Source: Lachnospiraceae bacterium (GTDB lineage: Bacteria; Bacillota; Clostridia; Lachnospirales; Lachnospiraceae). From it: a stretch of DNA of 64,000 bases. Numbering within the stretch: the stretch's first letter is position 1; every line of letters begins with the position of its first letter. Positions 1-64,000 of the stretch are shown here, one piece after another. Under the pieces are notes generated by a model, which worked only from the letters and a program-made list of their open reading frames with translations, was not told the DNA's origin and ran no database searches. The position numbers and the translations under genes were made by a program. Where the stretch lies: positions 62,001 to 126,000 of the forward strand of contig JAAVYA010000028.1 of assembly GCA_022790855.1 (NCBI GenBank), in the 5' to 3' direction.

Positions 1-2
1 CA

Positions 3-3000
3 TTGGATGAGGGTAGGACAAAATTAGTTTCCGGTACAGATTATAGGGTTACTTATGAAAATAATATAGGAGTAGGAACTGCGACTTTAACCATAACTGG
101 AATCAATAACTATACGGGTGAGATTAGCAGGACATTTGAGATTACCAAGAAGGTGTTTACGGACAATAATGCAAGTTATGTATTGGAATTTACCAGCGCT
201 CCGTATAATTTCAAAGCGATTGAACCGTCCGTAAAGGTATCACATCTTGTAGGTACTCAGACAGTTGTTTTGGAACAGGATACAGATTATACGCTAACAT
301 ATGATCAGCAACATACAGAGGTTGGGATTTACAATGTAACTGTTACAGGAATAGGAAACTTTGACGGCTCCATTACTAGACAGTATAGGATTACCCCTAT
401 GGAATTGGATAAGAATAAAGCTTATTTCACCTTTGAGAATATGCTTCCTTATTATCCCTACACAGGTTCTGAAGCTGGTAAAGAAGTGCAGCCTGCAGAC
501 TTCAGTATCAAATATCAGAGAGATGAGACTGAAGCAGCCTTGATTTTTGAACAGGATTATACACGGGAGTATGCAAATAATACGGCTCCTGGAACTGGTA
601 AAATTATTATCAAGGGAGTAGATGGAAGTAACTTTACCGGTACTTTGGAACAAACATTCCAGATCAAAGGTGATTTGTATTCTGGTGCGGCGGCAGTAGA
701 AGGCGCTATCACTGAAATTAAAGAGCAGGTGTATACTGGTTCGGAGATCTCCTTAGAAAATGATGATCTTACGATTGTATATAAGCCTACAGGTACGACG
801 TTGACATTGGGTACAGATTATACGTTGGATAATTACCAAAACAATGTTGAACCAGGGGAGGGCACTGCCAGTGTGAGAATTACCGGGACGGATACCGGCA
901 ACTATTACAGTAGCACGGATGGTTCAAACGATGAAATTGTAAAACATTTTACGATTCTGAAAAAGGATATCGGGAATGGCGACAATGAAACAGATGTAAA
1001 AGTTGAGTTAGAAAAAGTTCAGGAATATACGGGTTCCCCGATTGTTCCTAAATTAAAAGTGACCTATGGCAATCTGGAATTAACGCCCTGGGATGAGAAC
1101 AGCCAGTCTGGCGATTATATGGTAGTGCCTCAGCTTCCTCAGATGAACAACACGAATGCAGGAAAAGCTTCTATCGTAATTAGTGGAACGGGCGTTCATT
1201 ATCAGGGAACACAGACTGTAGAATTTGAGATTGTACCCAGAGATCTTGGTGTTGGTACAATCGAAGTAGCAGATATTGATGAGGAAAGAATCTATCATGG
1301 TACTCCTGTTAAAGTAAAAGATGACGAGAAAGAAGTTACTTTTACCTACACAGGAAAAGACACCGATGGAAATGATATTACGCTTAATAATACGGATATC
1401 ACCTATCAACTCACTTATAATGTAGATGAAAATAAAAATAATATTCCTGATAACGAAGAAGTCGGGATGGCGACTCTGCGGATAAAGGGAACCGGGCCTA
1501 ATTTTACAGGACAAATGGATATTCCTTTTAAAGTAAAAGGTGATTTGGCGACATATGCCTCATCAGTAGCGATTTCAGTAAATGCTGACAGGACTTATAC
1601 CGGAAATCCGCAAGAATTGACCGCAGATGAAATTACAGTAACCTACTATGGCCAGACGATGATTTTTGGCACAGATTATACTCTGGAATATCCGGAAGGG
1701 AATACGGATGCCACAGAGGCAGTTCCTTTTACCGTGAAATCAGTGACAGGAGACGACAGCTTTTACATGGGTGATAAAGCTGCAAACCTGGAAAATGCCA
1801 AAGAGAAATTCCAGATTAAGAAGAAGCCTATCGCAGATTTGGATATTGAAGTAGAAGGATTATTAGAAGAAGGTTATACCTACACAGGAGAAGAGATTCA
1901 TCCGGAAGAAGCTGCAAATTTTGCATTGAAATACGGTGAATTCACTTTGGAAAAAGGGGTATTGCCGGAACCAGGAGAAGGAGAAGAGGGTTCAGACGGT
2001 GAGACTGGAGGAGAAGAGACGCTTCCCACTGGTGATTATACCTTAAGTCTGGAGAATCCCATCGATGTGGTGGATTTGAATGATGAAACCATTCCGGATG
2101 AGGCAAAACCCTCCATTGTAGTTACGGCAACAGAAAAGAATTACACCGGAACAAGACGGATTATCTTTAAGATTAACCCCAGACCAGTTAATACGGATGA
2201 AACGGTAGTAACTTATGTGCAGCGTGATGAAAATGGAGAGAATCCGACTACCCAAACACTTACTCCAAATCGATTAACGATTCCTTTCGAAGGTATAGAC
2301 GTACGTTTGGAAGAACTTTTAGAAGAGTTGAAAGTTACCTGTAATAATATTTTATTGGAAGAAGGAAAAGATTACAGAATTTCTTATCTGACAAAGAAAG
2401 GGGAAGAGGATGTAGCGTCAAATCATAAGCCCGGAAATGCCGTCTTTAAGATTGAAGGTATTGGGAACTATGGTGAAACGAAGGAAATACCTTTCTTGAT
2501 CACCGGCGATCTGTCAAGTGACAATACAGCGGTAGAACCCATTGATCCCCAGCCATATACGGCGGGAGATGGTTGTAAGCCGAAGGTCAAGGTTACTTAT
2601 TACGGGGTGGATTTGATAGAAGATGAAGATTACAGACTGTCTTACCTGAACAATAAAAATGTGGCAAAGGATTATGATGATCCTCATCCCACAGTTGTAA
2701 TTACCGGTATCAATGGTTTTGCCGGGACCCAACGAGAAGAAGCCTTTGAAATCGTAGTGCGTAATCTTGAAACGAATCCAGAAGGAATGACCCTGGAAGG
2801 ATTGAATGCCAACGGCTATGCGTTTACCGGATTGCCGATCGAACCTACTGGTTTCCGGCTTAAGAATAACGGGGAAGTTGTGAATGCTTCAGAGTATGAG
2901 GTTTCTTATGAGAATAATATTCACGGCGGTGGCCCGGATAGCGAGAATCCTCCTTGCATTATCATTACCGGGAAGTATGATCCGGTAACTCAGACAGGCG

Positions 3001-5252
3001 GTAACTATACCGGCAGCATGAGATTCCCCTTTACAATCGTGGGAACACCTATAACCAACAGTGCAATAAAAATAGCGCCCATTGCGGCACAGCAATTTAC
3101 AGGCGGGCCCATAGAACCGGAAGTTGTCATTACCCAGGGCGACTATACACTGGTGAAAGAGACGGATTACCGGGTAGAATGGGATCCGGCAACCAATATA
3201 GCAGTAGGACGTGCAACTGGAACCATCTATGGCTTGGGAGATTATAGCGGAACCAGAAATATTTCCTTTAATATAACCCGGCGTGATATGGGAACAGCAG
3301 AAGAAGGAGAATTCAAGGCAATTATCCAGCCTCAGAATTATGACAATGGGAATGCGGTAGAGATTCCTCCAGAAGCCATCAAAGTAATTCGGACTGTAAA
3401 TGAGACGGAGATGGAGCTGGTATATGATACGGATTATCGGATATCCAGCTACCAGAACAATAAGGATGTGGGAGAGGCTCTTGTAACGATTACCGGACTT
3501 GGTAATTATACAGGAACATTCCAGGCCACATTTAATATCCAGCCAATGGAGATCAATATTGATGATGTGGCGGTCACAGGTGCAGAAGACAGGGTATTCA
3601 ACAATGCACCCCAGACACAGAATTTGGTTGTGACATGGAATGATCAGGTATTGCCGGAAACTACTTATGAGATAAGTTATGAGAACAATATTAACGTAGG
3701 AACTGCCACGGCGATTGTCACATTGACAGGTAACTACAGCGGTACGAAGTCAGTGAATTTTGCAATTACCCCTTTGGAGGTGACCAACAGTGCAATCACG
3801 GTGAAGGAGATCCCACGTCAGGTATATACTGGAAAAGCATTGACTCCTGAACCGGAGATTTATTATAATAATCCGGTGCAGCGCGAACAGGTTAAATTGG
3901 TGTCTGGCAAAGATTATCAGTTAAGCTACAGTTCCAATCAGGAAGTCGGGATTGACACCGCAAAAGTTACGATTACCGGTATAGGCAATTACAGCGGTTC
4001 CATGGAGAAATCATTTACCATTATAGGGACACTTGCATTGGCGGAGGTAAGTGCCGTTCCGGCGCAAGAATATACGGGAAAAGCAATCACCCCGTCAGTA
4101 ACGGTGAAACAGGGTGGAAGAACCCTTACTCTTGGAACGGACTATACCATATCTTATGCAAATAATGTAGAAGCCGGAAAAGCCAGCATAACAGTTACCG
4201 GAACAGGAACAGAATTTGGCGGCAGTAAGACGGTGAACTTCGATATTATCCGAGACGTAAGCGCAGGGCTGCAGGTTGTTGGGTTGGTAAAGACTTATTT
4301 GTATACCGGAAAGGCAGTAGTTCCTCCATTAGGAAAGGTTAGCGCATACGGCAAGACCTTGACACCAAATAAGGATTATAAGATTACGGTAAGCAATAAT
4401 GTGAAGGTTGGAACAGCATCTGTGAAAATAGAAGGAACTGGATATTATAAAGGTTCTAAGACCTTCCAGTTTGATATTGCCAAACGTAGTATAGCTCAAT
4501 GTACAGTTTCTAAGGTAACAGATAAGTCCTATAACGGAAAAGAACAAAAGCCAAAAGTAACTGTGAAATATAACGGGCAGACTTTAAAGGAAAACACAGA
4601 TTATTCCATGGTTTATATGAATAATACTCTTCCTGGAAAAGCGACAATTATTATAAGCGGGAAGGGAAATATGATTGGTACGAAGGTTGTGAACTTTAAT
4701 ATTAAAATGCCTGCTATCTCAGGGGTAAAGGCTTCGCCTGTAAGTACCACACAAGTTAAAATTTCATGGAAAAAGCAAAGTTTGGCTACCGGATATAAGA
4801 TTTACAATAATAAGAATAAGCTGGTAGCAACTGTAAAGGGCGGCAGCAAGACCAGTTATACGATTCCCAAGCTGAAAGCAGGAACTACTTATAACTACAA
4901 AGTAAGATTTTATGTAGTAAAGAATGGAAGGACTTGTTACAGCGGATTTTCCAAGACTATGAAGGTGAGCACCAAGCCGGCAGCTCCCAAGATAACTTTG
5001 AAGTCCAAGAAGGCAAAGCAGGCCACCATCAGTTGGAAAAAAGTAACTGGCGCTACAGGATATGAAATTTACCGCAGCACAAAGAAAAGCAGCGGCTATA
5101 AAAAAATAGCTACCACCAGTAAATTAACCTATACGAATACAAAGCTGACCAGCAAAAAGCGTTACTATTACAAGGTGCGCACGTACCGTACTGTAAATGG
5201 TGTAAAAATTTACAGTAGCTATTCCACCGTAAAGTATGTTACAATCAAATAG
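3..5252 (+). CDS. Large secreted/surface repeat protein (tandem ~85-95 aa YTG...DY..SY.NN...G.A.V.ITG.GNY.G domains, C-terminal fibronectin type III-like domains); 5' end truncated by window
   Basis: Open from window start to TAG at 5250-5252; many degenerate repeats of 'YTG..i.P.v.v..g...L..gtDY.isY.NN...G.a.v.itG.gny.G....F.I'; two FN3-like units near the C-terminus (KASPVSTTQVKISWKK..., KSKKAKQATISWKKVTGATGYEIYRS...). Confidence 0.85.
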   Translation: MDEGRTKLVSGTDYRVTYENNIGVGTATLTITGINNYTGEISRTFEITKKVFTDNNASYVLEFTSAPYNFKAIEPSVKVSHLVGTQTVVLEQDTDYTLTYDQQHTEVGIYNVTVTGIGNFDGSITRQYRITPMELDKNKAYFTFENMLPYYPYTGSEAGKEVQPADFSIKYQRDETEAALIFEQDYTREYANNTAPGTGKIIIKGVDGSNFTGTLEQTFQIKGDLYSGAAAVEGAITEIKEQVYTGSEISLENDDLTIVYKPTGTTLTLGTDYTLDNYQNNVEPGEGTASVRITGTDTGNYYSSTDGSNDEIVKHFTILKKDIGNGDNETDVKVELEKVQEYTGSPIVPKLKVTYGNLELTPWDENSQSGDYMVVPQLPQMNNTNAGKASIVISGTGVHYQGTQTVEFEIVPRDLGVGTIEVADIDEERIYHGTPVKVKDDEKEVTFTYTGKDTDGNDITLNNTDITYQLTYNVDENKNNIPDNEEVGMATLRIKGTGPNFTGQMDIPFKVKGDLATYASSVAISVNADRTYTGNPQELTADEITVTYYGQTMIFGTDYTLEYPEGNTDATEAVPFTVKSVTGDDSFYMGDKAANLENAKEKFQIKKKPIADLDIEVEGLLEEGYTYTGEEIHPEEAANFALKYGEFTLEKGVLPEPGEGEEGSDGETGGEETLPTGDYTLSLENPIDVVDLNDETIPDEAKPSIVVTATEKNYTGTRRIIFKINPRPVNTDETVVTYVQRDENGENPTTQTLTPNRLTIPFEGIDVRLEELLEELKVTCNNILLEEGKDYRISYLTKKGEEDVASNHKPGNAVFKIEGIGNYGETKEIPFLITGDLSSDNTAVEPIDPQPYTAGDGCKPKVKVTYYGVDLIEDEDYRLSYLNNKNVAKDYDDPHPTVVITGINGFAGTQREEAFEIVVRNLETNPEGMTLEGLNANGYAFTGLPIEPTGFRLKNNGEVVNASEYEVSYENNIHGGGPDSENPPCIIITGKYDPVTQTGGNYTGSMRFPFTIVGTPITNSAIKIAPIAAQQFTGGPIEPEVVITQGDYTLVKETDYRVEWDPATNIAVGRATGTIYGLGDYSGTRNISFNITRRDMGTAEEGEFKAIIQPQNYDNGNAVEIPPEAIKVIRTVNETEMELVYDTDYRISSYQNNKDVGEALVTITGLGNYTGTFQATFNIQPMEINIDDVAVTGAEDRVFNNAPQTQNLVVTWNDQVLPETTYEISYENNINVGTATAIVTLTGNYSGTKSVNFAITPLEVTNSAITVKEIPRQVYTGKALTPEPEIYYNNPVQREQVKLVSGKDYQLSYSSNQEVGIDTAKVTITGIGNYSGSMEKSFTIIGTLALAEVSAVPAQEYTGKAITPSVTVKQGGRTLTLGTDYTISYANNVEAGKASITVTGTGTEFGGSKTVNFDIIRDVSAGLQVVGLVKTYLYTGKAVVPPLGKVSAYGKTLTPNKDYKITVSNNVKVGTASVKIEGTGYYKGSKTFQFDIAKRSIAQCTVSKVTDKSYNGKEQKPKVTVKYNGQTLKENTDYSMVYMNNTLPGKATIIISGKGNMIGTKVVNFNIKMPAISGVKASPVSTTQVKISWKKQSLATGYKIYNNKNKLVATVKGGSKTSYTIPKLKAGTTYNYKVRFYVVKNGRTCYSGFSKTMKVSTKPAAPKITLKSKKAKQATISWKKVTGATGYEIYRSTKKSSGYKKIATTSKLTYTNTKLTSKKRYYYKVRTYRTVNGVKIYSSYSTVKYVTIK

Positions 5253-5262
5253 TGATGAAACT

Positions 5263-6414
5263 ATGAAAAAAATATATCGTATCGGACGCTTTCAGTTTGA
5301 CTCCTACACGGAGTACAAAAAGGGTTTGGAAGATGTAAAAAAGATTAAGTACATATCGGACGAAGTGGACATTAATGAACAGGGCGTAGCGCTTCGGCTC
5401 TACACCCTGATCAGACAGAAGGATATTAAATTCCAGAGTGTAATAGGAGAGGATTATCTTCTGTATCTGTCTGATTTATTGGCAGATGACTACAAGGAAC
5501 TGGCAGATGAAGGCATGGAAAGCCTGGCAGTTGACCGGGGAGGAGGATTTCCCCGGAAGATTGCCGGGATTCTGTGCATTATTACGGCGATACTTTGTTT
5601 TGGCTATTTTTTTGGAAACGAATACTTGGATTATCGGAAAGCCAGGGAAGTAAAAGAGCTGCAGGAAAGCAGAGAGACGTCTAAGGCAGCCCAGTATATA
5701 GCAGATTATATTAACAAAAGCCTGCGGGGAGAGACGGAGGAAGAGGTGGCGGATGAGGAGTTTTTAGCACAGCCGGGTGTCTCTATGGAAGAACAGGAAG
5801 CCGAACCGCCGGTTGAAGAACCGCCTTCTATTTTGCCGGAGTATGCCGCACTTCATGCAGAAAATCCTGATTTGGCAGGATGGATAAAAATACCAGGGAC
5901 AGAGATTGATTATCCCATCATGCAGTCCTTAGATTCCAATGAATATTATCTGAAGCATAATTTTGAAAAGGAAGAAGATAAAAACGGCTCCATATTTATG
6001 GATATGCGGAATAACGTCATAGACCGGGATGACAATTTGATGATATATGGCCATAATATGAAAAGCGGCATGATGTTTGGCAGCCTTGGAGAGTATTTGG
6101 ATGAAACTTATTGGAAAAATCATAAAAGAATTCAATTTCATACATTGTATGATAGAGAAGAATATGATATTATAGCAGTATGTTTAGCAAAAGTAGAATA
6201 TCAGGATGAAGATGTGTTCCGATATTATGATTTTCTTAATGCAGAAGACGAAGCGGCCTTCGCAGAATATAAGAGAAATATTGAGGAACTGAAAGTATTT
6301 CAGGATGAATTGGATATGAATTACGGCGATAAGCTGATTACCCTTTCCACCTGTAATTATTATATTGAAGATGGCCGTCTTTTTCTGATTGCAAAGAAGG
6401 TAGACGGAGCGTAA
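5263..6414 (+). CDS. srtB: Class B sortase
   Basis: ATG at 5263; TM segment, then sortase core with catalytic His (MIYGHNMKSG), TLSTC cysteine motif and downstream Arg (EDGRLFLIAKK). Confidence 0.88.
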   Translation: MKKIYRIGRFQFDSYTEYKKGLEDVKKIKYISDEVDINEQGVALRLYTLIRQKDIKFQSVIGEDYLLYLSDLLADDYKELADEGMESLAVDRGGGFPRKIAGILCIITAILCFGYFFGNEYLDYRKAREVKELQESRETSKAAQYIADYINKSLRGETEEEVADEEFLAQPGVSMEEQEAEPPVEEPPSILPEYAALHAENPDLAGWIKIPGTEIDYPIMQSLDSNEYYLKHNFEKEEDKNGSIFMDMRNNVIDRDDNLMIYGHNMKSGMMFGSLGEYLDETYWKNHKRIQFHTLYDREEYDIIAVCLAKVEYQDEDVFRYYDFLNAEDEAAFAEYKRNIEELKVFQDELDMNYGDKLITLSTCNYYIEDGRLFLIAKKVDGA

Positions 6415-6436
6415 GAACCATAGGAGGGTTGACCTG

Positions 6437-8026
6437 ATGAAGAAGAGAGTGAAAAAATGTGTGCAGTTGCTGCTTGCTGCGGTGTTAGTTGGTGCATCGC
6501 TGGCACCGGGGATACAAGCAGAGGCTTCGGAAGCGGAGCCGGAACCAACGCCCCAGGAGTTTGTTATTACAGATGGAGTGCTGACCGGTTACGGCGGTGC
6601 AGGCGGTGATGTTGTGATTCCGGATACGGTAACCGCAATAGCGGACAATGCATTTTCCGGTAATACAAGCATTACGAATGTTACTATTCCGGCTTCTGTG
6701 CAAAGTATTGGGAGCAACGCTTTTGCAGGATGCAGCAGCCTTACCAGCGCTTCTATTGCTTCGGCAGGGAGTATTGGATCCGGCGCATTTTATGGCTGCA
6801 CCAGCCTAGTGTCTGTATCATTGCCGGAGAACCTGGGAGAGATTTCATCCCAGCTTTTTAGTGGTTGCTCCAGTTTGGTGGATGTAGCGATTCCTTCCGC
6901 AGTGTCTGCGATTGGAAATGAAGCTTTCAGTGGCTGTGTCAGTCTGGGAGGCGTTTCAATTCCTTCTAGCTGTGGAAGCATTGGGGCTAGCGCTTTTAAT
7001 GGATGCAGCAGCTTTGGCAGTATATCCATTCCTTCCAGTGTATCAAGTATAGGAGAAGGAGCTTTTGCAGACTGCAGCGGTCTTGGTTCTGTAGAATTAA
7101 ATGCGAGCATTTCCAGTTTACCGGATAATATATTTTATGGCTGTGCCAGTTTGGGAAGTATTGATTTGCCGTCTGGCATCGGCAGTATTGGAAGCAATGC
7201 CTTTGGCGGTTGTGCTTCATTAGGAAGTATTTCTATTCCGGCAAGCGTATCTTCTATTGATTTGGGAGCTTTTTCCGGATGTATTGGCCTATCCTCCATA
7301 TCTATAGCCAGCGGAGGCAGTACTTATGCGAGTTCAGACGGATGCATTTATGATGCGGCTTTGACGACATTAATTTATTGCCCGCCAGGAAAAGGGTCTA
7401 TTACCCTTGCCAGCACAACGACAAGCATAGGCGCGGGAGCATTTAGCAGCAATAGCATAATAGGAGATTTGACTATACCAAGTGGTGTTACTACAATTGA
7501 AGCAGGTGCTTTTTCTGGAAGTGGAATCGCTACAGTGACAATTCCGGAAAGCGTTACTTCTATTGGTTCTCAGTCTGGATGGACGCCGGATGCGATTTTT
7601 GGCCTTACAGGTTCTCAGGCTCAAGTATTTGCAGATGAGAATGGATATGTATTCGAGAGTACTGGAACAGCCCAGAATCCGGTTACACCTATTGATCCGA
7701 CAGATCCAACGGATCCAACGGATCCGGAGGACCCAACAGATCCGGAGAACCCAACAGATCCGAAGAACCCAACGGATCCGGAACAGCCAAATAACCCAGA
7801 GAATCCAACGAATCCGACAAATCCAACGGATTCCGGAAATAACAATAATGGTACAACGGCGACAAGAAGTACCAGTACCAGATCTACTACCGGAAGCACT
7901 GCGCGAGTAAAGGATTTAACACCAAAGACAGGAGATGGAATTGATGCAAAATATTTCTTATGTGGCGGTGTATTATTGGTAGGAGTATATCTGGTAATTT
8001 ATAAAAAGAAAGTAAAAGCAAAATAA
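6437..8026 (+). CDS. BspA-type leucine-rich-repeat surface protein with PT/D-rich linker and C-terminal TPKTG cell-wall sorting signal
   Basis: Signal peptide; repeats 'IG..AF.GC.SL..I.IPssV.sI'; PTDPTDPEDPTDP linker; C-term LTPKTGDG + TM + KKKVKAK; RBS ggagg. Confidence 0.9.
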   Translation: MKKRVKKCVQLLLAAVLVGASLAPGIQAEASEAEPEPTPQEFVITDGVLTGYGGAGGDVVIPDTVTAIADNAFSGNTSITNVTIPASVQSIGSNAFAGCSSLTSASIASAGSIGSGAFYGCTSLVSVSLPENLGEISSQLFSGCSSLVDVAIPSAVSAIGNEAFSGCVSLGGVSIPSSCGSIGASAFNGCSSFGSISIPSSVSSIGEGAFADCSGLGSVELNASISSLPDNIFYGCASLGSIDLPSGIGSIGSNAFGGCASLGSISIPASVSSIDLGAFSGCIGLSSISIASGGSTYASSDGCIYDAALTTLIYCPPGKGSITLASTTTSIGAGAFSSNSIIGDLTIPSGVTTIEAGAFSGSGIATVTIPESVTSIGSQSGWTPDAIFGLTGSQAQVFADENGYVFESTGTAQNPVTPIDPTDPTDPTDPEDPTDPENPTDPKNPTDPEQPNNPENPTNPTNPTDSGNNNNGTTATRSTSTRSTTGSTARVKDLTPKTGDGIDAKYFLCGGVLLVGVYLVIYKKKVKAK

Positions 8027-8035
8027 AGCGAATAG

Positions 8036-8072
8036 ACACGCAGTTCCGGCTTATGGTTCTGCGTGTTTTTTT
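8036..8072 (+). terminator. Intrinsic terminator after LRR protein
   Basis: acacgcag...ctgcgtgt stem followed by a T-run. Confidence 0.8.
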
Positions 8073-8133
8073 GAAGTAAGATAAAGTCGGCAGGATGAGA
8101 AAAAAGCTGTAGAAAGCATATAAGGAGAAATAG

Positions 8134-9948
8134 ATGAATTTACTGACCATAGAAAATTTTTCAAAAGCATACACAGATAAAATATTGTTCCATGAGGCTT
8201 CCTTTCATATACAAGAAGGAGAAAAAATTGGCGTCATTGGGACAAATGGGATGGGAAAAAGTACGCTTTTAAAAATCATCGCAGGAATAGAAGAGACGGA
8301 CAGTGGAACAGTTGTAATGGGAAATCATGTGAGAATTGGTTATCTAATGCAAACACCGATATTTGCCGATGGCGATACGGTTCTTACAGCAGCGTTGGCA
8401 GGGGTGGATATGGAAGATATGGTATTAGTCAGCCAAGCGAAATCTATGTTGAACCGTTTGGATTTAACAGACATAAATCAGCCCATAAGTCAACTGTCTG
8501 GAGGACAGCAGAAGCGGGTGGCATTGGTCAATGTTATCTTGCAGGAGGTTGAAATTTTAGTACTGGACGAGCCTACGAACCATTTGGATCATGAGATGGC
8601 CCGGTGGTTGGAGAATTACTTGATTTCCTATCGCGGGGCGGTTGTAATGGTTACCCATGATCGCTATTTCCTGGACTGTGTAGTGAAGCGGATTGTGGAA
8701 GTGGATCATGGAAAAATCTATAGCTATCCAGGAGATTATTCCCAGTATGTAGAACAAAAGATTCAGAGGCAGAATATGGAATTGGCCACAGAAAGGAAGC
8801 GAAAAAGTATACTAAAGAAAGAGCTGGCATGGTTGGCACGGGGAGCCAGGGCCAGAGCTACCAAGCAAAAAGCCCATATTCAACGGATTGAAGATCTGCT
8901 TAATCAGGAAGGGCCTTTGGAAGAACAAAAGGTGGAGTTATCCAGTGTGGCGTCCCGGATGGGCAAAAAGACGATTGAGCTGCAGAGCGTATCAAAATCT
9001 TATGGAGAGAAACGCTTAATTGGTGATTTCTCTTATATTTTTCTAAGACATGACCGTATTGGGATCGTCGGACCCAACGGAAGCGGAAAAAGTACATTGC
9101 TGAAGATGATCATAGGAGAGGCTCAGCCGGATACGGGCGTTGTGGAACTAGGTGAGACAATCCGCATCGGTTATTTTGCCCAGGATAACGTGCATATGGA
9201 CCCCGAAATGAAAGCAATCGAATATGTCCGTGAGGTAGCAGAATATATCAGGACGAATGACGGTAAAATGACAGCTTCCGCATTAATGGAGCGGTTTTTA
9301 TTTGACGGCACACTTCAATGGTCAAAAATAGGAAAGCTGTCCGGAGGAGAACGCCGAAGGCTGTATCTTATGCGGATTTTGATGCAGGCACCCAATGTAT
9401 TGATTTTTGATGAGCCTACCAACGATTTGGATATTCAAACCTTGAGAATTCTGGAAGATTATTTGGATGCTTTTGACGGAATTGTTATTACGGTATCCCA
9501 TGATCGGTATTTTCTTGACCGGGTTGTAACACGCATTTTCGCTTTAGAAGGGGAAGGACATATACAGCAATATGAAGGCGGATATGAAGATTATCTGAAA
9601 GCAAGAGCCCTTCGATATCCAGAAGAATCTATGGCAGGTGGAAAAGAAAAACTGTCTAGCCAAACATCGAAAGTAGTCCAGAATGAGAAGAGGGTGAGTG
9701 CCAAACCCCGGAAATTAAAGTTTTCCTATAAAGAGCAGAGAGAATATGAAACAATTGATGAGGAAATCGCGAAATTAGAGGAAAAATCCCGGTCGCTGGA
9801 ACAGGAAATAGAAGCGAATGCCACCAATAGCATGAAGCTGGGGGAACTGATGAAAGAGCAAGTCGAACTGCAACAGATGATGGAAGAAAAAATGGAGCGA
9901 TGGGTATATTTGAATGATTTGGCAGAACAGATAGAAGCTCAGAATTAA
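8134..9948 (+). CDS. ABC-F family ATPase (Uup-like, C-terminal coiled coil)
   Basis: Two ABC domains (GTNGMGKST / GPNGSGKST; LSGGQQKR / LSGGERRR), no TM, C-terminal coiled coil. Confidence 0.9.
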   Translation: MNLLTIENFSKAYTDKILFHEASFHIQEGEKIGVIGTNGMGKSTLLKIIAGIEETDSGTVVMGNHVRIGYLMQTPIFADGDTVLTAALAGVDMEDMVLVSQAKSMLNRLDLTDINQPISQLSGGQQKRVALVNVILQEVEILVLDEPTNHLDHEMARWLENYLISYRGAVVMVTHDRYFLDCVVKRIVEVDHGKIYSYPGDYSQYVEQKIQRQNMELATERKRKSILKKELAWLARGARARATKQKAHIQRIEDLLNQEGPLEEQKVELSSVASRMGKKTIELQSVSKSYGEKRLIGDFSYIFLRHDRIGIVGPNGSGKSTLLKMIIGEAQPDTGVVELGETIRIGYFAQDNVHMDPEMKAIEYVREVAEYIRTNDGKMTASALMERFLFDGTLQWSKIGKLSGGERRRLYLMRILMQAPNVLIFDEPTNDLDIQTLRILEDYLDAFDGIVITVSHDRYFLDRVVTRIFALEGEGHIQQYEGGYEDYLKARALRYPEESMAGGKEKLSSQTSKVVQNEKRVSAKPRKLKFSYKEQREYETIDEEIAKLEEKSRSLEQEIEANATNSMKLGELMKEQVELQQMMEEKMERWVYLNDLAEQIEAQN

Positions 9949-9954
9949 AAGGAT

Positions 9955-9992
9955 CCCGGAGACAGAAATATGCTTTCTGCCTCCGGGCTTTC
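9955..9992 (+). terminator. Intrinsic terminator after ABC-F gene
   Basis: cccggagacagaaa / tttctgcctccggg stem (one mismatch), then ctttct. Confidence 0.65.
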
Positions 9993-10014
9993 TATAGAAA
10001 TTCCAAATATTTGA

Positions 10015-11370
10015 TTATATTACAAAGATGCCCAAGGCGTTTAGGATAGAGGAAACCAGAATAATGATCAGGCAAACTGGCGCTATGTATTTTATCATTA
10101 CTACAAATAATTTTTCTCGTTTAAAAGGAGAATTCAGCTTAATTTCATCAGATATGGTTTTGGGTTTGATGACATAACCGATAAAAATACAAGTGAAAAA
10201 TGCAACAATCGGCATCAAGACACTATTGCTGATAAAATCAAAAAAGTCTAAAAAGCTCATTCCCATAGGCTGAATCCCGGACCATGCTCCAAAGCCCAGA
10301 GAAGAAGGAAGAGCTACTGCCAGAGCAAACAAGGATACAATGATCGTGGCGAGCCTGCGGTTCCAATGCAGTCTGTCGCAGGTGATAGATACGATGGTTT
10401 CCATCAAGGAGATGGAGGAGGTTAATGCGGCAAACAGCACCAATATAAAAAACAATATACCAATAATCGTTCCAAAGGGCATAGACATAAATACTTTGGG
10501 TAAGGTAACAAACATCAGTCCCGGTCCTGCATTGATGGCAGAAGCATCTCCGCCGCTAAATACAAACACGGCCGGTACAATCATCATTCCGGCAAAAAAT
10601 GCAATGCCTGTATCAAATATTTCGATTTGGGACACAGACTTCTCTAAATTCACATCTTTTTTCATATAGGATCCATAAGTGATCATAATTCCCATGGCCA
10701 GGGACATGGAATAAAAGAGCTGGCCCATGGCTCCTACTACCGTAGTAATAGAAAAATGTGTGAAATCTGGTTTGAGATAGTAAATAATCCCTGCGGACGC
10801 ACCGGGCAGAGTGACGGAATAGATGGCAATACCCACTGTCAAGATCACCAGAAGGGGCATCAGAACTTTACTGACCTTTTCCACACCTTTTTCCACACCC
10901 AGGAATACAACAATGGCGGTACCCAGTATAAAAACAGATTGCCACAGGATGGGTTGGCCGGTTTGGCTGATAAAGCCTTCAAAATAGCCGTCCTGGGCGG
11001 CAGATTGGGAATGTCCGGTGAGAAAAGCGGTAAAATATTTAAACACCCAGCCCCCAATTACACAATAATAAGGCATAATAATAATAGGAACCAGTGCGGC
11101 AAAATATCCTACAAATGTATATTTGCTGTTTAGTTTTTTAAATGCACCGATGGCGCTGAGCCCGGTTTTGCGTCCCAAAGCCACTTCGCCGATCATCAAT
11201 GTGAAACCAAAAGTTACGGCAAGAATCAGATAGACTAATAAAAAGATTCCGCCTCCATATTTTGCAGCTAAGTAAGGAAAACGCCAGAGATTTCCCAGGC
11301 CTACGGCAGAACCGGCCGCGGCGAGGACAAAACCTAGTTTTCCGGAAAAGCTACTTCGTTTTTTCTCCAT
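10015..11370 (-). CDS. Sodium-dependent transporter, NSS/SNF family
   Basis: N-term 'FSGKLGFVLAAAGSAVGLGNLWRFPYLAAKYGGGIFLLVYL' is the NSS signature; ~11-12 TM. Confidence 0.92.
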   Translation of the reverse strand: MEKKRSSFSGKLGFVLAAAGSAVGLGNLWRFPYLAAKYGGGIFLLVYLILAVTFGFTLMIGEVALGRKTGLSAIGAFKKLNSKYTFVGYFAALVPIIIMPYYCVIGGWVFKYFTAFLTGHSQSAAQDGYFEGFISQTGQPILWQSVFILGTAIVVFLGVEKGVEKVSKVLMPLLVILTVGIAIYSVTLPGASAGIIYYLKPDFTHFSITTVVGAMGQLFYSMSLAMGIMITYGSYMKKDVNLEKSVSQIEIFDTGIAFFAGMMIVPAVFVFSGGDASAINAGPGLMFVTLPKVFMSMPFGTIIGILFFILVLFAALTSSISLMETIVSITCDRLHWNRRLATIIVSLFALAVALPSSLGFGAWSGIQPMGMSFLDFFDFISNSVLMPIVAFFTCIFIGYVIKPKTISDEIKLNSPFKREKLFVVMIKYIAPVCLIIILVSSILNALGIFVI

Positions 11371-11497
11371 GAAAAAGACCCCTCTCTTATGTTTGTTTTA
11401 TACAGCCGCAGAGGATTGATAGCAGGCTGCACATAGATTAGTATAGTATATTGAGAAGGGTTTGTAAAATAGAAATATAATGGTATCTTACTTTTTT

Positions 11498-12364
11498 CTA
11501 TTGGGGAGTTTTGTATACGCCGATTCCAAGGGCTCCTATCCCAAGATGGCAGGCAATACTGCAGGAAAGAGGATAATATTCTATTGGGTGTTCCGGAAAG
11601 GCAGCCTGTACCAGGGCCATCCATTGTCTGGCGTCTTCTTCTTGCTCCAGCGTTCCGGCAGTTGCGATGGTAAGCAGGTGGGAAGGTATTTGGGAAAAAC
11701 GGTTCGTAATATCTTCTTGAATTGCTTCAATCATTTTCTTTTCGCATTGCTTGATACCTCGGACCTTTGCGTAAGCGTCCAATTTCCCGCCTTGAATGGT
11801 CAGTACAGGTTTTATATTCAGAACATTGGCTATGGCAGCGGCTGAGGGTGTAATCCGCCCGCTTTTTTTCAAGTACTTTAAAGAATTTACAGTCAGATAA
11901 ATGCTGGCCTCATAGGCGCTGCGTTCCAGGGATTCCTTAATTTCAAGAGCCGTATATCCCTGGTTAGCCATAATCTTCCCCTCTAAAACAGAAGCCATCA
12001 AAGTGACGGAAATCCGATGATTGTCTACTACTTGAATTTTAGAACCATATTCTTTGGCAAGCTGAACCGCATTGTGGCAGGAGCCGCTTAATTCACTGGA
12101 CATAGGAATATGTACAATTTCGTCATAACCATTTTGCAATATTTCGTCCCACATGTCGGTTACAGAGCCTGGTGACGGCTGAGAGGAAGAAATATCCCTG
12201 TCGCTGCGCATGGCTTCATAAAGCTGTTCGTGTGTGATATCCACTTCTTCCAGGTAACTATTCCCATCTACAATGACAGGCATGGGGAGGACAAAAATGC
12301 CTGCTTTTTTTCCTTCTTCTGTTGTGATGCCGCTGTTTGTATCTGTTGAAATCGCTGTTTTCAT
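11498..12364 (-). CDS. DegV family (fatty-acid-binding) protein
   Basis: TDTNSGITTEEGKKAGIFVLPMPVIVDGNSYLE...DISSSQPSPG motif typical of DegV. Confidence 0.9.
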   Translation of the reverse strand: MKTAISTDTNSGITTEEGKKAGIFVLPMPVIVDGNSYLEEVDITHEQLYEAMRSDRDISSSQPSPGSVTDMWDEILQNGYDEIVHIPMSSELSGSCHNAVQLAKEYGSKIQVVDNHRISVTLMASVLEGKIMANQGYTALEIKESLERSAYEASIYLTVNSLKYLKKSGRITPSAAAIANVLNIKPVLTIQGGKLDAYAKVRGIKQCEKKMIEAIQEDITNRFSQIPSHLLTIATAGTLEQEEDARQWMALVQAAFPEHPIEYYPLSCSIACHLGIGALGIGVYKTPQ

Positions 12365-12418
12365 AATATTCTCCTTATTATGGGAATCAAGCTTATGTAC
12401 GGCAGAGTTGAAATTTTG

Positions 12419-12446
12419 TTGACAATCCCATTAGTTTTGCTAAAAT
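12419..12446 (+). promoter_or_regulatory. Putative sigma-A promoter upstream of TetR-type gene
   Basis: TTGACA-N16-TAAAAT. Confidence 0.5.
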
Positions 12447-12566
12447 AATGTGAAACAACTGTATCATATTGTATCATTTCCCACAAGGGAGCAATCTGGT
12501 ACAAAACAGGCGATATTGTGTCAGATAGTTAAATAATGTTAAGAATATAGAAGGAGCGGCAAATTT

Positions 12567-13103
12567 ATGGATAAAAGAAAGGAAGCAAACAGGCGGGTGA
12601 AAAGCAGTATTACGGAAGCGCTATTATCATTGATGTATCAAAAAAGTTTTTCTGACATATCTATCACGGAACTGATTCAGACTGCAAATGTCGCCAGGAC
12701 GTCTTTTTACCGAAATTATGAATCCAAGGAGGATGTGTTGATTACACTGATCGGGGATGTGCTGGATCAATTTAAAGAAGTGATTGAATTTGAAGAAGAT
12801 GATTATTATACATATCAAAATATTTTAAGGAGTTTTGAATTCTTTGAGCAATATAAAAGCTACGTATTGGATCTGTACCTATTTGGATATGGATCCATAT
12901 TATTAGAAAAACTGAACCAATTCCATGAGGAGGTAGCGGGATCCATGCCTTATAGTTCTATTGAACGCTACCAGATCTATATGTATATGGGGGCTTTGTT
13001 TAATACGGCGATCGTATGGCTCAGAGGCGGAACAAAAGAACGGGCGGGAGATATTGCAGGCATGTTCTGTGATGTATGGGGAATTCCGAGAAATAAAAAA
13101 TGA
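12567..13103 (+). CDS. TetR/AcrR family transcriptional regulator
   Basis: N-term HTH 'ITEALLSLMYQKSFSDISITELIQTANVARTSFYRNYESKEDVL'. Confidence 0.88.
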   Translation: MDKRKEANRRVKSSITEALLSLMYQKSFSDISITELIQTANVARTSFYRNYESKEDVLITLIGDVLDQFKEVIEFEEDDYYTYQNILRSFEFFEQYKSYVLDLYLFGYGSILLEKLNQFHEEVAGSMPYSSIERYQIYMYMGALFNTAIVWLRGGTKERAGDIAGMFCDVWGIPRNKK

Positions 13104-13152
13104 ATAGATATCCTCAGCGTACAAGGAGATATACGCCTTCTAATAAAGAAGG

Positions 13153-13179
13153 AAAGCGCTGCCAAAGGCAACGCTTTTT
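13153..13179 (+). terminator. Intrinsic terminator after TetR gene
   Basis: aaagcgctgcc-aaa-ggcaacgctttttg. Confidence 0.7.
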
Positions 13180-13454
13180 GGGGGGAGTAAATTTATGAAA
13201 TGCTCGTGTTCCCGAAAGAAGGAACACATCAAATAAAAGGAACTACTAATATCTGACAAAAACAGTATACGAAGAAAATGTGTGCAAAGTATGGATATTT
13301 TCTAAAAGAATCATGAAGAAGTTTAAAAAATTTCTAAAGAGTGTGTAAATCTTTTTTATGTATTTCGTGAATCAAACGATAGATTGTGCTTTTTTTCCGG
13401 GCTTGTTTTTGATATAATGGTATAACTTACTAAGGGAAAGGAGTATTTAAAATT

Positions 13455-14570
13455 ATGAGTAAATCGAAAGTTTATTTTACCAGCTTTAAAACCAGTTATA
13501 CGGAGAACATACCTCAGAAGCTGCAGCGTTTGATCACAACGGCTGGAATTGGGAATATTGATTTTACAGACAAGTATGCAGCCATTAAGATTCATTTTGG
13601 GGAATTGGGGAATCTGGCGTTTCTTCGCCCAAACTATGCCAAGGCTGTGGTAGATGTGGTAAAGAAGCAGGGGGGCAAAGCATTTTTAACAGATTGTAAT
13701 ACACTATATGTAGGCAGTCGTAAAAATGCCCTGGATCATTTGGATACTGCTTATGAAAACGGCTTTACACCTTTTTCCACCGGATGCCATGTGCTGATCG
13801 CCGATGGATTAAAGGGAACGGACGAGGTTTTAGTGCCGGTGGATGGAGAGTATGTGACAGAGGCCAAAATCGGCTGTGCGCTGATGGACGCAGATATCCT
13901 GATTTCCCTGACACATTTTAAAGGCCATGAAGCAACCGGATTTGGAGGGGCCTTGAAAAATATTGGTATGGGAGGCGGTTCTAGAGCCGGAAAAATGGAA
14001 ATGCACAGTGAGGGCAAACCCCAGGTAAATCAGGAAAATTGTATTGGCTGCGGCATGTGTACCAGGGTCTGCGCCCATGAAGGCGTAACTGTTACAGAAA
14101 AAAAAGCTTCCATTGACCATAACAAATGCGTTGGCTGCGGCCGTTGTATAGGCGTCTGCCCCAAGGATGCCGTACAGCCGGGATTTGATGCCAGCAATGA
14201 TGTCCTGAATTATAAAATTGCAGAATACACCAAAGCCATTTGCCAGGAGCGTCCCTGCTTTCATATTTCTATTATCTGCGATGTGTCGCCTAATTGCGAT
14301 TGCCATGCGGAAAATGATATTCCGATTATTCCTAATGTGGGTATGTTTGCATCCTTTGATCCGGTAGCGTTGGATGTGGCATGCGCAGATGCCTGCAATC
14401 AGCAGCCTGTTATTTCCGGCAGTATACTTGCAGATCACAAAGCCCATGACAAGGAAGAAGGCCATGACCACTTCCATGTAACCCATCCCGATACTAACTG
14501 GCGTTCTTGCGTAGAGCACGCCCAGAAAATCGGTCTTGGATCCATGGAATATGAATTGATAGAAATTTAA
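13455..14570 (+). CDS. DUF362 domain protein with 2x[4Fe-4S] ferredoxin motifs
   Basis: DUF362-like N-terminus; two CxxCxxC(x3-4)C clusters 'CIGCGMCTRVC' and 'CVGCGRCIGVCP'. Confidence 0.88.
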   Translation: MSKSKVYFTSFKTSYTENIPQKLQRLITTAGIGNIDFTDKYAAIKIHFGELGNLAFLRPNYAKAVVDVVKKQGGKAFLTDCNTLYVGSRKNALDHLDTAYENGFTPFSTGCHVLIADGLKGTDEVLVPVDGEYVTEAKIGCALMDADILISLTHFKGHEATGFGGALKNIGMGGGSRAGKMEMHSEGKPQVNQENCIGCGMCTRVCAHEGVTVTEKKASIDHNKCVGCGRCIGVCPKDAVQPGFDASNDVLNYKIAEYTKAICQERPCFHISIICDVSPNCDCHAENDIPIIPNVGMFASFDPVALDVACADACNQQPVISGSILADHKAHDKEEGHDHFHVTHPDTNWRSCVEHAQKIGLGSMEYELIEI

Positions 14571-14585
14571 GGAGCGAAGGAGCGC

Positions 14586-16544
14586 ATGAAACAAAGATGG
14601 AAAAAAGGGCTGGGAGCTATGCTTGGCCTGTTGATTTGTCTGCTGCTGGCAGCAGGGCTTGGGAATGTGATCCAGGCAGAAGAACCGCCAAAGGAGATGA
14701 CGGTGGTGTTTACCCATGATCTTCACTCCCACCTGGATAGCTTTATGGCTGCCCTGGATGGGGAGGAACAGGAGGTGGGAGGCTTTGCCCGCATCAAGAC
14801 ATTTATTGATGAGGCAAGGGAAGAAGATGAGCACACCCTAGCGCTGGATGGCGGGGACTTTTCCATGGGAACCTTATATCAGGCAGTATATGAGACTCAG
14901 GCGGCCGAGCTTCGGATGCTGGGATACCTGGGGATGGATGTTACTACCATGGGAAACCATGAATTTGATTACCGGACCACAGGACTGAACCGTATGCTCC
15001 AGAGCGCCATGAAAAGTAATGATGAACTGCCGGCTTTCGTACTTTGTAATGTAGACTGGGAGGCAAGCTTGGCACAGGGAATCCCAGAAGTAGAAGAATT
15101 GAAGGAAACCTTTGATCAATATGGCATTGCGCCCTATGTCATGTTAGACAAAGGAGATATCAGGGTGGCAGTACTTGGTGTTTTTGGTAAAGATGCTTTG
15201 GAATGCGCTCCTACCTGCGAACTGATCTTTCAGGATCCGGTTCAGGCAGTAAAAGAGACGGTAACTCAAATACGTGAAAAAGAAGAAGCCGATCTGATTG
15301 TCTGCGTGTCTCACAGCGGTACTTGGCCAGAGGCGGATAAATCTGAAGATGAGATTCTGGCAAAAGAAGTACCGGAACTGGATCTGATCGTCAGCGGACA
15401 TACACATACGGCTTTAGATGCTCCTATTGTCCATGGAAACACTGCCATAGTCTCAACTGGAGAATATGGAATACGCGCCGGTAAGCTTCGGATGGAGCAG
15501 ACGGCAGAAGGGCGCTGGGAAGTCAAGGAATATCAGCTGGCAGCCATGACAAAAGATGTGGAGGAGGATTCGGGAGCCCGCACGAAGATGAAAGACCTTG
15601 GAGCCACAATAGACAAAGATTATTTGGAGCAGTTCGGGTATACCAAAGAGCAGGTATTGGCATATAATCCCTGGAAAAACCCGACGCTTCAGGAAATCTC
15701 CGATGTTTTTGGTGAGAACGGATATACTAACCTGTTGGCAGATGCTTATCGGGACACCCTGAATAAACTGCCGGAGATGGCTGAAGATCCCGTGGATGTG
15801 GCCGTAGTGCCATCCGGCGTCATACGGGATGTATTTGCAGAAAAAAGTGATGTTACGGTATCCGATGTGTTTAATGCATTTTCACTGGGGATTGGACCGG
15901 ATGGAGTGCCGGGATATCCTTTGATTAGTATTTACCTTACTGGTGCGGAATTAAAAACGGCGGCAGAGGTGGATGCTTCTATCTCCCCGATGATGCCCAC
16001 AGCACAGCTCTTTATGAGCGGGCTGAATTATACCTTGAACCCAAACCGCTTGATTTTAAACAAGGTTACAAAAGCCTCTCTTAGCGATATGGAGGGAAAT
16101 GAAATCCCGTTGGAGGACGATAAGCTGTACCGGGTAGTGGCGGATCTTTATAGCGGCCAGATGTTAGGCGCAGTAACGGACATGTCCTATGGGATTTTAT
16201 CCATCGTACCCAAGGATGCCCAAGGGAATCCTGTAGAAGACCTGGAGGATTATATAGTATATGACAATGGACAGGAGATGAAAGCCTGGGTTGCCATTGC
16301 CCGCTATGTGGAATCCATGGGAGATGATCAGGGGGAGATTTCAGAATATTACAGCCAGACCAGAGCACGTAAAGTGATTGATGATGATAAGAGCATAGGA
16401 GCATTTTTACGAAATCCCAATAAAATTGCCCTGATCATGGCAGGAATTCTTCTTGCAGTAATTGTCCTCTTGGTTCTTCTGATCATCGGGATTGTGAAAT
16501 TGGTGAAGTACATTCGGAGAAAACGAAGAGATTGTTTCCGTTAA
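14586..16544 (+). CDS. Bifunctional metallophosphatase / 5'-nucleotidase, membrane-anchored
   Basis: Signal peptide; 'VVFTHDLHSHLD', 'TTMGNHEFDY', 'SGHTHTALDAPIVHGNTAIVSTG'; C-terminal TM + basic tail. Confidence 0.92.
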   Translation: MKQRWKKGLGAMLGLLICLLLAAGLGNVIQAEEPPKEMTVVFTHDLHSHLDSFMAALDGEEQEVGGFARIKTFIDEAREEDEHTLALDGGDFSMGTLYQAVYETQAAELRMLGYLGMDVTTMGNHEFDYRTTGLNRMLQSAMKSNDELPAFVLCNVDWEASLAQGIPEVEELKETFDQYGIAPYVMLDKGDIRVAVLGVFGKDALECAPTCELIFQDPVQAVKETVTQIREKEEADLIVCVSHSGTWPEADKSEDEILAKEVPELDLIVSGHTHTALDAPIVHGNTAIVSTGEYGIRAGKLRMEQTAEGRWEVKEYQLAAMTKDVEEDSGARTKMKDLGATIDKDYLEQFGYTKEQVLAYNPWKNPTLQEISDVFGENGYTNLLADAYRDTLNKLPEMAEDPVDVAVVPSGVIRDVFAEKSDVTVSDVFNAFSLGIGPDGVPGYPLISIYLTGAELKTAAEVDASISPMMPTAQLFMSGLNYTLNPNRLILNKVTKASLSDMEGNEIPLEDDKLYRVVADLYSGQMLGAVTDMSYGILSIVPKDAQGNPVEDLEDYIVYDNGQEMKAWVAIARYVESMGDDQGEISEYYSQTRARKVIDDDKSIGAFLRNPNKIALIMAGILLAVIVLLVLLIIGIVKLVKYIRRKRRDCFR

Positions 16545-16589
16545 AAATCTAACGCTTGCATTTTTTCAGATGGAATGCTACCATATACA

Positions 16590-16726
16590 AAAGGTGCGCG
16601 GATAGGAACAGCCTTACCGCAAACCCTATACAATCGGCTAACCACAAGGGATACCTGAAGGGAAAGGCATAGCGTAGACAGGATCATTCTGCCTTCATAC
16701 CCTTTTGCGGTATGGAGGCATTTTTC
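16590..16726 (+). ncRNA. Structured leader RNA with terminator and overlapping anti-terminator upstream of hydE (riboswitch-like candidate, class unknown)
   Basis: Terminator stem gccttcatacc(16691-16701)/ggtatggaggc(16709-16719)+ATTTTTC; mutually exclusive pairing aaggca(16664-16669)/tgcctt(16690-16695); several further complementary segments upstream. Confidence 0.5.
16691..16726 (+). terminator. Intrinsic terminator inside hydE leader
   Basis: 11-bp stem (one G-U), 7-nt loop, followed by ATTTTTC. Confidence 0.75.
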
Positions 16727-16792
16727 ATGGATTGAGAAAATGCTGCCCGACAGAAACTTGTGGATCGATGAAAGGAGTTGAAATAGGCATTC

Positions 16793-17845
16793 ATGAAGAA
16801 CGCCCTGTCTCTGATAGAAAAATTGAACCAGGAAAAAAAACTGGAAATGGAAGAATGGATATTTCTAATAGAAAATCGCAGGGAAAAGATTGCGGAAACA
16901 CTTTTTGCTTTGGCCAGAGATATCCAAAAGCAACACTTTGGAAACAAGATTTATACCAGAGGACTGATCGAGTATACAAATTATTGTAAAAATAACTGCT
17001 ATTACTGCGGGATTCGCAGAGATAACAAATCTGTGGAGCGATACCGGCTGACAGTCGAAGAAATATTGGATTGCTGCAGGAGGGGATATGCCCTGGGCTT
17101 TCGGACCTTTGTACTGCAGGGGGGAGAGGATGGGTATGATACAGATGAGAGGGTGGAAGAGATCATCCGTTCCGTGAAACAACGCTATCCGGACTGTGCC
17201 ATTACCCTGTCATTGGGAGAACGCTCCTATAAAAGTTATCTGCGGCTGTATCAAGCAGGGGCAGACCGTTATCTGCTGCGTCATGAAACAGCCCAGAAGG
17301 AGCACTATGAAATTTTGCATCCGCCAGAATTATCAGAGGCTAATCGAAAACAATGCTTGTACAATTTAAAGAAAATCGGGTATCAAACCGGTACAGGTTT
17401 TATGGTTGGCTCTCCCGGCCAGACCCCGCAAAGCTTGGCCGAAGATTTGATATTTATACAGGAACTGAATCCTCATATGGTGGGGATCGGCCCCTTTGTA
17501 CCCCACCATGAAACACCTTTTGCCAAGGAAAAAGGGGGAACCGTGGAACTGACGCTTTATATGCTGGGACTTTTACGGGTGATGCTGCCCAATGTGTTAT
17601 TGCCTGCCACTACGGCCTTAGGCACCATAGATCCCAGAGGGAGAGAAAAAGGAATTTTGGCAGGAGCCAATGTGGTGATGCCGAATCTTTCGCCCCTGGG
17701 CGTGAGAAAAAAATATGAACTGTATGACAATAAGATCTGCACCGGTGAGGAGGCGGCGGAGTGTCGCCAATGCCTGGCATCCAGAATGAAAGAAATAGGA
17801 TATGAACTGGTTGTGGATCGGGGAGATTATAAGGAGGAAAACTAA
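16793..17845 (+). CDS. hydE: [FeFe] hydrogenase H-cluster radical SAM maturase HydE
   Basis: Radical SAM CxxxCxxC 'TNYCKNNCYYCGIRRDN'; BioB-like fold text; directly followed by hydG. Confidence 0.9.
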   Translation: MKNALSLIEKLNQEKKLEMEEWIFLIENRREKIAETLFALARDIQKQHFGNKIYTRGLIEYTNYCKNNCYYCGIRRDNKSVERYRLTVEEILDCCRRGYALGFRTFVLQGGEDGYDTDERVEEIIRSVKQRYPDCAITLSLGERSYKSYLRLYQAGADRYLLRHETAQKEHYEILHPPELSEANRKQCLYNLKKIGYQTGTGFMVGSPGQTPQSLAEDLIFIQELNPHMVGIGPFVPHHETPFAKEKGGTVELTLYMLGLLRVMLPNVLLPATTALGTIDPRGREKGILAGANVVMPNLSPLGVRKKYELYDNKICTGEEAAECRQCLASRMKEIGYELVVDRGDYKEEN

Positions 17846-19264
17846 ATGTATAATGTAATGTCGCCAAAGGCAGAAGAATTTATCAGCCATGAGGAAATAA
17901 TGGACTGTCTGGAATACGGCCAGAAACACAAAGCAGACCGGGAATTGATTGACCGGATTTTGGAAAAAGCACGGCTGCGCAAGGGTCTTTCCCATCGGGA
18001 AGCCGTTGTGCTTTTGGACTGTGAACTGGAAGATAAGAATCAGGAGATTTATGAACTGGCGCAGCAGATTAAACAGGATTTCTATGGCAACCGTATCGTT
18101 ATGTTTGCGCCTTTATATCTTTCGAATTATTGCATCAATGGCTGTGAATATTGCCCTTATCATGCAAAAAATAAGCATATCCCAAGAAAAAAGCTGACCC
18201 AGGAAGAGATCGTAAAAGAGGTTATGGCGCTGCAGGATATGGGGCACAAGCGTCTGGCATTAGAAGCAGGAGAGGATCCGGTACATAATCCAATCGAATA
18301 TATTTTGGAATGTATTCAGACGATTTATGGTATTAAGCATAAAAACGGAGCGATCCGGCGGGTCAATGTGAACATTGCGGCTACTACGGTAGAAGAATAC
18401 CGGATGCTGAAGGAAGCGGGAATCGGCACCTATATTTTATTTCAGGAAACCTATCATAAAGAAAATTATGAGAGGCTGCATCCTACTGGGCCGAAACATG
18501 ACTATGCATATCACACGGAGGCGCATGACCGGGCTATGGACGGCGGGATTGATGATGTGGGGCTGGGCGTATTGTTTGGACTGAACAATTACCGCTATGA
18601 TTTTACCGGAATCCTAATGCATGCAGAACATTTGGAAGCCTATAAAGGAGTAGGGCCCCATACCATCAGCGTACCCAGAGTCCGGCGGGCGGATGATATT
18701 GACCCGGATGCTTTTGATGATGGTATTGATGATGATACGTTTGCCAAGCTTGTGGCTTGTATCCGGATAGCCGTCCCCTATACCGGAATGATCGTATCCA
18801 CCAGGGAAAGCCAGGCCTGCCGGGAACGGGTGCTGCATCTCGGCATTTCACAAATCAGCGGCGGATCACGCACCAGTGTGGGTGGATATGCCGATGAAGA
18901 GCCGGAAGAAGAAAGCTCCGCACAGTTTGACGTCAGTGATAACCGTACCTTAGACCAAGTAGTAAAATGGCTGATGGATATGGGATACGTTCCCTCCTTT
19001 TGTACGGCTTGCTACCGGGAGGGCCGAACCGGCGACCGGTTTATGACATTGTTGAAAAACGGACAAATTGTCAATTGCTGCCATCCCAATGCATTGATGA
19101 CCTTAAAAGAATATTTGGAGGATTATGCGTCACAAGAGACAAAAGAAGTGGGAGACGTTCTGATACGAAAGGAGTTGGACACGATTACGAATCCCGTAGT
19201 AAGGGAAAAGGTAGAAGATTATCTGGAGCATATTCAGGAAGGAAAGCGCGATTTCCGTTTTTAG
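17846..19264 (+). CDS. hydG: [FeFe] hydrogenase H-cluster radical SAM maturase HydG
   Basis: CxxxCxxC 'SNYCINGCEYCPYH'; C-terminal 'CTACYREGRTGDRFM...NCC' cluster typical of HydG. Confidence 0.93.
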   Translation: MYNVMSPKAEEFISHEEIMDCLEYGQKHKADRELIDRILEKARLRKGLSHREAVVLLDCELEDKNQEIYELAQQIKQDFYGNRIVMFAPLYLSNYCINGCEYCPYHAKNKHIPRKKLTQEEIVKEVMALQDMGHKRLALEAGEDPVHNPIEYILECIQTIYGIKHKNGAIRRVNVNIAATTVEEYRMLKEAGIGTYILFQETYHKENYERLHPTGPKHDYAYHTEAHDRAMDGGIDDVGLGVLFGLNNYRYDFTGILMHAEHLEAYKGVGPHTISVPRVRRADDIDPDAFDDGIDDDTFAKLVACIRIAVPYTGMIVSTRESQACRERVLHLGISQISGGSRTSVGGYADEEPEEESSAQFDVSDNRTLDQVVKWLMDMGYVPSFCTACYREGRTGDRFMTLLKNGQIVNCCHPNALMTLKEYLEDYASQETKEVGDVLIRKELDTITNPVVREKVEDYLEHIQEGKRDFRF

Positions 19265-19386
19265 ATCATAAAAAGGGCGCCTCGGAGAAAAAAATACAAT
19301 TCCTGTGAACTTTTCATTGCAGGGAATAATGAATTTTGCTACACTGTACATGATGATTGAGAGACGAGGGATAGAGGAGCGAAGAC

Positions 19387-20397
19387 ATGAGTGCACAGGA
19401 CAAGATCGAACGGACCTTGAAACAGATTCATGTACTATTTTCCGACGGGCCGATTATCGCAGGAAATCCGGATAAAGTTGTAGTAGATAAGAAGGAAGTA
19501 TTTGCTATTTTAGAACAGTTGAACCTGGCTGTATATGAACTGATGGACCAGTATGAGGCGACCCAGCAGGCCAGGGAACTGGCACAGCGCCGAAGCGAAA
19601 AAAAGGGAGAGGAGCTGCTTAAACGGATTTCACGGCAGGCGGATGATGTATATGCGGCATCGCTGATTTACACGGACAATGCCCTGGAACAGATGCAGAA
19701 GCTGATGGAAGAGGCAGTCAATTCCAGCAAAAATGCATGGAATCGTTTCAGTACAGAGCTGGAAAAAGAGAGAAACAGGATTAAAGGAGACCAAAAAGAA
19801 TTAAAGGATCAATTAAAGGACTTCCAGGATTCCAATAAATATTTGAATATTATTGAAGACTTCAATCGAAAGCAGGATAAGAAAGAAAAAGAAGGGACAG
19901 AACCTGGGAAAAAGATTCAGAACGAAGCAAAGCATTACGCACTGAATGAGATACCTGAGATTCGGGTGAATCCCGCATATTTTGAACGCCGCCGCAGGAA
20001 GTCAGGGATGCAAGAGACGGAGGAGAACTTATTGCCGGTTCCCGCCGGATCTGCAGAATCATTTTCTCTTTCAGAGGAAGAAGAACAGAGGTCAGATTCT
20101 GATCTGGTGATAGATGTGGAAGATTTGAATGATCTTCCTCCAAAGGCAGAAGAAACGTCGGTGGAAGAGGATGCCAGTCAGGAGATCTTAGACGATATTC
20201 CGCCTATGCCGGCTGTGCTGGAAGAAGAGCCTGAGCAGCTTTTTGTTATGCCCGAGATTAAAGTAGATCTGGATGCGGAATACTTTAAATGGCAGGCTCA
20301 GGAAAAAGGAGCCGTAAACGGTACGGATGGGGAGATAGAGGAAGAGACTCCTGCTGTGCGGAAGAAAGAACGGCGGTTTTTATTTGGTAAGAAATAA
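19387..20397 (+). CDS. Hypothetical coiled-coil / acidic protein
   Basis: ORF with ATG and upstream purine-rich RBS, followed by terminator; Gln/Glu/Lys-rich coiled coil. Confidence 0.7.
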   Translation: MSAQDKIERTLKQIHVLFSDGPIIAGNPDKVVVDKKEVFAILEQLNLAVYELMDQYEATQQARELAQRRSEKKGEELLKRISRQADDVYAASLIYTDNALEQMQKLMEEAVNSSKNAWNRFSTELEKERNRIKGDQKELKDQLKDFQDSNKYLNIIEDFNRKQDKKEKEGTEPGKKIQNEAKHYALNEIPEIRVNPAYFERRRRKSGMQETEENLLPVPAGSAESFSLSEEEEQRSDSDLVIDVEDLNDLPPKAEETSVEEDASQEILDDIPPMPAVLEEEPEQLFVMPEIKVDLDAEYFKWQAQEKGAVNGTDGEIEEETPAVRKKERRFLFGKK

Positions 20398-20408
20398 GAT
20401 GTTTGATC

Positions 20409-20446
20409 AAAACGAAGCAGACTCTTGTGGTGCGCTTCGTTTTTTA
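20409..20446 (+). terminator. Intrinsic terminator
   Basis: aaaacgaagc...gcttcgtttttt. Confidence 0.8.
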
Positions 20447-20649
20447 ATTCATCTTATTTTTGGAGGAAAGACAAATTTTTATATTGTTTCTCGCCTAAAA
20501 TTCAATAAATTTTAAGGAAATATTATTTGTGTATTTAAAATTATCCGCTATAATGGGAAGAAATAGAACGCAATTTAGATATAGTTTTGCAGGCGTATTA
20601 TTTTTCATGTATAATAGAGACATTAGAAAAAAAGAATGGAGTGTACGGC

Positions 20650-21342
20650 ATGAAAAATATTTTAGTATGTGATGATGATAAAGAGATTGTGGACGCTATT
20701 GAGATCTATCTTCAGCAGGAAGGTTATCATATTCTGAAAGCGTATGACGGAGAACAGGCGCTGGAAATCCTGCGGAATAACGAGGTACATCTGTTGATCA
20801 TTGATATCATGATGCCTCGTTTGGACGGGATCCGGGCAACTTTAAAGATTCGGGAAAACAGCAGTATTCCAATTATTATCCTTTCTGCAAAGTCGGAGGA
20901 TGCAGATAAGATCCTGGGGTTGAATGTGGGTGCAGACGATTATGTGACAAAGCCTTTCAATCCTTTGGAGCTGGTGGCCAGAGTGAAATCCCAGATCCGG
21001 CGTTATACCCAGCTGGGCAATGCGGCAGATGCCAATCAACGAGTATATCAGGTTGGCGGCCTTGTAATAAACGATGATTTAAAAGAGGTAACGGTGGATG
21101 ATGAGCCGGTAAAATTGACTCCTATTGAATATAATATTTTGCTGCTTTTAGTAAAAGATCAGGGAAAGGTGTTTTCCATTAATCAGATTTATGAGAATAT
21201 TTGGAATGAGGATGCCATAGGGGCAGATAACACAGTTGCTGTGCATATCCGCCATATCCGGGAAAAAATTGAGATCAATCCCAAGGAGCCCCGATATTTG
21301 AAAGTGGTTTGGGGCGTTGGATATAAAATAGAAAAAAGCTGA
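20650..21342 (+). CDS. OmpR/VanR-type response regulator
   Basis: MKNILVCDDDKEIVDAI receiver (DIMMPRLDG, LSAKSEDADK, DDYVTKPF) plus winged-helix C-terminus; start at 20650 preferred over 20587. Confidence 0.92.
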   Translation: MKNILVCDDDKEIVDAIEIYLQQEGYHILKAYDGEQALEILRNNEVHLLIIDIMMPRLDGIRATLKIRENSSIPIIILSAKSEDADKILGLNVGADDYVTKPFNPLELVARVKSQIRRYTQLGNAADANQRVYQVGGLVINDDLKEVTVDDEPVKLTPIEYNILLLLVKDQGKVFSINQIYENIWNEDAIGADNTVAVHIRHIREKIEINPKEPRYLKVVWGVGYKIEKS

Positions 21343-21434
21343 TGATGTCCGGCCGGTGACGTAAGGTCACCGGCTAAAGTGAACGCGTCCAATTTCAGAC
21401 AATCTCCGGTCATCAGCGGAAAGGGGCGAATAGC

Positions 21435-24248
21435 ATGAAGAAAATAGGATATTCTGCCGGAATGAAAGCTGTTGCCATGCTGATGCAGGAGATTTTTGCC
21501 GTAGCGTTAGTGGTATGCATCATATTAGTCTCCACATTATTTGACCGCAGTATGTTGAATCCTGGGGATCTGAAAAATAGGCCGTTTACAGAATCCAGGT
21601 ACTATGAAGAGATTTTCCAGGGGGCTGTCCAGGAAGTCCTTTCCTTTATTTCATTCAAAAAGCAATTTGAAACAGAGGGCGTCTATAATCCGGAGAAAGC
21701 CGTAAATATTTTGGCCTATATGGACAGCAATATATCTGTCTCCAATGAACGGGATTCTTTAAAAGGAAATGAACGATTCCGGTATTATCTGATAGATTTG
21801 GAAAATTGGTCCAAAGACTATATCCATCTGCCGTTCCGTGTGGATAGCCGGCTGTATGTGAACGGAACGGAGATACACCAGGTTCAGGAAATATATATTG
21901 ATGAAGATATTGTACAGGAGGCAGATACCATTGTCCACAATTTGGGAGACATGGACGTATCCTTACAAAGACAGATTGCAGTTCAGGCCCAGTATTATTA
22001 TGGAGGTTATTATTCCATTGATGAGATACAAAATTCTGCGGCAGGTGAAGAAAGCGCTTCCGTGTTCACGGAAGTGGAGGTTCAAACCGGATCTATAAAT
22101 ACCTCGGAAAAAGAGACTGGCGGCTCTGCAGATATTGCACAGATAGCTTCTATGCCCAGGGAGGCGGAAGCAGAAGAGGGCGCCGGGGAATCGTCGGCGG
22201 TAGAGGATCAAAAAGACGGAGGGGTACAGGAAGATGCGTCTGTAGATCGTCAGCTTGAGGAGATAAAGCAGCAGGTGATTGATGGAAAGCTGTTTGAATT
22301 GGAAGAAAAAGACCTGGCGCTTATATTAGATGATCTGAACCTGGAGGATATCAGCGCCAGTACAAAGAGTACTGTTCTGGAGGAAAAATTTCTCACAGTG
22401 GAGGAAGGCACGATTCTGGGGGAATATTTAAGCAATTCTATTACTTTGGAAGAGATGATCCATGCGTATGAGAGCCTGGAATATACGTTAAATACCATAG
22501 GAAACGAAATTACTGCCTATAAGCGGCTGGTAAACAGATACGAGAAAAGTGATTCCAATCTTCGCTTCTGGATCTATGAAGAAGGAGGAAATCAGTATTT
22601 TACAAATATGGGAAAAGGAGTTTTTGAAGATTTTCAGGAACTAGGAAAGACACTGGGCAGTTATTTTTATTACAATAAAAATGATATTCGCCTTGATTCA
22701 AATGTAGATGGTATGGAAGAGCTGTACTATGAGAAGCTGGAATCCTTGAATAATGGCCATAACAGCGTCATATTTGTGGGAATGGACACTACGTTTCCAT
22801 ATGAAGATAATTTTAAAAAAGATATGGAAGAGTATCAGCGTCTACTGCCCTGGGCTTCCTTTGCTTTGGGAGCTGCGGTGGCAAGTGCGTTCGGCTGCCT
22901 GTTGTGCCTGTTATATTTGACGTTGGCGGCAGGCAGGAACAGAATAGATTCCCTGGTTCATTTGAACCGTTTGGATAAAATTAAAACAGAGATTTTACTG
23001 GCGGGCTTTGTTTTTGTCTGTGTCGGCGCAGTCCGTATTGTGGAACGGCTGGTATTTTTATTGAAGGACAGCGACTTGGTAGGCATGATGATCATGGCAG
23101 GAGGCATGACATTTTCCGTTGTAGCCTTGTTTATGATATTTTATATGAGCTTTGTCCGCCGTATCAAAGCGGGGGTGATGTGGAAGGAGAGCCTTATTTA
23201 TTGGATTGGGAAAGGAATCTGTAAGGTGGTGGGCAACTGGAATCCTTCTGTGAAGATTTTGCTGGCTTTTGCAGGTCATGTGATAGCTACATTGCTTTTG
23301 GCGGTGATTGCCCTTACATGGTCCAGGGAGAAGTCCGTAGTTGTCTGGATGCTGACGTTTTATCTGCTTTTATGCGCTGTGGAGGCGGTGACGTTTTTGC
23401 GGGGCGGCGTAGAGAAAAATGTATTGATCCGCGGGATTAAACGAATTGCAGGGGGAGATTTGGAATATGAAATTGATACCGAAGCCCTGAAAGGAGACAA
23501 TAAAATGCTGGGGGCTGCGATCAATACCATCAGTGAAGGCCTATACCGGGCAGTGGATGACAGTATGAAAAATGAGCGGCTGAAAGCGGATTTGATTACC
23601 AATGTGTCTCACGATATCAAGACGCCTCTTACATCAATTATTAATTATGTGGATTTGCTGAAACGGGAAAATCTGGACAACGAGCGGGCAAAAAATTATA
23701 TTTCTGTCCTGGATGTAAAGTCCCAGCGCTTGAAGCAGCTCACCGAAGACCTGGTGGAAGCATCAAAAGTGAGTTCCGGCAATATTACTCTGCAAATGGA
23801 CCGGTTGAACCTGGTGGAACTGGTATATCAAACCGCCGGGGAATTTAATGAGAAATTTGAAGCGAGAGGGCTTACGGCCGTGACAAAGCTTCCTAAGGAA
23901 CCGGTGGTGATCCTGGCTGACGGCAGGCGCATCTGGCGTGTTTTGGAGAATCTGTATAATAACGTTGCCAAATATGCTATGGAAAATACCAGAGTATATG
24001 TGGATATGGAGGCTGCGGCCCAAACGGTTTGTTTTTCCATTAAAAATATATCGGAGCAGGCATTGAATATTGATGCCAGCGAATTGACGGAGCGTTTTAT
24101 CCGGGGAGATGTTTCCAGAAGCACGGAGGGCAGCGGGCTTGGGCTGTCCATTGCAAAGAACCTGACAAATCTTATGGGAGGTGACTTTGAGATTTATCTG
24201 GACGGGGATTTATTTAAGGTGACGGTAACATTTCCTTTAGCGGAATAG
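21435..24248 (+). CDS. Large membrane sensor histidine kinase
   Basis: H-box 'NVSHDIKTPLTSIINYVDLL', N/G boxes 'LENLYNNVAKYA', 'GSGLGLSIAKNL'; multi-TM plus long N-terminal extracytoplasmic part. Confidence 0.92.
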   Translation: MKKIGYSAGMKAVAMLMQEIFAVALVVCIILVSTLFDRSMLNPGDLKNRPFTESRYYEEIFQGAVQEVLSFISFKKQFETEGVYNPEKAVNILAYMDSNISVSNERDSLKGNERFRYYLIDLENWSKDYIHLPFRVDSRLYVNGTEIHQVQEIYIDEDIVQEADTIVHNLGDMDVSLQRQIAVQAQYYYGGYYSIDEIQNSAAGEESASVFTEVEVQTGSINTSEKETGGSADIAQIASMPREAEAEEGAGESSAVEDQKDGGVQEDASVDRQLEEIKQQVIDGKLFELEEKDLALILDDLNLEDISASTKSTVLEEKFLTVEEGTILGEYLSNSITLEEMIHAYESLEYTLNTIGNEITAYKRLVNRYEKSDSNLRFWIYEEGGNQYFTNMGKGVFEDFQELGKTLGSYFYYNKNDIRLDSNVDGMEELYYEKLESLNNGHNSVIFVGMDTTFPYEDNFKKDMEEYQRLLPWASFALGAAVASAFGCLLCLLYLTLAAGRNRIDSLVHLNRLDKIKTEILLAGFVFVCVGAVRIVERLVFLLKDSDLVGMMIMAGGMTFSVVALFMIFYMSFVRRIKAGVMWKESLIYWIGKGICKVVGNWNPSVKILLAFAGHVIATLLLAVIALTWSREKSVVVWMLTFYLLLCAVEAVTFLRGGVEKNVLIRGIKRIAGGDLEYEIDTEALKGDNKMLGAAINTISEGLYRAVDDSMKNERLKADLITNVSHDIKTPLTSIINYVDLLKRENLDNERAKNYISVLDVKSQRLKQLTEDLVEASKVSSGNITLQMDRLNLVELVYQTAGEFNEKFEARGLTAVTKLPKEPVVILADGRRIWRVLENLYNNVAKYAMENTRVYVDMEAAAQTVCFSIKNISEQALNIDASELTERFIRGDVSRSTEGSGLGLSIAKNLTNLMGGDFEIYLDGDLFKVTVTFPLAE

Positions 24249-24256
24249 GAATACCC

Positions 24257-24284
24257 AAAGCAAGCGAAACCGCTTGCTTTTTCA
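24257..24284 (+). terminator. Intrinsic terminator
   Basis: aaagcaagcg-aaac-cgcttgctttttc. Confidence 0.8.
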
Positions 24285-24333
24285 AATTACGAATGATATA
24301 CTTTGAATGCATAACAACTATAAGGAGGAACGT

Positions 24334-26619
24334 ATGAAATTATATAAAAACGGCGTATATTTAATCAATGGGACGGAATTGCTGGAAGATACTGAGGACG
24401 CGAAAGCGGCGGTCCGGGCGAAGACGGGAAAAGAGATTTCCAAAGAAGAAGCAGCGCAGCATACCATTGCCTATGGCATACTGAAAGCCCATAATACCTC
24501 CGGTGATATGGAAAAGCTGAAAATAAAATTTGATAAATTAACTTCTCACGATATTACGTTCGTAGGGATTATACAGACAGCAAGGGCGTCAGGGCTGGAA
24601 AAGTTTCCGGTGCCCTATGTGCTTACCAACTGTCATAACAGCCTTTGCGCCGTAGGCGGCACCATCAATGAGGACGATCATATGTTTGGATTGTCCTGCG
24701 CCAAGAAATACGGCGGGGTGTATGTGCCGCCTCACCAGGCAGTCATCCATCAATTTGCCAGGGAGATGTTAGCGGCTGGGGGCGCTATGATTTTGGGATC
24801 GGATTCCCATACACGCTACGGAGCCCTCGGTACTATGGCAATGGGGGAAGGAGGCCCGGAGCTGGTAAAACAGTTATTAAATAAGACATATGATATTAAT
24901 ATGCCGGGTGTCGTAGGCGTGTATCTTACCGGGAAGCCCCAGGCGGGCGTAGGTCCCCAGGATGTGGCTCTGGCAATTATCGGCCAGGTATTCGCCAACG
25001 GTTATGTAAATAATAAAGTCATGGAGTTTGTGGGACCGGGAGTATCCAGCTTAAGCGCTGACTTCCGTATTGGCATTGACGTTATGACGACGGAAACCAC
25101 CTGCCTGTCTTCCATTTGGAAAACGGATGATACCATAAAAGAATTTTATGAGATTCATGGAAGGGCCGGAGATTATAAGGAATTGAATCCTGGCGAAGTG
25201 GCCTATTATGACGGTATGATCGAACTTGATTTAGACACCATTAAGCCGATGATTGCAATGCCCTTCCATCCCAGCAACACATATACAATAGAAGAGCTGA
25301 ACAGCAATCTGATGGATATTCTGGATGACTGTGAGAAAAAAGCCTTAGTAAGCTTGGATGGAGCGGTAGATTTTACTTTAAAGGATAAAGTAAGAAACGG
25401 CAGGCTGTATGTAGATCAGGGAATTATCGCAGGATGCGCAGGCGGCGGATTTGAAAATATCTGTGCGGCGGCTGATATATTAAAGGGGGCCAGTATCGGT
25501 CCGGATGAGTTTACATTAAGCGTATATCCTGCCAGCACACCCGTATACATGGAACTGGTAAAAAATGGTTCCGTTGCTGCGTTGATGGAAACCGGAGCTA
25601 TTGTAAAGACCGCATTCTGCGGACCTTGCTTTGGTGCGGGGGATACGCCGGGGAATAACGGCTTTAGTATCCGTCATTCCACCAGGAATTTCCCTAACCG
25701 GGAAGGCTCCAAGCTTCAAAGCGGCCAGATTGCATCGGTGGCTCTGATGGACGCCCGCTCCATTGCGGCAACGGCAGCGAATCAGGGTTATTTGACAGCA
25801 GCCACGGATATTGATGTGAATTACAGCAATCCGAAATACTTCTTTGATCAGAAAATTTATGAGAACCGGGTGTTTGACAGTAAGGGCCAGGCAGATCCAA
25901 ATCAGGAGATTAAATTCGGGCCTAATATTAAAGATTGGCCCAGCATGAGTCCTTTGCCGGAACATATGCTTCTGAAAGTGGTATCTGAGATACATGATCC
26001 GGTTACAACTACCGATGAGCTGATTCCCTCCGGCGAGACTTCTTCCTATCGCTCCAATCCTTTGGGACTTGCGGAGTTTACATTGTCACGGAAGGATCCG
26101 GCTTATGTAGGGAAGGCAAAGGAGATTCAAAAGGCGCAGAAAGCCATAGAGGCAGGAACCTGCCCTCTGGAAGTGGTTCCGGAATTAAAAGAGGTGATGG
26201 GAGCAGTCCATACCAAATTCCCTCAGGCCGGAGAAGGCAATCTGGGAATCGGAAGTACGATTTTTGCTGTGAAGCCGGGGGACGGTTCCGCCCGGGAACA
26301 GGCGGCTTCTTGCCAGAAGGTATTAGGTGGATGGGCCAATATTGCCAATGAATATGCGACGAAGCGTTATCGTTCCAATCTGATCAACTGGGGAATGCTG
26401 CCGCTGTTGATTGAGAAAGGGGAATTGCCTTTTGCCAACGGGGATTACCTGTTCCTTCCGGAAATTAAGAAAGCTATCGAAGAGAAGCAGTCTCAGATTA
26501 CGGCTTATGTTGTAAGGAACGAAGGACTGGAAGCGTTTACTCTGCAAATGGGAGAGCTGACAGAGGATGAGCGGACGATTATTTTAAAGGGCTGCCTAAT
26601 TAATTATTATCGCGATTAA
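24334..26619 (+). CDS. Aconitase-family hydratase
   Basis: '[14 protein letters not shown]', '[20 protein letters not shown]', '[17 protein letters not shown]', '[16 protein letters not shown]'; RBS aaggagg before ATG 24334. Confidence 0.85.
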
Positions 26620-26640
26620 AAGCATAAAGAGGTGGGTTTC

Positions 26641-27912
26641 TTGGAAGAAAGGCGACAAAAAAAGAAAAATGCTGACTGGAATATCAGACCTTATCTGGCT
26701 ATGGGGCTGACGGCATTTATTGTCATTGTTTTAAGTATATCCGTATTTTTCCTGATTTATCGTTACCATGGCCTGGCTGCCTACTGGAACAGGCTGATGG
26801 GAATCCTACAGCCGGTGTTGATTGGGCTAGTGTTTGCTTATTTGGTGAATCCGATTGTTATGTTTGGAGAAAAGCATATTTTTTCTTTATTGAGTAAACG
26901 TACCAAGAAAGAGCGAAAAGCAAAAAAAGCAGCCAGAACTCTTTCCGTGATCGGAGCAGTTTTGTTTGTCCTGGTGATCGTGGCCGTATTATTGGGAATG
27001 GTGATTCCGGAATTGTATTCCAGTATTGAACGTATGGTAGTACAACTGCCCAAACAGGTGGAGAGCTTCACCGCATGGATTCAGGGATTTATAAGTGAAG
27101 AAAGTGAATTTGCCAATTACCTGGAGCAGGTGCTGAATAAGGGGCTGGATTACTTTGAAAACTGGGCAAAGACTGATTTTTTGCCCCAGACCAAAAATAT
27201 TATGACAGCAGTAACCGGCGGTGTAATTTCTGTGGTGCGGGTATTGTTTAACGTAGTGATCGGTATCATCATTTCCGTATATATTTTGATGAGCAAAGAG
27301 ACCTTCATCGGCCAGGCGAAGAAACTGGTATATGCGCTCCTTCCGGCATATAAGGGGAATGTTTTGATCGAGACGGTACGGAAAGGGAATGAGATATTCG
27401 GCGGCTTTATTTCCGGCAAAATATTGGATTCCGCTATTATCGGGGTTCTGTGTTTTGTTGGGTTGTATATCTTAAAGATGCCATATGCCCTTCTGGTAAG
27501 CGTCATTGTAGGCGTTACCAATGTGGTTCCTTTCTTCGGGCCTTATATTGGGGCGGTTCCAAGTACGATTTTGATCATGTTGGCGAATCCCATCCAGGGG
27601 TTGTATTTTGTGATTTTTATTTTAGTATTGCAGCAGCTTGACGGAAATATTATAGGGCCTCGTATTTTAGGGGAATCTACAGGTTTAAGTTCTTTTTGGG
27701 TCGTATTTGCAATCCTGGTAGGCGGCGGATTGTTCGGATTTTTGGGTATGGTAATGGGCGTACCGGTATTTGCTACGTTCTATTATATGGTAAAGAGACT
27801 GGTTTCCTTTATCTTGCGGAAGAGAGGTTTGCCCCAGGAGACGGGGCAGTATATTAAGGTTTCTTGTGTAGATCCTTCAACAAACCGTCTGGATTACAAG
27901 GAAAAGGAATAG
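26641..27912 (+). CDS. AI-2E family transporter (PF01594-type)
   Basis: Multi-TM; 'GVTNVVPFFGPYIGAVPSTILIML', 'DGNIIGPRILGESTGLSSFWVVFAIL'; TTG start 26641 after aagaggtgg RBS is more plausible than GTG 26632. Confidence 0.88.
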   Translation: MEERRQKKKNADWNIRPYLAMGLTAFIVIVLSISVFFLIYRYHGLAAYWNRLMGILQPVLIGLVFAYLVNPIVMFGEKHIFSLLSKRTKKERKAKKAARTLSVIGAVLFVLVIVAVLLGMVIPELYSSIERMVVQLPKQVESFTAWIQGFISEESEFANYLEQVLNKGLDYFENWAKTDFLPQTKNIMTAVTGGVISVVRVLFNVVIGIIISVYILMSKETFIGQAKKLVYALLPAYKGNVLIETVRKGNEIFGGFISGKILDSAIIGVLCFVGLYILKMPYALLVSVIVGVTNVVPFFGPYIGAVPSTILIMLANPIQGLYFVIFILVLQQLDGNIIGPRILGESTGLSSFWVVFAILVGGGLFGFLGMVMGVPVFATFYYMVKRLVSFILRKRGLPQETGQYIKVSCVDPSTNRLDYKEKE

Positions 27913-28074
27913 GATGGGTTGCTGTGAGCGCCATTGGCGCAAGCAGCAACCTTTAATTTTCGAATATTTTTGACATAGGCGGTATTCATATGATACACTA
28001 AGGTACAAGTATAGGTACAGTTGATTTGTTTGGGGTGGCTGTGCTTTTTCGAAAAATGTTTGAGGTGAATTCGA

Positions 28075-30744
28075 TTGGATAAATATGAATATAAGCTGAA
28101 GCTGGAACAGATAAAGAATTTAATAGAATCCAAAGATTATGAGACGGCTGCCCAGATTGCTGACAGCATTAATTGGAAAAAGGTAAAAAGTGTTGCAACA
28201 CTTTGTATGATCGGGGAGCTGTTTGAGAGAACCAAACGATTGGAAGAGAGCAAAGAGATTTTGCTGATGGCGTATGACCGTTCCCCTGTGGGAAGGAATA
28301 TCATTTATCGGTTGGCCCACGTTGCCATTAAATTATCAAGTTTAGATGAAGCTCAGGAATATTATGAGGAATTTGTAGAAATAGCCCCTCATGATAATAT
28401 GAAATATGTGTTGAAATATGAGATTGCCAAGGCAAAAGGGGCAAGTCTGGATGAGCTGATATCAATTCTGGAAGAGTTTAAGGAACGGGAATATACAGAA
28501 GAATGGGCGTTTGAGCTTGCTTATCTTTACCATAGAAACGGCCAGGCAGAAAAATGTGTGGATGTTTGTGACGAGCTGATCTTGTGGTTTGGTGAAGGCA
28601 GATATGTGGAAAAAGCATTAGAGCTAAAGATGATGTACCAGCCCTTGAACAAGCTGCAGGAAGACAAATACCGAAGATATAAACAGAAGCGGGAAGGCGT
28701 TGTGGAGGTTTCGCCTTATGATGAGCTTTCATCCGGTGAAATTGTCCGGGAGACGGTAAAAATTCCCAGTATTTTGTCGGATACCGGAAGATTTAATACA
28801 CAGAATCTTCAGGAAGAGCTGGCGAAAAGTATGGAGCAGATTATGGCGGCTACCAAGCAGGAGACGGTCAGCGACGCCATGAGCAACATCAAGAAAATTG
28901 TGTGGGAGAGCCAGGATGCGGAATCGGGTTATGAAACCGGGCCGATGTTTTTGAATGATCAGACACCAGAGGAAATGATGTATGGAACGGGTCCCATCTC
29001 CATGGAGGATCAGGGGCCGGATCAAATCCAGGAGGCAGAACAAGTATATGCGCCGGACCAAGTTGTTTGGCCCCAGCGGGCTTCCGAAACCCGGAGGCAG
29101 GAGTGGATGCAGCAGTTGTCCCCGGGAGAGGCTATGGAGCCGGAAGATACAGGGCAGGAAGATTCCGGAGCGGAAGAGAATTTTTCTGAGGAACCAATAG
29201 ATGAATCTGTGTTTGAGCCTGCATTAGATATAGACTTTAAGGGGATTATGTCAGAGGAGCCGCAAGAGGAAGAACCGCAGGAGCCTGGAGATTCATCCAA
29301 ACCCAATGTTCATATTACTGGAAAAATGAGTCTGGAAGAAATTTTGGCAGAATGGGAAAAGACGAAAGAGGCGGCGAAAACAGCTCTTGAAAAAGCAGAG
29401 CAGCGGAAATTGAAGAATGCGAAAGTAAAAGCTCTACGGGAAGCAGAAATGCTGATGGAACGTCTGATGGCAGAGATAGACTTAGAGACGGAGGAAGAAT
29501 CAGCCTCAGAGCAGAGGGAACAGCCTGAATCAGATCCAGCACCGGAAATAAATGTACAGACGGAACCGGAGGAGGTGCCAGCCAGTGAGCCAGAGTCTGG
29601 AGAACAATTGGAATCGGACGATACGGCGGTAACAAAGGTGCAGCCGGAATACGAGGAACGTATACCAATGGAAGAGGAAGTCATACAGGATTTACCGAAT
29701 TATATGACAGAACCGATTCAGGAAGCGGAGCCGGAGCAGTCTGAGGAAGAGGTACAGGAGATGCAGCCGAATGTGGGGATTGCAGAACCAGAGATTGCTA
29801 TGGAGCCCGTATCTGATCCAAGTCCGGCGCCAGAGACACAGATTTTGGAAAAGCAGGAAGAGCTGGAGAAAAAAATTCTGAAACGTCAGCAAGTGATACA
29901 GCAGGTGTTGGAGCGGGAGGTTCGGGAAGAACAGCTTCTGCAAAGTGAAGTAACAATCGAGAGCGTTTCCCAGGATGATATGCCGATCATGGAACTGGAT
30001 GAAGAGCAGAAGAAGATTTTTACATATTTTACATTAATCAGCGGTATGGAACAGCAGATTTGTCAGGCATTGGAAGGTTCACGTCAACGGAAAAGAAATA
30101 TTTCTACATCCATTGCCGGCAATCTTGTGATAACTGGTGGGAAACGAAGCGGAAAAACAGTATTGGCCACAGATTTTGTGAAGGCTTATCAAAAGCTGGT
30201 TAGGCATACGGGAGGAAAAGTCGGAAAAATATCAGCGGAAGCCTTGAACCAGAAGAATATCAATACGCTGGTGAAAGCGGTAGAAGGCGGATATTTAATG
30301 ATAGAAAGAGCCGGAGGAATGTCCCGTGATTCCGTAGATAAGCTTTCTCATTTAATGGAGCAGGATACAAAGGGAATGATGGTAATTTTGGAGGATGAGA
30401 GGGCCGGTATAGAGAAAGTTCTGGCCAGGAATCCTGAGTTTACGAAGAAATTTACAGAACGAATCCACGTCCCAATATTTACCAGTGATGAATTAGTAGA
30501 ATTCGCAAAAGCTTATGCCATGGAGCATGACTGTGAAATTGAAGATATGGGAATCCTGGCATTGTATAACAGTATCAGTAATATTCAGAAACTGGATGAG
30601 GCCACTACATTGACGGAAGTGAAGGAAATTATGGACGATGCGATTTCCAGGGCCAGCCGGGGCGGATTAAAGAAGTTGTTTGGCGGGAAGCGGAATACGG
30701 AAAATGGGCTTGTATTAATTAAGGAAAAAGATTTTAGAGAATAA
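28075..30744 (+). CDS. Multidomain protein: N-terminal TPR, long Glu-rich linker, C-terminal AAA/SpoVK-like P-loop domain
   Basis: TPR-like helices; Walker A 'GGKRSGKTVLA'; 'GYLMIERAGGMS' Walker-B-like; TTG start. Confidence 0.75.
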   Translation: MDKYEYKLKLEQIKNLIESKDYETAAQIADSINWKKVKSVATLCMIGELFERTKRLEESKEILLMAYDRSPVGRNIIYRLAHVAIKLSSLDEAQEYYEEFVEIAPHDNMKYVLKYEIAKAKGASLDELISILEEFKEREYTEEWAFELAYLYHRNGQAEKCVDVCDELILWFGEGRYVEKALELKMMYQPLNKLQEDKYRRYKQKREGVVEVSPYDELSSGEIVRETVKIPSILSDTGRFNTQNLQEELAKSMEQIMAATKQETVSDAMSNIKKIVWESQDAESGYETGPMFLNDQTPEEMMYGTGPISMEDQGPDQIQEAEQVYAPDQVVWPQRASETRRQEWMQQLSPGEAMEPEDTGQEDSGAEENFSEEPIDESVFEPALDIDFKGIMSEEPQEEEPQEPGDSSKPNVHITGKMSLEEILAEWEKTKEAAKTALEKAEQRKLKNAKVKALREAEMLMERLMAEIDLETEEESASEQREQPESDPAPEINVQTEPEEVPASEPESGEQLESDDTAVTKVQPEYEERIPMEEEVIQDLPNYMTEPIQEAEPEQSEEEVQEMQPNVGIAEPEIAMEPVSDPSPAPETQILEKQEELEKKILKRQQVIQQVLEREVREEQLLQSEVTIESVSQDDMPIMELDEEQKKIFTYFTLISGMEQQICQALEGSRQRKRNISTSIAGNLVITGGKRSGKTVLATDFVKAYQKLVRHTGGKVGKISAEALNQKNINTLVKAVEGGYLMIERAGGMSRDSVDKLSHLMEQDTKGMMVILEDERAGIEKVLARNPEFTKKFTERIHVPIFTSDELVEFAKAYAMEHDCEIEDMGILALYNSISNIQKLDEATTLTEVKEIMDDAISRASRGGLKKLFGGKRNTENGLVLIKEKDFRE

Positions 30745-30765
30745 AGGAAAGCAGGTGGCGTTTTT

Positions 30766-32658
30766 ATGGGGAAATTTTCGGAACTTGATATGTATCTGTT
30801 CGGACAAGGGACGCATTATGACATCTATCATAAGCTGGGAGCCCACATTTCAGAAGATGAAGGAAAAAATGGCGTTTTCTTTTCCGTCTGGGCTCCTCAT
30901 GCAAAAAAGGTGTTTGTAATTGGAACCTTTAACGACTGGGATGAAACGGCAGATGAGATGGAGCGCTTAGAGCCCATGGGAATTTATGAGCTGTTTATTC
31001 CGGAGGTAAAGGAAGGAGATTTGTACAAATTCTACATTGAGACCCCAGATGGAAGAAAGCTGTATAAGTCTGATCCCTTTGCATTCAGCAGTGAGCTGCG
31101 GCCGGGAACCGCCTCCAGGGTGGCGGATATTGACAGCTTTAAGTGGACAGATACCCGTTGGATGAAAAAACGAAAAGGAATGAAAGATATCCAGGAGCAG
31201 CCTATGGCCATTTATGAGGTGCATCCAGGTTCCTGGAAACGTCATCCCGGAAGAGAAGACGAAGGGTTTTATACGTATCGGGAATTGGCACACAGTTTGA
31301 CGGAGTACGTTAAGATCATGGGATACACTCATGTGGAGTTAATGGGTATTGCAGAATATCCCTTTGACGGTTCCTGGGGATATCAGGTCACAGGCTACTA
31401 TGCGCCTACTTCCAGATACGGGACACCAGAGGATTTCATGTATTTTGTGAATTATCTCCATAAAAACAATATCGGTATCATATTGGATTGGGTTCCGGCC
31501 CATTTTCCCAGAGACGCCCATGGATTGGCAGAGTTTGACGGGGAGCCTTTGTATGAATATGCGGATACCAGAAAAGGCGAGCATCCCGATTGGGGAACGA
31601 AAATATTTGACTACGGAAAGACGGAAGTGAAAAATTTCCTTCTTGGGAGCGCTCTTATGTGGGTGGAGCAGTACCACATTGACGGATTGCGGGTAGATGC
31701 GGTAGCTTCTATGCTTTATTTGGATTATGGTAAGCAGGACGGGCAATGGGTGGCAAATAAATATGGTGAGAACAAGAACCTGGAAGCGATTGAACTGTTT
31801 AAGCATCTGAATACATTGGTGCGGGGCAGGAATCCGGGGGTTGCCATGATAGCGGAAGAGTCTACGGCATGGCCTATGGTGACAGGAGAGGCAGAGCATG
31901 GCGGACTGAACTTTAACTTTAAATGGAATATGGGCTGGATGCACGACTTTTTGGATTATATGAAGCTGGATCCCTATTTCCGGAAAGATAACCATAATAA
32001 AATGACGTTTGCCATGAGTTACAATGAAAGTGAGAATTATATCCTGGTATTGTCACATGATGAGGTCGTACATTTAAAATGCTCTATGTTGAACAAAATG
32101 CCTGGGCTGGGAAGAGACAAATACGATAATTTGAAGGTGGGATATGCCTTTATGATGGGGCATCCCGGAAAGAAGCTTCTGTTTATGGGGCAGGATTTTG
32201 CGCAGCTTCGGGAGTGGAGCGAAGAACGGGAGCTGGACTGGTTCTTGCTTTCCGAACAGCTTCATGAGCAGGTGCACAATACAGTGCGGGAGCTGCTTCA
32301 GATCTACCGTAAGTATCCGGCTTTATATCAGGATGATAACAGCTTCAAAGGGTTTGAATGGATCAATGCCAACGATGCGGAAAAGAGTATTTTCAGCTTT
32401 GTGCGTAAAAGTCGTACCGGACGGAAGAATCTTTTGTTTGTCTGCAATTTTACTCCCATGGAGCGGAAGGATTACCGGGTTGGCGTACCGCTGAAACGCC
32501 AGTACAGACTGATTTTCAACAGTGATGAGGAGCGTTTTGGAGGAAGCGGAGCAGAACGTCCGTTGATTTATAAAGCGGAGAAGAGAGAATGGGATGGCAG
32601 GGAGTATTCCATCGGGTACGAATTGCCGCCTTACGGAATCGCTATTTTTTCATATTAG
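30766..32658 (+). CDS. glgB: 1,4-alpha-glucan branching enzyme
   Basis: GH13: 'DGLRVDAVASMLYLDYG', 'MIAEESTAWP', 'LVLSHDEVVH'; CBM48-like N-term. Confidence 0.95.
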   Translation: MGKFSELDMYLFGQGTHYDIYHKLGAHISEDEGKNGVFFSVWAPHAKKVFVIGTFNDWDETADEMERLEPMGIYELFIPEVKEGDLYKFYIETPDGRKLYKSDPFAFSSELRPGTASRVADIDSFKWTDTRWMKKRKGMKDIQEQPMAIYEVHPGSWKRHPGREDEGFYTYRELAHSLTEYVKIMGYTHVELMGIAEYPFDGSWGYQVTGYYAPTSRYGTPEDFMYFVNYLHKNNIGIILDWVPAHFPRDAHGLAEFDGEPLYEYADTRKGEHPDWGTKIFDYGKTEVKNFLLGSALMWVEQYHIDGLRVDAVASMLYLDYGKQDGQWVANKYGENKNLEAIELFKHLNTLVRGRNPGVAMIAEESTAWPMVTGEAEHGGLNFNFKWNMGWMHDFLDYMKLDPYFRKDNHNKMTFAMSYNESENYILVLSHDEVVHLKCSMLNKMPGLGRDKYDNLKVGYAFMMGHPGKKLLFMGQDFAQLREWSEERELDWFLLSEQLHEQVHNTVRELLQIYRKYPALYQDDNSFKGFEWINANDAEKSIFSFVRKSRTGRKNLLFVCNFTPMERKDYRVGVPLKRQYRLIFNSDEERFGGSGAERPLIYKAEKREWDGREYSIGYELPPYGIAIFSY

Positions 32659-32680
32659 AATCAAATTATAATTAAAAAAC

Positions 32681-32709
32681 GCCGGGCAATTTCATGCCCG
32701 GCTGTTTTT
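32681..32709. terminator. Bidirectional intrinsic terminator between convergent genes
   Basis: aaaaaac-gccgggca-atttca-tgcccggc-tgtttttc. Confidence 0.85.
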
Positions 32710-32710
32710 C

Positions 32711-33247
32711 TTAGAATAAAATACATCCAAAATAGGTAACGGTATTCGCACCGTTGATATAATGAATCCCGGCAGTTGTGGCCAGGCGGTTTACTTCTAC
32801 ACAGTAGCTTTCAATCGAAGGGTATAAGGTCTCCGGAAAACGGCAGGGAGCATCCGGGTAAGTACAGGTTTTACAACGGTTGCATCCTTCGGCCGACAGT
32901 ACAAATAAATTCTCATATTCTTTGCGGAAAAGATCAACAATTCCGGGGCATAGGCTGCAATGACGTTCTTTTCCTTTTGTCATACCTTTAAAATCATACG
33001 AATCCTCCAATTCATGTAACGTGGTAAATACAAATAAATGCTCGTATTGAAGAATTCGATCTCTGCACTCTTCAAAGGTTCCGACACCAGGGGGGCATGC
33101 CCAGGTTTTCCCGTATTGGCCGCAGGAATTCATTTCACAAAGATTTCGGACTCCCTGGGAGAAAATTAGATCAGAGGTAGAAAGAAAAGCATATTCATGA
33201 ATACCCAGGGATTCTTTTTGATCGGCGATTTCAGCTTGAATGGACAT
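32711..33247 (-). CDS. DUF2284-type Cys-rich metal-binding protein
   Basis: Cys motifs 'CEMNSCGQYGKTWACPPGVG', 'CSLCPG', 'CNRCKTCTYPDAPCRFP'. Confidence 0.8.
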   Translation of the reverse strand: MSIQAEIADQKESLGIHEYAFLSTSDLIFSQGVRNLCEMNSCGQYGKTWACPPGVGTFEECRDRILQYEHLFVFTTLHELEDSYDFKGMTKGKERHCSLCPGIVDLFRKEYENLFVLSAEGCNRCKTCTYPDAPCRFPETLYPSIESYCVEVNRLATTAGIHYINGANTVTYFGCILF

Positions 33248-33306
33248 GGCAATCACTCCTTTTTTGATTTATCATACCATACTTTCCAACAGAGAAAAAG
33301 AAAATG

Positions 33307-33888
33307 TTATTCTTCCATTTCTTCAATATCTACGTCTTCTGCTGTTTCTTCAGAGGATGGGAATTGGGCTTCCTCTTCATCTTCCGGAAGCCATGCTTTC
33401 CCGAATTTTACATCCTTGAACAAGGCAGACAATCCGGTAATTTGTTTCAGACGCAGAATCTCGTCCCGGTCCATTCCAAGATGCTTAGAAATCCAGGCGT
33501 CAGAGCGGCCCATTTCGTGAAGCTCTTTTATAATATTACTCATCAGGTCTACATTATGGGAGCCTCTGGCGCGGTTATGCCGAATTGTACTGGCCATTCG
33601 GTGCTCCAGCGGACGGTCAATAATAGCCACCGGAAGCAAACCGCCTTCCCGCTCATAGATATCGGGGTATTCCAGCATAACACGGTAACGGTGGAACCCG
33701 TCCACTAAGACATAAGTATCGGTGGATTTTACATAGTAACAGACTACAGGCATGGTATATCCGTCTTCTTTTATACTGTCATACAGGAGCTTGAACTCCG
33801 GCGGGGCAACGGAGTTGGGATTGTATGTGTTTGGCTCTATTTTTTCAATGGGAACGGCAATTACATTGTATACGGGACTTTTGGACAT
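33307..33888 (-). CDS. IbrB-like ParB/Srx-fold protein
   Basis: ParB-like 'IEPNTYNPNSVAPPEFKLLYDSIKEDGYTMPVVCYY...LVDGFHRYRV'; 2-nt gap from IbrA-like gene. Confidence 0.82.
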   Translation of the reverse strand: MSKSPVYNVIAVPIEKIEPNTYNPNSVAPPEFKLLYDSIKEDGYTMPVVCYYVKSTDTYVLVDGFHRYRVMLEYPDIYEREGGLLPVAIIDRPLEHRMASTIRHNRARGSHNVDLMSNIIKELHEMGRSDAWISKHLGMDRDEILRLKQITGLSALFKDVKFGKAWLPEDEEEAQFPSSEETAEDVDIEEMEE

Positions 33889-33890
33889 TA

Positions 33891-35210
33891 TTATGCATCT
33901 CCTATGGCGCGGTATTTCTGTTTCAGGATATCAATATGGTATTGCTGTTGTCTGGTCAGGCCGAAGCCCAGGAACCGGCAGATATGATCGTTTTTTAGTA
34001 TGCAATAGCACATGCGTTTCCAGCTTGGGATGTCCTTGCTGCTTTTGATATCGTCGGTATGGTCCGGCAGCTTTCCGATAAAGACGACGCGGGAATTCTT
34101 CATAAGGGTGTAGTTGGAAATTCCGTTGCGCCGAATATTGTATCCATGTTCTAAAAGCTCTTCTATGGTTTTCTCTTCCAGCCCGCCTCCGGTTTTATGC
34201 CAGAATTCGATGGAAGTGTTAAATTTTTTGATATAGTTATTTCTTAACCTTGCCGGAAGCGTATCCAGTAAAAATTTTGTATAGGATTTCCAGGTATGCC
34301 CTTCGGGCAGCGTCAGGTTTCGGTAGCCCATAGCCTTTGTTTTTCCGTAAATACATGCAAAATTAGCGCCTCGGACACGTCCCACCAGTTTGGTCCATAT
34401 GGCTGGGTCAATGACACGGTATAGGTTTAGGCTGTCCTTGGCATAGTCGTTAAAAGGCGAAGCTACCCGCATCTGATCTGGTTTTAATCCCGCCATATAG
34501 TAAAGATCGTACAGACGGTTATAGTCGTAATTGAACATGTAATTGGCGTGCCATACGTCGTTTAAAGACCAGTCATACAAAGGAGAAGCACACCAGACAT
34601 CCTTAAATTGCTTGCTGATCCAGCAGGTTCCTTCATAACCGTATTTTCGGTTCATAATGCCGCTGTATCGTTGGAGAGATTCATCCGCCCGTATTCCCAG
34701 CAAACAAGCGGTTTTTCCGCGATGATGGGACATACGATACCAGCGGCCGAACTGCTTTGCCAGATCCTCCTGATGCATACGGTAGCGGTAGGTGGAGATG
34801 GGATTGTTTTTCAGATGAATCACGTAGGGGTGCTTGGGCATAGGACGAACCCAGGCGTCTTCCTTCCGGTCATCCCAGGGATACCAGAACATTTCATAGC
34901 TGCTTAAGGCGGTTCGGGTGGCCATAGGCAGACATACCCAGTAGGGTTCTACCTCATTGCAGATTCTCTGGAAGGTCCGTTCCACATACTCTGTAGTTAC
35001 GGTGTATTGTGCTTCAAAATCCTGGTGGAAAACACCGATTTTTTTATTGGGATAATATTTCTTCTGATAGTCAAGCGTAAGGTTTAGCAGCAGGCCGCTG
35101 TCTTTTCCGCCGGAAAAAGAGACATATATATTATCAAATTCTTCAAATAAAAAATGAAGCCGCTCCTGCAATGCATCATAAACATTCTGTTCCGTAAATT
35201 TTCGCTTCAT
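33891..35210 (-). CDS. IbrA-like phosphoadenosine-phosphosulfate reductase family protein (DUF3440 C-terminus)
   Basis: PP-loop 'VSFSGGKDSGLLLNL'; 'MKRKFTEQNVYDALQERLHFLFEEFDNIYVSFSGGKDSG' N-term; start at 35210 with RBS gaggtgat. Confidence 0.85.
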   Translation of the reverse strand: MKRKFTEQNVYDALQERLHFLFEEFDNIYVSFSGGKDSGLLLNLTLDYQKKYYPNKKIGVFHQDFEAQYTVTTEYVERTFQRICNEVEPYWVCLPMATRTALSSYEMFWYPWDDRKEDAWVRPMPKHPYVIHLKNNPISTYRYRMHQEDLAKQFGRWYRMSHHRGKTACLLGIRADESLQRYSGIMNRKYGYEGTCWISKQFKDVWCASPLYDWSLNDVWHANYMFNYDYNRLYDLYYMAGLKPDQMRVASPFNDYAKDSLNLYRVIDPAIWTKLVGRVRGANFACIYGKTKAMGYRNLTLPEGHTWKSYTKFLLDTLPARLRNNYIKKFNTSIEFWHKTGGGLEEKTIEELLEHGYNIRRNGISNYTLMKNSRVVFIGKLPDHTDDIKSSKDIPSWKRMCYCILKNDHICRFLGFGLTRQQQYHIDILKQKYRAIGDA

Positions 35211-35363
35211 TGCAATCACCTCTCCGTTCACACAATTGGAAAATATTTCCATATTTTACCACAAATATCGACAAAAAACAAGAATGGCATTTTTACAGAG
35301 CACTGTCACCGAGGAGGGAGGCGGGGCATATATTATATTGATGTCAGAATTGGGAGAATATCA

Positions 35364-35906
35364 TTGAATCAAAAACAAGATGACTTTTACAGAATGGCCA
35401 ATGGCAGTTCACAGAAAATGCCTTTTTATATGACGTATCCCATGCAGAATATTTTTCTGGAAGAAGCAGAATACGAGCGCGATATGGATCGGCTGAAAAA
35501 TTTATATCCCAGGGAAGTACGTGGAATCCAGGAGCGTGTGGAAGAAGAATGTGACAAGATGGAATATGAGGGCAGCATGATGTTTGATGAATATCCGGAC
35601 AGATTGATGCTAAAGCAGATCGTTGACCGTATTTTGCAGTCAGTGTCCCAGCCTCAGGATTTTGAAGCTGAACAATATGAGGCCGTAGAAGCAGAAGAAT
35701 TGCGTCTGGTAGGCCCCGGACGTCCTCCTGGCGGTGGAAGGCCGCCCTTTGGACCGCCTCCCGGGCCGCCGCCTTTCGGACCGCCTCCCGGCCCCCCCAG
35801 GCCGCCAAGACCGAACCAGGGCCTGCAGAACCTGATTGAAGTTATGTTATATAATGAAATGTATAACCGCAGGTGCAGGCATAGACGGTGCAGACGCTGG
35901 TGGTAA
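35364..35906 (+). CDS. Hypothetical Pro/Gly-rich protein with Arg/Cys/His C-terminus (possible spore/coat-like protein)
   Basis: TTG start with gggaga RBS; 'GRPPGGGRPPFGPPPGPPPFGPPPGPPRPPRP' then 'YNRRCRHRRCRRWW'. Confidence 0.65.
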   Translation: MNQKQDDFYRMANGSSQKMPFYMTYPMQNIFLEEAEYERDMDRLKNLYPREVRGIQERVEEECDKMEYEGSMMFDEYPDRLMLKQIVDRILQSVSQPQDFEAEQYEAVEAEELRLVGPGRPPGGGRPPFGPPPGPPPFGPPPGPPRPPRPNQGLQNLIEVMLYNEMYNRRCRHRRCRRWW

Positions 35907-35918
35907 TAAGTTCATATT

Positions 35919-35955
35919 AGAACAGGCGGCTGTTTCCGCAGCGCCTGTTCTTTTA
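35919..35955 (+). terminator. Intrinsic terminator
   Basis: agaacaggcg...cgcctgttcttttag. Confidence 0.75.
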
Positions 35956-36027
35956 GATACATGTATCGTTGAAAACCAATATATTTTTGCCCTGTTCATT
36001 TTTTGGAACTCCTGCTATAATGTAGCA

Positions 36028-36175
36028 GTAGTAACAGTTCATCCCAGGACTTTGCATTTACTGCAAAGTCCGTATGATAAAGCTGATATGATGGGAATCC
36101 GGCTCTTTGCCGCAGGCAAACTTCTAAATGAGCCGGATTCTGTAACAGGGAAGCCAAAGGCTGAACTGTTACTAC
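36028..36175 (+). repeat. 148-nt nested palindromic (cloverleaf-like) element; candidate dispersed repeat / structured 5'UTR
   Basis: 14-bp perfect outer IR gtagtaacagttca/tgaactgttactac; hairpin ggactttgca-tttac-tgcaaagtcc; nested aatccggctc[tttgcc-gca-ggcaaa]gagccggatt; small gcc-aaa-ggc hairpin. Confidence 0.8.
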
Positions 36176-36213
36176 CAGTAAGCAAAACAGGATTGGCAAG
36201 GAGTTTCTATTTT

Positions 36214-37368
36214 ATGACAGATTTAAAAGAACTATTGAATAGATATATGGACCAGGATTTTCAGTCCGCTGTTCTAAGCAGCCCCCGGAATGCCAGGAAC
36301 GGACATAAGATTCAGCTCCGTCCGGTAAAAATAAAGCAGGAAGTTGTATATCAGGCGACGGAGTACATTGGGACAAAGGTGTATCATCATAATTTACCCA
36401 AGCCGCTGGCTGTGGAAAGGACTGCGGAATGGATGGAGCAGTATCGTCAGCTCCAATTGTCCGCCGCATGGGGACAAGCACATGTGTGGGTCAGCAAAAA
36501 GGGAAAGATTTCTCTGAAGGAAAAAGCCGGATGTGGTTGTGTAAAACAGCAGGATTTATCCCATAATAGAAAGAAGCAGTATATTTTAGACCCGGAGCAA
36601 AGCGTGGGATTTTTGGAAGATTTGGGTGTCCAGACCAGGGAAGGAAAAATTGTAAAAGCGCGTTATGACAAGTTCCGGCAAATCAACCGGTTCCTGGAAT
36701 TTATAGAGGATATATTGCCTCAGCTTCCCAGGGACAGGGAGATTACGATCTTGGATTTTGGCTGCGGAAAATCTTATTTGACATTTGCGATGTATCATTA
36801 TATGAAAGAATTAAAAGGTCTTGATGTGAAGATCATCGGGCTGGATTTAAAGGAAGATGTGATTGAAAACTGCAATAAATTAGCGGAAAAATACGGATAT
36901 AAGGGATTACATTTTTATGTAGGAGACATTGCCCGCTATCATGGCGCCGATCAGGTGGATATGGTGGTTACGCTTCATGCCTGCGATACGGCTACGGATT
37001 ATGCCCTGGATAAAGCAATCCGCTGGGGTGCAAAAGTGATTTTATCCGTGCCGTGCTGCCAACATGAATTGAACGGGCAGATACAAAATGATATTCTGGA
37101 GCCGGTGCTGCGGTATGGACTATTGAAAGAACGGATGGCCGCCCTGTTTACGGATGGTTTGCGGGCCCAGATTTTGGAGAGCATGGGATATGACGTCCAG
37201 ATATTGGAGTTTATCGATATGGAGCATACACCGAAAAATATTTTGATCCGGGCCGTAAAGAGACAAGGGAAAGAAAGACGGGAAAATTATCGGCAGTTGA
37301 TGGACTTTCTGCAGGTGAATCCCACACTTGCCAGGCTGCAGGAGGAAAGGACGGGGCAAAATGGGTAA
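36214..37368 (+). CDS. Class I SAM-dependent methyltransferase
   Basis: ATG 36214 with caaggag RBS; 'ITILDFGCGKSYLTFAMYHYM', 'VVTLHACDTATDYAL', 'SVPCCQHEL'. Confidence 0.85.
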   Translation: MTDLKELLNRYMDQDFQSAVLSSPRNARNGHKIQLRPVKIKQEVVYQATEYIGTKVYHHNLPKPLAVERTAEWMEQYRQLQLSAAWGQAHVWVSKKGKISLKEKAGCGCVKQQDLSHNRKKQYILDPEQSVGFLEDLGVQTREGKIVKARYDKFRQINRFLEFIEDILPQLPRDREITILDFGCGKSYLTFAMYHYMKELKGLDVKIIGLDLKEDVIENCNKLAEKYGYKGLHFYVGDIARYHGADQVDMVVTLHACDTATDYALDKAIRWGAKVILSVPCCQHELNGQIQNDILEPVLRYGLLKERMAALFTDGLRAQILESMGYDVQILEFIDMEHTPKNILIRAVKRQGKERRENYRQLMDFLQVNPTLARLQEERTGQNG

Positions 37369-39895
37369 AAAGATCTTAAAAGCCATGGTGCTGATGTTGG
37401 TGTTTCTGGCGTCATTGGTGGGCCTGAGCCTGCTGACGGACAGGGAAAACATAGATATGACCTCAGAAATGAAAGCGGCTTCCATGCCGGTAATTTATCT
37501 TCAAAAGGGAGATACTTACATCAATGAACTCTTTGGCTATAAAGGGGAAATGGATGTGATGAGCATCCGGGATGTAATCACGCCTCTGGCGGCTGATATG
37601 GTCCTGCCGATTACGATACAGACCTTTAAGGCAAGAGTAGAGGAAATCTCCTATGAAGTGCGTACCATGGATATGGAACGGCTTTTGGAAGATAAAAAAA
37701 TAGAACATTTTACCCAGGAAGACGGTGTAATTGAAACAAAGTTCCATCTTCAGAATCTGCTGGAGGAGGAACAGGAATATCGCCTTATCATTACTTTAAA
37801 ATGCCCGGGCGGGGAAATCAAATACCATACCAGGGTGGTACGGGCTTTGAACTGGCATGTGGACGATGCCATCCAGTTTGCACTGGATTTTCACAAGAAA
37901 ACCTTTGACCCGGTAGAAGCGGCCCAATTGGCGCTGTATCTGGAGCCGAATACGGAGGGGGATAATACGACTCTGCAAAAGGTGACGATTCATTCCAGCC
38001 TGAATCAGGTCGCCTGGGGTTCCTTTGAAGGAGAGGCATTGAAAGACCCGGTTCCTTCTGTGTGGGAGATCAGCAGCTCTTTTCACACGGTAAAATTAAA
38101 TTACGTAATGGCGGCGAAAGGGGACAATGGAGAAACAGAATTTTATAATGTGGAAGAATATTACCGCACTCGGTACAGCGAGGTAAATGACCGTTTATAT
38201 CTTCTGGATTATGAACGGACCATGAATGAAATTTTCAGGGGAAGCGGAGACCATGCTTCAAAGTCCGGCCTTTTGCTGGGAATCCGGGATACGAATGTAT
38301 CCTATATGGCAAATGAAAACGGGACGATTATCAGCTTTGTACAGGAAGGGGATTTGTGGAGCTATAACTGTGCATCCAATCAGTTATCCCTGGTGCATAG
38401 TTTTCGGGAGATTGAGGGAATGAACGACCGGGAGAACAATCCTAACCACAATATCCGCATTATGAAAGTCAGTGAAGAGGGTAATATTGATTTTGCAGTA
38501 TATGGCTATATGAATCGGGGTACCCATGAAGGATATACGGGGATTAGTATTTATCATTATGACAGTGTGGCAAATACAGTACAGGAAGAATTGTTTATCC
38601 AGTCCGGGGAGCCATATCAGCTTATGAAGGAAACCTGGGGAAAGCTATTTTATATAAGCGACGACGGGTATTTCTATATGCTGGCGGAAGACAAGCTCTA
38701 TAAAATCAGACTGGAGGACTGCAGCACCGAGGTTCTGCGTTCCGGCCTGGGAGAAGAGGAGTTTGCGGCTTCCGGAAATGGGCGGTATATTGCCTGGGTG
38801 GAAGATCAGGAGAAACCCATGATAACGGTCACAGATTTGGACACAGAAAACCAGTGGCAGATAGAGGGATCAGGTTCCGAGGTTTTAAGGATTATTGGAT
38901 TTGTGGAGAGCGACCTTGTATATGGCATAGCCGGACAGGGGAGTACCGTTACATCAGATCAGCTTCCCATGCATAAGCTGGTAATTGTGGATAAGGAACA
39001 GCAGGTGATCAAAGAGTATGAGAAGTCCGGGTATTTTATTACCGATGCTCATGTGGAATCCTCAACGGTATTTTTAGACAGGGCTGTGCAGAACGGTGAT
39101 ATTTTTACAGCAGTAGAAGGAGACGCCATCAAAAGCCATGAGATTGAAGCCTCCCGGAACATTCAGGTGGAAACGTATGTAACGGAACAAAAGCAGACTC
39201 AGGTCAGATTAGCCTTGGCCCAGGAGTTATCTGCAAAATCACCGCAAATATTGATGCCTCAGGAGGTGGTTCTGGAAAAAAAGAATACGGTAGAGCTATC
39301 TGGGAATCCCCAGGCAGGTCGCTATGTGGTATATGCAGCAGGAGATATTATTTTGCGCACTCAGGATGAAGGGGAAGCAATCCGCAAAGCAGATGGGGCG
39401 GCAGGTGTGGTAATCGGAGACCATTACCGGTACTTGTGGCGCAGAGGGCGCAGCAGCAGCAAATCTATGGCGGATAAAGTGATCCTAAGTCAGGAGGAAG
39501 CAGCAGCGACGCTGGATCATATGATGCTGCGGTGCCTGATGGCAGTATGGAAAGCCGAAAATGTCAGTTTTGATGCATCCGGTCTGGTTCAGGAGGGAAA
39601 AACCCCGGAGGATATTTTGCAGGAGGCGATGCCGGCGGCTCAGGTGATCAATTTAAGTGGATGTACGGTATCTCAGGTCTTATATTACGTGGATCAGGGC
39701 GGCGTTATTTTTGCAAGAGGAGAAAACCAGCAGCCTATGCTGATTGTGGGATATGATGAACACAATACTATTTTATATGATCCAATCACAAATACTGCAA
39801 TTAAAAAAGGTCTTCAGGACAGCGAGGAGTATTTTTCAGCATCGGGAAATGTGTTTATAGGATACCTGAAAGACGGAAATTCGAATAACCCTTAA
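37361..39895 (+). CDS. Membrane-anchored/exported protein with beta-propeller-like middle and C39-like papain-fold C-terminus
   Basis: N-term TM; propeller-like repeats; C-term 'VSQVLYYVDQGGVIFARGENQQPMLIVGYDEHNTILYDPITNT' resembling C39/papain-like domain; RBS aggaggaaagg. Confidence 0.65.
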   Translation: MGKKILKAMVLMLVFLASLVGLSLLTDRENIDMTSEMKAASMPVIYLQKGDTYINELFGYKGEMDVMSIRDVITPLAADMVLPITIQTFKARVEEISYEVRTMDMERLLEDKKIEHFTQEDGVIETKFHLQNLLEEEQEYRLIITLKCPGGEIKYHTRVVRALNWHVDDAIQFALDFHKKTFDPVEAAQLALYLEPNTEGDNTTLQKVTIHSSLNQVAWGSFEGEALKDPVPSVWEISSSFHTVKLNYVMAAKGDNGETEFYNVEEYYRTRYSEVNDRLYLLDYERTMNEIFRGSGDHASKSGLLLGIRDTNVSYMANENGTIISFVQEGDLWSYNCASNQLSLVHSFREIEGMNDRENNPNHNIRIMKVSEEGNIDFAVYGYMNRGTHEGYTGISIYHYDSVANTVQEELFIQSGEPYQLMKETWGKLFYISDDGYFYMLAEDKLYKIRLEDCSTEVLRSGLGEEEFAASGNGRYIAWVEDQEKPMITVTDLDTENQWQIEGSGSEVLRIIGFVESDLVYGIAGQGSTVTSDQLPMHKLVIVDKEQQVIKEYEKSGYFITDAHVESSTVFLDRAVQNGDIFTAVEGDAIKSHEIEASRNIQVETYVTEQKQTQVRLALAQELSAKSPQILMPQEVVLEKKNTVELSGNPQAGRYVVYAAGDIILRTQDEGEAIRKADGAAGVVIGDHYRYLWRRGRSSSKSMADKVILSQEEAAATLDHMMLRCLMAVWKAENVSFDASGLVQEGKTPEDILQEAMPAAQVINLSGCTVSQVLYYVDQGGVIFARGENQQPMLIVGYDEHNTILYDPITNTAIKKGLQDSEEYFSASGNVFIGYLKDGNSNNP

Positions 39896-39967
39896 GTTTT
39901 TATCTCATTCTTCCGAAATATTACATGCAAACGTATTGTTTCGGAAGAATGAAAACGGGGTATTAGC

Positions 39968-42900
39968 ATGCGGATTGATTACACCGGAAGAAATGAAATT
40001 ATAACATCAAATACAGGAATCAATGTAAAAGGGCCTGATCAGGCCAAGGCAGATTCTGTGGCCCGGACATCTAAGCAAGAGGAAGGGCAGGACAGGATAG
40101 ACGGCGCATCCAGAGGATACGGCGTCACGGCTGCTACGGTAGAAAAGGCTCTTTTTTCCTTGGAATCAGAACTGGAAAAGGTAAAACAGGATGCAGGTTC
40201 CATAGATCTTGATTTAATCAAGACACAGATGGCGGTATTGTCCAACACCCTTACCGGGGAGGACGCCAAGCATCTCCATGAGAAAGGGTATTCTCTGAAT
40301 GATGCTCAGGCAGAGACCATCGTGACAGTGATGGATAAGATTAAGATGGAGCTTGCAAAGAGCGGGATGGATATCAGCGTATTTGGGGACGATTTGTCCA
40401 TGGATCAGTTGGAAGATATGACCGGGAATGCGGCTTCTGCGGCTCAGATGGCGTCTGATTTAAGACAGTGTGGGGAAGGGGAAATTGCCTATTTGACAGA
40501 GCATGAGCTGGAACCCACCATAGAGAATCTGTATTGGGCGCAGCATTCTGGCAGCAGCCGCAAAAGCAGCGATACATCCATGCTGGAGGATGCAAATCTC
40601 AGAAAACAGGTAGAGCAGATCATACAACAGGCGGGACTTCCGGTAAATGAGACAACCTTAGGTTATGGAGAACTGTTATTGGGGAACCAGATTCCTCTGA
40701 CACCGGAGAATATAAGCTATGCGGACCGGCTGACACACTTGAACCTCCCATTGGAGGAGGCAGAAATAGAACGGGCAATTTCCCAAGCGGTCTCGGAAGG
40801 AAGAGCGCCGGAGGAAGCTTATATGATGGAGGGCTTTAGTCTGGGTGAACGGGCACAGGCGGCCTGTCAGGTTGTGGAACAGGCAGACGATGAGGTTCTT
40901 GAGGATGTGGTATCTTCGGGAGAACCCGTCACCATAGAGTCTTTGGGCAATGCTCAGAAGAGACGGGAGGCTCTCACCCATGAAGGGTTCAAGGAGCAGA
41001 AAGAGCCAATAACCTCCGGGAATGCAGCAGAAGATGGGGAAGGACGGCTTCTTGCAGCCAGGCGGCAATTGGAAGAGATTCGCTTGATGATGACGTCCCA
41101 GGCCAATTACCGTCTTCTGAAAAAAGGGATATCCATTGAGACCAGGGATCTGGAACAACTGGTAGAAGATTTGAAGGAACTGGAAAATGATTATTATAAG
41201 GCTTTAATGGAAGAACAGGGGATAGAACCTACTCCCGAGAATACGTCATTGTTCCGGGAAACTGCGGAGAAGACACAAGCTCTGAAATGGTTCCCATCGT
41301 ATCTCATCGGGAGATATCTTACGGATACGCCCACGGTTTCCCAGATGTATGAAAGCGGAGCCGCCTTAAAAGCTTCTCTGGATCAGGCAAATCAGGCGTA
41401 TGAGACCATGATGACTGCCCCAAGGGCAGATTTGGGAGATTCTATCCGGAAGGCATTTTCAAATGTGGACGATATTTTGCGGGATCTTTCTTTGGAGCCT
41501 ACGGAGGTGAATCAAAGAGCCGTACGGATTTTGGCCTATAATCAGATGGAGATTACGCCGGAGCATATCGTCCAGGTGAAGGCGGCAGATGAAAAGATGC
41601 AGAATCTTTTCCGGAATATGAAGCCTGCCGTGGTGATGGAGATGATACGGGAAGGCATTAACCCGCTGGAGACAGATCTCAATACTCTCAACCAGAAAGC
41701 GGAAGAGATTGGAGATAGATTAGATTCCGGACAGGAAGAAAAATACAGCAGATATTTGTGGAAGCTAGAACAGAATCAAGAGATCTCCCCGGAAGAGAAA
41801 GAAAGCTATATCGGAATCTACCGGCTTTTGCGTCAGATTGAAAAGACAGACGGCGCAGTGATTGGGGCTGTGGTGAATCAGGGGGGAGAGCTTTCCCTGA
41901 GAAATCTTCTGACAGCAGTCCGCAGTAAGAAAAGCAGAGGATTGAACATAACGGTCAATGATGAATTTGGCGTTGCAGAAGAAGTTCACAGGAAGGATTT
42001 GAGTATTAGCCAGCAGATTGAAGCTTCCTATCAGACAGATTGTGGGAAGGAAGCATATCAGATGCTGGAACCTGAATATTTGGAGCAAAGTGTGAATACC
42101 GGAGAGTGGCAGGATCTAACGCCGGAAGAGCTTTTGTGGATGATGAAAGGCCAGCAGCAGGCCAGGCCGGAGGAAGAAGCATATTCCTACAGCCGGGAAT
42201 TGGAATTATTTGAGGGAAATCAGAGGGCGGAAGAGGCAGTTTTACAGATACTGAAGGATTATAATCAACCAGTGGACACCTGGCATATCCTTGCAGCGGG
42301 CCAGCTGATCCATAACAGGAATTCCGTATTCCGTAAGCTTTTTGATCATGAGCAGATGGAACAAAGTCCGGACCTTCAAGCTGCCAAAGAGAAAATTTTA
42401 CAGGAATTTGCCGAGGCGGTCAAAACGCCGGAGGATATGGCGAAGGCGCAGATCACTCTGGCAGAGACAGCAGAGCGCGTAATGGAAGGGATGATCAATG
42501 AGACAGACCTTTCAAGCCTTACGGTAGAAGAGTTGAAAATTACAAGAACCCAGATACAATTAAGCAGTTCCATGAGCAAGGAAGAAAATTATGCCGTTCC
42601 CGTGTTGATCGCAGATGAGATGACCAATGTGCAGTTGAAGATAGTAAGAGGGAAAAAGACCAGAGGTATGGTAGACGTCCTTTTTGAAACAGCGCGAATG
42701 GGAAAGGTTGCCGCCCGGTTTACCGTGTCGGAGCAGAGAATAGAAGGATTTCTGGCGTCTGATCGGGAGGAAACGGTGGAACAGCTCCGACAGCAGGAGG
42801 AGTGGCTGAGGGAGCAAATGACCGGGGAAGAAGGAAAAGAACTGCAATTCCATTATGTAAAGCAAGAGAATTTGGATTTGGCAGAATTCACAAGAGGGCA

Positions 42901-43009
42901 GCAGAACAGAATAGACGGACAGCAGGATTCGGAAGAATACCAGGTTCAGACAAAAGAACTTTATAACATGGCGAAATTATTTATAGAAACTGTAAAACAG
43001 GCAGCATAG
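39968..43009 (+). CDS. Large alpha-helical repeat protein (DUF6240-like) upstream of flagellin
   Basis: 1013 aa; degenerate repeats '.pT.en...a..l......iTPE.I.....'; 13 nt from flagellin ATG. Confidence 0.6.
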   Translation: MRIDYTGRNEIITSNTGINVKGPDQAKADSVARTSKQEEGQDRIDGASRGYGVTAATVEKALFSLESELEKVKQDAGSIDLDLIKTQMAVLSNTLTGEDAKHLHEKGYSLNDAQAETIVTVMDKIKMELAKSGMDISVFGDDLSMDQLEDMTGNAASAAQMASDLRQCGEGEIAYLTEHELEPTIENLYWAQHSGSSRKSSDTSMLEDANLRKQVEQIIQQAGLPVNETTLGYGELLLGNQIPLTPENISYADRLTHLNLPLEEAEIERAISQAVSEGRAPEEAYMMEGFSLGERAQAACQVVEQADDEVLEDVVSSGEPVTIESLGNAQKRREALTHEGFKEQKEPITSGNAAEDGEGRLLAARRQLEEIRLMMTSQANYRLLKKGISIETRDLEQLVEDLKELENDYYKALMEEQGIEPTPENTSLFRETAEKTQALKWFPSYLIGRYLTDTPTVSQMYESGAALKASLDQANQAYETMMTAPRADLGDSIRKAFSNVDDILRDLSLEPTEVNQRAVRILAYNQMEITPEHIVQVKAADEKMQNLFRNMKPAVVMEMIREGINPLETDLNTLNQKAEEIGDRLDSGQEEKYSRYLWKLEQNQEISPEEKESYIGIYRLLRQIEKTDGAVIGAVVNQGGELSLRNLLTAVRSKKSRGLNITVNDEFGVAEEVHRKDLSISQQIEASYQTDCGKEAYQMLEPEYLEQSVNTGEWQDLTPEELLWMMKGQQQARPEEEAYSYSRELELFEGNQRAEEAVLQILKDYNQPVDTWHILAAGQLIHNRNSVFRKLFDHEQMEQSPDLQAAKEKILQEFAEAVKTPEDMAKAQITLAETAERVMEGMINETDLSSLTVEELKITRTQIQLSSSMSKEENYAVPVLIADEMTNVQLKIVRGKKTRGMVDVLFETARMGKVAARFTVSEQRIEGFLASDREETVEQLRQQEEWLREQMTGEEGKELQFHYVKQENLDLAEFTRGQQNRIDGQQDSEEYQVQTKELYNMAKLFIETVKQAA

Positions 43010-43022
43010 AGGAGAAAAATAC

Positions 43023-44531
43023 ATGAAAGTAAATCATAATATGTCGGCAATGATTGCCAATAATCAGCTTTTGAGAAATGAGACAGGATTAAGCGATTCC
43101 ATTGAACGTCTGTCATCTGGATTGAAAATTAACCATGCATCGGACGATCCGGCAGGTATGGCAATTTCTACCAAAATGAAAGCGCAGGTCAAGGGGTTAG
43201 ACCAGGCGTCCAGAAATGCTTCTGATGGTATTTCGGTATTGGATGCGGCGGACGGAGCATTGGAAGAAGTAACCAGCATGCTTCAGAGAATGCGGGAATT
43301 AGCAGTTCAGGCAGCCAACGACGGCGTTTATTCGGAAGAAGATCAGGAGGCTATCCAGCTTGAAATAGAGTCTTTGACAGATGAGATTGGACGTATCTCC
43401 ACGGATACGGAATTTAATACGAAAAAACTTTTGGATGGAAGTCTGGATCAGAGGGTTTACGTAGACAGTCGGGAGATTCATAGAATCGATATTTCGGATT
43501 CCGTTTCTTCCGGAATGTATAAGGTGATGATGACTCAGGACGCCAGACAGGCCGTACTTACAGGAAATACCATTAATGCGACGGGCGATATACCCGCCGG
43601 GGTAATCAGCATCAACGGCGCGGATGTGGAAATTACAGAAGGCCAGGATTTGGACAGTGTATATGAAGCTCTGCGGGATGCAGCGGAACGCGGGGAAGTA
43701 AATGTGTTTGCAGCGGACGATCTGACCCATACGGACGGTAAGGCTGAAGATGCGGGCTATGTTCCGGGAGATTTTGCGGCAGGCAAATATTTGGTGTTTG
43801 TTTCCGATCGGTACGGAAGTTCTACGGAGATGAATATCACCTGTGATAATCAGTTTTTAGCAGATTATTTGGGAATCTCCACCAATGCAACGGTCAGAGG
43901 GCTGGATGCGGAATTGAGCCTGGATGAAGGATTTTCCAAACAGGCCAGCTATGTATGCGATGGAAATCAAGTGACCATTACCGACCGTAATGGGTTTAAG
44001 CTTTCCTTTGAAGCGGATCCGGGAGTGACGGGAACTACCTTTGTGGATAAGGGGGTAGATGATGTTGCGGCTGATGTAGAGGCCTCGGAGCCGGCGGATG
44101 CTCCGGTTCAGGAACTTAATTTTGATGTGACGGAAATCGGAACGATGACGCTGCAGATTGGGGCGAATGAGAACCAGGTGATGGAAGTCCGCATACCGGC
44201 AGTTTCCCCGGAATCCCTGTATATTGACGGAGTAAATGTCTGCACCGTTACAGGCGCCGACCGTGCGATCACTACCTATGACCGTGCGATCGCAAAAGTC
44301 GGCGAATCCAGATCACGTTTGGGCGCTTATACGAACCGATTGGAGCACGCCGTTGCCAGCCTGGATTCCACCGAAGAGAATATGACAGCCGCATTGTCCC
44401 GGGTGGAGGATGTGGATATGGCGGAAGAAATGTCAACGTATACGCAGTATACGGTGCTGTCCCAAGCCGCTACGGCAGTGCTGGCTCAGGCGAACGATAT
44501 TCCTCAGCAGGCTTTGCAGTTACTGCAGTAA
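43023..44531 (+). CDS. Flagellin with variable central insertion
   Basis: N-term 'MKVNHNMSAMIANNQLLRNETGLSDSIERLSSGLKINHASDDPAGMAIS', C-term 'GESRSRLGAYTNRLEHAVASLDSTEENMTAALSRVEDVDMAEEMS...VLAQANDIPQQALQLLQ'. Confidence 0.96.
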   Translation: MKVNHNMSAMIANNQLLRNETGLSDSIERLSSGLKINHASDDPAGMAISTKMKAQVKGLDQASRNASDGISVLDAADGALEEVTSMLQRMRELAVQAANDGVYSEEDQEAIQLEIESLTDEIGRISTDTEFNTKKLLDGSLDQRVYVDSREIHRIDISDSVSSGMYKVMMTQDARQAVLTGNTINATGDIPAGVISINGADVEITEGQDLDSVYEALRDAAERGEVNVFAADDLTHTDGKAEDAGYVPGDFAAGKYLVFVSDRYGSSTEMNITCDNQFLADYLGISTNATVRGLDAELSLDEGFSKQASYVCDGNQVTITDRNGFKLSFEADPGVTGTTFVDKGVDDVAADVEASEPADAPVQELNFDVTEIGTMTLQIGANENQVMEVRIPAVSPESLYIDGVNVCTVTGADRAITTYDRAIAKVGESRSRLGAYTNRLEHAVASLDSTEENMTAALSRVEDVDMAEEMSTYTQYTVLSQAATAVLAQANDIPQQALQLLQ

Positions 44532-44546
44532 GGACAGGAGCAGAAG

Positions 44547-45023
44547 ATGGAAGCTACCCAGAAAAAAGAATTTACCAGGCGCATCAGCAACAGCAACCGC
44601 GGCGGACTGATCGTGGTGATATACGATATCTTTTTTGCCTATGCCTGGGAGGTCAGGGAGGCGTATGAGAAGCAAGATCATGACGCTTTCTTGGCTGGCC
44701 TCAGGAAGGCCCAGCAGGCCGTTACCCAGCTAAAAGACGGCTTGGATTTCCGCTATCCCATAGCAAAAGAGCTGTATCCTTTGTATCAGTTTGCGTTAAG
44801 GCAGTTGTCAACCTGCTTTTATCAGAGAGATACCAAAGGATTGGATGCAGCAGAAAAGGTTCTGAGGAACCTGTATGTGGGCTTTGTGGAAGCGGCAAAA
44901 CAAGATACGTCAGAACCTTTAATGAAACATACTCAGCAGGTTGTGGCTGGGATGACCTATCAGAGGGGGAGCTTAACGGAGACCCTTCAAGACCCAAGCA
45001 GTTCCAGAGGATTCTTTGCGTAA
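44547..45023 (+). CDS. FliS-like flagellar export chaperone
   Basis: Immediately after flagellin; 'LIVVIYDIFFAYAWEVREAYEKQD...A..VTQLKDGLDF' FliS-like helices. Confidence 0.65.
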   Translation: MEATQKKEFTRRISNSNRGGLIVVIYDIFFAYAWEVREAYEKQDHDAFLAGLRKAQQAVTQLKDGLDFRYPIAKELYPLYQFALRQLSTCFYQRDTKGLDAAEKVLRNLYVGFVEAAKQDTSEPLMKHTQQVVAGMTYQRGSLTETLQDPSSSRGFFA

Positions 45024-45247
45024 GAATCCTCGATCTGCTTTACCCTCCCCAATAAAAATTTATATCGAAGCTGTACGGCATTCACTTGATAAATACAGCT
45101 GTCGATTAAATCTGGGTCTACCACGTTTTCAAAATTAGCGTAAGCAAGATCCAGATCGCTTTTGGTCTTTTTCAGATCATCTAAAAGTAAGGCATAATTT
45201 TCTTCATTTTCGGTTGTTTGTTTAAAAATACGAATCAAAGTTTTCAC
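44987..45247 (-). CDS. DUF2508 (YaaL-like) protein
   Basis: 86 aa; 'LDDLKKTKSDLDLAYANFENVVDPDLIDSCIYQVNAVQLRYKFLL'. Confidence 0.75.
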   Translation of the reverse strand: MKTLIRIFKQTTENEENYALLLDDLKKTKSDLDLAYANFENVVDPDLIDSCIYQVNAVQLRYKFLLGRVKQIEDSYAKNPLELLGS

Positions 45248-45375
45248 TTCCTTTACGGTAATGAATTACCTCTTTTTACTAAGTATAATCAGTAATTTCC
45301 AAACTATACAAAAAACGGAATAAAAAATAGAAAACAGTATATATTTTATTAAAGGATGTACAAGGAAAAAGATAT

Positions 45376-45642
45376 ATGGATTACGGAGTAATTGCAATTG
45401 TGGCGATTTGCGCTTTGGTGCTTATGATCGGAGCGTTAAAGCAAAAATCGAAAGTAGTATTTCAATTTGTAATGCGGGGGGCTGTCGGGCTGGTATGCAT
45501 TTATTTTTGTAATGAATTTTTGGAAACAAGGCAGTTGGCCTTTACCGTAGGCATAAATCCTGTGAGCTTTTTGACAGCCGGATGCCTTGGAATAGGCGGG
45601 GTTTTATTGCTTTATGGAATTATGTTTTACCAGACCTTGTGA
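45376..45642 (+). CDS. BofA-family pro-sigmaK processing inhibitor
   Basis: Two-TM small protein, C-term 'GINPVSFLTAGCLGIGGVLLLYGI' typical of BofA; next to DUF2508 gene as in other Firmicutes. Confidence 0.8.
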   Translation: MDYGVIAIVAICALVLMIGALKQKSKVVFQFVMRGAVGLVCIYFCNEFLETRQLAFTVGINPVSFLTAGCLGIGGVLLLYGIMFYQTL

Positions 45643-45736
45643 AAATATTACAAAATTTGGAAAAAAAGTATAAAATAGTAGACAAATCCAACACCATACT
45701 CTATAATCAACCCAACAAATACAAGTGAGGTGATGA

Positions 45737-46252
45737 ATTGGGGCTTTAAAGATTTCGTGGACGCTGCTGTTGCTGCTGATAGCTGTTTTCACGGATATTC
45801 GTACCGGCAAGGTCAGGAACCGGCTGATTTGTCTTGGTATTGGCACAGGTTTTTTATTTCAAATATGGGAGTTTGGAATGATGGGCCTATTTTGGTCCGG
45901 AGTGCGGATCTTCTTTCCGGTTATCATATTATTTCTTTTATTTCTTATGCATGCGCTTGGCGCAGGCGACATCAAATTGTTTTCCATGATTGGGAGTATT
46001 TGGAACTTGAAAGTGTTATGTTATTGTATGATTTTTTCATTTCTAACCGGAGCAGTATTTTCATTGCTAAAACTGCTTAATCAAAAAAATCTAATTTCTC
46101 GTATTCTTTACTTTTGCCGTTATATCAAAACTTCTCTGGAAACCAGATGTATAGGTGTTTATGAACGGCAGTCTGATGGGAAGCAAAATACCATTTGTTT
46201 TACAATAGCAATCCTGGTAGGATTTTGTATCGCCATGGAGGTGGTGAATTGA
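45737..46252 (+). CDS. Prepilin peptidase (A24, Tad type); start codon uncertain (ATT 45737 or TTG 45770)
   Basis: 'FTDIRTGKVRNRLI' and GxGD 'ALGAGDIKLFSMIG'; gaggtga RBS 4 nt before ATT 45737. Confidence 0.8.
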   Translation: MGALKISWTLLLLLIAVFTDIRTGKVRNRLICLGIGTGFLFQIWEFGMMGLFWSGVRIFFPVIILFLLFLMHALGAGDIKLFSMIGSIWNLKVLCYCMIFSFLTGAVFSLLKLLNQKNLISRILYFCRYIKTSLETRCIGVYERQSDGKQNTICFTIAILVGFCIAMEVVN

Positions 46253-47250
46253 AAAAAGTGACAATTGCGGTCTGTGATGGACAGGATGCATACAGAGAAC
46301 GGCTGGCAGAGTATTTTATGCGCAGAAAGGCTGATCAAGCGCGGATTGATTCCTATTCTGTCCGAAGGCAGTTTACAGATCGGCAGAAGGAAGCCCCCTT
46401 TGATATTGTACTTTGGAGTAAGGGCTTTGAAGGAATTGTTCCTAAAGAAGGGACAGGCAGTCTTTTTATTTTTCTAAGTGATTCTCCGGATGTGGAGGAG
46501 TCCGCTATTTTCAAGTATCAGCCCGCAGAAGAGATTTGGAGGGAAATGTTTGCGTTTTATATGGAATTGGGGAAAAAGAACGGATACAGATCCCGGAAGC
46601 AAACAGAGATGATTGGGATCTATTCTCCCACCCACAGCAGGCTTAGGACGCCTTTTGCATTGACCATGGCGCAGCTTATGGCTTCTGAGAAAAAGGCGCT
46701 TTATGTGAACCTGGGGGAATGGGCCGGGTTTGGGGGATGGATGGAAGAGAGTTATCACAGGGATCTGGCAGACTTACTGTATTTGATTTCCAATCATGGC
46801 GTACAGGTACGGGGGATTTTGGAAAGTGTGATTTATTCCGTAAACCATATGGATTATATTCCCCCTATGGCAGATGCGCAGCTTCTTTGTGAAACTCCGG
46901 CGGAGGATTATCTCAAATTGCTGTTTTTATTAGCAGAGAAAAGTGAATATGAGGGAATTATTTTGGACTTTGGGATCATGGTTCCGGGATTTTTCAATCT
47001 GCTGGAACATTGTACCAGCATTTACGGTGTAATTGACGCAGGGGCAATGGCCAGAGGCCAGTGCATACAGTTTGAAGAGAGCATGGCAAAGCGCGGTATG
47101 AACGAAATTTTGGATAAAATTATATCCGTGGCTTTTACAGCGGCAGATTCTCAGCTACTGGAGCAGGAGCCGGTGATGCAGCAATGGCTTTACGGCAGAT
47201 TGGGGGATCGGGTAAGAGCCGCCCGGTATGGACAGTATGGAGCAGATTAG
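46249..47250 (+). CDS. CpaE/TadZ-like ParA-family protein
   Basis: TTG 46249 with ggaggtgg RBS; receiver-like N-terminus, MinD-like C-terminus, synteny with cpaF. Confidence 0.65.
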   Translation: MKKVTIAVCDGQDAYRERLAEYFMRRKADQARIDSYSVRRQFTDRQKEAPFDIVLWSKGFEGIVPKEGTGSLFIFLSDSPDVEESAIFKYQPAEEIWREMFAFYMELGKKNGYRSRKQTEMIGIYSPTHSRLRTPFALTMAQLMASEKKALYVNLGEWAGFGGWMEESYHRDLADLLYLISNHGVQVRGILESVIYSVNHMDYIPPMADAQLLCETPAEDYLKLLFLLAEKSEYEGIILDFGIMVPGFFNLLEHCTSIYGVIDAGAMARGQCIQFEESMAKRGMNEILDKIISVAFTAADSQLLEQEPVMQQWLYGRLGDRVRAARYGQYGAD

Positions 47251-48448
47251 AAAAGAAGTAATGGGACAGCTTGACCTTACCAGAGAAGTGCCGGATGAGG
47301 AGGTTTTGTCCGTCATTGACGAAGCTGTCTGCAAACGGGCCAGGGAGGAGGTATTGTCATTACAGAGCCGCAGGGAACTACGGACGGAAGTATTCTATTC
47401 GCTGAGACGCCTGGATATGCTTCAGGAGCTTTTGGAAGATGAAGAGATCACGGAGATTATGGTAAATGGGGCGGACCATATTTTTTATGAAAAGAAAGGG
47501 CGCCTTCTGCGGTGGCAAAAAAAGTTTTCCTCACGGGAGAAGCTAGAAGATGTCATTCAGCAAATTGCGGCAGGCAATAACCGGGTAGTAAATGAATATA
47601 CGCCTATTGTAGATGCCAGACTGCGGGACGGCTCCCGGGTAAATATTGTTTTGGAGCCCATTGCGATTGATGGTTCCTGTATTTCCATACGAAAGTTTCC
47701 CAAACATCCCATTGGAATAGAAGATATGATTGCCTTTGGTTCTGTCAGCAAAGAGCTGGCGGAATATTTAGAGATCCTTGTGAAGGCAAAGTATAATATT
47801 TTTATCTCTGGAGGAACCGGGTCTGGGAAAACAACGCTTTTAAATGTATTGTCTGCGTTTATCCCGGAGGAGGAGCGGGTGATTACGATTGAAGATTCTG
47901 CAGAACTGCAGATTCAGAATATTCCCAATCTTGTTAGGCTGGAGACACGGAATGCTCCGATGGAGTCCGGGAATCAGATTACGATTCGGGATTTGATCAA
48001 AAGCGCCCTTCGGATGCGGCCGGACAGAATTGTAGTCGGGGAGATCCGGGGCGGGGAGGCTTTGGATATGCTGCAGGCAATGAATACGGGCCATGATGGT
48101 TCCTTAAGCACCGGCCATGCCAATGGATGTCGCGACATGTTAAGAAGAATTGAAACAATGGTGCTGATGGGAGTGGAATTGCCGTTGGATGCCGTCAGAG
48201 CCCAGATCGCTTCCGGCATTGACATACTGGTGCATTTGGGGAGGCTTAGGGACAGGAGCAGAAAAATATTAGATGTGATGGAGGTGATTGGATTTGAAGA
48301 TCATCAGATACGTGTGAATCCACTGTTTCAATTCCGGGAACTGGAAGAAGGGGGCGAGTACATTCGGGGATGCTGGGAAAAAGTAGGAAATTTGCAGCGC
48401 CGGGAGAAGCTGGAGGCGGCGGGCTTGACTATCGACGCTGCCAAATGA
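47228..48448 (+). CDS. cpaF: Tad pilus secretion ATPase CpaF/TadA
   Basis: Walker A 'ISGGTGSGKTTLLNVLSAFI', 'MRPDRIVVGEIRGGEALDMLQAMNTGHDGSLSTGHANG'. Confidence 0.95.
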   Translation: MDSMEQIRKEVMGQLDLTREVPDEEVLSVIDEAVCKRAREEVLSLQSRRELRTEVFYSLRRLDMLQELLEDEEITEIMVNGADHIFYEKKGRLLRWQKKFSSREKLEDVIQQIAAGNNRVVNEYTPIVDARLRDGSRVNIVLEPIAIDGSCISIRKFPKHPIGIEDMIAFGSVSKELAEYLEILVKAKYNIFISGGTGSGKTTLLNVLSAFIPEEERVITIEDSAELQIQNIPNLVRLETRNAPMESGNQITIRDLIKSALRMRPDRIVVGEIRGGEALDMLQAMNTGHDGSLSTGHANGCRDMLRRIETMVLMGVELPLDAVRAQIASGIDILVHLGRLRDRSRKILDVMEVIGFEDHQIRVNPLFQFRELEEGGEYIRGCWEKVGNLQRREKLEAAGLTIDAAK

Positions 48449-49161
48449 GCAAGGTATATGCAGTAAAAAGCATTGGAATGGCGCTGGTATTGTCTGCCGG
48501 GATTGCATGGCTCTTTTATCGAAATATAGCAGGAATGATAGTGGCGGCAATTCTTTGTCCGGTAATGTATCATTTACAAAAACAGGAGAATATTAGAAAA
48601 CGCCAGGAAACATTGAGAGGTCAGTTTAAGGAATGTATTCGGGTTGTGACAGCGTCTATGCAGGTGGGTTACTCTGTGGAAAATGCATTTTTGGAAGCCC
48701 AAAAAGAATTGGAACAGTTATTGGGGAGCCAGGCGGATATGTGCAGGGAATTAGTACAGATGAATCAGCAGATTCATTTAAATGTTCCAATCGAAGGGCT
48801 ATTGGAGAAGCTGGCATATCGAAGCGGGGTGGAGGAGATTTTCAGTTTTGGACAAGTATTTGGGTATGCCAAACGCAGCGGAGGGGACTTTCAGCGGATT
48901 CTCCGGGATACAGCCCAACGGATTACGGAGAAAACAGATTTGGAACAGGAAATAGGGACCATGATAGCCGGAAAGCGCATGGAGCAAAGAATTATGAACA
49001 TAATTCCCTTGGGAATTCTGTCTCTGATCAACTGGACTTCGCCGGAATTTTTGGAAATGATGTATGGAGGTATTTGGGGAAGAGTGTGCATGACAATTTG
49101 TTTGCTGGTATATGGAGGAGCGTATCTGCTGTCTCAAAAAATAGTAGATATCAGGATCTAG
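48445..49161 (+). CDS. Tad pilus TadB-like inner-membrane protein (type II secretion F domain)
   Basis: ATGA overlap with cpaF; T2SSF-like 'VENAFLEAQKELEQLLG..ADMCRELVQMNQQIHLNVPIEGLLEKLAYRS'. Confidence 0.82.
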   Translation: MSKVYAVKSIGMALVLSAGIAWLFYRNIAGMIVAAILCPVMYHLQKQENIRKRQETLRGQFKECIRVVTASMQVGYSVENAFLEAQKELEQLLGSQADMCRELVQMNQQIHLNVPIEGLLEKLAYRSGVEEIFSFGQVFGYAKRSGGDFQRILRDTAQRITEKTDLEQEIGTMIAGKRMEQRIMNIIPLGILSLINWTSPEFLEMMYGGIWGRVCMTICLLVYGGAYLLSQKIVDIRI

Positions 49162-49165
49162 TACA

Positions 49166-49260
49166 GCATTGTGTCATGCTGTATGGGCAAAGCAAGGGCA
49201 GCAAAGTACCATGCGTCGGCGGTCATGGCATTGTGTCATGCTGTATGGGCAAAGCAAGGG
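49166..49260. repeat. 33-bp perfect direct repeat (49166-49198 and 49228-49260)
   Basis: gcattgtgtcatgctgtatgggcaaagcaaggg x2, 62-bp period. Confidence 0.95.
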
Positions 49261-49270
49261 GGGACAGGAG

Positions 49271-50581
49271 ATGGCAGGAGAAATTCTGGGATATGGGATT
49301 CTGGCGGCAGGGGGTCTGGGTGTGGGATTCTATGTAAGAAGAAAGGGCAGCAAGGGCAAGTACAAAAAATATGAAAAGTACGGTTGGGGAATCGCTTTGA
49401 TAGGAGTTCTGTGTTTTGCTGCGGCTATTTGGGAAACTGTTTCAGGGCAGTCTAAGGAGGTGTATAAGTTAGAACGAAATGGTGCGGGAGAAGGTGCAAA
49501 AGAGATTTGGCTGTCCTTAGAGGCAGGAGAATTGTTAGAGCAGCAGACGTTTCCGGTAATCGTGGAAGAGCAGCTTTTGACAAAGGAAGAAGCAGAACGG
49601 CTCTTAAATATGGCCGGCCGGGAAGCAGAGACAGCTATATTGGGAGCAAATTCTTCCGGGGAGCAAATTACATCTGATCTATATTTGCCTAAAATGCTGC
49701 AGAAGGGGACAGTAGAAGCTTCGTATTATTTCGAACCATTTGATTTGATAGAGCCGGACGGAACGATACTGTGGGATAGTATGGAAGAAGATGAGGCTTT
49801 GGTTAAGGTATCCGCAGAACTGCGGTGCCAGGAATATCAGGTTATGCATGAATTCTATATCCGTCTACTTCCCAAAATGATGGAAGAAAAAACAGCTCTT
49901 TTATTGGATATCCGCCGCAGAATTGCCAGAGAAAATCAAAAAACAGGGGAAAGCTATGTGCAGCTACCGGAAACATATCAAGATGTGGATTTGAACTGGA
50001 AGGAGGAGCCGGAAAACCTTTCTTTAAAACTATTGCTCTTGGGACTGGCCTGTATGGTTCTCTGGCATGTATCTGGAAAAGAAAAGCAAGAAAGATTAAA
50101 AAAAGCACTGGACCGACAAATGAAATTGGATTATCCGGATATTGTGATTCAGATTTCTTTGCTGACAGGGGCCGGCATGACAGTTTCTTCCGCTTGGGGC
50201 AGAATCGTATCGGAATATGGCAGGCAGCGGGAGTATGGGGTGTCTATATTGCGTCCGGGATTTGAAGAAATGAAGAAGACTTGGCGTGAGATACAAGATG
50301 GGGTAGGAGAGCAGCAGGCATATGGAAACTTTGGGGTCAGATGCGGACAGGCTCAGTATCGGAAATTTGCTTCGATTTTGATGCAGAATGTAAAGAAAGG
50401 CACAAAAGGAATGCAGCAGCTTTTAGATGCGGAGGCAAAGGAAGCGTTTGTAGAGAGAAAACGGTATGCAAAACAATTGGGAGAAGAGGCAAGTACAAAG
50501 CTGCTGATTCCTATGGGACTGATGCTGCTCTTGGTATTTGCAATACTGATGCTGCCGGCCATGATGAATCTTAGGTTATAG
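49271..50581 (+). CDS. Tad pilus TadC-like membrane protein
   Basis: ATG 49271; C-terminal T2SSF-like 'LDRQMKLDYPDIVIQISLLTGAGMTVSSAWGRIVSEY...KLLIPMGLMLLLVFAILMLPAMM'. Confidence 0.8.
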   Translation: MAGEILGYGILAAGGLGVGFYVRRKGSKGKYKKYEKYGWGIALIGVLCFAAAIWETVSGQSKEVYKLERNGAGEGAKEIWLSLEAGELLEQQTFPVIVEEQLLTKEEAERLLNMAGREAETAILGANSSGEQITSDLYLPKMLQKGTVEASYYFEPFDLIEPDGTILWDSMEEDEALVKVSAELRCQEYQVMHEFYIRLLPKMMEEKTALLLDIRRRIARENQKTGESYVQLPETYQDVDLNWKEEPENLSLKLLLLGLACMVLWHVSGKEKQERLKKALDRQMKLDYPDIVIQISLLTGAGMTVSSAWGRIVSEYGRQREYGVSILRPGFEEMKKTWREIQDGVGEQQAYGNFGVRCGQAQYRKFASILMQNVKKGTKGMQQLLDAEAKEAFVERKRYAKQLGEEASTKLLIPMGLMLLLVFAILMLPAMMNLRL

Positions 50582-50650
50582 ATCAAATACGGTATACCAT
50601 GGCAGCAGTATCTAATAGTCTGAAAAGTGTATGTAAGAAAGGAGAAGGAT

Positions 50651-50818
50651 ATGGAACAAATTCGATTATTTTTGAAAGAGGAAGACGGCGTAGGCGTAGT
50701 GGAAGTTATTTTGATCTTAGTGGTATTGATTGCACTGGTGGCAATTTTTAAGACAAAGATTACCGCCTTGGTAAATAAGATTTTCCAGACCATCAATACA
50801 AATGCGGGGAAGATATAG
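50651..50818 (+). CDS. Flp1-type IVb pilin
   Basis: 55 aa; 'FLKEEDGVGVVEVILILVVLIALVAIFKTKI' prepilin-like N-terminus. Confidence 0.85.
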   Translation: MEQIRLFLKEEDGVGVVEVILILVVLIALVAIFKTKITALVNKIFQTINTNAGKI

Positions 50819-52357
50819 GTGGAGAAAGGAAGTATCACTGTTTTTTTGTCTCTGGTTCTGGTTTTGGTGTTGTCTTTCATTTTTGCTTTACTTGAGGGAG
50901 CCCGGGTTTTTTATCTGAAGGGGAAGGCTGAAATCGTGACGGATCTATGTCTTCAGTCCATGTTTGGAAACTATCACGAAGGGGTGTGGCAGGATTATCA
51001 TTTGCTGTTTATAGACGGAACTTGGGGAAGGGATGAATTTTCCAAGGAGGTGTTTGCTTTCAGGGCGATGGATGAGATAGAAGCAAACATGTCTCGTTCA
51101 AATGGGCAGGTTGGCAGCCCTTCTTGGGATTTAACGAAATTACAGGCGTCGGAGTTTGAAATGTCAGGATATGAGCTGGCAGCAGATGATGGGGGAGAGG
51201 TTTTTCAAAGTCAGGTGGCCCGGCAGATGAAAATGGAGGCGGCTGTGGATGCCTTGGATGAGATTCTTTCTTTGCAAGAACTGAAACAGGATACGGAGGA
51301 TAAAAAGCAGGATGCAGAAGAAAAATGGTCTAAGGCATGGAATGCCCTGGAACAGGCTCAGGAGGAACAGGAGCAGGAGACAGAGGGAAATAGCGTTGAT
51401 GACGAGAAGCAGGAGACAGAGGGAAATAACGTTGATGATAAGAAGCAGGAACAGTCCGGACACAAAGAAATAAGTGAAAGTTTAGAGAATCCCATGGAGT
51501 ATGTGAAACAGCTTCGAAGAAACGCGGTGTTGGGTCTGGTGGTAAAAGATGCAGCCGGATTATCCGAGAAAACGATCAAAAGTATGATACCGTTAAAGGA
51601 TAGGAAACTTTCTTCGGGGAGCTTAAAAACGGAGCGGGAAAATGCAGTTTCCGGAAGGCTATGGCTGCAATATTTTATTCAAAATTATTTTTCAAATTAT
51701 CTGGCAGAAAGTAAAAAGGGGCCTTCTGAAAAAATACTGAATTATGAAATGGAATATATGATTGGGGGAAAGCTCAGTGACAGAGAAAATTTGGAGATGG
51801 TTGTATATGAGTTACTGGGAATCCGGGAGGCATTAAATTTTACTACTATTATGGGGGATGCTGCAAAAAAGACATTGGCGTTAGAGATCGCAACGGCGGC
51901 TGTGGGATTTACCGGAATACTGCCCTTGATAAAGGCAGTTCAAATCGGGATTTTATTATCCTGGGCATTTGTGGAAAGTGTATTGGATATCCGAAGTCTG
52001 CTGGAAGGAAAAAAAGTTCCTTTTTTGAAGAGGACTGATCAATGGGCCAGTGATTTGTCGGACAGCAGGGGGACGATTGAGAGCGGTCAAATGTCAGACA
52101 ATGACGGAGAAGGGATGGATTATACACAATACCTTCAATTGATGCTTCTCTTACTTTCTTCGGAGACGATAAATTACCGCTGTATGGATTTAATCGGGCA
52201 AAATGAGCAGGTAGATATGGAACATATGATTTATGCTGCAGAAGGAACTGTTTACTATCAGGCTTCCCCGTTGTTTTGGAGCTTGATCATGGTAAAGCGG
52301 CAGGAGATAAAAGACTACTCATTTTCCGTCAGAAATATCATGGCATACGGGAAATAA
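50819..52357 (+). CDS. DUF5702-type Tad-locus protein
   Basis: GTG start after Flp stop; N-term 'GSITVFLSLVLVLVLSFIFALLEGARVFYLKGKAEI'. Confidence 0.7.
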   Translation: MEKGSITVFLSLVLVLVLSFIFALLEGARVFYLKGKAEIVTDLCLQSMFGNYHEGVWQDYHLLFIDGTWGRDEFSKEVFAFRAMDEIEANMSRSNGQVGSPSWDLTKLQASEFEMSGYELAADDGGEVFQSQVARQMKMEAAVDALDEILSLQELKQDTEDKKQDAEEKWSKAWNALEQAQEEQEQETEGNSVDDEKQETEGNNVDDKKQEQSGHKEISESLENPMEYVKQLRRNAVLGLVVKDAAGLSEKTIKSMIPLKDRKLSSGSLKTERENAVSGRLWLQYFIQNYFSNYLAESKKGPSEKILNYEMEYMIGGKLSDRENLEMVVYELLGIREALNFTTIMGDAAKKTLALEIATAAVGFTGILPLIKAVQIGILLSWAFVESVLDIRSLLEGKKVPFLKRTDQWASDLSDSRGTIESGQMSDNDGEGMDYTQYLQLMLLLLSSETINYRCMDLIGQNEQVDMEHMIYAAEGTVYYQASPLFWSLIMVKRQEIKDYSFSVRNIMAYGK

Positions 52358-52419
52358 TGTAACCGTGAAGCCGAAGGATGAACCGTTATAAAATAATTGG
52401 GTAAAGGGGGTGTTGTACG

Positions 52420-53238
52420 GTGCCTCTTGCGGGAACAAGAAACTCACTCAGCCACAAGGAAAAAAATAAAAAGAAAGTCTCAAAGGATGCTACCAGGCAG
52501 GAGGTACTGCAGAGCACCTCCATACCGGCAAGCTTGACAGTAGAAGCAGCGCTGGTGTTTCCCATTGTCTTGTTTGTATTGTGCGGAATGCTGTTTTTCT
52601 TCCGCGTACTTCAGATCGGTCATATGACGTATGGAGCGTTAGCTGTATCGGGAAGCAGCCTGTCGTTGGAGCTGGAAACAGAGGATGAAGGTATTGGCAG
52701 GGCAATGGGATATTTTTTCCATGAATTGACGAAGGAGAACTTTCCGTTTCAACATATTGTGAATGGAAAGCTAGGATTTCGCTGGACGAAAACACAATTG
52801 TCCGGAGATTATGTGGATCTATGGATCCATTATGATTGTAAGATGCCTTTTCGTTTGCTGGGGCTGCGAAATATTTCCATTACACAACGCGTAAGAATGA
52901 AAAAGTGGACTGGATACCAGAGCGGGACTGGTGACGGCACCAGGGAACAGTGGGTCTATCTGGCAGAAAATGGGAGCGTGTACCATTTGACCAGAGAATG
53001 TACCCATTTACGCCTTTCCATCCACACTATGGGCAAGAATGCAGCCGTACACGCAGGGTATACTTCTTGTAATTTATGCGGTTCTAAAAATAGTGAAAAT
53101 GTATTTTACTATGTGACAGATGAAGGAGAACGATATCATACAAAGTTAGATTGCAGCGGGCTAAAGAGAACTGTTTATATGATACGGTTATCCCAGATAA
53201 ATGGAAGAGGAGCATGCAGTCGATGTGGAGGAGGATAA
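52420..53238 (+). CDS. TadE-like pseudopilin with two C-terminal Ada-like Cys motifs
   Basis: 'SLTVEAALVFPIVLFVLCGMLFFF' pseudopilin TM; 'VYHLTRECTHL..YTSCNLCG' and 'RYHTKLDCSGL..GACSRCG'. Confidence 0.75.
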   Translation: MPLAGTRNSLSHKEKNKKKVSKDATRQEVLQSTSIPASLTVEAALVFPIVLFVLCGMLFFFRVLQIGHMTYGALAVSGSSLSLELETEDEGIGRAMGYFFHELTKENFPFQHIVNGKLGFRWTKTQLSGDYVDLWIHYDCKMPFRLLGLRNISITQRVRMKKWTGYQSGTGDGTREQWVYLAENGSVYHLTRECTHLRLSIHTMGKNAAVHAGYTSCNLCGSKNSENVFYYVTDEGERYHTKLDCSGLKRTVYMIRLSQINGRGACSRCGGG

Positions 53239-53669
53239 TGGAGCAGGGGATTTTGTTGGGAATGCTGGGAGTATGTGCGGCAGAGGATATTAAGAAAAGA
53301 AGCATTCCTTTGCCGTATCTTGTAATCTTTGGACTTGTCGGCATAGGATTACATTGGTATGGGCATAAATTGTTTCTGTTTGATATGGGGACGGGGATCG
53401 CGGTGGGAGTTGGGCTATTGGGCCTAAGTGCTTTGACCAGAGGAAGTATTGGCATGGGAGACGGATTTATTTTTTGTGCGGCCGGTATTTTTTTAGGAGG
53501 TTCAGGGAATGTGGAGCTTTTGATGTTCAGCCTGATGTATGCCGGGATATGGTCTTTGGGAATGATCGTATTCAAAAAAAGAAAAAGTAAAGTCGGGAAA
53601 CAAAGGATTCCCTTTGCACCCTTTGTTTTCATAGGATATGTTACAATGTTAGTGGGGAAAGTGTTATGA
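53238..53669 (+). CDS. Second prepilin peptidase (A24)
   Basis: TAATG coupling; 'AAEDIKKRSIPLPYLV' and GxGD 'GSIGMGDGFIF'. Confidence 0.82.
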   Translation: MEQGILLGMLGVCAAEDIKKRSIPLPYLVIFGLVGIGLHWYGHKLFLFDMGTGIAVGVGLLGLSALTRGSIGMGDGFIFCAAGIFLGGSGNVELLMFSLMYAGIWSLGMIVFKKRKSKVGKQRIPFAPFVFIGYVTMLVGKVL

Positions 53670-53869
53670 TCAGTCAGATGGAGGAGGGCAGTATGACCAT
53701 TGAGGCGGTGTTAGTCATGGCAATTATATTGTTGACTTTTATGTGGATTATGAGTGAAGCTATTACAATGTATCAGCAAGCGGCCGCTATAGAATCGGAA
53801 TGGTTAGATTTAACGGAGATAGCGGAACGGTTCCGCCTCATGGAAATGGGAAAGGAACTGCTGCCATAG
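53666..53869 (+). CDS. Small pseudopilin-like protein
   Basis: 67 aa; 'EEGSMTIEAVLVMAIILLTFMWIM'; ATGA overlap. Confidence 0.7.
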   Translation: MISQMEEGSMTIEAVLVMAIILLTFMWIMSEAITMYQQAAAIESEWLDLTEIAERFRLMEMGKELLP

Positions 53870-53884
53870 AAGGGAGGAAATCTG

Positions 53885-55039
53885 GTGAAAGCTATATTTC
53901 AAAGGCGTTTGAGCCAAAGCTATATGATCATTGAAAGGGATTTGGATTCTGATCCTTCCTATGAATTGGAGATTTTCTCCTATAATAAGGTGCCGGGTCT
54001 GTTACCCATTCAAATGGAGACGACGGATGGGATGTTGCGGTTCTGGTATGAAATAACAGGCCGGCAAAGCTTGGCGGATTTTTTGAGACGGCGGAAGGTG
54101 GATATGGAACTGATTCACACGTTGTTTTTGGAACTGAAAAAAGTGTGTGGTGTCTTACAGGATTATTTATTGACAGAGGCCGGAGTTTTATTGGAAGCAG
54201 AATATATATATTTGGATTTTGAACAGCAACACGCAGAATTTGTCTATTTGCCTGGCTTAGATGGGGATATCCGCAGCTATTTTCGCAATTTGATGGAACA
54301 AATATTACAAAATTTAAATCATAACAATAAAAAGGCAGTGAACGTTGCATATGAAGTATATCAAAGAACACTTCAAGAGGGTTTTTCTTTGGAAGAGATG
54401 CTGGAGGAAGTTTACCAGACAGAGAGCAATAATCCTGTGATGGAGAATGTATGTGCCCAGGCAGAAGAGAAGATAAGAAAAGAGGTGGAGAGTAAGGATA
54501 AGGTGAAAGCAGATCATAGAGAGGAAGAACATTCAGGGCGATTGGGGGAAGAACAACGGCCGCCGAAAACAGGAGTCCTAAAAAATATGTTAAAGAATAT
54601 ATGGGAAGGCGCGTTTTGTCTTATAAACCGTAAGATTCAAAGAAAAAGCAAACAGGAAATATCTTATGCAGTGTATCCGGAAGATGTCATTCAGGTTTCA
54701 CAGGAAACGCTGCATCCAACAGAACTTCTGTACTCCATCAGCAAGGAAAAAGGGATTTTAATGTACCGGGGGATGGATGGGCTTTCAGATATAACAATTC
54801 AGAAAGAAAGTTTTTTCATTGGGAAAAAAGAATCTGAGGTAGATGGCGTTATAGATAGAAGCTGTATTAGCCGGGTGCATGCTAAGATTGAACTAGATGG
54901 AGAAGAATATTATATAGAGGATATGAATTCTACCAATGGAACATATCTAAATGGACAGCAGTTGGAATATCATCAGAGGGTACGGTTAAAGGAAGGAGAT
55001 AATATTACCTTTGGGACCGTAGAATATCGGTTTGTATAG
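53885..55039 (+). CDS. DUF6382/FHA-domain protein
   Basis: C-term FHA 'FFIGKKESEVDGVIDRSCISRVHAKIELDGEEYYIEDMNSTNGTYLNGQ'. Confidence 0.88.
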   Translation: MKAIFQRRLSQSYMIIERDLDSDPSYELEIFSYNKVPGLLPIQMETTDGMLRFWYEITGRQSLADFLRRRKVDMELIHTLFLELKKVCGVLQDYLLTEAGVLLEAEYIYLDFEQQHAEFVYLPGLDGDIRSYFRNLMEQILQNLNHNNKKAVNVAYEVYQRTLQEGFSLEEMLEEVYQTESNNPVMENVCAQAEEKIRKEVESKDKVKADHREEEHSGRLGEEQRPPKTGVLKNMLKNIWEGAFCLINRKIQRKSKQEISYAVYPEDVIQVSQETLHPTELLYSISKEKGILMYRGMDGLSDITIQKESFFIGKKESEVDGVIDRSCISRVHAKIELDGEEYYIEDMNSTNGTYLNGQQLEYHQRVRLKEGDNITFGTVEYRFV

Positions 55040-55122
55040 GTTTGTACTATCATGAAGAATATTTTTCCGGGATGGACTTTTAGTCAGGATATGATATACT
55101 GAAATTCCGGAGGATATTTGTC

Positions 55123-55716
55123 ATGAAATCAAAACCCTATGATATTTGCAATAAAATAATTGTAGCGGCCAATATCCTGATTTTTCTAGTTCTGGATTTA
55201 ACAGGAGATACGGAGAGCATAGTGTTTATGTACGATCATGGAGCTATGCTTCCAGAGGCTGTATGGTACGGGGGAGAATGGTACCGTTTGATCAGCTGTA
55301 TGTTTTTACATTTTGGAATCCATCATCTGGCAAATAATATGCTGATTCTTTTCTTTTTGGGAGAATATTTAGAGCGGTCCTTGGGACATATAAAGTATGT
55401 ACTGCTTTATCTTTGCTCTGGTTTTGGAGGAAGCCTGCTCTCTCTGTTTTATATGATGAAAAATCAAGAGTCGGCTGTATCGGCAGGCGCTTCTGGAGCC
55501 GTCTTTGGAGTGATTGGCGCATTGATATTTATTGCGCTGCGCAATAAGGGAAAACTGGGAGATTTGACGTCAAAAAGACTGGCATTTATGGCAGCGTTAA
55601 GTCTATATCATGGATTTACGGCATCCGGCGTGGATAATATGGCTCACGTTGGAGGTATTGTCTGCGGATTTCTACTGTCCGGAATCTTGTACCGAAAGAA
55701 AAATGACAGTGATTGA
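55123..55716 (+). CDS. Rhomboid family intramembrane serine protease
   Basis: 'FLHFGIHHLANNMLILFFLG', 'SAGASGAVFGVIGAL', 'VDNMAHVGGIVCGF'. Confidence 0.93.
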   Translation: MKSKPYDICNKIIVAANILIFLVLDLTGDTESIVFMYDHGAMLPEAVWYGGEWYRLISCMFLHFGIHHLANNMLILFFLGEYLERSLGHIKYVLLYLCSGFGGSLLSLFYMMKNQESAVSAGASGAVFGVIGALIFIALRNKGKLGDLTSKRLAFMAALSLYHGFTASGVDNMAHVGGIVCGFLLSGILYRKKNDSD

Positions 55717-55780
55717 CTTTGTGGAAAAAAGTTTATATACTAATGATATGATTACAAGAGAATGAAGTTGGAGGTTGTGT

Positions 55781-56776
55781 ATGAAGATAAATATTTATTA
55801 TGGCGGCCGTGGTCTTTTGGATGATCCGACCCTTTATGTGGTGAACAAGATGCAGGAAGTTCTTACCGAACTGCGTGTTGAAGTAGAACGCTATAATATT
55901 TACGAGCATAAGAATAGTATCACTACGCTTCCTCAAACCATCAAAGATGCGGACGGCATTATTTTGGCGGCTACCGTAGAGTGGCTTGGTATCGGCGGGT
56001 ATATGCAGCAGTTTCTGGATGCATGTTGGCTGTATGGAGATAAAGAGAAAATAGCTCAGACTTATATGCAGCCCATAGTTATGTCAACAACATGCGGAGA
56101 GCGTGAAGGAGAACTGACCCTTTCCAACGCCTGGGAGATTTTGGGCGGGCTTCCCTGTTCCGGTCTTAGAGGCTATGTGGACGACTTGGCTGCCTTTGAG
56201 ATGAATCATGATTATACGTTAATTATTGAAAAAAAGGCTGAAAATCTGTATCGTACCATATCGAAGAAAACAAAGAGCCTGCCAAGCAGCAGCCAGGCTG
56301 TTACAAGGACAGTGCTTCGGACACAGCAGTTAGAATTGACGCCCCAGGAGAGTGAACAGCTATCCAAATATGTGGCGGATGACGTATATGTTAAAAAGCA
56401 AAAAGAAGATATTGAAGAACTTGCAAGCATGTTTAAGAACATGTTGGGACAAGCTAATGTGGATGATGAAGCGGCCTATATTGGTGAATTAGAAGCTCAT
56501 TTTGTGCCCCAGGAGGATTTCGCAGCGACTTACTTGTTTATGATAGACGGAAAGAAAAAACCATTGACTGTGCAGGTGAATGGGGAAGAGCTGAATTGTT
56601 TCTATGGGCAAAATGGGACGATTGATGTGTATACAAAGCTTACGATGGACGTAATGAACAGTATTGTAAAGGGGCGCATGACGTTTCAAAGGGCCTTTAT
56701 GACAGGTGAGATGACCGCGAAAGGAAATTTTAAAACGCTTCGTATGCTGGATCGCATATTTATATTTGAGTCCTGA
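55781..56776 (+). CDS. Flavodoxin-like fold fused to SCP2 sterol-binding-like domain
   Basis: N-term flavodoxin-like 'MKINIYYGGRG...DADGIILAATVEWLG'; C-term 'LTMDVMNSIVKGRMTFQRAFMTGEMTAKGNFKTLRMLDRIF' SCP2-like. Confidence 0.78.
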   Translation: MKINIYYGGRGLLDDPTLYVVNKMQEVLTELRVEVERYNIYEHKNSITTLPQTIKDADGIILAATVEWLGIGGYMQQFLDACWLYGDKEKIAQTYMQPIVMSTTCGEREGELTLSNAWEILGGLPCSGLRGYVDDLAAFEMNHDYTLIIEKKAENLYRTISKKTKSLPSSSQAVTRTVLRTQQLELTPQESEQLSKYVADDVYVKKQKEDIEELASMFKNMLGQANVDDEAAYIGELEAHFVPQEDFAATYLFMIDGKKKPLTVQVNGEELNCFYGQNGTIDVYTKLTMDVMNSIVKGRMTFQRAFMTGEMTAKGNFKTLRMLDRIFIFES

Positions 56777-56871
56777 TCAAAGCGGCCTTATGTGTGTAAG
56801 ACATAAGGCCAGGGATTTAAAAAGTATTGAAATAAAGTTGCCAGTTTTTCCGATTGCATATGGCTCTAATG

Positions 56872-57525
56872 TCAATCAGCTTGGGCCAGAGGAAGCATTA
56901 AGGTAAAGGTAGCACCTTCTCCTTGTTGTGATTCCACCGTAATAGTGCCGTGATGCGCGGTGATAATTTGTTTTGTAATGCTTAATCCAAGGCCGCTTCC
57001 TTCGGACTTGGTTGTGATAAAGGGATCAAAAATGTGATCCATGACATCTGGTGCAATGCCGCCTCCTGAGTCAGTAATGCGAATAGATGCTGCGCCATTG
57101 TTTTGAAACAGCGACAATTTTATAGTTCCATGATGTTCCATCGCTTCGCAGGAATTTTTTAAAAGGTTCAAAATAGCATGGCGAAGCTGTTTTGCGTCGA
57201 CGGCAGCTACGCAGGGAGTTTCCGGCAGGGATAACTTGCAGGAGATTTGTTCGGCTCCATCAAAGCAATGGAAATTATTACAGCATTCGGTCAAGAAAGA
57301 GTTCAGATCCGTGTATTCTAACTGAAGACTGTCGCCAAATTTTACTTGGGATAATTCTGTTACAACCGTACGAAGGCGAGCTACTTCACTTTTTGAAGAG
57401 TCCCAGTAGTCGAAACTGGAAATTTGAGGATTCTTTTTCTCAACTAACTGCAGATAGCTGTTAATTAATGTGACAGAATTTTTGATTTCATGAAATATTT
57501 TCATGTAATCTTCCGTATTTAACAT
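56872..57525 (-). CDS. Soluble sensor histidine kinase
   Basis: 'FHEIKNSVTLINSYLQLV', 'AILNLLKNSCEAM', 'ITDSGGGIAPDVMDHIFDPFITTKSEGSGLGLSI'. Confidence 0.92.
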   Translation of the reverse strand: MLNTEDYMKIFHEIKNSVTLINSYLQLVEKKNPQISSFDYWDSSKSEVARLRTVVTELSQVKFGDSLQLEYTDLNSFLTECCNNFHCFDGAEQISCKLSLPETPCVAAVDAKQLRHAILNLLKNSCEAMEHHGTIKLSLFQNNGAASIRITDSGGGIAPDVMDHIFDPFITTKSEGSGLGLSITKQIITAHHGTITVESQQGEGATFTLMLPLAQAD

Positions 57526-57647
57526 GATAAGACCCCCTAAATGTATAATGCTGTTGAAACTTGAATAAGTGTAACATTTTTGTTTTTAAAATTCAATCAA
57601 AAAGATGATACAAATATCGACAAGAACAGTAAAGGAGAAACAAAAAA

Positions 57648-58061
57648 ATGGCTGAAAATTGTATTTTTTGTAAAATTATTGGAGGAGAAATTCCTTCCAA
57701 CACGATTTATGAGGATGAAGAATTCAAAGTAATATTGGATATCAGTCCGGCCTCCAAAGGACATGCCCTGATTCTTCCCAAACAACATTATGCAAATATT
57801 TATGACTTGCCCGAAGATTTGGCCGCAAAAGCAATGATTTTGGCGAAAAAACTGGCGGGGCATATGACAGAAAAACTTCAGTGCGACGGATTTAATTTAG
57901 TTCAGAATAATGGGGAAGTGGCAGGTCAGACCGTATTTCATTTTCACTTGCATTTGATACCGAGATACAAAGAGGGCGATAACCGGGATTTGCTGATCTG
58001 GAATCAGTTACAGTATAAAGAGGGAGAGACAGAAGAACTTGTGAAGCTGTTGACCCTGTAA
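57648..58061 (+). CDS. HIT family hydrolase
   Basis: 'CIFCKIIGGEIPSNTIYEDEEF', HIT motif 'QTVFHFHLHLIPR'. Confidence 0.95.
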   Translation: MAENCIFCKIIGGEIPSNTIYEDEEFKVILDISPASKGHALILPKQHYANIYDLPEDLAAKAMILAKKLAGHMTEKLQCDGFNLVQNNGEVAGQTVFHFHLHLIPRYKEGDNRDLLIWNQLQYKEGETEELVKLLTL

Positions 58062-58144
58062 GACAGCATATATTCTGGGGAATATTACCCTGAGTGTATT
58101 AGAACACAGTGTTCTTTTGTGCACTCAGGGTATGAAAGATGGAT

Positions 58145-59212
58145 TTACTTTGCGGCAGCCTCTTCAATTAATTGAATGATCGTATCGATGGAATTCAGCT
58201 GCTGGCTGTTTTCCATGGCATGCATATAAGGGGTGGGATCATGGAACATGTGCTGAATGGCATTACTTAATGAATCCTTGGTAAGCTGTTCCTCTTCAAT
58301 AACGTAACTGAATCCTTGCTTTTCAAATGAGCGGGCATTTAAGATCTGATCTCCGCGGCTTGCGTTTGCAGACAGGGGAATCAGGATATTGGGAATATGC
58401 AGCGCCAGTATTTCACAGATGGCATTTGCGCCTGCTCTTGAAATGACCAGATCGGATATGGCAAAAAAGTCGCTGAGTTCTTTTTTGGCATATTCAAATT
58501 GAGCATACCCGTTATAATTATCCAATGAAGGGTCTAAATTTCCTTTCCCGCACAGGTGGATAATCTGATACGTTTGGCACAATTCCGGAAGAGATTCTCG
58601 GATTACCTTGTTGATAAACTGCGATCCGGTGCTTCCTCCCACAACGAGAATCACCTTCTTATTGGCAGTAAAATGACATAATTCCAGGGCTCGGACAGGA
58701 TTGCCGGACAGTAGTTCTTTTCGGATAGGAGAACCGCTCAGAACGGCCTTTTCCGGTGGAAGATATTTGACCGTTTCAGGAAAATTGCAGCATACCTTTT
58801 GCGCGGCAGGAATGGCAAGCTTATTTGCAAGGCCGGGGGTCAGGTCAGATTCGTGGATAATAGCCGGGATCTTGCAATGTTTTGCTGCAAGTATTACAGG
58901 TACGGATACAAAACCGCCCTTTGAAAAGATAACGTCGGGTTTTAGCTTTTTCATCCAGCGAATGGCTTGGGCATATCCTTTTAATACTTTAAAGGGATCT
59001 GTAAAATTTTTGATATCGAAATAGCGCCTAAATTTACCGGAAGAAATACTATGATAGGGGATATCGTATTCTTCGATCAGCTTTTTTTCGATTCCCTGGT
59101 AAGAGCCTATGTAGTGAATGTCATAGCCCAGGGATTTTAATTTTGGAAGTAGTGCAATGTTGGGAGTGACGTGGCCGGCGGTGCCGCCTCCGGTAAGAAT
59201 AATTCTTTTCAT
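58145..59212 (-). CDS. murG: UDP-GlcNAc:undecaprenyl-PP-MurNAc-pentapeptide GlcNAc transferase
   Basis: 'MKRIILTGGGTAGHVTPNIALLPKL', 'VGGSTGSQFINKVI', 'DLVISRAGANAICEILAL'. Confidence 0.93.
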   Translation of the reverse strand: MKRIILTGGGTAGHVTPNIALLPKLKSLGYDIHYIGSYQGIEKKLIEEYDIPYHSISSGKFRRYFDIKNFTDPFKVLKGYAQAIRWMKKLKPDVIFSKGGFVSVPVILAAKHCKIPAIIHESDLTPGLANKLAIPAAQKVCCNFPETVKYLPPEKAVLSGSPIRKELLSGNPVRALELCHFTANKKVILVVGGSTGSQFINKVIRESLPELCQTYQIIHLCGKGNLDPSLDNYNGYAQFEYAKKELSDFFAISDLVISRAGANAICEILALHIPNILIPLSANASRGDQILNARSFEKQGFSYVIEEEQLTKDSLSNAIQHMFHDPTPYMHAMENSQQLNSIDTIIQLIEEAAAK

Positions 59213-59359
59213 TTTATATTCCTCCAATGAACGATTTAATATAGTCTTTACCATATACTATTCATATATTATACGCTGAGGAAAAAATGTCAAGAAAACA
59301 CTTGAAAAAATAGCTTTTTCTACCTAAAATGAGGCCTAATGATACATTAGGAGGAAGCT

Positions 59360-60538
59360 ATGGAAGCAAGGAATTTCCGCTATTTATTTGAGAATACAGA
59401 CGATGGTATCGTCCTATCCGGCGGTATCTGGGATATGAGAGATAATCAGTGTACGAATTTTGCTTATGTATGCGGAATGAGAAATAAAAAAGAGGTAGAC
59501 AACGAAGGGCATGGTGCCATGTTCCGCTTTGAAAGGAACAATGAGCCGTGTCATATTTTTATATTGGCCTCTTTTTCTATTTATTATATAAAGACCTTGC
59601 TGAGAATGCTGCATCGTCATCAATTAAGAACGGTTTTATTGCCATATGTCAGCTTGCAGCATCGTCTGGCGCTGCTTCAGTGGTATCAGGGAGAGCGAAA
59701 ATTGGAGCCAGGGCTTGCAGAATTTATGGAACATCCATATACGTATTTGAAGAATACCGGCGTTGAGAATGTATATCTTTTGCAAGGAAATGGTGAAGTG
59801 TGGAGAGGGGAGGAGCATCAGTTTGCCTCGGGACATCATTTTGAATTATTGGACAAGGGAAAGCTTCAAACAATAAACGAGATGGAGGGTCATTACGTCC
59901 CTGTAGTAAAAGCGGGTTATATCATAGAAAATGACTGGCTTTTTTATTTCGGACATTATGAACCGGATGTCAGTCTCTATGAGCAGCCGGGCAGTATTAT
60001 TAATTCCACGATTGTAATGTTTCAATGTCCTCTTCATACCGGCAGCGATGAGACGGACAGTGTAATGGCCGGAAAAGTGTTTTCCAGGCAAAAGAACTGT
60101 GTTCCATACTTTGATATAGAAGAGAAAAACTGTTTTTATAAGTGCATATATGAAGAAGATTACACAGTTTACCGAAAACATAAAAAACAATACCGAGAGG
60201 AAGGGTGCTTTGGTACATTGACTGTCGGTAATGTGAATATGGGTCGATATTTACAGGAAATATTCGGACGTTTTTATGGTGTTAGGAAGCAGATCAGAGC
60301 TATCACCATATCGAGCTGCGGAAATCGGGAGTATTGGAACCGCCAATGCCTTACGATGATGTTGGGAGAAGATCTCCAATATTGGGTATGCGGTCTGGAT
60401 CGTACCACATCTCCCTTTGTAATATCGGATGTAGCAGTGGCCAGCCCATTAAATAGAATCGTTACCATAAGTGAAGAATATGGGTACTGTTTTTCGGGAT
60501 ATTTGGTGCCTTTTGAAGAAGATAATGTAGTTCTGTAA
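59360..60538 (+). CDS. Hypothetical protein, possible degenerate metallo-beta-lactamase-fold
   Basis: 'FILASFSIYYIKTLLRMLHRHQLRTVLLPYVSLQHRLALL' resembles the SHF.xDHxxGL..LL....vd.vyLPYl...eRllLl region of MBL proteins but lacks His/Asp ligands. Confidence 0.5.
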   Translation: MEARNFRYLFENTDDGIVLSGGIWDMRDNQCTNFAYVCGMRNKKEVDNEGHGAMFRFERNNEPCHIFILASFSIYYIKTLLRMLHRHQLRTVLLPYVSLQHRLALLQWYQGERKLEPGLAEFMEHPYTYLKNTGVENVYLLQGNGEVWRGEEHQFASGHHFELLDKGKLQTINEMEGHYVPVVKAGYIIENDWLFYFGHYEPDVSLYEQPGSIINSTIVMFQCPLHTGSDETDSVMAGKVFSRQKNCVPYFDIEEKNCFYKCIYEEDYTVYRKHKKQYREEGCFGTLTVGNVNMGRYLQEIFGRFYGVRKQIRAITISSCGNREYWNRQCLTMMLGEDLQYWVCGLDRTTSPFVISDVAVASPLNRIVTISEEYGYCFSGYLVPFEEDNVVL

Positions 60539-60651
60539 GATGTTGTCATAATATGGAAAAACATGCGATGAAAAAAGTGCATTCCCCCCTTTTCAAAAGG
60601 GTTGTCATTATTTTATAATGATATCCATAAAATAGAAAGGGGACAAGCGAC

Positions 60652-60999
60652 GTGATGAAAGACCTTATTTTTGAATTTGCAGACCAATATGCGGTATTGG
60701 GGATTCTGGCAGTTGTATTATTGGCAGTATTTCTTCTTTGGAGAATGCACCGTCAGGTAAAAAAGCTGAACCGGAATCTGGGCATGATCACAGGGAAGAT
60801 TCAAGAATATTTTAATGTGATCATGGAGGATGAAGAGCCGGAAGGCGTACAAGCCGCTCCGGCAAGGGATACACGTCGAAGTGATTGGGAAGTTACAAAA
60901 GAAGAACGGGATTTTTTGCTGTCGGGAAGAAAAGAGCAGCATCCGGATCCGGAGGATGAGGCAGTATTCAATGCGGTGATGCAAGAATATTTTTCATAA
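60652..60999 (+). CDS. Small hypothetical single-TM protein
   Basis: GTG/ATG start, N-term TM 'YAVLGILAVVLLAVFLLW'. Confidence 0.6.
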   Translation: MMKDLIFEFADQYAVLGILAVVLLAVFLLWRMHRQVKKLNRNLGMITGKIQEYFNVIMEDEEPEGVQAAPARDTRRSDWEVTKEERDFLLSGRKEQHPDPEDEAVFNAVMQEYFS

Positions 61000-61120
61000 C
61001 AACGCAAGTACGCCTTTATACATACGAAATGAAGAAACAATGTCTGATGGCAATTTTAATAAACGAGGTTTGTAAGAAAAACATCAGTAAAATGTAAGAA
61101 ATAGAATAAAACCGTAAAAT

Positions 61121-61159
61121 AAAAAAAGTCTGGAAAGTATTGATTTTCCAGGCTTTTTT
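61121..61159 (+). terminator. Intrinsic terminator
   Basis: aaaaaaagtctggaaa...ttttccaggctttttt. Confidence 0.7.
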
Positions 61160-61187
61160 GCATCTTCAAAAAAATGGGTATGAAAAC

Positions 61188-61216
61188 TTGACAAGAATAC
61201 ATGTATTTGCTATAAT
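61188..61216 (+). promoter_or_regulatory. Perfect-consensus sigma-A promoter upstream of cell-wall hydrolase gene
   Basis: TTGACA-N17-TATAAT. Confidence 0.85.
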
Positions 61217-61221
61217 GCGAA

Positions 61222-61247
61222 TGTAACAAGTTTGTAATATTTGTAAC
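61222..61247 (+). promoter_or_regulatory. WalR(YycF)-like box TGTAAC-N5-TGTAAT plus third TGTAAC half-site
   Basis: tgtaac aagtt tgtaat att tgtaac directly downstream of -10. Confidence 0.5.
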
Positions 61248-61335
61248 AAATTTGAATAAAACAGCATAAAACATGTAATACTAAAATAATAATAGAAAGC
61301 TTGACAACATTCCTTTATGCTGATAGGAGGTCAAA

Positions 61336-63003
61336 ATGAATATTAACAAAAAGGTTGTAGAAGGCGCGGCGGTTGCAGTATTTGTAATGGCTATTACGGT
61401 GACATCAGTTGCAACAGACCATGTAGACACAAAAGCAAAATATATCCAGGAAGAGTCATATCAGGAAGAAGCGGCAATGGCGGCTGCTACGAAAGAGAAA
61501 GCAATCATTGATGTGGTTGCAGCAGCAGAAGGAACGGAAGTTGAGAAGGAAGATACTTCCCTTTCCGAAGTCGGTGAAGAGAAGAAAGACGTATCTCCTG
61601 AAACCGCAGAAAACGGACAGGAAGAGGAGGAGCAGCCGAAGCAGGATGAAAAAGCGGCTCAGGAACCGGAGCAGGCGGATCATAAGGAAGGCCAGTCGGA
61701 TCAGGATGTGAAAGAAGCTCAGGAACCGGAGCAGGCAGAAGAGGCAAAGGAAGCTTCTCCAGAGGAAGCCAAGGCAGATCAGTCCAAACCGGAAGAAGAA
61801 GCTAAGGAAGAACAGTCGGAAGAAAAGAAGGACGTAGAAGAAGAAAAGCCGGAAGAAAAGAAGGACGTAGAAGGAAAGCCGGAAGAAGAGAAGGACGTAG
61901 AAGGAAAGCCGGAAGAAAAGGAGACATCCAAGGAAGCGCAGCCAGAAGAAAAGAAAGATGTTCAGGAAGCACAGCCAAAGCAGGGCAGCGGATCTGAGGA
62001 AGGAAAAACGTCTGAAGAAGCGAAGACTCCTGGAGATACCGAGAAGCAGGAGGAAGAACAGCCCAAAGAAGAGCAGACTGCTTCAGAGTGGACAACAAAG
62101 CTCATGCCTAACGTTGAGGAGTATTTGAATATCCGCGGAGAAGCCAATGAGGAAGCAGAGGTGCTCGGCAAGCTTCGCAGAGGCGATGCCGCAGATATTA
62201 TAGAACGTGGAGAGGAATGGAGCAAAATCTCTTCCGGAAGCGTGGAAGGCTATGTAAAGAATGAATTCTGTGTTTTTGATGAAGCAGCAGAAACGATGGC
62301 TTATGAACTGGGAACCGTATATGCCACGGCATCTACCGGAGGATTGCGTGTACGGGCACAGGCAAATTCAGAAGAAGAGACTGAGATTGTCCATGTCCTG
62401 GAAGAAGGCGAAAAAATAAAAGTTGATACTGAAGCAGAAGCACCGGAAGGCTGGGTAGCTGTAAAAAATTCCGATACTACAGCTTATGTAAGTGCAGAGT
62501 TTGTAACGGTTGAGTTAAAGCTGGGAAAAGCTATTTCTATTGAAGAAGAGCGGGAAGCAATTCGCAGGGCAGAAGAAGAAGCTGCTGCAAAACAGAGAGA
62601 AGCCCAGAAGTCTTCCTCTTCCCAGACCTCCAGCAGCGGAACTCAGCAGAGAGGAGCAGTGGCGGCTTCTTATGATGACGTAACTCTTTTGGGAGCGTTG
62701 ATCCAATGCGAAGCAGGTGGAGAATGTTACGAAGGACAGGTGGCAGTAGGCGCTGTTGTAATGAATCGCTTGAGAAGAGGATATGCCGGAAGCATTTATG
62801 GCGTTATCTATCAGAGCGGCCAGTTTTCCCCGGCATCCAGCGGAGCCTTGGCAAATGTGTTGGCAAACGGTGTCAACGGAAGCTGCCTGTCTGCCGCACA
62901 GGAGGCGATTAACGGGGCCGATAACGTAGGCGGGGCAACCCAATTCCGCAGCGCAAGTTCCGGGCAAGCCGGAATTGTTATTGGCAACCATGTATTTTAT
63001 TAA
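61336..63003 (+). CDS. SleB-type cell wall hydrolase with E/K/P-rich repeat linker and two SH3-like domains
   Basis: C-term 'LLGALIQCEAGGECYEGQVAVGAVVMNRLRRGYAGSIYGVIYQSGQFSP'; SH3-like 'YLNIRGEANEEAEVLGKLRRGDAADII' and 'GLRVRAQANSEEETEIVHVLEEGEKIKV'. Confidence 0.9.
   Translation: MNINKKVVEGAAVAVFVMAITVTSVATDHVDTKAKYIQEESYQEEAAMAAATKEKAIIDVVAAAEGTEVEKEDTSLSEVGEEKKDVSPETAENGQEEEEQPKQDEKAAQEPEQADHKEGQSDQDVKEAQEPEQAEEAKEASPEEAKADQSKPEEEAKEEQSEEKKDVEEEKPEEKKDVEGKPEEEKDVEGKPEEKETSKEAQPEEKKDVQEAQPKQGSGSEEGKTSEEAKTPGDTEKQEEEQPKEEQTASEWTTKLMPNVEEYLNIRGEANEEAEVLGKLRRGDAADIIERGEEWSKISSGSVEGYVKNEFCVFDEAAETMAYELGTVYATASTGGLRVRAQANSEEETEIVHVLEEGEKIKVDTEAEAPEGWVAVKNSDTTAYVSAEFVTVELKLGKAISIEEEREAIRRAEEEAAAKQREAQKSSSSQTSSSGTQQRGAVAASYDDVTLLGALIQCEAGGECYEGQVAVGAVVMNRLRRGYAGSIYGVIYQSGQFSPASSGALANVLANGVNGSCLSAAQEAINGADNVGGATQFRSASSGQAGIVIGNHVFY
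61811..61925 (+). repeat. ~30-33 bp in-frame tandem repeats encoding PEEKKDVEGK-type linker
   Basis: aagccggaagaaaagaaggacgtagaagg-type units repeated. Confidence 0.85.
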
Positions 63004-63025
63004 AAAAATGTATAAAAATAATCAT

Positions 63026-63064
63026 ATGGTATTCCAAGAAGGAGTTTGCTTTTTGGAATACCAT
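63026..63064 (+). terminator. Probable terminator hairpin
   Basis: atggtattccaa...ttggaataccat then attttatt. Confidence 0.6.
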
Positions 63065-63073
63065 ATTTTATTC

Positions 63074-63109
63074 GTTACTATTTACGGTCCAGGAGCCGTG
63101 AATAGCAAC
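63074..63109. repeat. 36-nt imperfect palindrome, possible dispersed repeat remnant
   Basis: gttactatttacgg...ccgtgaatagcaac. Confidence 0.5.
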
Positions 63110-63215
63110 TTTGATACCGGACGGCAATGAAGAAATTGGTATTGTTCTTGTAATCTTAGTAGAATTATAGTAATATGATAAAAAGAAGCCGGTCATCAGA
63201 AAAGGAGGCGGTCAA

Positions 63216-63650
63216 GTGGAAGGTATTTTTTGGTTGGCCATATTGATTTTAATGGTTGTGATTGAAATCATCACATTGGGTTTGACGACCATTTGGTTTG
63301 CCGGAGGAGCTCTTATAGCATTTTTGGCCAGTCTGGCGGGCGCAGGCTTGCCGGTGCAGGCGGTTTTGTTCTTTGTAGTATCCTTAGGCTTATTATTGGG
63401 AACGCGGCCTTTCGCTATGAAATATTTTAATAAGGACCGGACAAAGACGAATGCCGAGAGCTTGATCGGAGCGACGGCTGTAGTTATGGAGGATATTGAT
63501 AATCTACAGGCAGTAGGCCGGGTGCAGGTGAATGGTCAGGAATGGTCTGCCAGGTCCAGCAGCGGTTTTGGGATTCCGAAGGGAAAAACAGTTCTGGTTG
63601 AAGAGATCCGGGGCGTAAAATTAGTTGTAAAAGAAAAAATGGAGGAATAA
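63216..63650 (+). CDS. NfeD family protein
   Basis: Hydrophobic N-term + OB-fold 'LIGATAVVMEDIDNLQAVGRVQVNGQEWSARSS'. Confidence 0.88.
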   Translation: MEGIFWLAILILMVVIEIITLGLTTIWFAGGALIAFLASLAGAGLPVQAVLFFVVSLGLLLGTRPFAMKYFNKDRTKTNAESLIGATAVVMEDIDNLQAVGRVQVNGQEWSARSSSGFGIPKGKTVLVEEIRGVKLVVKEKMEE

Positions 63651-63652
63651 CG

Positions 63653-64000
63653 ATGGGACCAATTATTGGAGTAGTAATATTAATTGTTTTTATTTTACTT
63701 ATTCTGGCGTCTTGTATTAAGATCGTACCTCAGGCTCACGCCATGGTAATTGAGCGGCTGGGCGGCTATCAGGGTACTTGGGGCGTGGGAATACATTTTA
63801 AGATGCCGTTTATTGACCGGGTTGCCAGAAGAGTGCTTCTGAAAGAGCAGGTTGTGGATTTTGCACCCCAGCCGGTTATTACCAAAGATAACGTAACGAT
63901 GCGGATAGATACGGTAGTGTTTTTTCAGATTACAGATCCGAAGCTATTTGCCTATGGGGTGGAGAATCCTATCATGGCGATTGAGAACCTGACCGCCACC
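63653..64000 (+). CDS. SPFH/Band-7 (QmcA/stomatin-like) protein, truncated by window end
   Basis: Manual translation from ATG 63653: MGPIIGVVILIVFILLILASCIKIVPQAHAMVIERLGGYQGTWGVGIHFKMPFIDRVARRVLLKEQVVDFAPQPVITKDNVTMRIDTVVFFQITDPKLFAYGVENP; follows NfeD. Confidence 0.9.
   Translation, partial: MGPIIGVVILIVFILLILASCIKIVPQAHAMVIERLGGYQGTWGVGIHFKMPFIDRVARRVLLKEQVVDFAPQPVITKDNVTMRIDTVVFFQITDPKLFAYGVENPIMAIENLTAT

Follow-up and report, generated by a model that had tools for sequence, protein, structure and literature searches.

A preliminary description of a 64,000-nt stretch of Lachnospiraceae DNA (hereafter the window) singled out a 148-nt nested palindrome upstream of a methyltransferase gene, and the question this locus raises is whether such a palindrome is a structured RNA or a dispersed mobile element. 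The terminal inverted repeat, 10-bp hairpin, two-tier hairpin and gcc-aaa-ggc hairpin named there were all found within the 148 nt (36028-36175) when the sequence was checked, the last of them inside the terminal module, with GTAGTAACAGTTCA (36028-36041) and TGAACTGTTACTAC (36162-36175) pairing without a mismatch. The palindromic structure was thus recovered, but its limits were not: the complete mobile unit is 142 bp long (36031-36172), with GTAACAG...CTGTTAC ends, and the outermost GTA/TAC pair belongs to an 8-bp target duplication (TAGCAGTA/TACCAGTA) rather than to the element (Table 1). The element has a 14-bp terminal inverted repeat with one mismatch and no element-specific ORF. We propose, with a probability of roughly 85%, that it is a non-autonomous MITE that is moved by an IS66-type transposase and sometimes collapses to solo remnants.

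Table 1. Features of the palindromic element and its immediate surroundings, in window positions
Feature	Position	Strand	Evidence
TATAAT with upstream TG (TGCTATAAT), just 5' of the insertion; possible promoter	36016..36021	+	Sequence
Left target duplication copy (8 bp), TAGCAGTA	36023..36030	.	7/8 identical to right flank (null 0.7% for ≥7/8)
Whole non-autonomous element, 142 bp, B-C-A orientation, ends GTAACAGTTCATCC...GGCTGAACTGTTAC	36031..36172	+	8 host-genome copies (87-100% identity); limits fixed by 8-bp target duplications of independent copies
Left terminal inverted repeat GTAACAGTTCATCC, consensus GTAACAGTTCAGCC	36031..36044	+	End-pattern search of the host genome (see text); 14-mer also ends IS66-type elements
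Hairpin B, GGACTTTGCA/TGCAAAGTCC	36047..36071	+	5/9 counted pairs changed on both sides in 42 copies; identical core in G008 sister family
Hairpin C (two-tier), GAATCCGGCTC...GAGCCGGATTC, with inner TTTGCC-GGCAAA hairpin	36095..36140	+	Arm covariation between subfamilies
Module A, 31 bp, GTAACAGGGAAGCCAAAGGCTGAACTGTTAC	36142..36172	+	Elsewhere in the genome also solo, with own 8-bp target duplications
Right terminal inverted repeat, reverse complement = GTAACAGTTCAGCC	36159..36172	-	End-pattern search and IS66-type element ends
Right target duplication copy (8 bp), TACCAGTA	36173..36180	.	Flank comparison with left copy
Methyltransferase gene (PF13679), host gene, 3' of the element	36214..37368	+	Domain search

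Sequence searches of the host genome, a 3.2-Mb draft (92% complete), found 31 matching places, eight of them full length, in both orientations and with differing surroundings; the earlier statement that only one full copy is visible holds for the window, but the genome has eight. The GTAACAGTTCAGCC end was found within two mismatches at 85 places, compared with nine for the reversed control pattern. Besides the composite, the host genome contains solo module A (29-32 bp) and solo module B (about 59-61 bp), each with GTAACAG...CTGTTAC as its limits, and most of these short forms carry 8-bp duplications. Among 50 candidate end pairs picked blind to their flanks, 7-8 of the eight flanking bases were identical in 21, against 0.7% when the left flank of one candidate was paired with the right flank of another. 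The same 8-bp rule holds for a 29-bp solo subtype with GTAACAGTTCAGAC ends, whose 133-bp composite (L114) has AAAAGCCT on both sides; each solo type resembles module A of its own composite subfamily. Within the window composite, module A by itself lacks a flanking duplication (0/8), indicating that the 142-bp unit inserted as a whole. Hence the element is short and noncoding, with terminal inverted repeats, target duplications at independent insertions and multiple dispersed copies, as expected of a MITE, and the 142-bp form has presumably transposed.

Related sequences are spread well beyond this host. A strict pattern for module A was matched in 11 of 397 sampled genomes of the same family, and at least 110 stretches matched in a set of one genome per species (84,980 species). 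Among the matches listed were Lachnospiraceae, Roseburia, Eubacterium, Hominisplanchenecus, Parablautia and unclassified Clostridia or bacteria, several of those listed being recognisably mouse-gut isolates or MAGs. The 142-bp unit with 7-8/8 duplications also occurs in many other Lachnospiraceae. Duplication-verified elements pooled across genomes (107, chiefly 140-147 bp or 29-32 bp) were picked for 7-8/8 matches, so that they are no second test of the duplication. Only 15 of 97 usable cases fell within a crudely called ORF, compared with 82 expected, which bears out the preliminary impression that such elements recur in Lachnospiraceae intergenic regions. No copy was found in the viral contigs and the phage and plasmid collections searched, and no prior description of a GTAACAG-ended MITE family was found in the open-access literature. 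One 304-bp copy (L190:264-567) has a second palindromic insertion (TAGTGTGC...GCACACTA) with TA flanks beside its left end, which suggests a nested Tc/mariner-type MITE.

Full copies share an invariant layout of hairpin B, hairpin C and the 31-bp module A, and the arms of B and C show paired changes. Across 42 composites, 98% of cells in counted pairs were standard pairs, and seven pairs had changes in both partners, a count that none of 500 shuffles reached. Hairpin C arms co-vary by subfamily (GAATCCGGCT/AGCCGGATTC, GAATCTGCCC/GGGCAGATTC, GAATCCAGCC/GGCTGGATTC and GAATCCGCCC/GGGCGGATTC), as paired by a separate script that chooses the best-pairing arms and hence favours pairing, used because automatic alignment misplaces hairpin C between subfamilies. 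The palindromes are therefore kept. This fits conserved palindromic arms in either an RNA or a DNA role, which covariation does not separate, since the copies are related to one another and the same pattern can result from template-switch correction of palindromes. With compensatory changes in both hairpins, many copies, several size classes and target duplications, the preliminary proposal of a dispersed non-autonomous mobile element was upheld, and its opposite (a single-copy sequence without homologs or compensatory changes) was contradicted on every count. One insertion found in two genomes (L267:451-591 and L259:2081-2250) differs by an 18-bp insertion, AAAAATTGAGCTTTGCTC, in hairpin C, i.e., the tip of this hairpin appears to grow or shrink after insertion.

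The GTAACAGTTCAGCC ends also cap elements that carry a divergent transposase of IS66 type or remnants of one. Two examples with internal deletions and transposase remnants, found by searching with GTTACTG-/GTTACAA-type cousin proteins, have GTAACAGTTCAGCC at both ends and perfect 8-bp duplications: L354 (1263 bp, AAGTTTTT) and L374 (936 bp, AATTTTTT; one mismatch in the right end). In a third, L371, the transposase is frameshifted, one GTAACAGTTCAGCC end is present and the 5' end is lost; homologues of its protein in G034, G259 and G394 adjoin an exact GTAACAGTTCAGCC on the 5' side (L379, L383) or on the 3' side (L378, L392, both interrupted by contig ends). ORFs beside this IS (L371:2000-3248) look like another IS, IS30-like by eye. 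The genomes searched yielded no intact element with a full-length transposase between two GTAACAGTTCAGCC ends. Searches of the host draft genome detected no homologue of the partner transposase, and end pairs 1-4 kb apart there (≤2 mismatches) gave no convincing autonomous copy. Hence the host-genome copies could be relics, or their carrier could have been an IS that was lost or unassembled, and the copies are probably now immobile. The ends that a MITE shares with an autonomous element were thus found on IS66-type elements, none intact and none in the host draft genome. The 14-mer is common to the IS ends and module A, mostly followed by a short complementary GGCT, and the shared sequence amounts to only about 14-25 bp, at the ends. 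An IS66-type enzyme probably carries the 142-bp element.

Assignment of the partner to the IS66 group draws on its domain and on its relatives. PF03050 matched the two halves of the GTAACAG-type transposase weakly (3e-5 and 1.4e-6; 24 and 28 bits against a cut-off of 23.1) and matched the GTTACTG-/GTTACAA-type cousins at E values of 1e-14 to 1e-22, the cousins scoring below the NCBIfam IS66 cut-off (138-159 versus 180 bits). The divergent single-ORF IS66-type group (PF03050; 557-572 aa) has GTTACTGTTCAG and GTTACAATTCACGG ends, and L345, with GTTACAATTCACGG ends, is flanked by a perfect 8-bp duplication, AACGGTTC. Intact IS66-type elements with GTTACTGTTC ends were L382 (2358 bp, perfect 8-bp duplication GCCGGAAT) and L346 (2254 bp, only one large ORF). 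Sister MITEs of 129-131 bp in G008 (loci L033-L046) also have GTTACTGTTC ends; 8 of 13 loci show 7-8/8 duplications, and the hairpin B core (GGACTTTGCATTTACTGCAAAGTCC) is identical to that of the present element. Hence each of the two end types, GTAACAGTTCAGCC and GTTACTGTTC, is found on both MITEs and IS66-type elements. Single-ORF members have been described within the IS66 group. IS66 inverted repeats start with GTAAGCG and the direct repeats are 8 bp (PMC11946415). Our element resembles this family and its derived MITEs in its 8-bp duplications, its GTAA-starting ends and the PF03050 transposase on same-ended elements, but it has GTAACAG ends and lacks coding sequence, and its partner is single-ORF. 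The partner thus has the DDE_Tnp_IS66 domain and 8-bp duplication but neither GTAAGCG ends nor TnpA/TnpB accessory ORFs and, given GTAACAG ends (GTTACTG or GTTACAA in its cousins), we file it as IS66-type rather than classic IS66.

In the proposed mechanism, an IS66-type transposase would recognise the GTAACAGTTCAGCC end and place the unit in AT-leaning intergenic DNA, leaving an 8-bp duplication. The interior of the inserted palindromic unit could then be deleted between inner and outer CTGTTAC (or GTAACAG) repeats, which would leave a 29-32-bp solo A or an about 59-bp solo B with the original duplication retained. Two species differ at one orthologous site: Mgla_MAG_28-bin_2 (L255) carries a 142-bp element there, whereas in Mgla_MAG_2-bin_7 (L173) the site is occupied by a 31-bp solo. 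Module A is identical in the two, as is the flanking duplication, which indicates that internal deletion is the source of at least some solos. The simplest account of the L173 solo would be deletion between the inner and outer CTGTTAC, for which slippage is a likely route, and solo B would fit a deletion that runs from the terminal GTAACAG to an internal GTATCAG. The loci compared included no clean empty site, and the flanks of L100 and L266 were too diverged to serve as one.

A different account of the kept palindromes is that the element is a structured noncoding RNA or cis-regulatory leader, its dispersal being secondary, which we consider very improbable. The 148-nt stretch does fold strongly as RNA (-67.1 kcal/mol, z = -8.2; 0 of 200 shuffles equally stable), hairpins B and C co-vary, and the window copy sits between a TATAAT and a gene start. 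However, the two strands fold about equally well (opposite strand, z = -9.5), copies lie in unrelated tandem, divergent and convergent gene contexts, palindrome correction or relatedness of the copies could also explain the covariation, and the duplications and IS-type ends account for dispersal without an RNA function. Rfam gave no match at the gathering threshold, nor did any family match at the other threshold used (best E 0.025, scores far below the cut-off), which leaves the suggestion of a new ncRNA unsupported. The related suggestion that the palindrome could form the whole 5'UTR of the methyltransferase mRNA is not general: the insertion site varies from copy to copy, which confines the idea to the window copy, with its TATAAT on the 5' side and a gene on the 3' side. 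No acceptable -35 was found at standard spacing from this TATAAT; if the promoter is used, the element could form the start of the 5'UTR, and an effect on the PF13679 methyltransferase gene is possible.

Other ways of moving the element were also considered, one of them a variant of the MITE explanation that does not exclude it: the 29-32-bp solos would transpose by themselves and the composite would be assembled from modules. Solos do have their own 8-bp duplications and right-type ends, and 33 of the 107 duplication-verified elements are exact 31-bp solos. The L255/L173 pair shows, by contrast, that a solo sharing module A and duplication with a composite can be a deletion remnant, and the likeness of each solo type to its own composite subfamily also speaks against independent movement. 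We therefore regard it as unlikely, if worth keeping in view, that the IS66-type transposase moves 29-31-bp units barely longer than two 14-bp ends; if it did, these would be among the smallest DNA transposons. Far less probable is a partner from another transposase family. IS256, IS1595 and IS4/IS5-type families can make duplications of about 8 bp, so the length is about right, but IS256-type and DDE_Tnp_1 transposases had no matching ends at the best 30 loci per search in the genomes tested, no IS1595 transposase was present in those genomes, and the exact 14-mer sits on IS66-type elements. Classic IS66 elements of the same genomes were likewise rejected as partners: their 8-bp duplications have the right length, but their ends (GTAAGCG or GTAACCG) differ. 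Least credible of all is a repeat of REP/BIME type mobilised by a RAYT (Y1 tyrosine transposase). The small palindromes in solo and composite forms do resemble REP and BIME, and the window copy has GTAG at 36028-36031; this GTAG derives from the target duplication, however, and the bases beside the ends vary among copies. Single-strand HUH transposition is not known to make target duplications, and the 8-bp duplications at most copies contradict this route.

The nearest published analogue in layout is BOX of Streptococcus pneumoniae, a modular intergenic repeat with strong structure, terminal inverted repeats, target duplications, size classes and lone modules, for which movement via a resident IS was proposed (PMC3049150). 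Module, end and host family differ, and the present element has a fixed B-C-A order without tandem boxB-like arrays, with a 31-bp solo traced at one site to deletion. REP, REPIN and BIME sequences (PMC3733652, PMC3116915) are similarly 20-40-bp palindromes found alone and in composites; unlike these, the element described here forms target duplications, is bounded by terminal inverted repeats and has no conserved GTAG/CGTC tag. The short units described here, at least some of them remnants of a larger MITE, differ in host and sequence from the very small mobile repeats of cyanobacteria, reportedly very short units that are dispersed and bear signs of mobility (Elhai, in 2008; cited in PMC3733652). 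A MITE carried by an IS66-type enzyme would account for an intergenic palindrome that recurs in gut Lachnospiraceae and might pass for an ncRNA, and would tie this palindrome family to a specific transposase group. Its modular layout, co-varying arms and collapse at one site could offer a tractable case of MITEs turning into REP-like scars, with the caution that a target duplication around a 31-bp palindrome does not by itself mark an independent insertion.

Elsewhere in the window, at 33307-35252 on the minus strand, a DUF3440/PAPS-reductase-like gene (PF11922, PF01507) is followed by one that matches ParB_N below threshold. Two other repeats were noted, a tandem 18-nt repeat of coding type (CCAACGGATCCG...; 7679-7840) and a perfect 33-nt direct repeat (49166-49198 and 49228-49260, 62 nt apart).
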